From assembly GCA_023014335.1 (NCBI GenBank), contig JAECYW010000003.1:3844001-3908000 (forward strand): 64,000 bases of DNA, written 5' to 3'. The notes under the pieces are model-generated. The model saw nothing but the letters and a program-made list of their open reading frames with translations. It ran no database searches and was not told the DNA's origin. The stretch comes from Galerina marginata. Its lineage: Eukaryota; Basidiomycota; Agaricomycetes; Agaricales; Galerinaceae. Position 1 is the stretch's first letter. Each line of letters opens with the position of its first letter. The position numbers and the translations under genes are program-made. Shown here one piece after another: positions 1 to 64,000 of this stretch.

Positions 1-780
1 TCGTGTTGCCCTGGTTGCTTTTCGGCGATGTTGGAGCGGACGAAGTGGCGAAGGAGGCGACTGCGGAGGCGACGAGTGTGATGGCGGGTGAAAGGCCACG
101 GCCACCGCGCTGGTTGGACTGGAGAGAGGTGGATAAGTGGCACGGGGCTGGCAAGAATGGTGCAGTGAAGCGAGTCGTATTGACTCGCTTCACGACGTAC
201 CTCGCGGGTCTCCCATAGCATGGGTCTCCCCTCGTCCTCTGCCTCCCCTCCAGCATTCTCCATCGTCCAAATGTCGGTCCAAAGCCCCGGAGTTGGTGGG
301 GCGGCTTCGAACGTGGCTGTAAGCTCGTTTTCGTCCCATCCGCGGTCCCGAACTTGGCCCAAGCCTCTCGCGATGTGGCAGCGTGGCGGTGGTTTGTGAT
401 TCGTCGCGTTCATGATCTTTCTGGCTTGCGCAGCGCAGCTGGCCTACATCCCTCTGGCAGGGGGGAGGCGCGCGGCTAGGTGTTTGGGTGTCGGTTCGGT
501 TGGTAGACCTCCAGCTGCGCCAGTGGTATCCCCGGGCTCGAGGATTCACTGCTGGCGCTGACTGGGGAAGGGTGGGAGGAACGAGGGTGGGAGGAGCGAG
601 GGTGGGAGGAGGGGTGGACGACGTGGATGTGCTGAGATGGTTGAAAGAAATGCTTGTTGATCGTGTCGGGCGGAGTTTAAACTGTCCGGACCGATCAATC
701 CCGCGTCAACTCGTCGTCGTCGACGACGTCGGCGAGGAGTGTACTACTAGCTCTTGTGCCTCGTTTGACTAGGATTTGTG
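1..780 (-). repeat. Dispersed GGGAGACCC-hairpin element, copy 1
   Basis: GC-rich stretch without a convincing gene. On the minus strand it carries the module seen elsewhere: a GCCACGT block near 320, two GGGAGACCC motifs at about 200-235, then a perfect 12-bp stem (165-176 with 182-193). Related copies lie near 8100, 15000, 50750 and 51670. Outer limits are not defined. The short open frames here look like by-products of GC-rich sequence. Confidence 0.55.
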
Positions 781-1081
781 GTTGATATGTCATAAATGTT
801 ATTTGAGGTAGAATAATGAAATTTCCGACCTGTAGTTTACAAAAACAGCTCACCTGTGGCAATTGTTGCATTTCGTGGTGATTTCGGGTCGTTGAGAATT
901 GTGAGGTTTCATTGGTATGGCCCCAATGGATTGGAGCACCAAAAAACAGCGGGAAATCTAAGTTTTATCTAATTAAATACTTTCTAGATACTTCCGGAGC
1001 ACAAAAGTGGGTGGGCAAGGTTACCATTTGCAAATGTCGGCTGAAGAGCTGATTTCGCGAGAAATGTTCTTTGTGATTCAT
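781..1081. other. Unannotated AT-richer spacer
   Basis: No gene seen. The last 8 bases (1074-1081, TGATTCAT) are the left target-site duplication of the transposon that follows. Confidence 0.5.
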
Positions 1082-1418
1082 CAAGGGTGTCTCGGGATCT
1101 ATATACCGGACCCGGGGTTGGGTGGTTGGTTCGGCCGTCAGGCCGCTAAATTTTTTTTTAACCTACCTATTTTTTGGTGTAAAAATGGCTCAAATGACAG
1201 CCAAAAGTGACCAGAGAACATATAGACTTGCAATATTGACTATTTACTGCACTCCAGACCACGAAACAGGTGAAGAGAGGAACAAATAACATTGGAGATA
1301 AGCTTAAGATAACGATTAGATGAAGATCACGTTGCAGATAAGTAAAATATCATGATAATCCCGGTGCAATATACATCAAAAACACAGAAACCGCGTTAAA
1401 GGAGAACACTGCGACAGG

Positions 1419-4400
1419 ATGGCATCGGAAGGACCAGTGAGTCTTTTTGAAGTCAACATAAAGATCAGATTACTCACACAAAACGCGACTTCCTCATATT
1501 TATAGGCCGCAATACCGGTGATTCAAGTTGACAGTGAAGGATACGTAACCTGTCCGGACTGCGGCGCAAAGAAGAAATGTGGGACGGCAGGTGTCGAGAA
1601 TATCATGAAGAACCACCGTGGCACAAAGATCTGCAAGGATACACAAGCTAAAAGGGACAGGAACGGCAAAAAAATGAGAGAGGGCTCACTCCTCAGCTTT
1701 ATGCGACCGCGTTCAACAGCGGTGCCTAGTACAGTCAATGCAGAACCAGTACAGCAAGACCCACGCATTGAAATCCCTTTGGTGTCATCAAGTCAGCTTA
1801 AATCTGGATCAGAAAGGGAGAAAACTCGTACGAAATCCGTGTTTGTGCAGGAACTGCGAAGGATCTCGATGGCCCTACCCACGACGATTCCTGAGGCAAC
1901 AGGGACAGATTTGTTGTCGCAGTTTGCCAGTCCGCTGCAGCACGACAATCCAGGCGTTTCGGCAGATGACCTGTGGGAGGAGGTTTTGAACCCGTTCCTG
2001 AAGACGACATTGGGCTGGAATGCGGAGTCTGACTTGGAAGCGGTGATTCGGCGAGGAAGGTTGGGGTTCGACGCAGTGGTTGAGTTTGTGACCCATTTTG
2101 TGGAGACACGAGGGGTGGAGGAGGCGCTCTTCGAAGGAAAACTGGCCCATTTGGTTGAATGTGCGAAGAAGAAAACGTCAGTATTATGTTTCACCATAAT
2201 ATGAACTTGTAGCTGATATCTGAGAGCAAGGTGCATTACCGATCAAACAACAGTAGGCGGACCGCCCCCGAGAATTGATGTAATCAATGTCGACTCCAAA
2301 ATCGAGGAAATTTCTGTCGAGATCTTCACGCCAGGCGTTAGACTTGCTATGGAACCTGCAGCTACAAAAGCAGGGGGTAATTCAACAATGTCAACTTGTG
2401 CCGGGTATATGCCTGACCTTCCTGGTGGACGATCGCCGCATGGAGCATATCCGTTTGCAATCCACGGCAGCCAAAACCCCCCTCCATGGTCCTACTCTGT
2501 CCGGGGAAATGTCTTGGCTCTATTTGCAGATGGATGTCGTGGATTATGCGCCACGACAACCAGCTGCTGCAAGAACTGTCACGACCTTAGAAGAAATGAA
2601 AGATTGGAAGAAATCCTCAGCAGAATGGAGCACGGAGTCCACGAAAACGCACCATTTATTTACCATGGGATTGATGGTCTCATCGGTCTCCTACAACGCA
2701 AAAACGAACGTATCGACTTCCACAGATTAAAGGGACTTAATCAAACACGCAGTCTTCTCCGAAAAGCAAAGGCTCTCGATAACCACAAGCAATTTATGAC
2801 GGCCATCGCGAGTGGGAACATTGAGCAAGTTGATCGGCTCATACGGATTGCGCTCGGGCAAAAAAAGGGGATCTCGGCGATTTTGGAACTAATGGATGGG
2901 GCGGCCAACGGGGTATACAAACCCAAAAGCTATAGCGAGAAAGAGGCGATGATGGGGTTAGTGTTGTTACGACTTGGAGGCAGTCAATTAGCAGCATTTG
3001 GACAGAAAGCACTGGGCTTACCAAGCCGCGGCACACTGGGCACGCGAACCATTGTGCCTCCGATTATCCCTTCCTATACGGTCCCATCCATACTCGAGAT
3101 TGGAGAAAACATCATAGCGTCTTTCGAGAGTGTGATGGATGTGGTTCGAGCCCAAGGTGGTGTTGTTCACGCGGTGTTGATGTTCGATGAAATCGCTTCC
3201 GAAAAGAGAATCAGGGTCGACCGAAAACGGGATGTCTTCTTGGGCGTATGTCGGCAGCATGGAGGGAAAACCTCCCTCAAGTTTGTGAATGAGGGTGACA
3301 TGGAGGAGCTGTTTCACTCTTTAGATGACGATGAAGCTCATTATGCAGCGGAGGTAAATTTTACGCTTTGGGCTATTTGATTCCGTTGATCGTGCTATTT
3401 ATAGGCCACAGTTGGCGCGCTTGGACTCCTCTGCGAAAACAATCGTATTTACCCAGCGAGGGTTATATTAATCTCTGGGGACTGCAAAAAGGAAACAGGA
3501 GAAGAGCACGCCACCGTCCTACAGACCACTCTAGACGCGGTGGATCGGAAACGCGAATTTATTGACCTCCGAGTCACCTGTCTTGCATCTGACGGTGAAA
3601 AGCGTCGCGGATCTGCGATGGTGCTACTTACCTTCAAGAACACCCTCAATTCTCAATCGCCAATATATCAACTACTGTCTCCTCTTGTCTTCATGGATTT
3701 CCACGTTGGGTTTGATGACTTAACACCTGATAAAGACTGGAAACATGTCTTCAAACGGATTCGGAACCTTATGCTTCGGGAGCGGGGGATTGTGATCCAT
3801 CATGTGCAAGATGGCCCTATTCAAGGCTCTCGTATCACACCATCTATACTTCGGGTTCATCTTACTGCCGAAGGTGCAACTCAAGACCACATTCGCGCCT
3901 CATTCAATCCTAAAGACCTTCAAGATGTTTGTCTTGCATTTAATCTGCTGAAAGATGTCTGGTCGCTTCCGAGGACACCTTCAACATCAAACCTTGGCAA
4001 TGGCCATTCTCTGGGATTTTTACACCTTCGTGAGGCCCTCTGGATATCCAGAAAGCTTCTTTTCCACACCGTATTCCCCTATGTCTGCATCGACCTATCA
4101 CTCTCCGAGCAGCTCGAACATCTAAGCGCTGCTGCACATCTCTACTTGCTTCTTTTTCGCTGTGGCGGAAAGAATTTTATACCAACTGACCTCTACGTAG
4201 ATTTGATGATTATGATCAAGAATGCTTACTTTTGTGTTGCCAAAGCCAAGGTCGACAATCCCCGGGGTTCGTTCTGGATTATTCTTCTGGGAACAGATCG
4301 GTTAGAAGAGCTCTTTGGAATTCTCCGTACCATGGTTGGCAATGATGTCAATCTCGATATTCTCCAATTGGCCGAACGAATCAGTGGAACCACAGAGGTT

Positions 4401-7298
4401 GCCAACATCTTTGCAAAGTATCCAGAATGGGATCGCGCACCTCGTCGTCTCAAATTACCGTCGCTCACGCGGAATTCGGGTGAAATCACAGCAAAATCTG
4501 ATCACCTTAAACCTAGCTCCTGGGTTGGGGATGTAAAACTCAGCAACGTCTCTCTACAAACCTCCTGGAAGCGTGGCCGACGCTTAATCGAAACAGAGTT
4601 TCCCGAGTTCTCGAACACATTCAAAGAGATGGAAGCCGAAAAGGATATTACAATACTTTCACCATCCGGCATGCTTCTTGTCAATATTCCTCTTCCAGAT
4701 GATGATATTGACGAGAGTCTTGAAGAGGTTTTGCAGCCGTTACCTTCTCAGATTGTCATCCCATCAACCTCCCGAGACGCAGCCGATATTCGAGTTGAGG
4801 TGGAAGATGGCCTTGCTAATGAACTGGTGCAGGCCACCTCGGCCGACAAATCACGATCAGTAAACTTCCAGGGTCAAGAAATGTCTAAAGAGAAAGGCCT
4901 CAGGCTTTACAGCAAATATCGCAACACGCCTGGGTCAATGGATAGGCTAAAACGAGTGCGAGGTGATGAGCGTCATTTAAATCCTGGGGCAGAAAATTAC
5001 GGTGCACACTCACCCGAAGCTACCAATATCAACGAGTCCGAATCTGACCTGATTATCTCGGATCCGGTTGCTAGTCTTTTGCGATGCGACAGCCGTGTTT
5101 GGTTATGCATTGGTGAGGTAAATGGGATAAAGGTGGATGGAAAGCCCGTCGATTGCGTCAATTGTGACCTTTTGATGGAATCCACCGTCTCGATTTCGTA
5201 CCAAATTCTGGGTCTGCGACCATCGGATTCTCAGGACGATCCAACTCTGAAGTTTGACTGGAGAACATACCCGATCAAAGAGCGTACATTTACTGCTCCA
5301 GGACGATTAATCCAACCTATCGATCCAAACACATCAACGCCGACATCGATAAAGGACGCGATATTTTATTTGTTGGATAGCCGCTTTCTTGTTGCTCTTG
5401 CAGCTAGTCTTTTCGAAAGTCTGAGGCCTTCGGATGTCAAGTCAGTCCCGAAAATTGGGCTTGGGATTGAATTCCCTTACCGTGAACGGTTGGGTGCGTC
5501 CGCAGATAATCAAAAAATGATATTCATTGTAACCTTACGATTTTTGTTAGGAAAAGCGTGTTTCCTTTGCGAGAAAGGCGTCCTCACCGGAAGTGTCAAC
5601 ATTGACGGCAGAGATTCCATCACATGCCCATCCTGCACATTGCCATCTGTCTCCCTCGACCTTGGCAAAGGGCCACGTCTCCTCGAACATTTTGGCGCCC
5701 ACATTTTGTTCGACCAAAATATAAACCGTGTGGATGAACCTTGCGGTCTTTGTCTACGACCAGCTGCTCTGTGCCATTACTACCTAAAAAAAGGGCGAGG
5801 CATCAATGGAAAGCTGAAGGTAGATAAGGATAGAACACGATCTTGCCTTATAACGTCCACATTTTCGTACACCATCGCTTCGGCCTCGACACCATCTTCT
5901 CCTTGTTCGAATGTCCCCATTCTCTGTCCTCTCTGCTCAAAACTCGAGCCTGCAGTGTGGCGCTACAATCTCAGATATCATTTCAGTGCCGCCCATCCGA
6001 ATGCTGACCTGAAGAAATACACTCACTTATGGGAGCTTTCGACATTCGAGACCGACGAGATGGAAATGATATGGGACGCCCGTCAGCGCGTGGTGGTCAA
6101 ACGACCTCGAAAATTAAAAAGACCTCCTCTTGTTGTCTCGGAAGCCCATCGTTCCCAAATTCCTACAAGGTATGTCGATTATCGATCGCGGTCAGTCAGA
6201 AACTGATCGGTTTCTCTTCTAGTGACGGCGGAAAAGGAAAAGAACGAGAGAAAGAGCCGTTGACAAGTGACTCGGACGATGAATAGGCAAATGCACGGGT
6301 AACCCTCGGGTATCCCGGCGCCTACCCGTACCCGTACCCGCAAGGACCCGTACCCGCAACCCGCACGGGTTTACCCGTCAAAACGAGCCCAAGAACGTCG
6401 AAAACGGGTGAGAAATGAATGAGATAGGGCTAATTTCGACGAATTTCACGAAATTAGCTCTATCTCATTCAATTCTGGCCCAAAAAACATGTTCTTGGGC
6501 TCGTTTTAAAGGTCACTGGTATGCGGATCGCTACCCGTACCCGTACCCGTCGATACCCTTACCCGCGACCCGTGCGGGTACACCGTACCCGTGCATTTCC
6601 CTAACGATGAAGGCAGGGATGAAGGTTTAGAAGATCAGCAATTGGAGTCCGAGTCCGATTCTGATTCGGACAGCCCAGTGGATAGAAGCAAGACACCTGA
6701 ATTGTCGATGCCGGATGCGCAGACTCAAACTGACAGCTTGGGTAATGAGCTAACCACCGAAATTCACGCGCCCATCATAGACGGCTCACAATCGGATGGC
6801 CAATCCTTTCAAATAAGCTCAGTGAGTCACGAAATGCACACACATCTAGGAAATAATAATTTTATTTAATCAGAACATACCAAACCAGTCGGAACAAAGA
6901 GAACTGGCCAAAGAAACCAGCAGCAATTCAACAGACATGGAAGTGGAAGCCGAGGAGCCCTCGACAGTTCTTGGCATTGCAAGCCAGGCTACTAGCGGAC
7001 CCTCAGGGAGACGAGAGCGTCACAAGAGAAACCTTGTTCTTGATGATTGTCTCTGCGGAGACCGAGTGGATCCTTCTGCAAGCAACGCAGTTCAGTGCAA
7101 GCGCAATGGATGCGAGACTGTATGGGTGAGTAACTTGTTCATATCACTTTATTCTATTGCAGAGTCCTTTGTAACTCACATTAAATGATTTAGTATCACT
7201 TGTCATGTGTCTCACTTGACCAGGGACAGAGAAACTGGGTATGCGAGGCTTGTGGGACGTCAAGGGCAGGACGAGGCGGAAAAATTGCACGGCGATGA
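1419..7298 (+). CDS. P-superfamily-like transposase with N-terminal zinc finger and C-terminal PHD finger (interrupted by a MITE)
   Basis: Predicted exons are 1419-1436, 1506-2176, 2231-3353, 3405-6169, 6223-6283 continued at 6612-6821, 6874-7125 and 7194-7298. Together they total 5205 nt, or 1734 aa plus stop. The start ATGGCATCG opens an 18-nt first exon before a GTGAGT donor. Residues ~25-55 hold a CPDC...H...C zinc-finger-like motif. The RNase H-like core resembles P/THAP9 transposases: LMFDE (Asp ~549), SDGE (Asp ~667), KRIRN, and DRLEELFGILR (Glu ~905). Cys/His clusters (CFLC, CPSC, CPLC...H) follow. A PHD finger occupies ~1675-1720 (CLCG...C...C...WYHLSC...WVCEAC) and is split by the last intron. 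A 320-bp MITE puts a TAG in frame after residue ~1546, so the PHD finger would be lost unless the MITE is removed. P rather than KDZ or hAT membership is a motif-based inference. Confidence 0.75.
6284..6603. mobile_element. 320-bp hAT-type MITE in a transposase exon
   Basis: Ends are TAGGCAAATGCACGGGTA and its near-perfect inverse TACCCGTGCATTTCCCTA. It is flanked by the 8-bp duplication ACGATGAA (6276-6283 and 6604-6611). The interior is rich in ACCCGTACCCG repeats. The first three bases (TAG) fall in frame as a stop codon of the host gene. Deleting the element plus one TSD (328 bp) joins the two acidic Asp/Glu/Ser-rich coding segments in frame. Confidence 0.85.
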
Positions 7299-7423
7299 CA
7301 TCATATTTCCTAATATAGATATGTGCCTGATTACGTTGGCTGGTTGGTTCAGCGAAAGTTCAATAAAAAAAAATCGGAACCCCAGGTGCAATTTTTTAAT
7401 CTTCGAACACCCTTGTGATTCAT

Positions 7424-7640
7424 GTCATTTGAATGCATTAGCTCTACGTCCTTTGTGTAGACCCGGTATATACTCAGAAAATTCTTGTAATGTATTGTAA
7501 TTACTATTTTCTATAAACTGAAGTCGTTCATATGCACAGAACAGGGATACTAAGTTGATAAAGGTGTATTAAGTCGAACTCGAATGTCTGTAAATCACCA
7601 TTCAGTCTAGCAGAACACAAATCAACGATATCAGACTACA
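7424..7640. other. Spacer between transposon and next repeat
   Basis: AT-rich sequence after the right TSD of the first transposon. No gene or repeat recognised. Confidence 0.4.
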
Positions 7641-9170
7641 AAACTTGCCCTCGGAGGCCGTTATTAAGGCTTTAAATACATATTATATGAGTTTCCGACA
7701 TGTAATTTTACTATCAGTACAGCTAGTATTGCTTTCCGAGACGTCCTCGACAGTGAGCAACCTCCCGAGGCCGACCGGGTCGTGTGATCCAGCCAATCGC
7801 ATCGCTTTCCGAAAGCGGTGACGATGGCATCAACAGCCATCAAAGCTGCGAATCTTCAACCTCGACCACCACCACGTCGCCTCCCTTGCTCGTCCGCTGG
7901 CCAAAAGCTTCAAGAAACATACTGTAAGTCTTTTAATGGTTTTAATATGTACATTTTAACTAATATTTCAACTTTTCACAGCTTTTTAAGCCTCGCACAG
8001 CACGAACCAACATGACACAGCGCGCCGCCACGTCACGAGCCCCCCCTTTTCAACCCGAGGGCTGTGGGCCGACGTCTGGATGGTAAAGTGGGTTAGCGGG
8101 GTGAAGAATACAAAGGGGAGACCCGTGAAGTGGGAGACCCACCAGGTACGTCGTGAAACGAGTCGCAAGACTCGTTTCACTGTTCTTTTCTGTCCCCACC
8201 CACTCCACTACTCACCGAATACCTCCAGGCCAACTCCACCTTGTAGAGGGTGCCTCTACCCGCCCGCTCCTCATCCTCTGCTTGATCACCGTCGACCTGC
8301 GAGTTGCCGCCTGTGTGGCTATCCATCAGCTACCCCCTCCCATTGGCTCCATCCCCGCCTCTTGAGACGCCCGACCACGAGCAGCAGTATGACAACTGCT
8401 GCTCCTGGTATGCGTGTGGGCGAGCAACGGCAGCGGAAACGATGCCGCTGCTCGTGGCTTGGAGGCGGGCAGCTGGCCAGCAGCAATGCGCAGGGCTTAG
8501 CTCGCGTCGCCCACCTGCAGCCTCCCTTCGACGTCTCAAGACTGAACGACCGCGGCCGGCACCAGCATCAACGCCGCCACGAGCTGCGACGATGACGACG
8601 ATGACGACGATACAGCAGCAGCCTTGCTGCTTGTCGGTCGCGGCGGTTGAAGTGGAGCAGCAGCAGCCTTTCGCTGTTTCTGCTGAGTCACAGCGGCTTA
8701 CGAGGCGATGCAAGCGAGCTGTTGGAGCTGCTGAGCAGAGCTACCGTGCCTGCACCTGCCCCCACCTCCATCGGCCCCGTCACAATCTCTCCCGCCTTCG
8801 CCTTCTGTCCCCAAACGCCACATCACCCACGTCCCCCAGTCCATTGCCCAAGCCACACATGGTAACGCACAGGAGATGACGTGGTGTAGGTGGTCGAGCG
8901 TCTTCGACTGGTGTCGAGGCCGGGGGTATGGGAGCTGGAGACAGAGATGGGATGGTCCCGTGTCGGTACCACTGCACTGGGGAACGGCGGCCTGATGCTA
9001 ACGGACGTCGAAGCGTGGACAACGCCTCCGTCGGCAGCCCTTTATGTCTACAGGGATTGTGCATTACCACCCATGCACAATCTCTAGCTGTAGTATATAT
9101 AAATGTATGTATTAGTAGTACAATGTAATATAATAAGATTTATAATTGTAAATCTACGATGGTCAAAGCT
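7641..9170 (+). repeat. Dispersed GGGAGACCC-hairpin element, copy 2
   Basis: The core lies at about 8010-8185: a GCCACGTCACGAGCCCC block, GTGGGCCGACGTC, two GGGAGACCC-type motifs (about 8114-8140) and a perfect 12-bp stem (8153-8164 with 8169-8180) closed by GCAA. Upstream, an intron-like TGTAAGTC...CACAG stretch (about 7923-7981) also has a counterpart near 16062-16122. Overlapping GC-rich open frames on both strands at 8080-8880 are most likely chance. The element class is unknown and the outer limits are approximate. Confidence 0.5.
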
Positions 9171-9421
9171 TCAACCAGTCAGGATGCCGAATAAGGAAAG
9201 CTGAGAAGTCCATGATGCTAGTGTTGCCGTTGCTCGGCTCAGCTCAGCTCCAGCTCAGCTCACATGGCTTTTGTGCCTTTGAAAGCTGAAGTCGAGCCCA
9301 GTCATTTGTCTAATGGCTCCGAGCCAGGTGCAGCGGCTCAAGCTTAGCTCAGCTGGTGGCTTGTAGCCAAAAATGGAACAAAACGTCAGTGGTGACATTT
9401 AAACGCCATTGTCAACAGTAT

Positions 9422-12400
9422 TTACAAGGATAAACTCTGAATATAAGTATGTACATCCGCAGGAACGTACTCCGGGGCAGCTGTAGCTTCTTCTAAGAAC
9501 TGGAGCACTTCTTTCTCGCTGGTTCCTGCTGTAAAATTGAGGTGAGTACCATTTTTCATCGAAAATTTGAGCATTTGGAGCCGCTCCATTAAAATCTCTG
9601 CGATTCGGTTTCTACAGTCGGTCATGGTTTCTTTGGCAGAAGAAAAAACACGTTCACAAGGTACTGCAGAGCCTTGAATAGGGAGGTAGTCCAAGGCAGC
9701 AAGAAAGAGAGTGGGATAGCAAAGCTGATTTTCCTGTTCGTAGCGTGAGAACGAACTCGGGACACGATACGACGTTGATAACCCACCTGCCAGAATACGA
9801 TGCTGCTGGTTCCGGTATGTGTATCCAAAAGGTATGCATCAATTTCTTGATCAAGGCCTTGGTTTTGATTACGAGTGGCAGGCCTATTGAAGCCAAGAAT
9901 CTCGTCGGCGGTTCGACTGGGAATGGTGCTGCGACCAAGGCGATTAGCGCGGGAGCGCAACGGTGTGAAATGGGCGCTGGCATTTGGATTCGGGACTGGC
10001 GGTAATTGCGAGGCCGCGGCCGCTGGTGCCTGTGGAGGATTTGATGATTCCCGCTGGCGTTGGACTCGTGCATGGTATGGTAATAACTGGGCAGTAGTAT
10101 TAGAGAATGTGCAGAATGTATAACTTTCGTTGCTTACGGTGCGACGAAAGAGGTTCTTTGCCCACAGAAACTTATCCGGTTCGTGATCGGTGTAATACCG
10201 CAACTTCATAGTTGGGTTGAGGACTGAAAGAACAAAAATTGAGTGCAAATTTCACAACTGAAAGTGCGGGGCCAAAGAAAATGGTGTACCCATTGAAATG
10301 ACGTAGGCGGGAACCAATTCCGTACGCTCGCGATAAACGGCCAACTTATCGGGGCCCTTCTGAATAACTTCACATTCAGGACCGCCATGGTAGGACTGTT
10401 GCTGATCAGTCCATGTGCGAATCATAGCTTCAAATGACGGAATGGCATCGCAAAGGGTCGGTGTTTTTTTGGCAGAAAGACGCTGCTGAAAGGCGAAGGG
10501 AACCTGATGAATTATATAAGATTAACTTATACCTGGAGTTGTGAGGAATGCACTTTACCAGTAGAATTTCACGAGCTGTTGCAAGCGCGTTCCATTCATC
10601 ATTGTCAAGTCGGTATTTTTCAAGTTCCTGAAACTCAGGAATATTGAGGAATTCATTAATGGACTGAAAGTTTCCGACATTAATTTTTGTAAATGAAGCT
10701 GAATGTGTCATGAACATACCTCCTCTAGAAACAGTGCACGCTCAATCATTAGGAGTGCCGACGACCACCGAGTGTCAACATCTCGGAGCAGCTGAAGATC
10801 TTTCCCAAGCAATCTGTTCACGATCTGAGAAAATTGCTGCCGGCGAAGCGACGATGAACGAATCTACAAAAGTCAATTAATAGATGCCTTTATCATAGAT
10901 AAAGAATAAGCTTACGACACGAATAAGGGCCCGAATGGTAGCAATTGGGTCATTCTCTACCCTATCAAGAAAAGTGCGCTGTTCTGCCTCTGTTGCAGGA
11001 TCTCTTGCATAATCAAGATCTGTCAACGCCGAGAGAATTGCCTGACATGCAAGGTTAACAATATGGGGAAAACATCTGGCATAGACTCGGAATTGAGTAA
11101 CTCGAACATCAGCAACTGATCACAAGAATTCTACCTAATCCTATTCTCGACACGATCAAAAGGAATACCCCGCTTTCGAAGCTCTTCCTCGAGCTTGGCC
11201 ATAAAGGTATCATTATTGCTTGCATTGTCCAATGTGACCCAGCCAAGCTAGAAGTGAATTTGGCAAAAAATAAATACAACCATCAAAATCGGGCTTACTT
11301 TGTGTGCGACACCAATACGGTCAAGAACGTGGAGAAAAGCATGCGCAAGATGTTTGCCAGTGTGGTGGCCTGGGACGCAATGGAATCCGATGAGTTCCGA
11401 ACGTAGCCGGAGACTATACTGAAGCCCTTGAGGTGTCGTCATAGGTACGGCCTCCAGCCAGTGTCCAGTCACAGCCATGAACGGCGATAAGTTCTTATCA
11501 GTCCATAAGTCCATTGTCGACGCAAATTTTCCGACAGCGTTCTGATTACACATGTCAGTAAGATGATGGAAGTCGTTTAGATGGAAGTCATTGAAATATA
11601 GCAAATACCTTTATGTCATCCTGCAGGTTGCTCAGGTGTTGATCCCACATCTCGCCTATCCGTGTTCGGACCTGGGTTCTTTGAGGTATATCGGCGTCGG
11701 TGAGCTCCTCACGAAGCATAAGAAATATAGCCCGCAACTGCGGACTCTCTATCACATTAAGTGACTGAACAATTTTAGCTGTTATTCAATGATTTAAACA
11801 TGAGAACATACTTGGTCGTCGGCAACAATGAATTCCACAATTGCACTAATGAAAGCTTCGGGGGTATAGGTTTGCTTGAGCCGTGGCGGCTCATTTGCGC
11901 TGGCCTGTTCCCCTCTTCTCTGTCGGTACTCTTCAACGCGATCTCGTGTTACCTTTGTGTCGCCAATTGGAATCTTGAACTTGTCACAAGAGTCCACCCA
12001 GGGTTCAAGATGTTCGTTACAAAGGTGAGTACGTAGGACCCAAGGGGTAGGGAAGAAAAAAATCGGGGATATCATGTTGTTTTTTGCGTTTAAGGATTCT
12101 CGGACCCTCCCCCCCTCCCCCCATTTCCTAATTTGGACGCGTTCCTGATGACAAATTTATATTAGTCATGTTAAATTGTCAACTTCTTGCCTCGGTCCGA
12201 CTCGCTCTCTATTTTCTCCAGTCTGTGCAAGGTCTGCGGTTGTCCTGTGTTCATTGCCGCAAGACTAATCTGGTTCATTTTTGAGTCGCGTCTGTCATTG
12301 GTACATAAGATCTTCTCTTTATCGTCGGCTTTGACCATGTAGTGGCTTAATGTCACACCAAATTGCAAGTCCGGGGCTGCAAAATCGCTAAAATCAAGCT

Positions 12401-15400
12401 AAAATGTCATTGTTTGTTGGACAACCATGATTTTGCGCCAAAAAAGTGAATGGATGCCGCATTTACGGGTCAGGACCATCTATTTGCGTACTTTGAGAGT
12501 TAAATTTAACCTAAATGTGCTGTATTTATGTGTTTCCACCTCAATTATTGCCATTTATATCCTCCAAAGAAAATACGTTTAAGGTCTCGCTAGGACCCCC
12601 CCCCTCCCAGGATGATGTGCCGGCATTTGCCGATCCCTACCCCTTGGTAGGACCGTTACCCCGGTTGCTAGGGAGTAGGACTGGATCTCGAAATCAGGAT
12701 TAATACGGTGCTGATGTCTGTGATTTACCAGTCAGATGATAGAAGAATAAGAAAATGATGGGAGTACTCACTGACAAAAACGACACTCTTCTCTACTGTT
12801 GACGGTGTCGAAAAATGTCCATACGTCCCGCGCCTTCCGTTTTTTTGCTTCCCTGGTCTCGCGTCGTTCATGTTGGTAAGACCTTCGATGACTGTGCATT
12901 CCAGCGCGAGGTGTTCCACGTGCTCGCGGCGCCTGAGGTGTATGTGCAGCAAGTGGAGGAAGACGAGTCCCAGACATTGGTGTTTCGTTGAGTTCTGTCT
13001 CGGATGGGCTAGGGTTCGGACACCTTATGCAGGCAGTATTATATATGAATCACAGTGTCTTGCCTAACTAGTGTTATACGTCCACAGTGTGTTTGGCCAG
13101 TGTCTGCCAAAAGGCAGTCCCCATGCATTTTGCATGTACTAGGCCTGGGGATCCCGGGGATGCGTATTTTTGTGCCCTAGGGGGGCGGGCATACTCAGGA
13201 TGACGTCGGGCACTGTATGTAGGGTGCTGCTCATCATTTGGGCGCTTTTGGGCGCGCTTAGGCGCGGGAAAAAATCACTCAGGGTCTCTAAATATTGATG
13301 GGCATTAATTTTTGCTGCTGCTCGTCATTGGGGGCGCTTTTTGGCGCGGAAAAAGCGCCCAGGGGTCGGCATTGGTACCCACATTCCATCTGGGATGTTG
13401 GTCACCCCGTAGGGAGGGCGGGATGGGGCGTAAAAAAAATGTAACGGATGCCAGAAGTCCCGCCGGGGTCCTCGTGCCATTTTAGGACGCGTCGCGCGCC
13501 TTTTCGGTACCTGTAGCAAGCGCGTTAAAAATAGATTCTTTCAGTTTTCGCGGTATTTTGCCTTTATTTTTTGTTTCCCCTCATTTATTAATACATAGTT
13601 GTGATGCCCTTTAAAATGCGAATCTAATGATATAAATTTTATTGCTAAAAGAGTACGGCAAGGGGTTTAACGAAAGACGATCGTACGCAGCACCCGCCAC
13701 ACGAGCGCTAAAAATAGATTTCCTCGAAAGCGAACCGTTTTTACCCTCCATTGGGCTCAAATGACTGCTCCCCCTGCTTCTGTAGATATAGCTGAACTCT
13801 GTAGGTAATTCTGAGCCTAATGATACCAATTTTGCAGTTAAAAAGCCAGGGGAAGGCCTGGTCATCTCCTCAATACTCTTTCTTGCAATTTTATGTAGGG
13901 TAACTGTTTAATATCATTAACCCTTACACTATCGACCACAAAAACTATGTATGAGAGACGCGTTAATGAGCGTGAACCGCTAGGGTGTTCACGCTCATTA
14001 ACGCTTGGACACGGGAGCAGCTCCACCCTTCACCACCCCACCCAGCTTTCTCTATCGTCTGCCCGTACAATCCCATCCGTCGCTGGGGTTTCAGGTGTTC
14101 GTTATAGGGTTCCTTGTCCTCCGTTCGTCGCGGGTCACTCTCTGGCCTCGTAGGTGGAAGTGCAAGGCACGGTCTAGTGATTCGACGCCTTCGATATGCA
14201 GGGGCACGGGTAACAAAACGACGGCGTCGTTGCCCCCATGCCACCTCGGATCGCGAGGTACTGCTCCTGCCTACCCTGGAGGCTTCGTATCAGAGGGGCA
14301 GAAGCACTGGTAATGCTGCTGCCTCCCCGGTACCTCGTATGGCGACGTCGGGAGGTGGTGGCCAAGGCGAGCTGGTTTCGGTAACCGAGGCGGGACGGCG
14401 ATGGCTCGGATTCTGCGTCGGCGGGCAATGAGGGCGTTTGGCGACGGCGCTAGCCACCAACATGAGCAAAGGCGGTGAGGGTTCGAGGTACGGAGACAAC
14501 GATGTTGCCTCCTCCCCGCTACCCCGCCACAGCCATCAGCGGGTCGTGCTACTGGTTTTCCCCCTGGTCGCAACGCTTTGTATGGGGAGAAAGCGGACGT
14601 GGGGTTGGGAAGTGGTGATGGAGGCAGGTAGGCCCATCCCCACCGGAAACGAGCCCCAGCCTTCGACGTGAGCGAAGGCGGGAGCATGGGCACTGATTAA
14701 CGTCGACGTAGCCGTCGTCGTGCCTTCAGTGGCCGTTCCCACTTTCGTCGATCACTTGGCCGGAATAGTGATCAGCAAATAGACCGAAGGGTTTGGGGTG
14801 TTGAGGGCATTGATAGGGCAGCAGCGGCGCTGCTGCTCATCCTGCCCATCGCAGTTACTTCGCCTGGGGAGATGACGAACGCCGAGTTGAGAGCTGATGG
14901 CGCAGGCAGGTCGGATTCTGCATAGAAAACGAAGGGGACGGCCTATGGTTAGAAGGAGCGACGTCGGGGGTGGAAAACTGCGAGACAAGTCGAAATAGAC
15001 TCGTCTCGCGACGCACCACGCGGGTCTCCCTCTCCAGGGTCTCCCCTTGTCGTCCTTCACCTCCATATCCCATCGAGAATCCATATCCCATCGAAGACAC
15101 CTGGGACGTCGGCCCACGACCCTCGATAGCGGGGGCTCGCAACGTGGCACGAAGTTTGTAACATCCTAAATAGCTTAGCAACACACAATTTCAGTAATAT
15201 AACATATGTATCATCTAACAAAACACATACCACACATGTTCTTAAAGCCTTGAACGCGGTGAGAGGGAAGACGAAGAGAGAGGGAGTCCGTGGTGGTGGT
15301 CAAGCGCAAGATCAAACTGCTTTGATGGCGGTTGATCTGAGGTTCGGCGTGTTCGGACAACGATGTGATTGGCTGGCTCAATCGGGCCGACCAATCCGTT

Positions 15401-18400
15401 GCTGCTGGTTGCCTATTGTCGACGTCTCGGACGACGTTGACATGAGCTCTGGAGGCAGGAATTAGTGTTAGGGTGTATTTGAACATATATACCGACCTTC
15501 TAGACCATGTTCGAGAGTAAACTTGACTCCTTATTGTTATAACACGGCTTTTCACCACTCCGCGTGGTGATTTCCGACTTTCAGGAGGTTCGAGGTCGAG
15601 GATTCAAAAGCTTTAGGCTTTTATAAGACGCAGATAATGCATTGATAAGGTTATATACATTATTTAAATAGGTCTCAGATAGTTTACAAAGGGTATTATC
15701 GTTAGGAACATCTTAAACCTTTAGCTGCTAGCTCCAATGCACGAACTCACGAAGATTTCCTGCTCACTTTTCGTAGCTCTACATACACTCAGTGTATTTA
15801 AATAGCATTTTCTAGTCCTTAATTTTTTAAAGGATACAAATGGGTTCTATACTACGTATGTAGGTCTATCCTACGCAATCCCGCCTCTTGGATGTACTTC
15901 AGAGCGCCCAATGACGTTCGAAACGTCGTCGAGCACTCGGTGTTCGCCCGGCCCGACTTGATCAACAACCGATCAACAACGTTGATCTGGCTTCTCCACC
16001 AACCACCAACACCTGCCTCCACCCTCGCTCGTCCCGCCCTTCAAGACCTCAAAGAGTCTTTTGTAAGTCATTGAATTTCTGTTTTATTTCCTTTTCTAAC
16101 CTCTATCTCGACTGATAGCTGTCCAACGAGGCCAGCAATCGTCGTAACCGCGTCGCGTGCCCCTCGCATCGAGCATGTGGGCCGGCGCATTGGGCCTCGA
16201 GGTGTAGGGTGGGTAGAGGTGGTGGGAGTAAGAGGGATGGGGAGAGCCTGAGGACGACCAGTCGCGATACGCCACCGACGCACGCAGCGACCGCGAACGA
16301 TGGCCCAAGTACCTTCACATACAGACAACATCGAAGCCACGTACACCGCAGCCCCAACGCCCTCCGGACGCCCACTACGAACCCAACCGTCGTTGCAGCC
16401 ACGCACACTGCAGCCACGCACACTGCAGCCTCGATGCCCCTTTGGACACCCACCACGAACCTAACCGCCTTCACGACGCCTCCCAGCCGCGATAAACCCC
16501 GGACCCCAATCTTACACCACCCCCTTCACAATCCAAGGTGCATAGCGGCGAGCGTTGAATACTCACGCCTGGGAATTCCGCTCGCCGCCCTCACCACTAT
16601 CCTTACAAGGCCACCCAGCTCGACTCGACCCGATTCGGGGAGCTCGATTGTTCAACCCCAGCGTGCACATCGCTCCAGCGCGCCTGCGATACCCACACGA
16701 AGCCATCACGGGCTGCGGAGGCGAGGAGAATGGGGACTAAAGTGATAGCAGGGGCAGGAAAGGTGGCAGGCAGCTGCGTCGGCGGTTTCAGGGGAGGGAG
16801 ATAGGTGGTGACAACGACAGCACAGGCCGCTGCTGGCTACCCCGAAGACGAAACGAGGGTACCAACGGCGGCCTAATTAGCTGCTGTTTCCTCGCCCCTC
16901 TCGTCTTCGAGCCCTTGCATGGGTGTATATGCGGATCGAGTCCCTCACGACTTGATCTTCTCCTCTCCTGCCCGCCCCTCCGAACGCAGGCAAAGGGACG
17001 ACGAACCACAGTGTTCGTCGTCTCGTCAAGCCGCTTCGCTCTGCCTCTTCCTTTCTCACCGCCGCGCCCCACCTTTCCCTTTACATTCGGGTTCGCCTTC
17101 GGTGTTTTGAATGCGAATATTTTGTATTTAGGTGACATTTTTGATATAAGTAGAAGATGTTATAGTATATCCTTTTGAGCCCACTACTATCTGTGTGATT
17201 ATGAGTGAAACTAGCACTTGGGACTCGGTATTACTGAGAGAACTTGTAGGTTTGACCACTGAGTACCTAGTATGTAGGCTAACCTGCCCATCCAAGATGG
17301 TTTCCTTGATAAAATTTGTATCATTATGTTCAGAATTACCCACATAGTTCAGCTATGTCTACAGAGGTAGGGTTCGCCTTCGGTGTTTTGAATGCGAATA
17401 TTTTGTATTTAGGTGACATTTTTGATATAAGTAGAAGATGTTATAGTATATCCTTTTGAGCCCACTACTATCTGTGTGATTATGAGTGAAACTAGCACTT
17501 GGGACTCGGTATTACTGAGAGAACTTGTAGGTTTGACCACTGAGTACCTAGTATGTAGGCTAACCTGCCCATCCAAGATGGTTTCCTTGATAAAATTTGT
17601 ATCATTATGTTCAGAATTACCCACATAGTTCAGCTATGTCTACAGAGGTAGGGGGAGCAATCATTTGAGCCCAATATAGGGCAAAAACGGTAGGTTTTCG
17701 AGGTATTCTATTTTTAGATCTCATCCAGCGGGGCTGCATATAGTCGTGTCTCGTTATACCCCTTCCAGTACTCTTCTGGCTCTAAATTCTATATCATTAG
17801 ATTCGTATTTTATAGGACATTACGATTATGCATTAATATATGGAGGGAAACAAAAATTAAAGGTAAAATACTGCGAAAACTGAAAGAATCTATTTTTATC
17901 GCACCTGCAACAGGGACCGAAAAGGCGCGCGACGCGTCCTAAAATGGCACGAGGACCCCGGCGGGACTTCTGGCATCCGTTACATTTTTTTTACGCCCCA
18001 TCCCGCCCTCCCTACGGGGTGACCAACATCCCAGATGGAATGTGGGTACCAATGCCGACCCCTGGGCGCTTTTTCCGCGCCAAAAAGCGCCCCCAATGAC
18101 GAGCAGCAGCAAAAATTAATGCCCATCAATATTTAGAGACCCTGAGTGATTTTTTCCCGCGCCTAAGCGCGCCCAAAAGCGCCCAAATGATGAGCAGCAC
18201 CCTACATACAGTGCCCGACGTCATCCTGAGTATGCCCGCCCCCCTAGGGCACAAAAATACGCATCCCCGGGATCCCCAGGCCTAGTACATGCAAAATGCA
18301 TGGGGACTGCCTTTTGGCAGACACTGGCCAAACGCACTGTGGACGTATAACACTAGTTAGGCAAAGCCCAGTGTTTCATATAAAAATATAGCAGTATAGG

Positions 18401-18881
18401 CTGGTTCGGAAAGGTCTCAGCACCAATGGATGCAGGTGTCCTTGGTGGGTGAAATTGAACGTTAGCGTTGGGCGGCCCAGGGGTGATGAAGGGATTGTCA
18501 TCTTGATCGGCTGGGGCAACTATGAACAACAATTAAATAGGATGAAAGTAAAGAAAGATTTAAATATCAACATACCGGTTTGGCGGCGTGCAGGCCGTTG
18601 AGGGGCGGTTGCTGGATTTTCGGAAATTGTCGGCAGAGTCGATCCTGCTGGCTGGGTGCCACTAGCACCCCCGCGTGCAGTTGTATTGGAGGCAGGAGCT
18701 TGCCCCTCCGGAGCCACTGTTCAAAGTAAATCAATATTTTATCGAAGGAAAACTTGACAGAGTACGCACAGTTGACATGGAAATTGATTTGAGCCGCACC
18801 ATTTGCGTGCAAAGTGGGCGGTGGAACCACTCGCCCACGTTGAGCATGAGTGCGAGGACGCGTTTGGCTGTTAGAAGGCAT
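9422..18881 (-). CDS. hAT transposase, 14 exons, interrupted by two transposons
   Basis: Predicted exons (high to low): 18881-18770, 18716-18576, 18519-18403 joined to 13012-12772, 12717-12647 joined to 12032-11812, 11764-11609, 11541-11299, 11247-11135, 11075-10916, 10863-10720, 10663-10559, 10503-10290, 10223-10138, 10086-9787 and 9733-9422. Every intron has a GT donor and AG acceptor, and the lengths sum to 2736 nt (911 aa plus stop). Family signs: a BED-type zinc finger (DVWTFFDT...CRFC...HLCNEH), catalytic-core segments STMDLWTD, VTLDNASNND and RCFPHIVNLACQ, DVDTRWSSALLMIERAL, and the C-terminal hAT dimerisation region (DYLPIQGSAVPCERVFSSAK). The 5.4-kb and 606-bp insertions fall in exons 3 and 4. 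Removing each with one TSD copy gives an uninterrupted frame, so the gene was probably functional before the insertions. Confidence 0.85.
12041..12646. mobile_element. 606-bp non-autonomous TIR element inside hAT exon 4
   Basis: Termini CAAGGGGTAGGGA (12041) and its inverse TCCCTACCCCTTG (to 12646), with a perfect 8-bp duplication GTAGGACC at 12033-12040 and 12647-12654. It has no coding capacity. The CAAGGG start resembles the ends of the P-like element at 1082-7415, so it may be a relative mobilised by that kind of transposase (inference). Confidence 0.8.
13960..15200 (-). repeat. Dispersed GGGAGACCC-hairpin element, copy 3
   Basis: Minus-strand copy inside the long-TIR element. In reverse complement: a GCCACGTTGCGAGCCCCC block (around 15130-15150), GTGGGCCGACGTC, ACAAGGGGAGACCC and GGGAGACCCGC, then a stem (14980-14991 with 14998-15009) with one mismatched pair. 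The remaining GC-rich interior has many overlapping open frames but no recognisable protein. Confidence 0.5.
15201..15850. other. AT-rich interior of the long-TIR element
   Basis: Lies between the two oppositely oriented repeat segments. No gene recognised. Confidence 0.4.
15851..17060 (+). repeat. Partial plus-strand relative of the GGGAGACCC family
   Basis: Shares with copy 2 a CTCGCTCGTCC segment, TTCAAGA, a TGTAAGT...TAG intron-like stretch (16062-16122), and CGTCGCGTGCCCCTCG...GTGGGCCG (about 16149-16185). The GGGAGACCC pair and the hairpin are not found, so this copy is incomplete or diverged. Confidence 0.4.
17090..17651. repeat. 281-bp tandem duplication
   Basis: Two adjacent copies (17090-17370 and 17371-17651), offset by exactly 281 bp, with no difference seen. 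The same 71-codon open frame occurs in both (minus, 17128-17343 and 17409-17624); it is probably not a gene. The duplication lies in the inner part of the right arm of the long-TIR element and has no counterpart in the left arm, so it arose after insertion or in the last donor copy. Confidence 0.85.
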
Positions 18882-19841
18882 CAGAGGCTGGTGGAATACT
18901 ATTGAAAGAAACCCAACGAACCTTTATACCTCGAGTGGCTTCTTGAAAGATCCCGATAAATTTCACTGGGCAGCCCGCGTTTTCCCTTGACGATAAGCAC
19001 AAGGCAAAGTATGTTCTTTCGAACGAGTGGTGTTGTCAGTACCTGACTGAAAAATGCACGCAAAACAAACAAAAAGGAAGGTACCATTCACCTTACAGCG
19101 GAAACTTGAGCAAAACGGTGAAATGTGGAGCGGGCATAGCAAATCGTGCAACTTTTTTCTGCGCATATTGGGTCACCCCCTATTCACGAGGACAGTCAGA
19201 TGTAGCAATTCCTCACCTCGATGTTCCGTACTGCCCGCGTCCATTGAATTGTACCGCCATCGTCGCAGGGTCAGTGCATTTTGCGCCACTGATATTCAAC
19301 TTCTAAGGCAAAAGAATAGATTATCCAGTTCCCTGAGGCCATGAAATTGCGGAGCTTGGTTAGTGTAAACACTGTATGGAATTGATAAGAAACAAACATC
19401 GGGCCTCGAGGTTATGAGGGAGAGTGCTTCTGTCTGTTATCCTGGATCCAACTCTTATCAGCCTTGATCAGCATGTTGATCACGGAACATCACCAGAATT
19501 GCTCACCACAAAATGAGTTTACCGGATATTTTTCCAATGGCAACATGAATAAAAGGCTGAGAATGTGTAAGGGCATGAGATATACGTTGGTGAATGGAAA
19601 ACAGACAAAGAGGCGTTGAAACCTTCGTCGAACATTAGTTGTTGTGGCCGTATTACATCACCCTGCCATTTCTGGAGTTGAGCCATTAGCTCAGCTGGCT
19701 CAAGCTGGACGCAGCCAGCTGACAAGCCGGCAAAGCTGGGAAAAGGGTCCAAGCTATTGTATTGGCTCAGCTCAGCTTCGATGGGCTCAGCTCATGCGGC
19801 TCAGCTGAGCTGAGCTGAGCAACGGCAACACTAAGTCCATC

Positions 19842-20640
19842 CAGGTTGCTGCTACTGCATCCACCCCTTCCCATACAAAATTTTCAATGAAAATTATATC
19901 GTTAGATTTGTATCTTCGAGGGGATTACAGCCATGAGTTAAGGTAGCTAAAATTCTAACGGGAAGCAATTGCAAAACGCGAAATAGAGAGCAACTGCCAA
20001 ACGTGAGATCCCATCAAAGTGTCTAAAAATAGTGTGCCTGGCGCGCGTTATTTTGGGAACGTCATCCAAACCAATGAGTGCCAATCCATCCATCCCCCGC
20101 CCCCGTGAGGCGCGCAAAGGGTACCATTAGGTAGCGAATATTAATAGGACCCTACTGCAATTTTTTCCGCGTCGGGATCCGCGCTGTACGGCGAGCGCGA
20201 CCCAAAATACAGCATCGGGCAGCCCGGAATAGCATTTTGGGCAGTGTTGACAGCTGTTTGACAGCAGCCCCCGCCCAATATTTCCACGTCATCCATAAGC
20301 ATCCGCGCCAATCCATCCATTCCCGCCCCCCGAGAGGCGCGCAAAGGGTGGGGGCACATATAATAATATTAATGGACCCTGAATATTTTTTTTCCGCGCC
20401 CAAATGCGCCCCCAACAGCGAGCAGCACCCGAAATACAGTTTCCGGGCATCATTTAGGCATTGTTGACACATGTTTACATTGTCCCGCCCCCAACAGCCA
20501 TCAAACACCCTCCCCCGGCACCCCCGGCAGGCATATATGAGCATAATATGTGCTGTTGGCAAGTTTGCCACCTTGGCAAAAGTGTGCTGTGGATATCTGA
20601 CTTTAGTTAGTAGAAATGCTACAGGTCATATATAATTATA
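19842..20640. repeat. Relic arm of a second long-TIR (Mutator-like) element
   Basis: Resembles the right arm of the element at 13021-18402: an ATATCGTTAGATTTGTAT block near 19900, CGCGCC...GCGCCCCCAA...GAGCAGCACCC (about 20395-20430), and a terminus with CTTGGCAAAAGTGTGCTGTGGAT and TTAGTTAG near 20570-20612. It abuts the broken end of the RecQ-like pseudogene. The hAT element appears to have inserted at its other side. Two internal GCGCGCAAAGGGT blocks suggest internal duplication. Confidence 0.5.
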
Positions 20641-20644
20641 GCTG

Positions 20645-21702
20645 CTATGGCTGTGTTGTTAGCTTTTTGTCATCAAAAAATATAAGAACGTGAGGTTGAG
20701 AGTCGGACTCGAACGGCGATTGGAGAAAACATTCGTAATTGCGAACATCTTCGATACTGTTCGTAACTTGATGGGTGGCATAAATGATGTTCGGGCGATT
20801 GGACGTGACATGGACGTAGTCGTAACCAGGCCGGAGCAGCTTTTCTTTCATTAACTGGAGAATATGTGGGGGGAATGTTGCCGAGAAGAAATGCCAGGGT
20901 ATGGAGGGCCGAAGCAATGCTTTGAGCTTGTGAAGTTTTCCCCAGGCAGGCCGAAACGCAGGTAAACCGTAGAGAGCGAAACCAGCAGTATAAAACGAGT
21001 GTGCCTCATCGACACAGAACCGAGAAACGAGAGCCTGGAAGCTAGGGTGTCGCAATGACACAGCCATTCACGGGAAATGTCCCTCCGGCGTTCGAAAAAT
21101 TTGTTCGACGGTGACAATAAGGAGCTGTGCGTGCATTTCAACACCCTGCTTAGTGGAGAATATGTTTTCCTACGAATATTTGAGTATATGCGTGTGCTAA
21201 ACGTTATGAAATGACAACTTACGGACCACCAAGTGGAGTCGCGGGGGGTGTCTTCATTGATAGCGACAGCGTGAATGCCAAAACGTGCCGTAAATTTGTT
21301 TGCTTGGCTCTTTTGAAGTCTCTTGAGAGGAGACACGACGATTGTAACCTTCTTCTTCGCAGGGTCGTTGAGCAAGGTACAGAGAGCGATTGGCAAAGTT
21401 TTACCACTTCCAGTTCCAGCAGAAATCAAGCTATCACGGCCGCGTTGGTCGGCAAGAATCGAGCGGAGCTGCATTTCACGAGGTACTATCTTTCCTTGAG
21501 TAACAGCCCAGCACACCAGGGCGCTTCGAAGACATATTGCACAGTCCAAAGCTGCCAGTTCTCGGAGGTAATCTTGCGGTAGACAGGTTGACAGTTCAGA
21601 AATTGAGGCAACAAGAGCAGAGATAGCCGTGTCCGAAGCTTTTCTCAGGAAATTTAACCTTTCGTTCAAAGTTGGTACATAAGAAATAGGCTCGGAAGCC
21701 AT
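20645..21702 (-). pseudogene. RecQ-like DEAH helicase, truncated and with a premature stop
   Basis: Minus-strand exon 1 is 21702-21223 (160 codons from ATGGCTTCC), intron 21222-21170 (GTAAGT...TAG), and exon 2 starts at 21169. Helicase motifs seen: motif I SAGTGSGKT, motif Ia VVSPLKRLQKSQ, motif II VDEAH, motif III FSATFPPHI. In exon 2 an in-frame TGA (21070-21068) stands between GHFP and MAVSLR, where a CGA (Arg) codon would restore the frame; this would be one C-to-T change. The frame then continues to about 20645, where it stops against a transposon arm, so the second RecA domain and all downstream parts are absent. Related helicase copies are often repeat-associated in fungi (family knowledge). 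Confidence 0.75.
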
Positions 21703-21724
21703 GGAACTCGAGGGCAAGTGCAAG

Positions 21725-23161
21725 TAAGGTAGGGGCCACCAGGAACCGGCTAGCTTACGTAATCGCTTACATAAGCGGCAAAATGTGGGCTCCAGGAAAA
21801 AACAAAAATTTTAGGATGTTTTTTCCCTCGGAAATGGGTGAAAGATGGATGAAAATATTTTTAATTATACTGAATTGAAATAAAGACATTGGAGCTCATT
21901 ATAATGGCCGAACGATGGGGAATTCTAACTGCAAGGCAAAGCCTAGGTGTGACGGAGGTGTCGGAAGCAGCTGCCGCTCGGCCCGATGATCTTTCACCTA
22001 CCTAATATAGTAAGTTACGTAATAACCCTAACCCTAAGTCGCGGCAAAATCTTGGGGTCGGAAATTCGAAAAGTTGTAGAATGAATGGGAAAGCACGAAA
22101 AAACACTTAGAAAAAAAATCAGATTTTTTCAAGATTGGTTAATAACTCTCCCAAAAGTTATTCAATTTTAATTCTGTTTCCTGGGAGCTGCAAGGACGTC
22201 CAATAGCTTCAATCCTCTGGTTTTAGAATTGTAAGAAATTGTCTTGTGGCTGAGGTATAGCGAGCTCGTTGTCTGCTTACATAAGCTAGTTGGTTCCTGG
22301 TGGCCCCTACCTTGGCGGTCTAACTATAGGTGTGGCCTCCACGAAAAGAATTAATTAATTAATTAATTGATCGCAGAGAGAGAGAAGGGGACGGAGAAAT
22401 TAATATACTCCCTCCCACTTCGATGTAGTCTCTTGAAAAATTTACATTTTGAACCTCGTAGATAGCGAATTGGAATAGAGCAAAAAGATAGAAATTTTCC
22501 GGCGCCTGCGGCGCAATCTCCGGGTGCCAAAAGGCCCCGCGGAAAACTCATCTGCGCACGCTTGTGCTAAACAGCCGCGCCGGTGAGATAAAATTTTAGC
22601 ATAGAATACTATTACCTTACCGTATCTCTTAGAATACGCTTGTTTAAATATTTAATCACCCATGCAGTCCAGGATCAGTGGGTTCCAAGCCTCAAAATGG
22701 TAGGAAATCGTGTTTTGCACCGATTTCTAGACAGAATTTCGCGCTATTCTCAAATTTGAATTGGCTAATATGCTTATATATTTGTTAGTTCCAAACTACT
22801 CAAGTTTTGTGGAAGGAAGTGGCATATTCATCCTTGAATGGTCAATTTACTGACCAGATCCACCAGTGAAGCTATTTAAACAATTCATTTACTACATTAC
22901 ATTAAATGTACATGGCTTAAAGGCTATTTAGACTTGTATTCAAATAGTCAGAGAACAAATTTGAATTTTTTCAGGTTGATCCAAGATATGTGGAAGGCTG
23001 CAGGGCCTCGTCGAGGTGCTCTCTCTGCCAAATTTCAGCTTCCTAAAGAAGTAAGTCGCGTTAGCTAATGTGGTAAGTCGTGTGAACAAATGTAGTAAGT
23101 CAATTCAAACTCAGTTACCTCTGAGGCAGGCCACACCTATAGTTAGACCGCCCCTACCTTA
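21725..23161. mobile_element. 590-bp TIR element, split by a second element
   Basis: Left end TAAGGTAGGGGCCACCAGG at 21725 and its inverse ending CCCCTACC...TTA at 23161, once the nested element is ignored. Flanks AGTGCAAG (21717-21724) and GGTGCAAG (23162-23169) match at 7 of 8 bases. Inserted about 22 bp upstream of the RecQ-like ATG. No coding capacity. The interior holds TAACCCTAACCCTAAG near 22024. Confidence 0.7.
22314..23152. mobile_element. 839-bp TIR element nested in the preceding one
   Basis: A 25-bp inverted repeat, apparently perfect, starting GGCGGTCTAACTATAGGTG at 22314 and ending at 23152, with an 8-bp duplication CCTACCTT (22306-22313 and 23153-23160). It inserted into the right terminus of the older element. 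No protein-coding frame of note. It includes an ATTAATTAATTAATT stretch near 22350-22370. Confidence 0.8.
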
Positions 23162-23169
23162 GGTGCAAG

Positions 23170-24429
23170 GCAGGAGCGGAAACACAGGCGTTCCAAAAAT
23201 AAAATCCACTAAAATTAGAAATGATGGTGTTGCCTCTATAAGGAAACGACAAACGATGCCGCCTGATCGCCGGGCTTGATTTCGATCATAAGGCATTGCC
23301 TACCAATTCAAACTCCGTTTCACCAGGCCCTCTATCGAGGAAACCCTCCAGGTTCTTGTTTCCTCTTTTAGAAGGGCCGGTCACGAGGCTAGGATTCGAG
23401 TTCTTCCCGTTGGCCAGTATCTCATGGCTGTGGCGGATACTGGATACCGGATACTAAAATTATGTAAGCGAGGCACGTGCCATTCTAGGCTGTTCCATAT
23501 GTCAGCGTGACCATATGCGCGTCGCGCGTCGCGTTCAAACTTCATGCTCAGGCTTGATTCATGCCAGGTTTGTGCCAGGTTCTACCCAACACCCTTGGCC
23601 ATTTTTGTAGTACAGTATATTTTATATAGCTCTCAATAAAATTGTTAGACAATCTCTAAGGAAGTGAGCCTTCAACTTCCAAGCTGGGTCAGAAGAGAGC
23701 AAGAAGAGAGTGGCTAGTTTACCACTACAACTGTAATAACTCATTCAATTCCTGGTCAAATAACTTCGATTTTTTGGTGGTATTCAACTGTATATCCATT
23801 CAAATTATTTATATTTAAATGAGAGCTCTAAGCATAGTTTATTTTTGCAAAGAAACATTTTTAAAGCATTTTTCCGGAGGAAAGGTTGAACCAAACAAAT
23901 CCAGATGATTAATGTGATGCGTTGAGCAATGCCAAAGTCCCCAAAACCAAATATCTGACATAAGGACATCACCGGGAACTCGAAGCTCGCCCCGCCCGTC
24001 CCCTGAGAAGATATGTGGAGGCACCCGGACGTAATCTAAGCGAATGACAATCTACGCGAGTATCCAGGTCATGAAAAGAGAAAAAATGGCGAGAAAATTC
24101 TAAAAACGGTCAGTATCCGTTTTCTGAAAATATCTAAGCGAGTATCCATGCCTAGATGACACGGGCAGTCCCTGAGTCTCCGAATGCAGAACGGCCCTGC
24201 TGGCCAAACATATTCGGTTCAGCGCGAAACTTTCCGCGCTTGAGAGCCGCTTGCTGCGCACTGAAAACAGGTTGCGCGAATGACCTGGGGAAAGATAGAG
24301 AGGAGTGTTTTTCTTTCCTCTCCTTCCTTCCCTCTCTTTTCCCTCTTTCCTTTTTCGGAATTTCCTTTTCTTTATTTTTTATTTTCACCACAACTACCAG
24401 TATCGGGCCTTCCCGTTTCCTCTCCTCTC
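23170..24429. other. Unannotated spacer
   Basis: No gene recognised. GGATACTGGATACCGGATACT-like repeats occur near 23435-23455, and GTATCC motifs near 24065 and 24140 may be remnants of an inverted pair. The pyrimidine-rich tract at 24300-24450 leads into the repeat region. Confidence 0.35.
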
Positions 24430-26690
24430 CTTCTCTCTTCAAACCTTTTCGTTTCGGCCATCTTTCCCAAGCATCTCGAAGTCGACGATAACGACGGCGC
24501 ATATATTCATGAGTTGGTACATTCTGCCCATTGACCCGTGCTGACCTCCTCGCTGATCAGGTTGCAGGTGCCTTCTCTTCTGCCTGGATTGCGTATGTGG
24601 ATTGTCCGTCGTTTTGTTTCTTTCGTTTGCTGACTGGTTGACCTCGTTGCAGTTCGATGCGGACCGACAATGAATGCAAATGCACACGCCAACTGGCAAC
24701 GATCAAGTGAGGGTTAACGGTGTCCTCGCACTAACTTTGACCTCCTCTTTCCCATCCAACGCGAAGAAACGGCGTCACCTCGTCTTTCGTGGCCTTCTTT
24801 TCGCGACTACAACTATACGACGTCGATGTCCTCAGGCCCGAAGATAGCCGTGTGCGTGCGCCAGCACGTATGTCCGTCTTCCTCTCCACCGCCATCCTTG
24901 TCCCTGAAAGTAAACAGGATCAAATTTTACCCAGAACGCGAAGGACATACTCGACACACATGGATCTTAGAAACGGACTAGGGGCACGGAATGACATCGG
25001 GATTCGAAGCATCAGCCTGAATTCCTATCTACCCTACCTTTGACCCCGCTCGGCTCACGGAATCAGCCCATCCGAGCATCTCGAAGTCGACGGCAGCTGC
25101 GGCGGCGCATACATCCACGAGTTGGCACGATTTGGCTATCTATCGCACGTTTGACCTGCGCTTACGCTTGTCCGTGTTCATGTGTGGATTGGTGGTCGTT
25201 TCGTTTCGTTTCGTTGCGTTTGCTGACTTGTTGCCCTTGCATCGTCCATTACGAGCAACAGGGCGGCGGCGACGCCTGCGACTACAAATAGTCGAAGCCG
25301 CTGCCTTCATGCCGGAAGGTCATGGTGTGCGGGCTCGGTACGTGTACCCGTTTTTCTCTCCACCACTACCATTACCTAACGTCGGTCATTCTCAGTCCTT
25401 CTCCTCACCACATTCGCCATCTCGGACTCTACGGAGACGAGGGCGGTGGTAGCGACGACGACTTGAACAGTCGGGGCTGCTCTAACGGTCTGCAGCCTGG
25501 TATGTTTCCCTCTCTGTCGCCTCCTAGTCCTCCTGCTTATAGCTTACCAAGCCTCGCCCTACTCCACTCCGCTCCTCCTGGTGCTGGATTGCAGTTCGAT
25601 GCGACCTACAATAAATGCGACCAACGATCGAGTAAGGGTTAACGGTGTCAAGGTGCCTTGCACCATCCATTACGAGCAACAGAGCGGCGGCGACACCTGC
25701 GACTACAAATTGTTGAGGTTGCTGTCCTCAGGCTTGAAGGTTACTGTGTGCGTGCTCGGTACGTGTGCCCGTTTTCCTCTCCACCACCGCCCTTCTCTCT
25801 GATGCCCGCCACTCTCAGCCCTCCTCCTCAACCCACTCGCCGTCTCCGACTTTTAGGAGACGAGGGTGTAGCAGCGGCGACAATTGGAATGATCGAGACT
25901 GCTATTCGTTGGTTAAATGGTTGACTAACGGGCTGCGGCTCAGTATAACGCCCTCTTGGCCTCCGCGCCTGCGACCCTAGCTGGTATCAAATGTATGGGC
26001 TTGCAATCCTCATTAGCCCTTAGCAGGTCGTGCTCCACTCTCCTCCGCTCCTCCTCCTCCTGGATGGGTTGATATCAGTGATAATGGTGGCGAACGGTAT
26101 GTGCCGTGGTTGCAGCTGCTCGAGTTTAACTTGACGCTGGGCCAGGCTAGTGGGAGGTTGGAGACCGGTAAAAATGGTGAGAATGAAGCAACTCTTCTGA
26201 TTCTAGTGAACCATTACTCACCCTTGTGCCTAGGTTAGGACGAGTTGTATCGTGCCAGGTAAGCATGATCTGCTTTATCCCTAATTGTCGGCCTCCCTCT
26301 AATCAACCTTATTTCATCAGGTATTATTTATGGCCTGATATCCTTTTTTATTATCCATGCCCTCTTGTTGTCATGAGAAAGACCATGATAACCGTGTGGT
26401 CAACAACAATTCAGCTTTGCTAGAGGCAAGATGTCACTATGCAGACTCTATGCTACTCTATGGGATGATTGTGGTATGACTCAGGTGAAAGTGTTCTGAA
26501 CTTCTTCAGATGTAATAGCTTTGGGCATAACCTCTCTTTGGGGCCTAGTACTTTTAGTGTAGCAAATATACTTGGTTCAAACAAATCTGAAGAAAAGGAA
26601 TACTGCACCCAACTGTATCTCGGATTAAATACAGTCAGTAAGGTGGGGGGAGTCATCAAGTCATATCCGAATTTTGCCCGACCTAGCAAT
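24430..26690. repeat. Degenerate repeat cluster (CTCGAAGTCGACG units)
   Basis: Related blocks recur. GCATCTCGAAGTCGACG is near 24471 and 25077 here and near 27715, 28375 and 62927 elsewhere. TTGCAGTTCGATGCG followed by AACGATC(A/G)AGT(G/A)AGGGTTAACGG is near 24650 and 25590. ACGAGCAACAG(A/G)GCGGCGG is near 25252 and 25671. These look like diverged copies of one unit of several hundred bp. No intact gene is visible. Confidence 0.55.
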
Positions 26691-26770
26691 TACATAATCA
26701 ACAAGAATTTGCAGACGCGCTGCCGCTGTTCGACTCAGCACACTGTCTCTCTTCTTACCATCATCTCACT

Positions 26771-27481
26771 ATGGCAGGCCGAGGAAAACCTGATCTTTCC
26801 GGGTACAATTACGGGGCCATCTCATCGCTGGTGCTGACGACGGACAGGTCAGCTTTACCGCGACGTGACAAGGAACCAGATGGCGCCCCAGTTTCTCTCG
26901 CTGGTCGGATTGACCCCAAGGATATGGGATCAAGGGTTATTCGACAGGCGCCAAAGGACCTCGACAAGAAGAAGAAGAAGGCTGTAGAAGGGGCCGACCC
27001 CTCTGAAAAGGCTGCTGTTAAGCGCAAGGCCGAGGCAGCTGGGTTTGGCTATGCGGATATCATCAAGGCGGCTCAGGAGTTGATGGCTTGACGTATTGCC
27101 CTCGGACCCGGGACAGCGGAGACTCACCAAGTTTACGAGCTCATTCTGTCGGCTGTGCATACCTTGCTTGGGGACAAGGCCCCGGACATCGTACGCCGCG
27201 CCGCGGACGCTGTGCTCCAGACACTCAAGAACGAGGATATGAAGGATTTTGACAAGAAAACGGAGGTTGAGGAGGTCGTCGGGCTCGTCTCGAACGAGCA
27301 GTTCTCCCAGCTCGTCAACCTGTCTGAGAAGATCACAGATTACAACCCGGACGATTCTTCAACGGGCTCAGTTACTGTGTCTCGGTCTGGTCGAAGTATA
27401 TCCGGCCTCTCTGGTTGGACCTACGGCACAATCTCGTCGCTCGTACGTACTTTTAACCACGTAATACATACCCCATTCTGA
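26771..27481 (+). pseudogene. Brr2 (U5 snRNP helicase) N-terminal region, decayed copy
   Basis: Starts at ATGGCAGGCCGAGG. The first 106 codons resemble the N terminus of fungal Brr2: DLSGYNYGAISSLVLTTDRS, SLAGRIDPKDMGSR and APKDLDKKKKK. The frame then stops at 27089-27091, where frameshifts disrupt the expected YRPRTAETR segment. It resumes at about 27128 with VYELILSAVHTLLGD and ISNEQFSQLVNLSEKITDYN. It is followed by a GLSGWTYGTISSLV segment that echoes the start, then unrelated repeats. Brr2 is the ATPase that unwinds U4/U6 during spliceosome activation. A working copy must lie elsewhere. Confidence 0.7.
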
Positions 27482-29258
27482 GGTTGCGTTGTTAGATACT
27501 TGGCTTCGATGAATGATGCATGTCAGTTTATGTCAGTTTATCGATGAACACGGAGCTGTAAGAAAGAGGAACGGTTCAGAACATCATTCAGGACGAGAGG
27601 AGACCAGATCTCAGAAACAGAGCTTCGGAAGGTATGACATCATCTCGAATCTTGACTTCTGATCTTTACGGAATTAGGACCTGGTCCATTTTCGTTTCGG
27701 TCATCCTTCCCAAGCATCTCGAAGCCGATGATGACGACAGCGCATATACACACAAGTTGTCAATGGTACGATTCGCCCATCCACCGCACGCTCGACTCGT
27801 GCTGACTCTCTCACCGACCTAGGCCGGTGTATTCTCTTCTGTCTGTGTTTGCATGTGTGGATTGTTCGTCCTTTGTTTTGTTTTGTAAATCGTTTGCTAA
27901 CTTGTTGACCTCCTTACAGTTCGATGCAGACCTATAGAGAATGCAAATACACCCGCTAATGGTCAACGATCAAGTGAAGGTTAACAGTGTCAACGCACTT
28001 CGAACCATCCAGCGCCAAGAGACGGCGCCACTTTGTCTTTCTTTGCTTTCTTTTCTTGGTTTCCCGGCCCTTCCGTTACGACCAACAGGGCTGCGACGAC
28101 GACGACGACGACTGTACAACTAGTCGAACTCGCTGTCCTCAGGCCTGAAAATCATGGTGTGCCGGTGGCCGCCGGGCTCCAGCACTTATGCTCTCCACCA
28201 CCGTCCTTATCTCTGAAAGTCGACAGGATCAAAATATCACCCATGAAGCACATACTCGACACAACCTGAATCTCAGAAATGGAGCAGGGGAAGGAATGAC
28301 ATCGAGATTCGAAGCATCATCCGGAATTCCTGTCTACTCTCTGATCCGGCTTGGCTCACGAAATCAGCCTCTCCGAGCATCTCGAAGTCGACGGCGGCGG
28401 CGCATACACCCACGATCTGGTACGGTTTATCCATCCATCGCATGCTTTACCTGCTTTGACGCTCTCGCCGACCTAGGCATTGTCCATCCATCGCATGCCT
28501 GACCTGCGCTGACGCAGGTACTTTCTCATCTGTCCATGTTTGCGAGCGTAGCGAGCAATCATTGACAAAGGGTGAAAGACCCATCCAAACATGTACAAAT
28601 CTTTGCACGTAAATCGGTATCAGGAAATCTCTTAAATGGCCATTAGCTCTCTACAAAGTCCACCTCTGCCTTTGAAATTTTAGAGTCGGTTGGACGTTCC
28701 TGCATGTAACCAGGTTATCCAAAAAAAATTCGGGTTTTGTGCAATCTATGACACTTTTGGAGGCCGGGAACTTTCACACCGCTCACTTCCCGGATCGTCC
28801 CGACGCATCGCTCTGATTCGCTCAGACTTGAAGAAACTTTGACTCGATTTCCATTATGTCTGGCGACACCATGCAGACAGATTTAATTGGAAGTAGCTTC
28901 ACTATTATACCACCAAAACCTCTTATGTACAATTGCCAGGCGTCTAGTATGGCGAAGCGAGCGCCCCCGCAGAGTGCGGATACGTAATTATGTGTGGATT
29001 GGTGGTCCTTTCGTTTCGTTCCGTTGCGTTTGCTGACTGCCAAACGGTGAAGTGAGGCTTAACGTTGCCAATGTACCTTGTACCATTTGGCAAGTTGAGA
29101 CGGCGTCACCTTGTCTCCCGTAGCCCTCCTTTTCGGTTTATCCCACATCCGTGGTCTGTCTACCCCCGTTACAAGCAGCAAGACGCCTGGAAGTCGCTGC
29201 CTCCAGCCCTGACGATGTGTGGCACGTAGGCCCATCTTCCTCTCCACCACCATCCAAT
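27482..29258. repeat. Degenerate repeat cluster replacing the middle of the Brr2 copy
   Basis: Same repeat blocks as at 24430-26690: GCATCTCGAAG(T/C)CGA near 27715 and 28375, TTCGATGC near 27920, and ACGACCAACAGGGC near 28078. The order N-terminal Brr2, AAGGTATGACATC, then CTCGAAGTCGACG is repeated at 62250-62960, which shows the whole block was duplicated as a unit. No gene seen. Confidence 0.5.
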
Positions 29259-29612
29259 TAGGGCTGAGCACGGGTGCACCCGCAGGTATTTCGCGGGTAG
29301 TGGTATCTACCATGTAGCGCCGAATTTTCTGAATTTTTTGCAATTTTTTTCATGCAAATCCGTTCAGAACTCAATGAGTTACACTTTCACCAAGTTTGAG
29401 CCAAAACCATTGAAAAGTGCGGCTGTGCTGCGCCAAACTTCCCTTTTTGGGATCCGTGGGTCAATTTTGACGTATTTGGGATGCTGTGCGATCACCTTTG
29501 GGCACAAAGACTTCAAACTTGTTAAAAGTGTAACTCTTGTGTAACTCAGTCATTTCTCAACGGATTACCACTACCCGCGAAATACCTGCGGGTGCACCCG
29601 TGCTCAGCCCTA
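29259..29612. mobile_element. 354-bp hAT-type MITE
   Basis: Long, nearly perfect inverted ends (over 45 bp) starting TAGGGCTGAGCACGGGTG, with an 8-bp duplication CATCCAAT at 29251-29258 and 29613-29620. It has no coding capacity. The TAGGGCTG start is shared with the MITE at 43504-44159. Confidence 0.9.
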
Positions 29613-29929
29613 CATCCAATCTCTAACGTCGACCACTCTCAGCCCTTCTCCTCGCCTCGGCCACCTCTCTGATGTTAAGAAGGCGAGGGCGGCGATGACT
29701 GGAGTAGCCTAGACCGTTGCCCGTTAGTTGACTGACAGATTGCGGCCTGGTATGTCGCCCTCTGAGCCAACGCACCCCGACGCACCCAGATGTCGGATCC
29801 GTGATCTCACAGGTCTCCTCCTTAGCAGATCTGGTTTGTCCGCTCCTCGTGCTGCCGAAAATTGCCCGAGTTTAACTTGACGCTGGGCCTGGCTGGCAGG
29901 AGATCGGAGAGCTGTAAAATGAAGTATCT

Positions 29930-32790
29930 TTTGATGTTAGTGAAATATTACTAGCCTAGGTTACGACGAGTTGCGGTAGGTAAGCATGATCCGCTTTGGT
30001 TCTAATTCTCGACCGCTCTAATGAACATTATTTCATCAGATGTTGTTTGTGGCTTAATCATCCACGCCCAAACCAGCAACTCCCTATCGAGAGCCAGTTT
30101 GTGACGAAGTTAGCGGACAATTTGAACGCGGAGATTGTGCTGGCTACCGTTAGGAATTGGGACGAGGCGGTGCAGTGGCTAGGGGTTTACCTATTTTGTA
30201 AGTCATTTTCTTTTCCTTTGATATTTTGTGAAACTAATTGAGTGCCTTGCAGGTACGTCCACATGCTCCGCTCGCCTGCCCTCTACGGTGTCGGCGCCGA
30301 CTACCAAGATGACGACACTGGCGTCATCCAAAAACATCCCCACTTTGCCAGCATTGGAGCTCTTCAGGGTGTTCACGCTGTCGAACGAGTTAAGCTGCTG
30401 CCTGGGCGGCAGGAGAAGCTCGAGCTGGTCAAGCTGTTGGAGATGCCAAACCCGGTTAAGGAGACGGTAGAGGAGCCGGCGGCGAATGTGAATGTGTTAC
30501 TACAGGCGCATGTCTCGCATCTGAAGCTTGACGGTATGTTTTTCTTTGTCCGTCTGCATCTTTTGTATCTTATATCCTTCCCAGGTTTTGTTCTTGTTAC
30601 TGATATGGTTTTCGTGCGGCGGTCGGCTGGCTGGTGGGTCTTTCTCTCGTTTTATTTTCGTGGCCCTACGCTCAGTATAGAATTCTTGGGTGCTTCTGAG
30701 CATACCATCCTCAACTTCTCCTCAAGGTTCGTCGGTATCTTTGCCAAGTCAATGCTTCCTTTATTTACTGACATTCTACAGTGCTCGTCCGCTAGATATA
30801 TCCATACACATTCAATCGTTCTCAATCCCTCATTTTCTGTCTTTGATGATTCCAGGTCAAAGCCAACTTATCTGGCCATCAAGAAATATTGGCTTTCAAA
30901 ACCCGTCATCGTCTTCGTTCCTCGAAGTTGCAGGAGGCAGTGCCGATTGACGGTTGACGACATATTAGCCCATTGCTCGGCAGACGATCAATTCGATATG
31001 TTCCGTAACATCAAACTCGAAGACTGCCAACCTCATCTCGATCATGTTAACGACAAGCACTTATGAAGACCTTGAAACGTGGCATTGGCTATTGCCACGA
31101 AGCGTTGGATAAGCAAGATAAAGGGATTGTTGAGTGTCTTTTCGAATCAGTGGCCTAACAGGTTCTTATAGCTTCTAAAGTATAGTAATGTCTTCTTTCC
31201 TCAATCATTATTACTGATCGTTTCTTTAGGATACCGCACGGAATTGGTCATCACATGGGTGTCCACTATTACGAAGGAATGGAACATCGATAAGTTGACT
31301 ACCCCGTCATGGATGTTCTCCAACTGATGAGCAACGACTTCCTGACTGAGATATCTGTCAAGACCATCGAGAACAAACAGGATGTTATGGTCAGTTTTAC
31401 CGTATGTTTCCTTCTGATTACTGTTGCTGAATGATTGGCTCTTAAGATGTTCTGACGTGGACAACTTCTACAAGAGATTGCTCGAACCAACTACTATGTA
31501 CAACCTTTACAACACGAGTCATTAACACGTATCCGATCATCTATGATCGGAACTCGTCGAGACCACTAACCAGTTTGAATGATTTGGACGACTCAAAATG
31601 TATTGCTATCGGTACATTTTTGCCTTATCCGTGGTAAATAGTATTTGATCTTTTGGCAGAGGACAAAATGGACGTTTCTCTTCTCTACCTTTGCATGATA
31701 GCCGCATACTACAACATTTCATGTAAGCATTTCAAATTCACAAATAAGGTCGTTAACAATGGTATTTACAGACGTTACTCTGAAAGTATACACAGTACTT
31801 ATCTTTCAAGGAGCGAACCAAGTCGAAAGGCCTGCTGGAGCTCGTCTCATCTCCTAACGAATTGGAGACCATTCCTATCTGCGCCACGAGGACACATTGC
31901 TCCGACGCATCTGCGACTGTGTTCCAGTCAAACTCAACCACACCGACTTCGAGGCTTCTCACCTCAAGACATTCCCCCTGCTTCAAGCCGACTTCTCTTA
32001 CATTCGACTTCCTCCAGGCCCGGCAGCGGATCAGGTTCTCCAATACCTCAATCTTCTCTCCGCTTGCATTGAGACGTCATGTCGCCGAATGCATGTCTGA
32101 ACGCCCTTGGTGCGGTGGATCTCTCGCAGATGTGTGTTCAAGCCATGTAGGAAACCGATTCGCCATTGAAGCGGATTCCCCACTTTAAACCTGATGTAAG
32201 TTCTTGCGGCTTTCGTCGTCGTTCCAAACCTAATCAGTTAGGTTATCAAGAGGTGTAAAGACGCAGGAATCGAGTCTGTGTAAGATGCCATGGAGGTGGA
32301 GGGCGACCAACGCGATGATTTACTGAAGATCTCCCGCTTAGATGTAAGTGTTTAACTATCAATTATTCCTATCCATCACTGATAGAACCTCTCAGGCGAG
32401 ACGTTGCCCCCTTCGTCAACTCGTACCCAACTCTAGACGTTTCTCATGAGCTCGCCAAAGGAGAGTACACCACTAGCTTGTCCATTTTTCTGAAGATTAC
32501 GTTGGCTCGTGAGATCAACGAAGGCGATCAAACAGTCGTCGCACCATTCTACCCACTGAAAAAGCTCGCCAACTGGTGGCCCGTCGTCGGCGATCCCGCC
32601 ACCCGCCAGTTACTCGTTATCAAGCGTGTTACCGTCGCGAAGAGCCCTGCTGCCAAACTGGAATTCTCGCTACCAAAAGGCAAACATTCACTGAAACTCT
32701 CTCTGGGTGATCTGTGGCCTCTACGGTGGTGCCGACCACGTTATTTTCCTACACCCTATTGATGTAGCCAAAGGAGAGGAAACCCATAAC
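29930..32790 (+). pseudogene. Brr2 C-terminal two-thirds, decayed copy
   Basis: Recognisable Brr2 segments appear in order on the plus strand with frameshifts and stops between them: LPIESQFVTKLADNLNAEI (about 30080), [18 protein letters not shown] (30263), [16 protein letters not shown] (30490), [10 protein letters not shown] after an intron-like stretch (30590), SKPVIVFVP and [17 protein letters not shown] (30890-31000), GIGYCHEALDKQDK (31085), DYPVMDVLQ-like sequence (31290), MDVSLLYLCMIAAYYNIS (31668), a Sec63-like part (31860-32090), and VVAPFYPLKKLANWW to the C terminus (32535-32700). Retained intron-like stretches argue for a DNA-level duplication rather than a processed copy. The part between residue ~230 and the end of the first helicase cassette is missing. 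Confidence 0.7.
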
Positions 32791-32814
32791 AACGTCGGCC
32801 AGGATGAGTTTATA

Positions 32815-35254
32815 ATTTCAGCCTGAAATGTGACATAAAGATCGCTGCTCCTCTAGAAAAGGTCTTCAACCATGAATTTGACGACGAGGGCGGGCGATCG
32901 TGTGGTGCGGGCGTATACGGCAATTTTGACGTTTGGAAAGCCTGCTCCGAACCTATTCCGCAGTCTTTCTTGTAATCTCCCTCAAAGGATGACTGTGTCG
33001 CTTTCAATAAAAATGAGTTGACGTCCTCTCTGTACCAGAAAAAAAGGCAAAAAGCATACCGGCAATCACATCTCGCTCTTGACGGGGTTCAAGCGCAAAG
33101 AGGCCCAGGCCCCATTCACTTTCCCTGACTTCTGTCATCTGCGTTTAATGGCTCAGTGTCTTGTCTAACGAACTTGGACAGAGAAACTGGAGGATTGGGA
33201 GGACTGACCTTGAATTGGCCCCTCTGAAGTCCTACATTCCTACATAGCGAGGAATTATGGTCTGATTCCAAAGCATCATCAGCTCCTGTAGCTTAAAAAG
33301 CAAAGCAAAGAAAAAACGACCTCTGAAGAGAAAAAAAATTCGAAAAAGAATTTAGCCACGATAAAGCAGAGCATATAATATAGACCATCACCTCGCTTCG
33401 CACGGAATGCACACCTCCGGATCGCACTCCGTATGGGCCCGGAAGCACGAACACTTCTTCGTGCCACACACTCTGCCAGATCGCGCGCAGGTACAGCCTT
33501 TCCACCTCCTAGGACCTAAAAACCATCCATACGAGTCTATGATCAGCCCAGACGGAACAAAGGAGACGAGACCGTACACGTTCGACTGCATCCACACCGC
33601 GAGTGGCAGTGCGACTTGTTCTTGAAGCATTCGCAGCCCGAGTACGCGCTGCACGGGCCTGTGTGCCGGCAGGGCATGTTCCTGGGGTGGCTCGTGAGTA
33701 ATCAAGGTGGGTACAGGAATATGGGAAGATGAATTACGGTGTGAATTCGCTTGGCTTTTCGTCCTCTATAATTCGAAGTGAGCCAACTGAGATGATAAAT
33801 AGGAAATCTAGAGCATACCGAATGATCTGTAGCTTGAGTAGCTGGACTGTTTCACTCTGTTGGGTGGCTGGACGGGTGGGGGGTGGGTTAACTGATATCG
33901 GTAAATCTAGATAAAATCGTTCTCGCTGAGGGTCTGCCCGTCAAGCATGAAGAAAAGGACGGACGTACCTCACGACAAGGCTTGCGGCATAAAATGGAGA
34001 GGTCGCACGGTAAACTGTCTGGCGCGTAGCGCAGAGCGGCTGATAGTATTTCAGTTTCTTTTGTTGTCCAAAATGTACCCTAATAAATAAACGACGCGTT
34101 CTATATAAGTGAAAATGTTATAAAAGGAAGGATGGAGGTCGGGAACTTACGATCGAGTTTGAGCTAGACGAGGCCGTCAAGAAGCAATCCTGTCCGCACG
34201 GCGCTATGACGATGTCGGTAGCTTTGATGTGCGGCACTTTCGGTGGGTTCGAGCTTGGGACTTGAGCTTTGACGGCTGTGGTCGTTCGTAAGGTCAGTAC
34301 GAGGTTTTGGCAACATTATTGGGCAGAAATTTATAACTACATGTTTCGTCGTGCATTGCGCAGAATCCGGTGAGGCAGTTGAGGTTGGCGCAGAAGTAGT
34401 CTAAGGAGTAGCTGATGACGGAGTCGGGGTTGTCTGGGGTCTTCTGGGGTGGTTGCGGGTTGGTTTGGAGGGGAGGCCATGGGGGAAAATCTCTGGAGAT
34501 AATATCAATATTGCAGGTGTGTGCGGACGAAGATGTACCTACCGCTTGTGACCTAGTTTCTCGAGAACTTCGCATTCCAATGGGAGGACCTCTGTCGAGT
34601 CAATGTCTGCGGAGGAGAGGCCGTGTTCTGAGAGTAGTCTCCGCATTGATTTGAGGGCTATAATTTGCGCTATTTGTCGAAACGTTAAAATGGCGTGGAA
34701 AAGGGAGAATATGACAACACACCGTCGGGATCAGCTACGTTTCTCTGCCAGGCAAAATAGTGATAGGTCTCGATGTCGGTATTGTAATCGTATGTTTCGT
34801 CGTCCGAGAAGGGCATGAACGGCATGTAGTGCGAGTCGTCGCCCACGAGCAGGTTCTGCGAGATCGAGGTGCACATGTTATATGGCGGATACGGACTGAT
34901 GATATCAGATAGGTCGATGGTGGTCGTGACGGGTGGTATGAGGTGCCGTTTTGACGAGGATGACGAGGCTTGGCCGCCGTCGTACGCATAATCGGTGATC
35001 GTGCAAAACTCATCAAGGGCCTTGGGGTCGGCTGGCTTTTTTAACGTTGGTTTTGTCGGTTTGGGCTGGGCTCGAGGGCGGGCATATGGGCGGGAAAGGC
35101 TGGCGATGGTTTGTTGGGAATGTTCTTGATCCCATGTGAAATAGTCATTCCAAACAGACTCGTAGGTCTGGATAACAAGGTCAACTGAGTCGGCGGGTAT
35201 TTCGTAAGTCTCTTCTTGAGAGTCTGGGACCATTGAGATGTCCGGATCGTCCAT
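32815..35254 (-). CDS. E(z)-like Polycomb histone methyltransferase, SET domain apparently decayed
   Basis: Minus strand, ATG at 35254. Exon 1 (35254-34723) contains SVWNDYFTWDQEH and, at its end, MPFMPFSDDETYD...FAWQ, as in EZH2-type proteins. Exons 34657-34543, 34492-34341 and 34275-34151 include YFCANLNCLTGFCAMHDET. Near 34060-33970 lies a segment ending in PC...RKPCRE. The CXC cysteine-rich domain spans about 33690-33390 (CRHTGPCSAYSGCECF, CGCSRTC, CTCARSG...CSCFRAHTECDPE). The start of SET follows (NVGLQRGQFK, then EVRESEWGLGLF, about 33240-33110). After DVIAG the expected SET core is scrambled, with in-frame TGA and TAG codons, and the NHS/GEELFF-type motifs are not found. The family methylates H3K27 in PRC2. 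This copy may be non-catalytic or a recent pseudogene; the very end is uncertain. Confidence 0.65.
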
Positions 35255-36480
35255 ATGAGAGAAAATCTGTTTTGGACTGTTGGGGATTGGAGATGCAAAA
35301 TGAACGTTAGGACGCGTATGTCGCGTGTATTTTTGTTTCCCAGTCTGCTACAAATGTTTAATGGGTAGTCAATAAGTTAATCAACATAAGACGCGCTTGG
35401 GGAGGGAGGAGAACAAGTCAGATAACAGAGCCATGACCGCGAGTTTTTCGTCTGACTGATGAATTACATAATTAACAATTGCAGACACGCCCGTTCCGAC
35501 TGGCGACCATGCTCTGTCTGTTCTTCAAAAGTTCAACAATCTCAATAACGATGTCTCAGCCTCGTCGCTTGCCTGTCCAACCGCTTAAAAACCCCATTCC
35601 GAGCATGCTGTCAATTGCACAATTGCCCTTCAATAATTGATGCATTTATGATTTGAGGCCCAGGTTATGGAAAAACATTGGAAGAACACGAAAAGAAGAA
35701 AGGGTCAGAATTTTATCCAGAACACTGAGGAGGCACACCTCAACCTCAAAATCGGAGCCATGGAAACGAGCTTTAAATACAACCAAAATTGGGCCGGGTC
35801 CGCACTTCGGACGATAAAAGAACGTAGGATAGTAACGTTTTGGTAACGTTTGTTGAACTTTCCATGTTTTGCCTCCCTCCTGACGAGCCCTTTAAATAGG
35901 ATTCATAACCGGCCTGATAGTGATAAAGCATCTTGGAAGTTTTCGCATTCTCATTTCAATCCCTTACGGTCAACCGTTTCCGAGCTCCTGTCAACAAGCA
36001 GGATTCCAGCCAGATACTGGGTGATTTACTGACCTGAGGCCAAATGGGTGCTTGCATCTGGCGAAAATCCTGCGCACTTCACGCATACGGACACATCGTT
36101 GATTTCAAAGGTCCGGATCGAGCATCGATTATGACACGACGCAAAACGTTTTCAAACTCGGGGCATAGGTGCTGACGATCACCAACAGGTGTTCATTTCC
36201 TGCAGGAAGTCGTGCATCATCCATTGTGCACTGCTGCTTTCCGAGGACACTCCTCGACATCACCTTCTCGCTACTTATCCGACCACTCCTCCTCCGATGG
36301 CAACGTCCAGGCGCGGCTTTTGGCCCCACGACCCCACCGCTACACGGTCCTTTGGCAGATAGTCGAGCCCTCTTGCGTCTTCACGGCTCTGTCCTTAGGG
36401 CCCGTACATATTTTTGTCTTACTGTCACACCGTATCGTATCAGCAATGGAAAATGGCACGTAAACACGAAAAGGCTCACA
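35255..36480. other. Intergenic region between divergent genes
   Basis: Upstream of both the E(z)-like gene (minus) and the GTPase gene (plus). A segment near 35465-35485 (TACATAATTAACAATTGCAGAC) resembles the 5' flanks of the Brr2 copies at 26690 and 49007, which have TTACATAATCAACAA. No gene seen. Confidence 0.4.
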
Positions 36481-36485
36481 AGCAC

Positions 36486-36752
36486 TAACGCGGAAGCCAT
36501 ATGCCCGGCCGGAAGATTGACGCTGCGCGATCGCCATTTTTTTGGATGGCGTTTTCTTGCAATCCCAGATGTCCTCAGTCACTTGGTTGAGAACGGTCAG
36601 ATAAGCACTTCCTGTACTTGAAACGTACTTGAACGTCCTAACGCGGAGGTCACTTCCGAGTGGAAGATTGGCGCAGTGCGATCGCCGTTTTTGGATGCCG
36701 TTTTCCCCAACTTCCAAATGTCCTCAGTCACTTGGTCGAGATCGGTCAGATT
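36486..36752 (+). repeat. Imperfect ~115-bp direct repeat upstream of GTPase gene
   Basis: Blocks at about 36486-36604 and 36638-36752 share CTAACGCGGA, GGAAGATTG, GCGATCGCC, GGATG(G/C)CGTTTTC and TGTCCTCAGTCACTTGGT. Spacing is about 150 bp. They may be promoter-proximal duplications or remnants of another repeat. Confidence 0.6.
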
Positions 36753-36911
36753 TAGAAAAACATGCGTCGATGGCAGAATTGCCTGCCTGTGATTATCGTG
36801 TGGCACATCCCGGACGGCGTACAGAAGCACGAGGGCAAGGTCTGACATATAACCCAGCTTTCTTCTGTCCGTTGCGTTTAGCATTTTCTCCATACGAAAC
36901 ACCTTTCCGCC

Positions 36912-39150
36912 ATGTCACTGGCACCAGACGCGGTTGAGACAGCCAATATTCTTTCACCCGACTTACCTTCAAGATTTGAAGAAACCCTCGCTGGTTGCTC
37001 GCGGTATGCAATATCCAGTCGATTACCTTTCATGATTTCTCACTGCTAATAGGTTTCGGATCCTCCTGGTTGGAAATGTTGATCAATTTCTTAACGTGCT
37101 TGATACTATCCATACTCACGTTTACCCAGAGTGGAGTCGGCAAGTCCTCGCTTGTTAGCAGTATCTTCAACATCAGTCCAGGTGTATGTGCTCGTCTTCC
37201 TCCTCTTGACGATATCTGAGTGGGCATAGGGTATCGACATTGCGGATGGTCATGCTGGAACAGCTGACATTACTCATGGGTACACATCCGACGAAAATAC
37301 GCGATTTATCTTGCACGACAGCCGAGGGTTTGAAGCCGGTTCCACGGGCAATTGGGACACGGCACAAAAATTTCTTCGGGATTCGAGTGCGAAGGGGATG
37401 CAGGATCGAGTTCATGCAATTTGGTAGGACATTTCCGTTCAAGATTTATTTAAAATATCGGACCCATCTTTAATAGGCTTTGCGCCGAGGCCCCCCGTGA
37501 AGGCGCGAGATTACAGCAGATCGGCGACGAGAAGCTCCTCTCTCTCGCTCAAGAATGTGAGGTTGATGCATATTCTTAGTTCCACCCCGTCTAACTTGCA
37601 GTTAAGTGCACATTCCCGTTATCATCGTGTTTACAAAATACGACATCCTTATCGACGAGCAACATTTTGAGGCCAAGAACAAGCTTTCGGACACTGAGGC
37701 AGCAACAAAGGCCGAAGCTTGTTTCAATGATCGTATCAAGGCACTCAAAGCAAAGGAGCTCGCGGTTGTCAAAGTATCGACCGATAAGGATTATCCAGGT
37801 TGGTCCTATTAATCGCCTCATTGTACCAGAAATCTCATACATCCCAGAATGGCTTGACACGCTAGAGGAGTTGACTAATGTGACTCGCAAATGTCTTGCT
37901 GACACCACTAGTGTCATTGACAGCACGAATTCGTCGGACGAAAATCATAGCCAACATTCCGAACAACAAAAAGCCGAACAACCAAGAGCAGAAGGAGTAT
38001 CGGTGCTATGGGCCGCTGCTCAGCAAATAAATGCGCCACAGAAGGTTAAAACGTCCATTAGGTGTGTCTTTAGCCTATGCCCCGACCGCTTTGTCTTAAT
38101 TCGAGTCGCCAATTGTCATTGCGTTCAGCGAAGGCTTTAAAAGTAGGTTTTTCTCACTTTGATAGCCCTACTCCGCACTCACATTTTCGTAGAATATTGG
38201 CGCGATTTAGGAAAGAGCGCATTTTTTCAAGGACAGACTGTGACCCAATGTGTCTTCCGTATCCACGACGACATTCTTAAAGTCTGGAATTTCAGTGACC
38301 CACACAAGGTTCTGGCGCTCTTCATCGAAAGTCCTTGTAGTCTAATCAAGGCATCTTAGCTACTTGCCCAGGAGGACTTTCTCACGCAAATGACAAGTCT
38401 CGTCAGTCCACTATTAGAGGGACATGAAGCTGAAGTCGAACAGTAAGTCGATTTCGGTCCAGTACCCCATTGTCTGAAAAACTTTCTGTATAGGGATAAC
38501 TCGGCAGACAAACTCTGGAGCGCTCTGGGTAGTGCGGCCCCCGCCGTTCTGAGTTCTCCCCATATGCTAATCGCAGCCGGCATTGCTGGCATTGGGCTTT
38601 TGGCGTTCAAATTTCTCTATGGAAGGTACCAAAAACTGTACGATTTTATACTGTTTGCATGTCGTATGCTTCTGATCTTCGTCTGTGGCTATCTAGACCT
38701 TTGACTGCGAGATATCTGGGAGCATATATTGTCGGTCTCACATGTGTTCTCCATCGCCTCTTCGTGAAAACGCGCCTTACGGAGCCGCCGACACCTTTGT
38801 CAGAGGAACTCATTTCTAGCGTGGTGAATACTTACAAAGAAAAGGATTTGTGGCGCGTCCATAACTCCGTCTCCGCGATGAGTTTTATGCCCGGCTATGA
38901 AGCAAAAATCAAAGATCTGATTTACGAGACCATTCCCCTTCCACAACCCAGTCAGGACATTGCGCCTGTATCTCGGGCCTCCCAACACAATATGTCTGGT
39001 CCTTCAGACGGCAGACGCTATTCGCCTTCTGTATCAATATCAAATGTCAACACCTCAAAATATCCAGAAGGTGAAAAGAAGGCAGAGAGACATTCGGTTA
39101 GACAGATGTTTTCAAGCTGGCTAACTTCCTTGCGTCAGCTTAAAAAGTGA
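36912..39150 (+). CDS. P-loop GTPase (fungal G-domain family) with C-terminal membrane segment, gene 1
   Basis: ATG at 36912 (MSLAPDAVETANILSPDL). The G domain is split by short introns: FRILLVGN joins SGVGKSSL across a GTTGAT...CAG intron (37078-37130), giving G1 as GNSGVGKSS. G3 is LHDSRGFEAGS (about 37310-37335) and G4 is VFTKYD (about 37630). Later exons include KYWRDLGKSAFFQGQTV (about 38190), DFLTQMTSLVSPLLEGHEAE, a hydrophobic stretch LIAAGIAGIGLLAFKFLYG (about 38570-38630), and YLGAYIVGLTCVLHRLFVK (38712 on), ending in LRQLKK and a stop at 39150. The likely role is nucleotide binding at a membrane; the exact function in this expanded fungal family is not known. Gene 2 downstream has matching features. 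Confidence 0.7.
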
Positions 39151-39912
39151 TTTTGAGCGGTTTTACCAGTAGAGCGTACGTGGCATTTAAAAATCATTAA
39201 AACGAGCTGTTACGATGGCCATTCAATAAGAGGACATTTAAAAGAGCTTCCTAGCCAAGTAATTTTGCTCTTTTCTTCTCCAGACATTCTATAGTGATCT
39301 CTGGGGACCAACTCCTTCGTCTAGAGATAAAAATACGATATTTCATCACTACTTCAACACGCGTCACGACCTTCACGCCGTGGCAAATATCTAGAGAGGA
39401 TAGCATTCTGGTAGAAGTTACATCTTATTCTTAAATTCAGGATACTGGTCAACCTGGTATTCTGGCTCTACATGCTCCTGTACACGACGAACTCATTTTA
39501 ATATCCAAAAACGTCCGAGCCAGCCCAGATGTGGGTCTGAAAACTCGAAAAATTATCCAAAGAGTCCAAATGCCAACCAGATCCCAGCCGTTGACTCAAC
39601 TTGAACATTCATTTCCTTGCTCGATTGGTTACTTAAATAAAACATTAGCCCAATTTGCAGGCTACATAATAATTCGCTTACCTTAGACCTGAGAATCGAG
39701 CTATTATAGACCGCTCTCCAACTGTCGACCATGCGATTGGGACAAATATATGCTCGTATGCTCGAGGACGTTTTCTATGAATCGTAGAGGCATCCACAGA
39801 CGCTCCAACGACGTATTGTCATTGCACCGTTGTGCGGAATAAAGGCTGGGAAACTCACATACAAATGTCGTGTCAGTTGGATCGACCGATCATTGTATTA
39901 TGAATAGAAGCC
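39151..39912. other. Intergenic spacer
   Basis: No gene or repeat recognised between the 3' end of GTPase gene 1 and the convergent minus-strand open frames. Confidence 0.4.
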
Positions 39913-40756
39913 TCACCCGAACGCGATCCTATATCGATGCGGGAAATCTTCCGCGCTCTTTGGATGGATCCCACAAACGTAGTTGATAGTGCGAACAACA
40001 GCGGCCATTTGCAACGAAAGAAAGGAAGTCCGGATGTTCGAAAAATCATAGCCGGAAATAACCCAACAAAGGGCGCATATAATCGCTGCGAAATACATGT
40101 AGGCAGTGATCAGTGAAATCCAAGTAGCATCAACATAGACACACTTACCCGTTGGAGCCTTATGTGCCAAGACTCCCACCGCTTCATCTCAGAGTACCCC
40201 ATAATTAGCTGGAGAAACCTGAACGAGAATACATCTGTGGCGACCGAGGGGGCGGCGGGGTCGGATGATGGGAGAGGGAAGAAAGAAACGAAGAAATTAT
40301 TTGTCGCGCTATAGATGAGAACGGACATAGTGAAGACAACGGTCGAAACGGCAGGGTGAAAGACAACGAAAGACGAACAGAGTCCAGAAGCCTATAAGTC
40401 AAGCGGACCATTGGTCATTCAAAGAAAAGCCGGAGTTCTTCCCTGTGCTCCCAATAACGCATAAGAAACTACATCCTGTCGCAGACTCCTACAAAAAGCG
40501 GCCCCAGTCCGCAGACAGCTTCAGATCTGCTTGTGAACGATTTTGACTGGGAAGCCTGCGTGCTCACTGCTAGATATTGCTGTATCGATGACCGAGAGAG
40601 AACAAACATACCTGGTTGGAACGTCCGCGTTCCGTCGGCCAGGACTCGGAATGCAAAATCGTCACTTGCCTCCACCTCCAGACGTTGTTCATCAAGGCTT
40701 GTCCGGTGTGGGGCTTCATAGAAAGTTGGAACGAGGCCGTGATCACATAGTCTCAC
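39913..40756 (-). CDS. Hypothetical small membrane protein gene
   Basis: Minus-strand open segments look like exons of one gene: 40756-40615 (YEAPHRTSLDEQRLEVEASDD...RTFQPG, before a GTATGT donor), a middle segment around 40330-40150 (MSVLIYSATNNFFVSFF; FRFLQLIMGYSEMKRWESWH) and 40130-39913 (TAYMYFAAIICALCWVISGY, hydrophobic; ends HRYRIAFG). At least one transmembrane helix is likely. I do not recognise the family, and the exon borders are not settled. It lies between the two GTPase genes in the opposite orientation. Confidence 0.35.
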
Positions 40757-40969
40757 TTAGACAGACCATGAGAGCGCTTGGGTTCATAGTGATCAAAACC
40801 AGTACCTTCGGGTGAACGGTGCAGGTGAGACATCAGGAAAAAGTCAGAAGACTCAAAATCGACGTTCACCGGCCTTCTATAAATAGGACTCTCAGGTCTC
40901 GTGGTCAGATGTTCCGAGAAGCCAAGTAACCCGGTCGCACAAAGCTCTTTGTCGAATCCTACCATCGAG

Positions 40970-43900
40970 ATGGCTGATAATCGCGGACAGACTGCCAAAG
41001 AGTCCAAAGGATTTCGCAGTCGACTGAAGGACTTCAACTTCAAGAAGGCTATGGGACTTGGATCGCGGAGTACTAGTACACCTCAAAGCCGCTCGAATTC
41101 GCCTTCGACCGTCGTTCATGTTGCTCCGCCAGTCGCTACCGCGCCTCCGTCTGTTGTTTTGCCCCCACCACCACTTACTTTGCCACCACCTGCTTCTCAG
41201 CCTCCGCCTGTTGCTGGACCTCCAGTTACTTTGCCACCATCTGCTTCTCAGCCTCAGCCTGCTGTCGAGGCTCCAGTCGTTCCCGTGCCTGCAGCTGATT
41301 CCTCACCCGCTGCAACAATTGACCCGGTCACGGTTGAAGAAGCTGCAAAACTTCGGGCAAAATACACCCGCTTTCGCATTCTTGTTATCGGGAGGGCAAA
41401 TGCTGGTAAAACAACGCTGCTAAAGCGGGTGTGCAATACAACTGAGGAGCCATCCATTTACGACGAGGGCAAAAACCTGGTGAGCTCTCTGCTTATCGTC
41501 ATATTTCACTCTCAATATTTCTTCATAACAGCTCGAACCAACCTCTGAGGTGCGGCTCGATGATTTCTGCGCCTACTTTAAACTAGATGACTGATTTCAA
41601 CATTTAGCGCGGGATCCATGATGTTCGTCGCTCATTTGTCTTCAAGAGCAACCCAGGGTTCATCTTCCATGATTCACCTGGATTTGAGGCTGGGGGAGAG
41701 GAGGAACTCAAGGCTGTAATGGCTTTTATTCAAAAGTGCTCGAAGGCCACAGATGTCAATGACCAAATTCATGCCATCTGGTATATTTTTCCTTGCCAAT
41801 TTTGATGTGGTTAGGTGACAAAGTGCTCAGGTTCTGCTTCAATCCAGATGTATCACGTCCTTTATCATCATTAGAAGTGAAATTCTTCAATGAGGATCGT
41901 TCCTGGAATGGTAAGCTTGTCTGAATTGTCTAAATAGTTGTTGTTGAAGACTCACAAAATACAGTTCCAATTGTGGCAATCTTCATGAAATTTGATGATC
42001 TCATCAAACAGGTGTATAACAGAAAACAAGACAAAGAGAAAAATGTCAAGAATGCATTGGATACCTTAGAAAAAAAATTCAAGCAGCCACTCAGTCATTT
42101 TATATTCTGTCCTCGCACTTATGTTCACTTTGAGGGTGGGTCATTTGTCATTCAGTAGCTGATCTTGAGACTGATGCCAAATCAGCTATCCACAAGGATG
42201 AAAGTGATCATCAGAAACAGGTTGGAGAACTAATTAAACAGACAGCAGCATCAATCGACAGTCTTGCACTGAAGATGCTGTTTGTCACTATTCAACAAAA
42301 TAACATGGAGCTTTGTATTGAATATGCAGTGAATGAGTATGTTGCACACTTTTCTACTGTTGCTGGAACTTATTTTGTGTTGCAGAAATATTTTTTTTTT
42401 GACTACTGACATGGTTTGGTTCTTTGAGAATATCAGATATGCCACCACTGAAATAAATATAGGTGGATTTGATTGAAAAAACTGCAAGTTGGTTTGGACA
42501 TTGCTACAGAACAGTATGTAATAATATTAAATGTTGTTTTCTAAATGACAGTGGAAGTTGAAAAGGATTATGTGAGAAAATTTCTTGTGTGTCAGAAATT
42601 GAACACATCAGTGATAGATTTTAGGATGTAAGTAATATACCATTTCCTGAAAAAAATAATATTGACAGACATATTTAGTATGTAAGTATGACAATTAAAG
42701 TGTTGGACAATTACCTAAAAAGTAATTTCAAAGGGAAAAAAGGTCAGATTTGAATCAATTACAGAGTAATATCTGAATACAGTTTACAGATGGTGATTAA
42801 GTGGATTATTAGTGGTTAATTTTAATTGCTGACAATTCTTGCACCAAATCCCATCCAGGAAGTGAGTTGTGTGCACATTCATAAGCTTGATTTTGATTGC
42901 AGACATTTCCTGCATCAAATCTGATCCAGTTAGTGAGTTGTGTGCACATTCATGAGCTTGATTTTAATTGCTGACATTTTCTGCATCAAATCTCATCCAG
43001 TCGGTGAGTTGTGTGCACATTCATGAGCTTGATCTTAATTGCTAACATTTTCTGCATAAAATTCCATCCAGACCGTGAGTTGTGCGCCCATCCATGAGCT
43101 TGATTTTAATTGCTGACATTTCCTGCATTAAATTCCATCCAGGGAGTGAGTTCTGTGCACATTCATAAGCTTGATTTTGATTGCTGACATTTTCTGTCCC
43201 ATCCAGTATGTGAGTTGTGTGCACATTTATGAGCTTGATTTTAATTGCTGACATTTTCTGCATCAAATCTCATCCAGTCGGTGAGTTGTGTGCACATCCA
43301 TGAGCTTGATTTTAATTGCTGACATTTCCTGCATCAAATCCCATCCAGTATGTGAGTTGTGTGCACATTCATGAGCTTGATTTTAATTGCTGACATTTCC
43401 TGCATTAAATTCCATCCAGGGAGTGAGTCGTATGCACATTCATAAACTTGATTTTGATTGCTGACATTTCCTGTCCCATCCAGTATGTGAGTTGTGTGCA
43501 CATTAGGGCTGCGCACCGGCCGTATTACGGGTACGGCCGTCGAGCTTACGGGTCAAACGGGTTGGCTACCGACACGACCGTCCCGTTTTGGCTTGACCGA
43601 CAAATCCAAACGGGTCGGGACGGGTACAAAACGGGTTACAACGGCCGTCGACGGCCGTTTTCTTTCTTCCACGACGTTGTTAGTCTTTTGTTGAATTTTT
43701 TATAACCTAGTGGATTAGAGAAGTGTTGTAGATAGTTACTATAGCATATTAAAGGCTTAGACATAAGTATTACGGCTTGCACGAGCAAGAGTCATTATGG
43801 CCAACCACAACAAGAAACACAATACCCCCGAACGGACTCTATAATGGCGGCGTTCCAACCAATCCTGTTCACAATACGTGTCACTCCCCTCCGATAATGC

Positions 43901-45679
43901 TCGCGGGACTTAAATTGTGTGTTACTTGGCCATCCGCCAGACTTCGAGAGCATTTCCCAACCGATTTATTGCTTAATTAAGACATTTTCTATTAGACCCG
44001 TATGACGGCCGTTACGGCCGTAAATTGACGGGTGACGACGGCATGCACCCGTCGTCGGACGGGCCGTTCTTGTGTGCCCTTGAGGCGCCGACGGGACGGG
44101 TTTTTACCCGTAAGACCCGTCCGTTGAACCCGTCGATACGGGTACGGTGCGCAGCCCTAGTGCACATTCATGAGCTTGATTTTAATTGCTGACATTTTCT
44201 GCATCAAATCTCATCCAGTTAGTGAGTTGTGTGCACATTCATGAGCTTGATTTTGATTGCTGACATTTTCTGCATCAAATCCTATCCAGGGAGTGAGTTG
44301 TGTGCATATTCATGAGCTTGATTTTGATTGCTGACATTTCCTGCATCAAATCCCATCCAGTATGTGAGTTGTGTACACATTCATGAGCTTGATTTTAATT
44401 GCTGACATTTTCTGCATCAAATTCCATCCAGGCTGTGAGTTGTGTGCACATTCATGAGCTTGATTTTAATTGCTGACATTTTCTGCATCAAATTCCATCC
44501 AGGCTGTGAGTTGTGTGCACATTCATGAGCTTGATTTTGATTGCTGACATTTCCTGCATCAAATCCCATCCAGTATGTGAGTTGTGTACACATTCATGAG
44601 CTTGATTTTAATTGCTGACATTTCCTGCATCAAATTCCATCCAGGCTGTGAGTTGTGTGCACATTCATGAGCTTGATTTTAATTGCTGACATTTTCTGCA
44701 TCAAATTCCATCCAGGCTGTGAGTTGTGTGCACATTCATGAGCTTGATTTTAATTGCTGACATTTCCTGCATCAAATCCCATCCAGAGAGTGAGTTGTGT
44801 GCACATTCATGAGCTTGATTTTAATTTCTGACATTTTCTGCATCAAATCCCATCCAGGGAGTGAGTTGGGTGCACTTTTATGTGCTTGATTTAAATGCTG
44901 ACATTCCCTGCATCAAATCTCATCCAGCTTGTGAGTTGTATGCACATTCATGTGCTTGATTTTAAATGCTGACATTTTCTGCATCAAATTCCATCCAGGG
45001 AGTGAGTTTTGTGCATCTCCCATGCTTGATATTAATTGCTGATATTGTTTATACAATGCCATCTAGGCTGTGAGTTATGTCTTTTGTTGTCATTATTTAT
45101 GGCTAATATATCACTTTATACACTATCCAGTTTGTAAGTACTCTATTAAATTATTTTCCCATATCCCCTCAGTCAATCTGCATGCAATAGATGGATAGAG
45201 TTAAAGATGTTACTTGTGCCCACTTCAATGTATGTTTTTTTATTATTTTATCCTGCCCATCAATTCCAATTTTTATAGGTGCTATCTTTGAATGCTTTTA
45301 TAGGTCTGATCAGAAATGTTTCTTTTTATATCATTATTTTTTTCTTATCATTACATGTTTAGCCATTCTGATATGTCTTGAGCATTCATTCTGGCTTACC
45401 CACTCTGGCTCCAGTCCTACTGAAGCCTTCATTCAAGCTTTGGACACCTATATCCAGGACTTAGAAAAGCGTACAATTCTTGATCAAACATTGGATAACT
45501 ACTTGAAATCAAACCAGAGCAAGGACTGGTTTGCAATAAACTATCATCCATCTTCTGATGAGTGCATGGACCTCCAAAACATAATTTTTAACAATCTTCT
45601 TTGTATGGTCAGCTGTTCTCTTCATTACTATAGTCTTGCTGATACAATATTTTCAGCTCGTCCAAAACCTATTGGATAA
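40970..45679 (+). CDS. P-loop GTPase (fungal G-domain family), gene 2, with tandem intron-like array
   Basis: ATG at 40970 (MADNRGQTAKES); exons 40970-41479, 41532-41549, 41608 on. A proline-rich linker (residues ~45-110) precedes the G domain: G1 ILVIGRANAGKTT (about 41380-41415), G3 FHDSPGFEAGGEEEL (41668 on), G4 IFMKFDDL (about 41981). LALKMLFVTIQQNNMELCIEYAVN closes the recognisable 5' part near 42335. The 3' part (about 45315-45679) has a hydrophobic helix (FLIITCLAILICLEHSFWLT) and TEAFIQALDTYIQDLEK, resembling the C-terminal region of gene 1. The 2.4 kb between is the array at 42862-45185, which is either one huge intron or many introns with one-codon exons. Base composition is markedly AT-richer than in gene 1. 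Confidence 0.65.
42862..45185 (+). repeat. Tandem array of 71-bp intron-like units with variable 3-nt spacers
   Basis: About 24 units, period 71 bp (for example GTGAGT at 42862, 42933 and 43004). Each unit starts GTGAGTTGTGTGCACATTC (5' splice consensus), contains TTGCTGACATT (branch-point consensus CTGAC), and ends CATCCAG (3' splice consensus): a 68-nt minimal intron. Between CAG and the next GTGAGT there are exactly 3 nt in every unit. These are variable: GGA, TAT and GCT five times each, TTA and TCG twice each, and GAA, ACC, AGA, CTT and TTT once each. Two units are about 10 bp shorter. The last units diverge, and the final one uses GTAAGT. Diverged introns with 3-nt spacers (GAT, TAT before GTAAGT) also precede the array near 42635 and 42680. 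One unit is split by a MITE. Confidence 0.85.
43504..44159. mobile_element. 656-bp hAT-type MITE inside the intron array
   Basis: Ends TAGGGCTGCGCACCG and CGGTGCGCAGCCCTA, 8-bp duplication GTGCACAT at 43496-43503 and 44160-44167. The subterminal regions are rich in ACGGCCGT and ACCCGT motifs. No coding capacity. It is the same length and has nearly the same termini as the element at 46436-47091. Confidence 0.9.
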
Positions 45680-46435
45680 TAAACCTGCAGACAGGCCAAA
45701 GACAGGCCATGTGGATTGTGCAATCTGAATAGATCTACAGTCGTCTCTGCCTTAACCCATACCTCTCCGTGGACAGCCCAGGGTATGGGGTATTGGAGAG
45801 TATGTACTTTGGGAGTGAGGTGAAATGTTCAAAAATCATAAAAATAACACAAAAAGCCCGAAAAAATTCAGAAAAATACGGACGACACGTTAGTAGTTAG
45901 AAGTTATGACTACTCATGAGATTTAACGCTTGTTCGAAGGAGAGAGTGTATCTGCCCATTGATCTCGATGTTCTCACAATTGTTCCTTGCTGCGATTTGG
46001 AGATTTTGCAGCCGTGATAGGGGTTGATTTGTAGGAAATTGGTTTGTTTTGCACCTTCTGAGCAGCCACAAATGGCACACCACCTTGATTCATACTCGGT
46101 CAATTGAATTATTCAGCTATGTAGCTCAAAGTCTATGGTAATCCAGCACCCATACCTATGGGTTTTCCGCTGGGAGGGGTATGGGTTATGGACTATCACA
46201 GAGTTATGGGTTATGGCGTGCATTTCCCTGCGAACCAACTTGGTGCATCAGGAAAACATCCAATCCATCTTTGGCGTCTTTGTCTTTGGAACCGGTGTCT
46301 TTGGCATCTTCTCTCAGTGATTTCGTCTTTGAGAAGTCTTTGGTCGGTCTCTGTCTTTGGTACATCGTCTTTGTCGTCGGAGGATGCATCTTTGCGTCTT
46401 TGAAAATTATGTCTGTCTTTCAAAGTGTGAAAATG

Positions 46436-47091
46436 TAGGGGTGCGCACCGTACCGTAACGGCATACGGCCGTAAGGTTACGGGTGTCTTACGGCGATGGG
46501 TCTGCCATAGCCGTACCGTAGCGGTCAAAAAAAGATCCTTGATGGTACGGTCGGCAGTGAAAACGGTGAAAAACGGCCGTATACGGGGGTATGGCTGTTT
46601 TATTACTTCCGACTTCTTTGACTGTAATTTCTAACGCAGGAAAAGAGATAATAATGGTCATCTCAACCAACAATCAATATTTCAGCACATCCATGTGGCT
46701 CAACACCCGAAATTGTCGAGGTTTAGACAAAAATCAACTCAATCCTCCAGGCTCCCACGTTACTACATCGCTATTGCCCCCGGAAACAGTAAGTTCTACT
46801 CCTTTTATACGCCATTTCATCGCCAACTTGTCACCAGAAGGTCTTTGTTGCTGCTTGGCATCAAAATATTGCACAAAAATCTAGTAAATTCTAAGTTAAT
46901 CTGGCCCACCACCAACCCACCACCGTACCACCGAATACAGCCGTTTACTGCCGTATTTCTACGGTGGTGACGGCAGTTTACCGTACCGTTGCCGTACCGA
47001 CATTTTACCTGCTCCAAGCCTCACGGCACGGCGACGGCAGCCAACATTCGGTGGCCGTAAACCGTAAATACAGCGTCGGTGCGCAGCCCTA
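46436..47091. mobile_element. 656-bp hAT-type MITE nested in the mariner-like element
   Basis: Ends TAGGGGTGCGCACCG and CGGTGCGCAGCCCTA, 8-bp duplication TGAAAATG at 46428-46435 and 47092-47099. The interior carries ACGGCCGTA-type motifs. Same family as 43504-44159. Confidence 0.9.
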
Positions 47092-47099
47092 TGAAAATG

Positions 47100-48600
47100 T
47101 CTCGGGCGTCTTTGAGGTACTCACTTAATAATATTGGTTGGAAAGGGATATACTATCTGAGAAATTATATAATATGTAGCCTACGACACCAGGGAGGGTG
47201 AAAATGCGACGAAGGAATCGGAAGGATGGCATGTTTCCATCTTCATTATGGGTCATCGTCAACCCCGAGTGTTGGCGTTGTAAGGCGTCAAGAATCCTAT
47301 TGAGGGCTTCAAATACCATCTACAGAGAGTCTAGAACAAAAGGATCCTCCAGGACGCGTTAATCCCGAGGCAACACACAATGCAGGTCACTCACTGCCGG
47401 GGTTTCTACCCATTTCATCTCTCACTTCATTTCCCGACAAAAACCTTGAGACATCGGCTAACAGGCCTCAAAATATAGGGAGAATATGCAAATTTGTCAT
47501 TTATTTCCAACATTGCAGCCTCAACTGCGCTCATTAGGAGCCTGGACAGGTGAGAAAGAGACGAGATGATTTGTGAGTTTCACCAAGTTCGTTCGAAGTC
47601 CGACAAGCACGTGATTGTGTTGGTTGTGTTTGAATCCCGATTTGGATAATCTTCGTTGATCTTCTTTCCTCCCAACCACCACCATGAGTCCCTCGTTCTT
47701 CATCTCACCGCTGGGCAATATCAGGCCGAGTTTCGAGTTTTTTTGACTGTTCCTGTGGAGTGTACGGAATTAGGCTACCCTCGTCAGTACCTACAAGTTC
47801 AGCTGCAAATCATCCCCACCTCCCTCATTACCCTTTCCCTCAGTCACTGTTAGGTTTGTCTTTGCCCTCATCTGCGGTTGTTAGAAGTTTGGATTTTTAT
47901 ATCAAACCAATTATCTGACCTGCCTTCAACAGTTTCTCGTGGCTCGCGCTCTCCAATACCAACTTTCTCCGACTTTACGAGCGGACGGTTTCTCTTCCCT
48001 TGCACTGCTTGTTGGGTTGCGAGACGCGAATCCAGGACTAGCCTGCCGAGTTAGGGAAACTGGTGAGCTGCTTCCCAGCAAACCATGCCATTTTCTGTGC
48101 TGACCGAACCTTGACATAGCTGCTAACCTAACTGCAAATTGCCGCACTGTGACCAGGAAAAGAAAGGTAATCTTAACATGTGAGGTAGCTGTCAATGCCG
48201 TGGTACCAGTAAGCATCACATCCGTCCTCACATTGGTGCGACAATCACTGATCCCACTTGCTATTCACTTCTAGAATGGCTTGAAGTGGTATTGAAGTCG
48301 AGTAAGACCTAGTAAGTGGCCGTTTATTTTCCCCGACGTTGCTTATTCGATCCTCCAGAACCCTCACTTTCGCCGCTGCCTACGCCTGGTCAGTATAAAC
48401 TACATTTATTTCTATGCCCCGTAGTGCGTCATTTCGTCATTCTCGGCATGTTATTCCCTGGTGTTTTTCTCCGCACGCGCGCGATGTAGTATCACTGTAG
48501 CTTGGTTAACTTGTGTATCTATACATATTCAATCAATGCAATTTATTATACTGTCATATCTACTGAAAATAAGCTGGAAAATACCACAAATGATGGCTGC
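47100..48600. other. Interior of mariner-like element
   Basis: No coding region recognised. Short open frames here have no family features. Confidence 0.35.
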
Positions 48601-49079
48601 AAAGATGGTTGAGACGAGTCGTAGTCAAAGCAAAGACGCGAAAGACGGTCTTCACAAAGACATATCATGATGTACATCTTTCAAAGATGTCCAATGTCTT
48701 TGGGAGACATGTACCTCCCTTTGCAAAGACGCGTCGTCTTTACGTCTTTGGTGTCTTTGATGTCTCTGCAAAGACGCCAAAGACGCCAAAGACGAACTGG
48801 ACGTTTTCCTGATGTGGACCCAAAAAAATATGGACTTTAAGAGAGTATGGGTTATCTCAGGTATGGGTTAAGGCAGAGACGACTGTACAAATTGTCAAGA
48901 GTTTGTACAGCTACCATTTATATGACCTTCTTTGCATTTCTTTCCCAGATCTATTAGTTGGCAACTTTTTCATTGAGACCAAGTTGAGACCAAGTTCGTG
49001 CAACAGAAATTACATAATCAACAAAGACTTCCCTGTTCGAATTCAACTCCGCAGACTTTTCTCTTACCACCATCTCACA

Positions 49080-49340
49080 ATGTCTGGCCGAGGAAGACCC
49101 TGATTTTTTCGGGTACAACTACGGCGCCATCTCGTCGCCAGTGCTAACAACACACAGGGCAGCTTTACTACAACCGGACAAGGAACTAGATGGTGCTCTT
49201 GCTGGTCTGATTAATGCCAAGGAGGATGCTACGGGTCGGGCGTTCAAGTTCTCGATACGAACAAAGGAAATACAGTTTTGGGCGATGACATTGAGGGCTT
49301 GATGTATCGCCCTCGGACAGCGGAGACACGCCGAGTTTGG
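49080..49340 (+). pseudogene. Second Brr2 N-terminal copy, 5' part
   Basis: Begins ATGTCTGGCCGAGG after a 5' flank (TTACATAATCAACAA...CTCTTACCACCATCTCAC) like that of the copy at 26771. Brr2-like codons (GYNYGAISS-, LAGRID- and YRPRTAETR-like) are present in shifting frames with early stops. It stops at 49340 where a 12.3-kb element begins; the continuation is found at 62250. Confidence 0.65.
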
Positions 49341-49545
49341 ATAATCAAGTTGTCCCAAAGAATGACGTAGGAGGGCCAAAGGCCCGAAGCTCTGCGAAGC
49401 TCCGCTTGACAGCTTCTCCAGCTTCGCGGCCTTCCCTGTCAGCGGAGTTGCAGCGGAAATTAAAGACCTGCTTCAGTTCTTCTCGCCGGGGGGACCCAAA
49501 ACGCGCTATGTACTACCTATTTTGACAAATTCCAAGCAACAATGG

Positions 49546-49606
49546 TGTAGTGGTAGGAATGCCCACTTTCGCTGTGCGGTTATTGGTTCGAATCCCGGTA
49601 GGTTTC
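49546..49606 (+). ncRNA. tRNA-like sequence with box A and box B (tRNA-Glu-related relic)
   Basis: TGGTGTAGTGG (box A-like) is followed 30-odd bases later by GGTTCGAATCC (perfect box B). The anticodon-loop-like CTTTCGC would give UUC (Glu). The acceptor stem cannot be formed and T-stem pairs are broken, so this is a relic or a SINE-type promoter rather than a working tRNA. An inverted GGTGTAGTGGTCC copy of the box A region lies at about 49759-49775. Confidence 0.4.
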
Positions 49607-50118
49607 ATATTTTTCCAACGTTTTTGTATCGTCGTTTTACCTGTACATAACTTCTCACTAATTTTTTAACGCTGATTCTTGGCTGATTCGTGCCGATGTA
49701 GTGATGCCAAAGTATTTGTAAGCGCAGCATAAACACGACAAGACGGGTTTTCGGTTTCGGACCACTACACCACCCTTGTTATTTTGTCTGCGTAAGTTCT
49801 ATGTCACGACATTTTATTTTTGCCATAATACTCGAAGCCAGTAGGCAACCATCGGCGGTTATTTCCTTACTCGGTTGCGAGATATTGTTCCCCGAGGGTT
49901 CGTGGAATATTTGGACTTTATAATCTTTTACTTTCGAAATTCGGTGCTGAGCAGTGAGCACGCCCGAAACCGCGCTGTCACAATGCTTGAATCAGCCTGC
50001 TTTCGCCGAATTTAAGCCGTCGGAGTTGGCGCATGGATTCCCTTTGCAAAAAGTTGAACCACGACCGTTTTTCAACATAAGTACCTCAATTTTCTCTGGC
50101 CTGTAAGTAGTCAGCGTT

Positions 50119-50147
50119 ACTACTGTATCGTTTCGACCCCATGTTCA
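50119..50147. repeat. Left half of a 29-bp perfect inverted repeat
   Basis: ACTACTGTATCGTTTCGACC and the following 9 bases are mirrored exactly at 61498-61526, on either side of the Rep/helicase gene. Probably subterminal parts of the arms of the 12.3-kb element. A GTAACGCGTAACGCG stretch follows at about 50149-50163. Confidence 0.75.
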
Positions 50148-50639
50148 TGTAACGCGTAACGCGACAGTGTGAACTGAACTAATATGCAAATTGTAACTCG
50201 TAACGAGGCCGAAATAGCCTCCAAAATGTCGAAAAAAGCGCCGAGAGCGGCTCCGATGGACCCTTAATTTCCTAATTTGGCCTATTTTTGGCGTAATGAA
50301 CATGTTGCGAAATGAACTAAGTGTGTAACGCGTAACATGGTTACGAGTCCTATTTATAGGGCTCGTTCTTTTACCGTCTGGACCCAGCCAAATTTTGGGT
50401 CCATGATACGGTCACTTAGCCGGCATCTCCCGTCTTCCATTTTGGGACACCCTTCTATTTCCGTCGTTGTCGGCTTCAACATTCCTCATTCAACGTTCGT
50501 TCTACTCATACCCCTTCCCTATCAATTTGCTCGATGCTCCTCACCGCGCTCACCCATGGTGCTTCGGTTCGTAAATTTATGCCACAGTTCACTGGTGCCT
50601 CGCTAACTGCCACCATAGTTTCTCTCTCTTGGACACCTC

Positions 50640-51310
50640 AAACCACCCTGCAGATGTCGCGTGCCCCTCCCATCTATCGATGTGGGCCGACTCAAAGGAG
50701 ATTCGCATGAAAGCTGAGTGGTAAAAAATGACAAGGGGAGACCCTCGTATAGGGAGACCCGCCTCGTACGTGACGATTCGAGCCTTGCGGCTCGATTCGT
50801 TCCATATTCCTTTTCAGTTTTCATCCTGCTCAAACCCTCACGCAGAACGGCCTACGCATATCACGATCTTCAAGTGTGGCCGGCGCTCTCAAACTTCAGC
50901 AGTGGAGCATCGCAACCTCCCCCGGAGCTGACAACAACAAAAAGAACCGCGACAACCTCCATACAAATGGTGACGGATCCCAATGCTCACGCCTCGCCAC
51001 ATAGTAGCACAACACGACAAGGCAAAGGTTCCAGGTGCGTCAAAGCCCCCCTGCATCTGCTTACTCACCCCCTCTTTCAGGCCGGATCGTGTTCATCGCC
51101 CTTCTTTGCGGCCTCTGTTCGCCACCCACCCACTCCACCACCACTTTCCCATCCTGACAAGACAGACACGGCAACAGCGACCCCCGCCATGGCGATACAG
51201 GTCCTGTGAGAGCGGTGCCAACGCCGTTCGCAGCTATGCGCTATCACCTGTACTTATCCCGTCATCTTTAGCACCAGCCTTTAATCAGCGGCGTCGTCTT
51301 TCTGTGTAGG
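50640..51310 (+). repeat. Dispersed GGGAGACCC-hairpin element, copy 4
   Basis: GTCGCGTGCCCCTCCC and GTGGGCCGACTC (about 50655-50692), ACAAGGGGAGACCC and GGGAGACCCGCCT (50731-50765), then a stem pairing ACGATTCGAGCC with GGCTCGATTCGT around TTGC (50773-50800). Lies in the left part of the 12.3-kb element. No gene. Confidence 0.55.
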
Positions 51311-51579
51311 AGCACAGATCCTCGCAGGTGGTCGTCCTCACGTCAATTGACGTTCTGGATGCATCGGCGAGGTCTGTTTTGCGACCGTTCCAAATCAATA
51401 CCCCGAACACAGGTCCGGCTTCACGTTTTATGCTGTGCCCCTCCCTTCAAGTTTTGCTCCTCGTTCGTCACCCAGTCTGCGACGCCCTTCGGTTCGTTCC
51501 ACCCTTACTAAGTCGTTGTTATTTTCTAATAGTTGACTTACTCTAGTTTATCTATTGTACAATTAACCAACCGCCCAAT

Positions 51580-51760
51580 GTGCCACGTCGCGTACTAGGC
51601 CAATCGAGAACAATGCTGATAGAAGATGTAGGAGTCAAAGGACACAAGAGGAGACCCCTGCTGGTGGGAGACCTGCCTGGTATGCGATGATTCGGGCCAA
51701 ATGGCCTGATTTATTCTATTCTTCTTCTGTTGTGCATGTTGCTCAATTGCCGTCGTATGT
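51580..51760 (+). repeat. Dispersed GGGAGACCC-hairpin element, copy 5
   Basis: GCCACGTCGCG (51582 on), ACAAGAGGAGACCCC and GGGAGACCTGCC (51639-51674), then a stem of GATTCGGGCC and GGCCTGATTT around AAAT (about 51690-51713), including G-T pairs. The most diverged copy. Confidence 0.5.
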
Positions 51761-53047
51761 ATAGTCTTGGACACCATTTCCAACGCCTCCCTCATGATCG
51801 CCCAGTCCGCCAAACTCATGTATTGTACTACCTGACAGCTCAAATTACAACTGACGATGACGATATCAATGCCCCGAGTCAACGCGGCGTCGTTTCCCCT
51901 TGCAATGGCTCTACCTCTTTGAATGTGCCTACAGAATCCTGAAACTGGTGCTACAAAATGATTACACAAGTTGATGGTGGTGCTGAGCTGGTCCGGATGT
52001 GTGATATAGATTTCCTGTTGCTCTTGAAACACTATCTTAAGGTTGATTTCGTAGATAAAATAGAGAAATGATCATTTAATTTTTTTGGAATACACATTGA
52101 ACACGTCATATGAGGGCCAAAATCCGAAACGGCTTTGCTATGATGTCATTATTTGGTGGGTTTAGCGACAATGTACTCACCCGGCCTAAGTTGGGTCGGC
52201 CTGCATGTACCAATGCACACCTGTGGGCCCGCAAGGAACTGAGAGACGACCTTCAATCATGGACTATATGGGTGACAGAGCGGGCACGAGGAGGCTTGGC
52301 GGCGTCGAGTGACAATGATTGTCGGGTGCTGTGTGAAGATTGGTATGTGAGTTTCGCAGCTTGCATTCGCGATCGAGGAACGGCACTCACTTTCTCTGTC
52401 CTTGTAAACATACCAGTGGGACCCACTGAACGTCGTAGATGGACAATTACTGACCAGAACTATGTGTTGCAAACCCAACATCACTATCAAGCACGAATTT
52501 ACCGCACCTTGACGTTTGTGCGCTTGATGCATGAAGCATGCGGCATGGGTCTCTGAGTGATGGAGGCGGAGGTTAAGCCCTGAGTCTCGGTGAGTTATGA
52601 ATTGCAGAACACAAATGAATTGACTCACCAGCCTTCCTGGCAGCAATGTGATGTGACCGAACATTGTCAATTAAACCCAATCTACCAATGAATCCATCTG
52701 CAAGACTGGAAAACGATGGCAGCCACTGCAACGCGAATGTTCTCAGTTGCGCGTGGCGGTATAGATCCTTGAGGACAATGAGTTGGAATATCCTGAGGCG
52801 CGGTAAGGGATGGTTATTGTGATAAAAATGTATAGAACTCACGAAAATTTGTTTGCAGCCCTGTTATGCAAACCCCGCACCAGTTCACGATCCGTCTTGA
52901 AAGGTGATTGTGCGTCGACAATGGCGAAGGTTGGATGTGAGAGATGAGATATCAGTGCCTAATTTGTGATTCATGAAGCTGGATAAAGGAAAATGGAAGG
53001 TGAGCACGAGCTGCACGAATTTGATGATGAATTTTACTGACCTTTCA
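51761..53047. other. Unassigned part of the 12.3-kb element
   Basis: Several open frames, the longest on plus at 52110-52556 (148 codons, including ELRDDLQSWTIWVTERARGG), show no family I recognise. Could be a second small gene or remnants of captured sequence. Confidence 0.3.
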
Positions 53048-53080
53048 AAATCGTGTCATGCTCGGAGCATGACACGATTT
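53048..53080. repeat. 33-bp palindrome
   Basis: AAATCGTGTCATGCTC and its exact inverse are separated by one base. It could form a 16-bp hairpin, about 600 bp upstream of the large Rep/helicase reading frame. Possible replication or termination signal, or the trace of a small inversion. Confidence 0.7.
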
Positions 53081-53107
53081 CAACTGCTGTTGTTGTCTCG
53101 TTAATGT

Positions 53108-56100
53108 GTGGAATTGCACAAAGTCGGAACGACAGAGAGGCTGAAACTCCATCGGTCATGTGATACAACTGCCGGTGGTTCAACTTTGCTTACGCGTTCC
53201 TTTTCTCTCTGTTCACCCAACTGTTCTGTGTTATCGCGTAAATCCCAACCACGCGCTCCTTATTACTTACCATGCTCTGTTTTCTACTTGTGCTACTGTT
53301 GTTCACAGCAGATCCCTTCTTTCCTCTGGGCCACAATTCTCAATGTACGTCAAATCTGGATGCTGGACACTGCCAAAACCGCTCACCTTCTACTGTCAGT
53401 CAAATTGCCGAGAGTCCCAGTGAACGTGATACCTAATGCATCTAATTTTGGTGCTCCATTCCAATGTATGTTTTCTTTTACTTGCACCGTGAAAGCTGAA
53501 CCAACGTTGATGTTGCAAATCTATGTAGATATGCCCATCACCCGGACTGGTGATCTTGTTCTGTCAACCCTACCATGTGTCTCTGCTTCATATCACCTGG
53601 GTGAGTTCCTTAAATTTCTATCTTATCTTTTGTGCTGAATCATGTTCCATACCTACAGGTACTAATGCTATTGCTCATGTGTCCAGCCTTACTCCGCTGG
53701 CTTTGCCTTGTGCTTGGAGTACCTCTCACCGCCTGTCACCAGTTATGGTTACACCTGGTGTTCAGTGTATTTCTCGGGGCTTGACGTCAACCGCTGCTCT
53801 GACCAATGTTCAGAGTAACTATCGTGGCTTGACATCAACTTTGTTGACCACTGCTCTGACCAATGTTCAGAGTAACTATTGTGGCGTGACATCAGTTTTG
53901 TTAACCACCGCTCTGACCAATGTTCGGAGTAACTACTGTGGCTCAACATCAGTTTTGTTGACCGCTGCACTGACCAATGTTCAGAGTAACTATCATGGCT
54001 TGACATCAACTTTGTCAACGACTGCTTTGACCAATGTTCAGAGTAACTATCGTGGCGTGACATCCATTTTGTTAAACACTGCTCTGACCAATGTTCAAAA
54101 TAACTATTGTGGCTTAACACCAATTTTGTTGACCACTGCTTGGACCAATGTTCTAAGTGACTTTGATGCATTATCCTCAGTCCAGAGTGCACTGAAATTC
54201 TTAAATTCTAATATTCAAATGCCAATGCTCTGGTGGTTTCAACTTCTCTGTGAGATTTACGTCTCTATTTCAAAACATGCAGCTAGCCAAATTTTTAATA
54301 TGTTGATAGAGTGGCATGTAAGCACATTTAGAAGAAAAATTGCTATCCAGATTATGAACTTGTTCCTCCGGCAAAATACTTACCGCAGACAGGATTTTGC
54401 AGCTGCAATTATATGTCTTGAGAAAACTGGGTATACCTCTGATATTTGCCATTTTCCAACCTTGATAAATCGAGTTTATTCATTGCTCTTTAGAAAAAGA
54501 TATCACAGGTATCAATCACTAAGGAGATTCAAGAATGGTCGGCGGCACTTCTTGCCCCAATTTGTGTTTCATGAACCATGCAAGCCTTTATCAAAAGAGG
54601 CTAAATTCTCAACAAAAAAATATCAGTATGGTGGTGGGTATAGTCCACATGTTTTTGTTTATCAAACTCTTGAACCTTATTTTGTGACTGATCCCTCAAA
54701 AATTGATGCTTCTGCAGAATTTCAATATGTTGACCATGTCAATGATGTAGATATTTTGTCATATCCAGAGGGCCACTATGTTTATACTAATATACCACTT
54801 ACTTCTCTTTTTCAAATGATACCTCTGACAAAGGCAAGAAAAATTGCATCATTGCACAAAATACCAGCTGGTTCACGTTGTAGTGCAGCTCAACTTCAAG
54901 CATGTACTGAAAGTCATTCCTGTCTTATGTGTACTACTCATTTAACCGTTTTTTCTACTAAGAAGAATTCTTCACAGATGGCTAATGACAGACTAAAAAA
55001 ATCACGAAAAAAACTAGCAGAGGAAAAAAAAGCTCAGAAAATGTCTACATCAAATTCCAAAGCACAAAAAACAAACACTAAAAACTCTTCTGATATAGCC
55101 ACTAATTTTCCACCAGCTGCTATGGATGACAATCTTGCTCATTCGGTTCTTTCAAGTGCATGTAACAGGATGTTGCCTAAAAATATAGAAGAGGCTGGAT
55201 GCGCAGTTTGTGGTGAACTAAAGCCTATGAGAAATCTGAGTCGCTTGAAGAATATTAAAAATCACCTTCATGTTTTAGTTTCATCTGGTGTGACACGAAT
55301 TGAACGGAAGGAAAACACATCTTCTATTCGAGAATATACTGGGCCTGTTCTTGATTATTCTTGCAGCCGTGTTTGTGACAACTGCAGAGGTACCTTACGG
55401 AAGGGTAAAATACCACGGCTTGCACTTGCAAATGGTCTTTGGCTAGGGAAAGTTCCAGAAGAATTAAAATCTCTGCGGTTTGTTGAAAAGCTTTTAATTG
55501 CCAGAGTGCGTCACACCTGCTCATATGTTAAAGTTGCATCTGGAATGCGGAAAATGAAGGCAAATATTATTGCATTTGAGTCTCCAATTCCTAAAATTTA
55601 CAAGGTTCTTCCACCTCCTCGTGAAGACATGGATGATGTTTTAGCCATTTTATTTACTGGCCCATGCAAACCCACGCAGGAAGATTTGAACCGCACACCA
55701 TTTCTTGTCCGCAGAAACCATGTTGCAAAGGCTCTTCAGTGGCTAAAGTTAAACCATTCTGACTATGCTGATATTGAAATTTCCATTGATAATCTAAATC
55801 AATATAGTGAAAATTCTCCTCCTGTATCTATTGAATACCGAGAGGCAGTAACTAATAAGGTTGCGGAAGGGACTAGTGTTTTTGATATGGAAGTTGATGA
55901 TGGAACAGAAGAAGGTGAATGTCCTTTTTCTGTACATGGCCTTACTGGTGAATCTCTTGATACTATGTCTACAAATAAAATCAAAGCAATGGCCATTCGA
56001 CATTTAAATAGTGGAGGTAAAATGCTTGCTGTTGGCCATAGTGATAAATTTGAATCAATGTGGAATAATCCACAGTTATATCCTCAAATGTTTCCATGGC

Positions 56101-59100
56101 TATTTCCTTATGGATTAGGAGGAATTGGATCCACAAATCTTTCTGACAAAGCTCATAAACAGTACTTGCTCATGTACCATGATAAAAGATTCCAGGTTGA
56201 CGTGAATTTTCCATTTGTTGCATTTAGTCATGAACAGATAAAAGCAAGTACAACACAGAGCTTTTTATTAGTTGATCAGCGGCGTTTTGGAGATATTACT
56301 CAGCGTTTATTAAACTTAAATCAAAATGTCTTAAATAGTCTGGTTCAAAAAATGGAAAAAGGAGAACATATTCAACCTGAATCAGATGCAGAAAAGGCAT
56401 GTTTCCAGGTAATCAAAGACCTTGACCATGTTGCTGGTAAAATGCATGGCTCAACAACAAGCAAAAAATATATGCGTAACGAAATCTGGTCTTTGATTAA
56501 TTATATTGGCGCACCATCTTGGTATATTACATTGTCACCAGCTGATATTATGCACCCAATCTGTATTTACTTTGCTGATACAAATGAGGAATTTAAACCT
56601 AATTTTCTATCTTATAATGAGCGAGTACGTTTAGTCTGCAAAAATCCTGTAGCAGGTGCTCGCTTCTTTCACTTTATTATTGAAAGTTTTATTTCAGATG
56701 TCTTAGGAATAAATGCAAAGCACCGTGGTCTTTATGGAGAAACTGAGGCATATTATGGTACAGTTGAGCAGCAAGGCCGTTTAACTTTACACTTGCATAT
56801 GCTGATTTGGATTAAAGGATGTCTGAATCCAAAGGAAATGAGAAGCAAGCTTCTTGATGGAAATTCTAAGTGGGTCCAAAGTGTCATTGATTATCTTGAA
56901 AGTTGTCATACAGGAGATTTTCAAACAGGAAACCAAGAAGAAGTCAAAAACAAGGTCTCAGAAAATTCCAAGCTAGATAACTATTGTGATCCTACCCAAT
57001 CACTTCCAGATTCACCTCCACCTATATGTAAAAAAACACAACATGAAAATGATGAAAAAATTTGCAAGGCCTGTCTATGCAGTACTAGTTGGTGGCAGAA
57101 ATTTAAATACATTGTTGATGACTTACTACTAAAATCCAATGTTCATAGCTGTGAAAGAGGTCAGAAAAAAGATGGCACTCGCCGTAAAAATAAAACATTT
57201 GCTGGCTGTAGAGATAACAAGTGGAACCGTTGTAAGGCCCGTTTTCCAAGACCCATTGTTGAAAAATCTTATGTTGATGATACTGGTGCTGTACAGCTTA
57301 AAAAAAGTGAGTCATGGATTAATACATTCACTCCAATAGTAACATATCTTTACCGGTGTAATACTGATGTTACCAGTCTTTCTTCAGGTACAGCAATTAA
57401 AGCTGTGGTTTTATATGTTTCCGATTATATTACAAAATCAACTTTGAAAACACACACTATTTTTGATTCAATCAAATCTGTTTTTCATAAAAGCGGTGAA
57501 ATGATTGGAGGATCTCTTCCGTCACAGGAAAAAGCCCGTCGGATAATGACAAAGGTAGTTAACCTTCTGAGTGCTAAAGCTGAGATGGGAGCACCAATGA
57601 TTTGCATGTATCTTTTGGGAAACCCAGATCATTATACAAATTTTTCATTTGTTCCATTTTACTGGCAGTCATTTGTTACTGAAGCGCGTAAAGATTTTGA
57701 GACATCTGATACTGAAGAAGTTCAAAAAATAGCACTTATAAAAAAGAAAGGAAAAATTTTAGGTCTTTCACCTGTATATGACTATATTTACCGCTCATCC
57801 TCACTGGAAAATCTCTCTCTTTATGACTGGATCCAATGTTATGAAAGGAAAAAGGTGAAAAAAATCAAGGCTGCAAATGCTACAAATGATGCTGACCTTA
57901 GTGTAGTTGAAAATGAAGCTCTAGATCAAAGCAATTTATCATTTGAATCAATTCCAGAACATGATATGGATAATGAAGAGCCAAAATCATCAAGTAAAAA
58001 TGTGTTTAGATTTACTCAAAAGCATCCTTTGCATGATTCTCATGCTTCACAGTATATTTCTAACCATTCAAAGCGTATTCCTAACTTTATTGGGGCCACT
58101 CTTCCTCGTTGTGATCAAGGTGATAGAAATTATTATTGTTCAACAATGCTTACTCTGTTTAAACCCTGGAGAAGAGGTCATGATTTAAAATCTAATGAAA
58201 CCGAAACTTGGGATGAATGCTTTAATAGATATGAATTTTCCAATGAGCAAGAAAAGCTGATGAGAAATTTTAATATTAAGTATGAATGCCTTGATGCAAG
58301 AGATGATTATCGTGCACAGCTTAAAAAAGGTACAGATAAAGGCTTAATTGGAAGCTGGGAGTTACTACAAGGAGAAGATGCAGAAGAACTAGAGAATACT
58401 AATATTATTCCTGATTCCAATATTGTATATGATGATCTTCCATTTGATCCTAATGCCAATGGAAAAAATCATTTTATCCGCCAGAAAAACCTAAGCATGA
58501 TACGTATGATTATGGACAATATTGGCTGGACAAATCCAAAAAATTCTACTGCAACAGGTAAATGTGTTTCTTTTAAACCAGATTTAATTCTATCAGGAGC
58601 TCAATGGGATGAACAGGTTCAGAAAAAAAAGCAAGATATTTATGATGAAAGAAACAAATACAACAAAGCAAGTCAATTGGCAGAAAATAAATCCAATCTG
58701 ATCACTAAGTTAGAGCCATCAATACCAAATCTTGTTAAAGTTGTCGATAAATCATATTTAGAGAAAAGTTTCAATGCAGGACAAAATAAAGAGCAAATTG
58801 ATCAAGTTGTTTTTAAATTTTCCTTAAATACTGAACAAGAAAGAGCTTTCCGTATCATTGCAAATCATGCTGTAAGTCAACAACCAGAACAATTAAAAAT
58901 GCATCTTGGTGGTATGGGTGGTACAGGAAAATCAAGAGTAATTGAGGCACTTTCAGAATTTTTTTTAATCAGAAAAGAAGCTCATCGATTTGTTATTGTT
59001 GCACCAACAGGTACAGCTGCAGCCTTACTAGGTGGATCAACCTATCACTTTATGTTTGGAGTATATGATTTTATTAATGCAGCTGGACTTTCAAAGGTTA

Positions 59101-61445
59101 AAGAGCGATTATCTGGAGTTGAATATGTATTTTTTGATGAAGTTTCTATGTTGTCAGCTAGAGACCTATACCGTATTAGCAACCAACTTGCTTCAGTCTT
59201 GAATACTTCAGAAAAATCCTTTGGAGGTCTCAATATGGTATTTTCTGGTGATTTTGCACAACTTGCACCTGCTGTTGGAGGTGAAAATGTTTCTTTATAT
59301 TCAAGAACTATTGGGTCAATTGCAAGCAGCAAAAAATGTCAAGAAGAAGCAATTGGCAAGGCATTGTGGCATCAAGTTACAACTGTGGTAATTCTACGTG
59401 AAAATATGAGACAGAAAGAACAAACAGAAGAAGATAATCAACTGAGGTCTGCACTTGAAAATATGCGGTACAAGGCTTGTACTCCAGAAAATATCAGCTT
59501 TTTAAGAACACTTGTTTCATCCAATTTACCAGGCCGCTCATCAATATGTGATGATAAATTTAGAGATGTTTCTATTATAACAGCTAGAAATCTACATAAA
59601 GATGAAATAAATCGTCTTGGGGCTTTGCGGTTTGCACAAGAAACTGACCAAGTCTTAACAGATTTTTTTTCTGAGGATTCTTGTAATGTTAATACAAAGG
59701 ACATTGATTCTGCAAGTAAACTTAGAGAAATTACACCTGAGATTCAAGACTCTTTATGGTCTCAACCTCCTTCCTGTAATAATAAAAATATTGCTGGAAA
59801 ATTAAGCCTGTGTATTGGTTTACCAGTGATGATTCGTAATAATTTTGCTACTGAACTCTGTATGACAAGAGGCCAAGAAGGTTGGGTATTTGGTTGGCAG
59901 TCAAAAATTGGCAAGCAAGGTCAAATGACTCTTGATACACTGTTTATCAAACTGAAAAAACCCCCTTCATCTGTGAAATTTGACGGACTTCCTGAAAATG
60001 TTGTTCCTATCTATCCAACTACCAATAATATTATTACACAGCTTCCTGATGATCGAAAAGTATCAATATCCCGTACACAATTAGAAGTACTTGTTAATTT
60101 TGCTATGACAGATTTTGCATCTCAGGGAAAAACACGTCCTGAAAATGTTGCAGATTTGAATAATCTACAAACACATCAGGCATATTATACTGCACTTTCT
60201 CGAAGTTCAACAGCCAAAGGTACATTGATATTACAAGGGTTTGATCCAAAAAAAATTACTGGTGGCTGCTCAGGAGCATTACGACAAGAGTTTCGAGAGC
60301 TGGAAATTTTAGATGAAATTACACTACTAAGATATAATAATAAATTATCAGTAAAGGTACATGGTGATATCCGCAATATCTTGATCAAAAGCTTTCGGGA
60401 GTCAAAAGGAATGCAATATGTTCCTAAATTGGTTCATTCTGCAATCCGCTGGTCAAAACGGGATCCTTTGAATGAATCTGAAATATTTGATATTAAATTA
60501 ATGAATATGGATAAATTCAATAAAAAACGGAAATGTTCAGAGGAAATGTCTAACTTCTCACAAACAGCAGAAAATAAAACTGAAGTAAATGATAAGCCAC
60601 CAGTGCTAAAGAAAGTTTGCTCCAATCATCTGACTGCTCAAAATACTACTCATTACATTGTCCCTCAAGGCTTTATTTGGAGCAATAATAGCTGTGCATA
60701 TGATGCAGGCTTTACTATTCTTTTTACTCTTTGGTGTTCCAGTAAAACTCTGTGGACTGAAAAGTTGCAAGCAATTGGAAATCAGTTTATAATTGACTTG
60801 GTAAATGGATTTATAGATGTTGAGCACAATTTAAAAAGTTTAGAAAGAGTTAGAGATGATTTACGTAGAAAACTTGAGATATTTTACCCTGCTCATTTGC
60901 AATTTGGGCATTTTACTTCATTAGATGAGCTGTTTGAAATCATTTTAAAAACTGATGTTCCTGTGAGATCATCTTCATATGTATGTGCCAATAATCATGT
61001 GCGCCGAATAAATAATGATTCAAGTTTTGTTTTATCAGCTGGAACTAGAAATCATTTATCAATTTCATCATGGACAGCAACATCGAGTGAAGAAACAAAT
61101 CAAATTTGCCACCAATGTGGCCATGAACTTTTTATTGAATATGAATTTTTAGTTCTACCTTCAGTGATTGCCTTTGATTTTTCAGGTCACAGAATAAACA
61201 TAGATCATTCTATAAATCTTGCTTATAGTGGAACAAGGCATAAGTTTAGGCTAGTGGGAATTATATATTTTGGTCATGCACATTTCACTGCAAGAATTGT
61301 TCTTCCTGATGGTCAGATCTGGTTTCATGATGGAATTACAACAGGGAGGGATATGACATACCAAGGATTATTAACTCACAATCCTCCTGAGCTGTCCACC
61401 TGTGAAAATAAAGCAGCAGTATTTGCATTTTATGTCAAAGAGTAG
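53108..61445 (+). CDS. Helitron-type Rep/PIF1-like helicase with C-terminal USP-like peptidase domain
   Basis: One huge open frame (53550-61445), joined to an upstream frame by an intron at 53601-53658 (GTGAGT...CAG). The true start is unresolved; the upstream frame opens at 53108 without a clear ATG. Numbered from 53550: residues ~75-215 are seven or so 19-aa repeats. Residues ~555-800 carry a Cys-rich region (CAVCGEL, CDNCRG). The Rep part has YITLSPADIMHP, the HUH motif TLHLHMLIW (~1080) and YVSDYITK as a paired-Tyr candidate (~1289-1293). The helicase has GGMGGTGKS (~1786), FFDEVSM, FSGDFAQL and later SF1 motifs to about residue 2240. The last ~250 aa have WSNNSCAYDAGF (Cys ~2381), a CHQCG zinc pair (~2520) and GHAHFTARI...WFHDG (His ~2575), resembling ubiquitin- or SUMO-specific peptidases. 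Rolling-circle transposition is the expected role. The frame is AT-rich with no stops, so it could still be active. Confidence 0.8.
53793..54190 (+). repeat. 57-bp minisatellite within the Rep/helicase reading frame
   Basis: Roughly seven copies of a 57-bp unit (GCTCTGACCAATGTTCAGAG...), encoding ALTNVQSNYRGLTSTLLTT with variation at the same positions in each copy. The frame is kept because the unit is 19 codons. Could be a disordered N-terminal tail. Confidence 0.8.
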
Positions 61446-61659
61446 GGAAAAAAAGGACTCGTATATGCCATGCTTGCAATGGCTTACAAACCAAGTCTGA
61501 ACATGGGGTCGAAACGATACAGTAGTCGCTACTGAACTGCTTTTCCGCCTTCGGCTTCCCGTTGATGGATGGGCAGCGTGCCGTGATGCGTTCTTTTAGA
61601 GAACTTTAATTTCCGCCATACAGGCGTTGCCGTGTGACGTCATTCTTTGGGACAACTTG

Positions 61660-62245
61660 TTGTCCTTTTTGTCGGTGGTTCATTGCGAGCGAAGCGAGCA
61701 ATCTTTCTCTAGGGGTGGAACCGGCGGCCAAACAAAGCCAAACTGTCGGTTCGCTGATGGAATTTTTTCGGTTTCGTTTTTCCTCTGTACGTCTCAATTG
61801 TTCTTCGATCTTCTTGAAATTCTGTAGACGGGTATAATTTGTTGCATTCTGTAGGTATAGTCGAAAAAATCGCCCGATTTGGTCAAGATTTCACCGATTC
61901 AAGGACGATCCTGTTCGCAGGTGTAACTGAACATTAGGACTTTCAGTTGTCCTCGTTTCATCGGTTTTCTGGCTCAAGAAGGTCAATAGCACCTTGTACT
62001 TTACTGTTTACATGCATATTGTGTGTAGGGTAATGTGGGAGGGACAGATGCAATGCAATGCGTCGCGTGTCCGTCTCTGTCCGTTCGGCGTTTCTAGGTA
62101 TTTGGAAACTCCTTTCGACGACACATGCATTAGCCAAAGACTTCAATGGCGTGGAACTCGTGAACTATGACCCTCAGACAAGCAGGATGTACAATGACCT
62201 CAAAACTCGGATGGCGAAGCGAGCATTGCCTTCGCAGATTGCGGT
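61660..62245. other. Unassigned sequence between the Helitron-like element and the Brr2 fragment
   Basis: Includes GCGAGCGAAGCGAGCAATC near 61686, similar to GCGAGCGTAGCGAGCAATC near 28542. It was probably part of the insertion history that split the Brr2 copy. No gene seen. Confidence 0.35.
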
Positions 62246-62561
62246 TACCTAGTACCTTGTTGGAGACCACGCCCACGACATCATACGCCACGACATCATA
62301 CGCCGCGCCGCGGATGTTGTGCTCGAGACGCTCAAGAACGACAACACGAAGGATCTGAACAAGAAAAAGGAGGTCAAGGAGGTTGTCGGGTCCATCTCGA
62401 ACGAGCAGTTCTCCCAGCTCGTTGATCTGTCCAAGAGGATCACGGACTACAACCCGGACGATTCTCCAACTGGCTTGGTTACTGTGTCTCAGTCTGTTCG
62501 AAGTATACCCGGCCTCTCTGGTTGGACCTACGGCACCATCTCGTCGCTCGTACGTATTTGA
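62246..62561 (+). pseudogene. Second Brr2 N-terminal copy, 3' part
   Basis: Open frame with AADVVLETLKNDNTKDLNKK, SISNEQFSQLVDLSKRITDYN and GLSGWTYGTISSLV, matching 27155-27450. It continues the fragment at 49080-49340. A short direct duplication (ACGACATCATACGCC) sits at about 62276-62302. Confidence 0.65.
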
Positions 62562-63000
62562 CCACTTGTTTAAACACCCCATTTTGAGGATGAATTGTTA
62601 GATACTTGGCTTCGATGAATGATGCATGGAAGCTTATTTATGAACGCAGAGTTATAAGAAAGAGGAAAGGATCAGAGTATCATTCAGGACGAGGAGGGGA
62701 CACACCTGCATCGACGGAAGGTATGACATCCCGAATCCCGGTCTACCTTCTGATCCTGACGGAATTGTAGGTGAAGCTTTGAAAATTTGAAGATCCATTC
62801 GTTTTCGAACACCTTACTATAATAATACTTGGAAACAATATATATACCTACTTAGATTCCATGTATTCCCCATCTCCTTTCCTCTTCTTTTCTCTTCAAA
62901 CCCTTTTCGTTTTCATCATCCCCCAGCATCTCGAAGTCGACGATGACGACAGCGCATATATTCACAAGTTGGTACATTTTGTCCATCCTACATAGTCCGT
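62562..63000 (+). repeat. Repeat block following the Brr2 fragment
   Basis: AGATACTTGGCTTCGATGAATGATGCATG, AAGGTATGACATC and AGCATCTCGAAGTCGACGATGACGAC-like blocks follow in the same order as at 27490-27740, so this is the other copy of the same duplicated unit. Confidence 0.5.
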
Positions 63001-63049
63001 GCACTTGACCTTTGCTCACGTTCTGGCCGACCTAGGCAGGTGCCTTCTC

Positions 63050-63960
63050 TTTTGCCTAATATATCTAGCGGACGAGCACAGTAGAATGTCAGTAAATAAA
63101 GGAAGCATTGACTTGGCAAAAATACCGACGAAACTTGAGGAGAAGTTGAGGATGGTATGCTCAGAAGCACCGAAGAATTCTATGGGGGGTATACTGAGCG
63201 CAGGGCCACAAAAATAAATCGAGAGAACGACATACCGTCCAGCAGGCTGCTACACGAAAACCATATCGGCAACAAGATCAAAACCTAGAATGGAAATAAG
63301 ATACAAAAGATTGACAGACAAAGAAGAACATACCGTCAAGCCTCAGATGCGAGACATATGCCAGCAGTAACACATTCACATTCACCGCCGGCTCCTCTTA
63401 ACCGGGATTGGCAACTACTCCAGCAGCTTGACCAGCTCGAGCTTCTCCTGGCGCAGCGGCAGCAGCTTAAACTCGTTCGACAGCGCGAACACCCTGAAGA
63501 GCTCCAGTGCTGGCAAAGTGGCGGTGTCGGCGGGTTTTTGGATGAGGCCAGCGTCGTCGTCTTGGTAGTCGGCGCCGACGCCGTAGAGGGCAGGCGAGCG
63601 GAGTATGCGGAAGTACCTGCAAGGCATCTAATTGGGTTCAAAAATATTGAAGGACAAGAAAATGACTTACAAATAGGTATACCCTAACCACTGCACCGCC
63701 TCGTCCCGAATCCTGACAGTACCCAACACAATCTTCGAGTTCAAATTGTCCGCCAACTTCGCCACAGACTCGCTCTCGATAGGGAGTTGCTGGTTCGGGT
63801 GTGGATGATTAAAAAAAGGGGGTGATCAGGCCATAAACAACATCTGATGAAATAATGTTCATTAGAGAGGGCGAGAATTAGAACCAAAGCAGATCATGCT
63901 TACCTGCTGCAACTCGTCGTAACCTAGGCTAACAATGCTTCAATAGCATCAAGATACTTC
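63050..63960 (-). pseudogene. Inverted Brr2 fragment
   Basis: Minus-strand counterpart of 29930-30820: [20 protein letters not shown] sequence near 63790, then [25 protein letters not shown] near 63590, [30 protein letters not shown] (63517-63420 region), then CTTGGCAAAAATACCGACG near 63113. It has the same internal deletion that joins QKPAD to [10 protein letters not shown]. Orientation is opposite to the adjacent N-terminal fragment. Confidence 0.6.
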
Positions 63961-64000
63961 ATTGTTACGGCTCCCCGATCTCCCGCCAGCCCGGTCCATC

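Follow-up and report, generated by a model that had tools for sequence, protein, structure and literature searches.

Probable one-codon microexons alternating with tandem intron copies in a GTPase gene of Galerina marginata

RESULTS

A predicted GTPase gene with an array of triplets and introns

The window analyzed here is the whole 64,000-nucleotide stretch of Galerina marginata DNA, and it contains a predicted G-domain GTPase gene (Table 1). The exons from 41608 onward, when joined, formed a single open frame running through 27 three-nucleotide exons to a stop at 45679. Upstream of these, the exon at 40970-41479 was taken from an open reading frame plus a predicted exon end, and the exon at 41532-41549 (LEPTSE), which matches homologues such as P0001, was read separately. 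Exon borders are predictions throughout, and the last exon may contain a further intron. AAG acceptors are needed by two of the tiny exons, and GTTTGG stands at one ordinary donor. The draft protein matched the G domain of PF01926 with 24.2 bits (cut-off, 21.9). In a structural search with the predicted fold, IRG-like and septin-like G domains were tied, with TM-scores of about 0.34-0.42 for IRG chains and 10-13% identity for IRG and septin-like GTPases. A common fold of this kind, as modeled, reveals no function of the host protein.

Table 1. Predicted features of the GTPase gene and its array (positions in the window)
Feature	Position	Strand	Remarks
Predicted G-domain GTPase gene	40970..45679	+	~40 predicted exons, 27 of 3 nt
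Final ordinary exon upstream of the tiny exons, 51 nt, VDLIEKTASWFGHCYRT	42463..42513	+	WFxH motif common to homologues
Predicted microexon GATTAT (DY), 6 nt, acceptor AAG	42566..42571	+	Counterparts in paralogues and intron-free homologues
Predicted microexon GAT (D), 3 nt	42625..42627	+	D in 9/9 paralogues read and in four intron-free homologues
Predicted microexon TAT (Y), 3 nt	42679..42681	+	TAT in 9/9 paralogues read; Y in four intron-free homologues
Predicted microexon GGAAAAAAG (GKK), 9 nt, acceptor AAG	42734..42742	+	Gxx in 9/9 paralogues read
Predicted microexon ATG (M), 3 nt	42790..42792	+	M, E or R in 7/9 paralogues
24 predicted single-codon microexons (ELSTGYSYGYLGYAAYAARGLGAF) with 23 complete introns between	42859..45133	+	One open frame
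Array codon starts, 1-12	42859, 42930, 43001, 43072, 43143, 43207, 43278, 43349, 43420, 43484, 44219, 44290	+	
Array codon starts, 13-24	44361, 44432, 44503, 44574, 44645, 44716, 44787, 44858, 44928, 44999, 45067, 45131	+	
Transposon-like insertion, 656 bp, within one array intron	43504..44159	.	Inverted ends, 8-bp target duplication
Exon MDRVKDVTCAHFN, 39 nt	45191..45229	+	Phase 0 to phase 0; corresponds to TDGVHNGVSAHFN of P0022
Exon VLSLNAFI plus one base, 25 nt	45279..45303	+	Corresponds to TPSSYAFIA of P0022
C-terminal exon AILICLEHSFWLTHSGSSPTEAFIQALDTY...	45363..45679	+	ILICLEHSFW identical in P0022

The first-pass annotation had described an array of about 24 intron-like units with 3-nt spacers, and such an array was found at that place, with 24 triplets of ten kinds (GAA, TTA, TCG, ACC, GGA, TAT, GCT, AGA, CTT, and TTT), as counted before. 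GTGAGT follows the triplets, and GTAAGT follows the last one. The description of every unit as 71 bp with a 68-nt intron applied to 17 of the 23 introns, but three of the others measure 61 nt and one each 67, 65, and 732 nt; similarly, CAG precedes every triplet except that at 45067, which follows TAG. At both ends, the array is in phase 0, in the frame of the flanking predicted exons, and contains no stop. Tandem Repeats Finder returned periods of 71 and 277, the latter a 277-bp higher-order unit. The 732-nt intron bears the transposon-like insertion, whose ends are TAGGGCTGCGCACC and GGTGCGCAGCCCTA and whose target duplication is GTGCACAT, and its splice signals are intact. The insertion end had matches at 20 or more other places among the matches listed.

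Upstream of the array, the spacers GAT and TAT, noted earlier, are read as tiny exons, and the predicted set is larger than first noted (6, 3, 3, 9, and 3 nt). The chain x[HY]-D-Y-Gxx of tiny exons was found in all nine paralogues read, with xY or xH at the place of the 6-nt exon. In these scans, the GAT exon had to be GA[TC] with an acceptor before it and GTAAG after it, and the TAT exon had to be TAT with an acceptor before it and a donor after it. The GKK exon was placed with P0022 already known, and GG was required by the scan, so that it is not a blind prediction. For the ATG exon, the scan gave no counterpart in L015 and C20; in C20, a GAG with the donor GTATAT can be read at this place.

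Paralogous arrays and their introns

All 14 genes that strongly match the host G domain, the gene in the window included, carry an array at the same place. The spacer was 3 nt in every unit read across the 14 arrays, which are built on four intron sequences without convincing similarity; on all four, GTRAG donors, CTGAC-like branch sites, and CAG or TAG acceptors flank the spacers. Nine arrays contain 13-37 predicted one-codon exons in a row. Array size varies among paralogues, and in L012, multi-unit blocks were duplicated together with their codons. Splice signals are mutated in some units of L011, L013, L014, and L015. In comparisons based on consensus sequences written by eye, the intron families C23 and C18 were related, and the largest values among the other comparisons (12 of 15) were those of C18-C20 (z 3.6) and C23-C40 (z 2.1), with the shared branch site included. 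A further array was observed on C19; its host gene was sought and none was identified.

The arrangement is commoner than chance would give: the pattern CCAG-N3-GTRAGT-N45-60-CAG-N3-GTRAGT, which is blind to the intron sequence, had 164 matches in 69.3 Mb versus none in the reversed control, and all 164 fall in nine genes of the host GTPase family. The pattern GTGAGT-N45-60-CAG-N3-GTGAGT gave 199 matches genome-wide versus 9 reversed. Spacers of 4-12 nt were not enriched across the genome (19 versus 54 reversed); one of these 19 matches lies inside the L015 array, where one intron contains a second GTGAGT.

Array introns measured 58-79 nt, and 157 of 213 lengths were not divisible by three. A penalty on retention was rejected as a general property of these introns, since only 118 of the 213 would bring an in-frame stop. 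Concerted evolution was accepted in part only: the nearest relative of an intron (ties included) lay in its own array in 120 of 157 cases, in an analysis that excluded C20 and kept only introns of 60-72 nt with the branch motif. For L013, this count was 0 of 9, and the introns of the window had a mean distance of 0.13 within their array, which the mean distances to L009 (0.13) and L011 (0.11) did not exceed. Linkage between codons and intron variants was also rejected, with correlations of -0.08 to 0.32 in nine arrays; L044 gave 0.86 with five introns only. Among 28 pairs of identical introns, the upstream codon differed in 15 and the downstream codon in 11.

Reading frame and divergence of the triplets

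No stop occurred in frame 0 among 256 strict-motif triplets of the 14 arrays, versus 18.5 expected from pooled composition and about 14 from position-specific composition. The joined triplets had 8 stops in frame +1 and 22 in frame +2, and the contrast between frames rests mainly on the absence of stops in frame 0 and the 22 in frame +2. Duplication links most of the 256 triplets to one another; when each kind in an array was counted once, the 122 kinds also contained no stop. The triplet had been singled out as the variable part of the unit, and this was borne out: in all 11 arrays tested (of 14), its divergence was 2.5-8.1 times that of the intron. Variation across the unit was thus uneven in these 11 arrays, unlike the expectation for a minisatellite.

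Homologous proteins of relatives

The predicted chain x[HY]-D-Y-G[KD]x-[EQ] is read through by four intron-free homologues on short public contigs: NH-D-Y-GKE-E in P0022, EH-D-Y-GKS-E in P0013, SY-D-Y-GKT-E in P0121, and GH-D-Y-GDT-Q in P0036. Here, NH, EH, SY, and GH are the counterparts of the 6-nt exon, and GKE, GKS, GKT, and GDT are those of the GKK exon. In P0022 and P0121, the chain is followed by about 30 residues of restricted alphabet at the place of the array and then by the next conserved part. Their contigs (1015 and 1554 bp) cannot hold some 30 array introns because only about 136 and 453 bases, respectively, lie beside the coding sequence. We infer spliced cDNA as the source of the short contigs; the same appearance would result from a retrocopy or from a gene that lacks introns.

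The lowest-complexity 20-residue window fell at the place of the array in 7 of 12 short-contig homologues (1.4 expected) and in only 3 of 20 genome-annotated ones (1.4 expected), most of which are without the restricted-alphabet stretch. In the full-length proteins P0027, P0056, P0083, and P0090, the peptide there is short and ordinary, and the short-contig homologues P0035 and P0050, which reach the C terminus, showed no clear low-complexity run at this place. Many annotated homologues stop at or shortly past the last exon before the array region. With the C-terminal part of the draft protein as query, P0022 was the sole match up to E 10. Disorder is predicted for the place of the array, where residues 296-314 and 316-322 of P0033 have pLDDT values under 50.

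DISCUSSION

Splicing of the array

From the sequence, it is very probable that the triplets at 42859-45133 are one-codon microexons, spliced intron by intron into a variable loop of the GTPase. The first-pass annotation had offered one-codon microexons in a G-domain gene as one of two readings, and this reading is well supported by the absence of stops, phase 0 on both sides, the chain in nine paralogues, and the intron-free homologues. We infer that the array is spliced in Galerina marginata; the spliceosome would take out the introns singly and join the codons, one residue per exon, into a loop predicted to be disordered and to connect the C-terminal helices with the GTPase domain. A three-nucleotide exon flanked by introns presents the spliceosome with steric difficulty, so that sequential intron removal must be assumed. 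Other points that weigh against this reading are the AAG acceptors and the GTTTGG donor, the mutated splice signals in some units of four arrays, the number of introns with an in-frame stop on retention (118 of 213), the low stop count in frame +1, the relatedness of most triplets, and the homologues with no clear low-complexity run at this place. The array presumably gains and loses whole units, each of one codon and one intron. Any donor joined to any later acceptor would likewise drop whole codons only; therefore, length and splice variants would stay in frame. The codons diverge much faster than the introns, and the best account of this is that the loop either is under diversifying selection or drifts freely, and that the introns are maintained as splicing units.

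As an addition to this explanation, the arrays might serve mainly as an alternative-splicing device, with subsets of codons per transcript and many loops per gene. Donors and acceptors are nearly alike, and any donor could pair with a later acceptor with the frame held; however, each short contig has one form, and constitutive joining of the codons is equally possible, and we consider this role rather unlikely.

The other reading offered at first, an intron turned into a minisatellite, was upheld insofar as units do duplicate in the manner of a minisatellite, and tandem and higher-order duplication is plain in the 277-bp unit. Read as a minisatellite only, the array would lie within one large intron, bounded by the first donor and the last acceptor and removed whole, with the triplets untranslated. 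The frame would survive such skipping, and the short peptides of P0027, P0056, P0083, and P0090, with no long low-complexity run, agree with it. Untranslated triplets, however, should collect stops, and none was found in 256; the spacer length is constant on four dissimilar introns, and the stretch is present in the intron-free P0022 and P0121. We regard this reading as very improbable.

Introner-like mobility, in which a mobile intron repeatedly entered a formerly uninterrupted low-complexity exon at one codon border after the next, accords with near-identical introns, with codons between them like unrelated text, and with the existence of such elements in fungi (PMC4457414), but is very improbable given that the three intron types searched were found in these arrays only, that random insertion would not always leave one phase-0 codon, and that L012 blocks were duplicated with their codons. 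The introner-like amplification proposed earlier thus found no backing, the introns of distant paralogues also being without convincing similarity. The C23, C20, and C40 units had no copies outside the family arrays among the best candidates scored (C42 and C19 introns excluded); in one of these searches, the query included the 656-bp insertion, and the other matches were to that insertion.

With slightly less than even confidence, a fungal immune-like GTPase may have a hypervariable loop composed of tandem interchangeable intron-plus-codon cassettes, each of which would be a single splicing unit and specify a single amino acid. Changes in the DNA could lengthen, shorten, or reshuffle such a loop, and pairing of any donor with any later acceptor could sample it in the RNA, with the frame never lost. 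The device would have been kept across paralogues despite replacement of the introns by dissimilar sequences and, as the restricted-alphabet loops of several different short-contig homologues suggest, would be widespread in mushroom-forming fungi and overlooked by gene annotation.

Microexons of 1-15 nt have been described as isolated exons. If our reading is true, the exon here is at the coding minimum dozens of times consecutively (13-37 one-codon exons in nine arrays), an extreme fragmentation of a gene. The array would be a test of the spliceosome on donor and acceptor sites too close for simultaneous binding and of sequential versus random pairing among near-identical splice sites. It also poses the question of how introns stay alike while the intervening codons diverge, and it suggests a frame-proof route to protein-loop variation and a class of genes cut short by annotation.

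Comparison with known systems

In the micro-exon genes (MEGs) of Schistosoma, very short exons follow one another, their lengths mostly divisible by three, and the proteins they give are variable; as given in the cited text, exons are 3-81 bp (abstract) or at least 6 bp (results), mostly 15 bp, introns are 0.1-5 kbp, and the proteins are secreted (PMC10526429). The array in the window resembles them in its run of predicted tiny exons in multiples of three and in the variable protein that these would give, and differs from what is described there in having 24 predicted one-codon exons in a row, tandem-copy introns mostly of 61-68 nt, and a GTPase host. Long introns like those of MEGs are absent from the array in 22 of 23 cases (61-68 nt).

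Aphid bicycle and megacycle genes have many tiny internal exons of one phase, and one megacycle gene has more than 100 microexons (PMC9168663). Their exons are in phase 2, whereas those of our array are in phase 0; the proteins differ, and the cited portion of that work contains no one-codon runs. Isolated microexons of plants and animals go down to 3 nt and 1 nt, as in the 1-nt exons of APC11 and VPS55, and 5- and 12-nt microexons are adjacent in one rice transcript (PMC8831610). They confront the spliceosome with the same problem at the smallest exon sizes, but are isolated and conserved, and tandem arrays with repeated introns do not appear in the sections cited. A literature search, mostly of titles and abstract openings, returned no arrays of one-codon exons or an equivalent.

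Fungal introner-like elements are near-identical spliceosomal introns present in hundreds of copies in unrelated genes (PMC4457414). The array introns are likewise near-identical spliceosomal introns, but while introner-like elements, as described in the cited text, are dispersed in unrelated genes, the array introns were found only in the arrays of one gene family.

A GTPase gene with an array of predicted one-codon exons

The window (C23:3844001-3908000 in a genome of 69.3 Mb and 43 contigs) carries a predicted GTPase gene whose features are listed in the table. When the predicted exons from 41608 onward were joined, a single open frame was obtained, running from the G domain through WFGHCYRT (the WFxH motif of the last ordinary exon), tiny predicted exons of 6, 3, 3, 9, and 3 nt in that order, and the 24 array codons into three closing exons: one of 39 nt in phase 0, one of 25 nt, and the C-terminal one. 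The draft protein matched PF01926 with 24.2 bits (cut-off, 21.9). The first-pass annotation had counted ten kinds of triplet in the array, as did we, and had placed a 68-nt intron in every 71-bp unit; this length was found for 17 of the 23 introns, the other six measuring 61 nt (three), 65 nt, 67 nt, and 732 nt (one each). The 732-nt intron is enlarged by a 656-bp insertion that left its splice signals intact and that, from its inverted ends and target duplication, we take to be hAT-like. The end of this insertion matched 20 other places among the matches listed in a DNA search.

Features of the window and 3-nt-spacer matches elsewhere in the genome
Feature	Position	Remarks
Direct duplication	window 17089-17653	two copies, 281-bp, 100% matches
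Distant G-domain gene	window about 37000-39600	same strand as array gene; later part apparently one uninterrupted hydrophobic stretch
Predicted GTPase gene	window about 40970 to 45679	predicted exons
First predicted exon	window 40970-41479	consistent with frame of joined exons from 41608
Small predicted exon	window 41532-41549	consistent with frame of joined exons from 41608
Array	window 42859-45133	24 triplets, 23 complete fungal-type introns (GTGAGT, CTGAC-like branch site, CAG)
Insertion, 656 bp	window 43504-44159	inverted ends TAGGGCTGCGCAC, 8-bp target duplication
Start similar to that of insertion	window about 46437	
Tandem repeat	window 53789-54153	period 57 bp (multiple of three), 6.4 copies
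Further 3-nt-spacer array	C19:224298-226048	minus strand; 12 matches to the TCAG-acceptor pattern, often at 72-bp spacing
Two consecutive 3-nt spacers	C42:2122920-2123008	minus strand; outside known arrays

A family of array-bearing genes

Paralogous arrays were found on C23 and C18 by a DNA search of the genome. In a genome search with the G domain, 14 genes including the window gene matched at E ≤2e-7, a line drawn after the list had been seen, and CAG-NNN-GTRAG unit arrays lay downstream of the G domain in all 14: six on C23 (window, L009-L013), two on C18 (L014, L015), one on C20, four on C40, and one on C42. The C40 and C42 arrays, five in all, were read partially, and the other nine in full. 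Weaker G-domain matches (five in the first search, more in a later one) were all more distant, and the only one inspected, at window about 37.0-39.6 kb, had no array. The predicted one-codon array is a trait of this family.

By consensus comparison, the array introns of C23 and C18 are related, and those of C20, C40, and C42 showed no convincing relation to these or to one another; the predicted architecture is constant although the introns differ. Genome searches with the C23, C20, and C40 units found copies nowhere but in arrays of this GTPase family, the remaining matches of the C23 query being to the insertion it included. For these three intron types, introner-like dispersal is not supported; the first-pass annotation had offered introner-like amplification as part of one reading.

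Spacer length was also examined genome-wide. A sequence-blind pattern for 3-nt spacers gave 164 matches, all in nine array loci, versus 0 in the reversed control (69.3 Mb). Variants starting with GCAG, ACAG, and TCAG gave 55, 15, and 20 matches (reversed controls, 0), of which twelve make up an additional array on C19, a contig where the G domain had no match, and one (C42:2122920) falls outside known arrays. Genome-wide, 3-nt spacers had 199 matches versus 9 in the control, and pooled 4-12 nt spacers had 19 versus 54, fewer than the control; one of the 19 lies inside the L015 array, owing to a second GTGAGT within an intron. Strict-motif gaps in L011, L013, L014, and L015 proved to be in-register junctions with one mutated splice site and again a 3-nt spacer; the relaxed motif also demanded 3 nt, and what is independent of it is the 64-73-nt register to both sides.

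Array triplets as probable codons

TAA, TAG, and TGA were absent from the 256 strict-motif triplets of the 14 arrays (pre-array triplets such as GAT and TAT included), which are not independent because the units are related by duplication; 18.5 stops were expected from pooled composition and about 14 when composition was taken position by position. With each kind counted a single time in each array, the 122 triplets again held 0 stops, and the joined triplets of the 14 arrays contained 8 and 22 stops in the other two frames. Divergence per site within arrays was 0.55-0.68 for triplets versus 0.07-0.24 for introns (ratio 2.5-8.1, 11 arrays tested), in agreement with the earlier description of a variable triplet and a conserved intron. 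The two divergences were little correlated (-0.08 to 0.32, nine arrays), and the upstream codon differed in 15 of 28 identical-intron pairs. In 13 of the 14 arrays, the third triplet position was the least variable. This reversal of the usual pattern in coding sequence could reflect either diversifying selection on the residue or a donor-site constraint on the preceding base. Judged from sequence, the array triplets behave as codons.

Relatives that read through the predicted tiny exons

A protein search with draft residues 120-520 gave 600 matches, of which the best 120 were used. These homologues come from mushroom-forming fungi, and among the matches listed many annotated ones end at or shortly past WFxH. 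Four proteins from short JGI contigs read through the predicted tiny-exon chain uninterrupted: P0022 (WFGHCYWM-NH-D-Y-GKE-E), P0013 (WFGHCYYM-EH-D-Y-GKS-E), P0121 (WFRHSHYD-SY-D-Y-GKT-E), and P0036 (WFGHSLYA-GH-D-Y-GDT-Q). The corresponding places of the genome held x[YH], D, Y, and Gxx in 9/9 paralogues read, a check of presence and order rather than a blind prediction, since the motifs were what the script searched for and P0022 was already known when the 9-nt exon was placed. Beyond the chain, P0022 continues as EARGFAFAGFRRFAVGAGAGRFGAGADA-F-TDGVHNGVSAHFN-TPSSYAFIAILICLEHSFW, corresponding in the window gene to F, the 13-codon exon MDRVKDVTCAHFN, and the exons next to it; at the array place, P0121 reads EGGLGGGRLGGRLGHLRLGLGGRGGGLGHLRL. 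The contigs of P0022 (1015 bp, 879 coding bases) and P0121 (1554 bp, 1101 coding bases) leave so little room that some 30 introns cannot fit. Because the relatives' genes have introns, spliced mRNA is the most likely source of these contig sequences.

In a test involving no by-eye choice of segments, 12 short-contig homologues (JGI or lgn) that extend far enough past WFxH and 20 genome-annotated ones were scanned for their lowest-complexity 20-residue window; it lay at the array place in 7 and 3 of them, respectively, with 1.4 expected in each set. No clear low-complexity run was present there in P0035 or P0050, both of which come from short contigs and extend to the C terminus.

Proposed mechanism and comparison with known systems

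The sequence shows in-frame cassettes, each a codon plus an intron, and this architecture is conserved. Adjacent splice sites in the array are too close for simultaneous binding, and the introns would therefore be taken out singly, by intron definition and in sequence. Mispairing of donors and acceptors would lose only whole codons, and the array may gain or lose whole cassettes; in L012, the block TTT-GGA-GAA-GAA-ACA-TAT is present as a duplicate.

No equivalent of the one-codon exon array was found in the literature searched, and functional microexons had not been described before in filamentous fungi according to a 2024 abstract (PMC11121469). The nearest known systems are schistosome MEGs, aphid bicycle genes, isolated 1-15-nt microexons, and fungal introner-like elements. 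We place the one-codon array with the microexon-bearing genes, as an extreme case.
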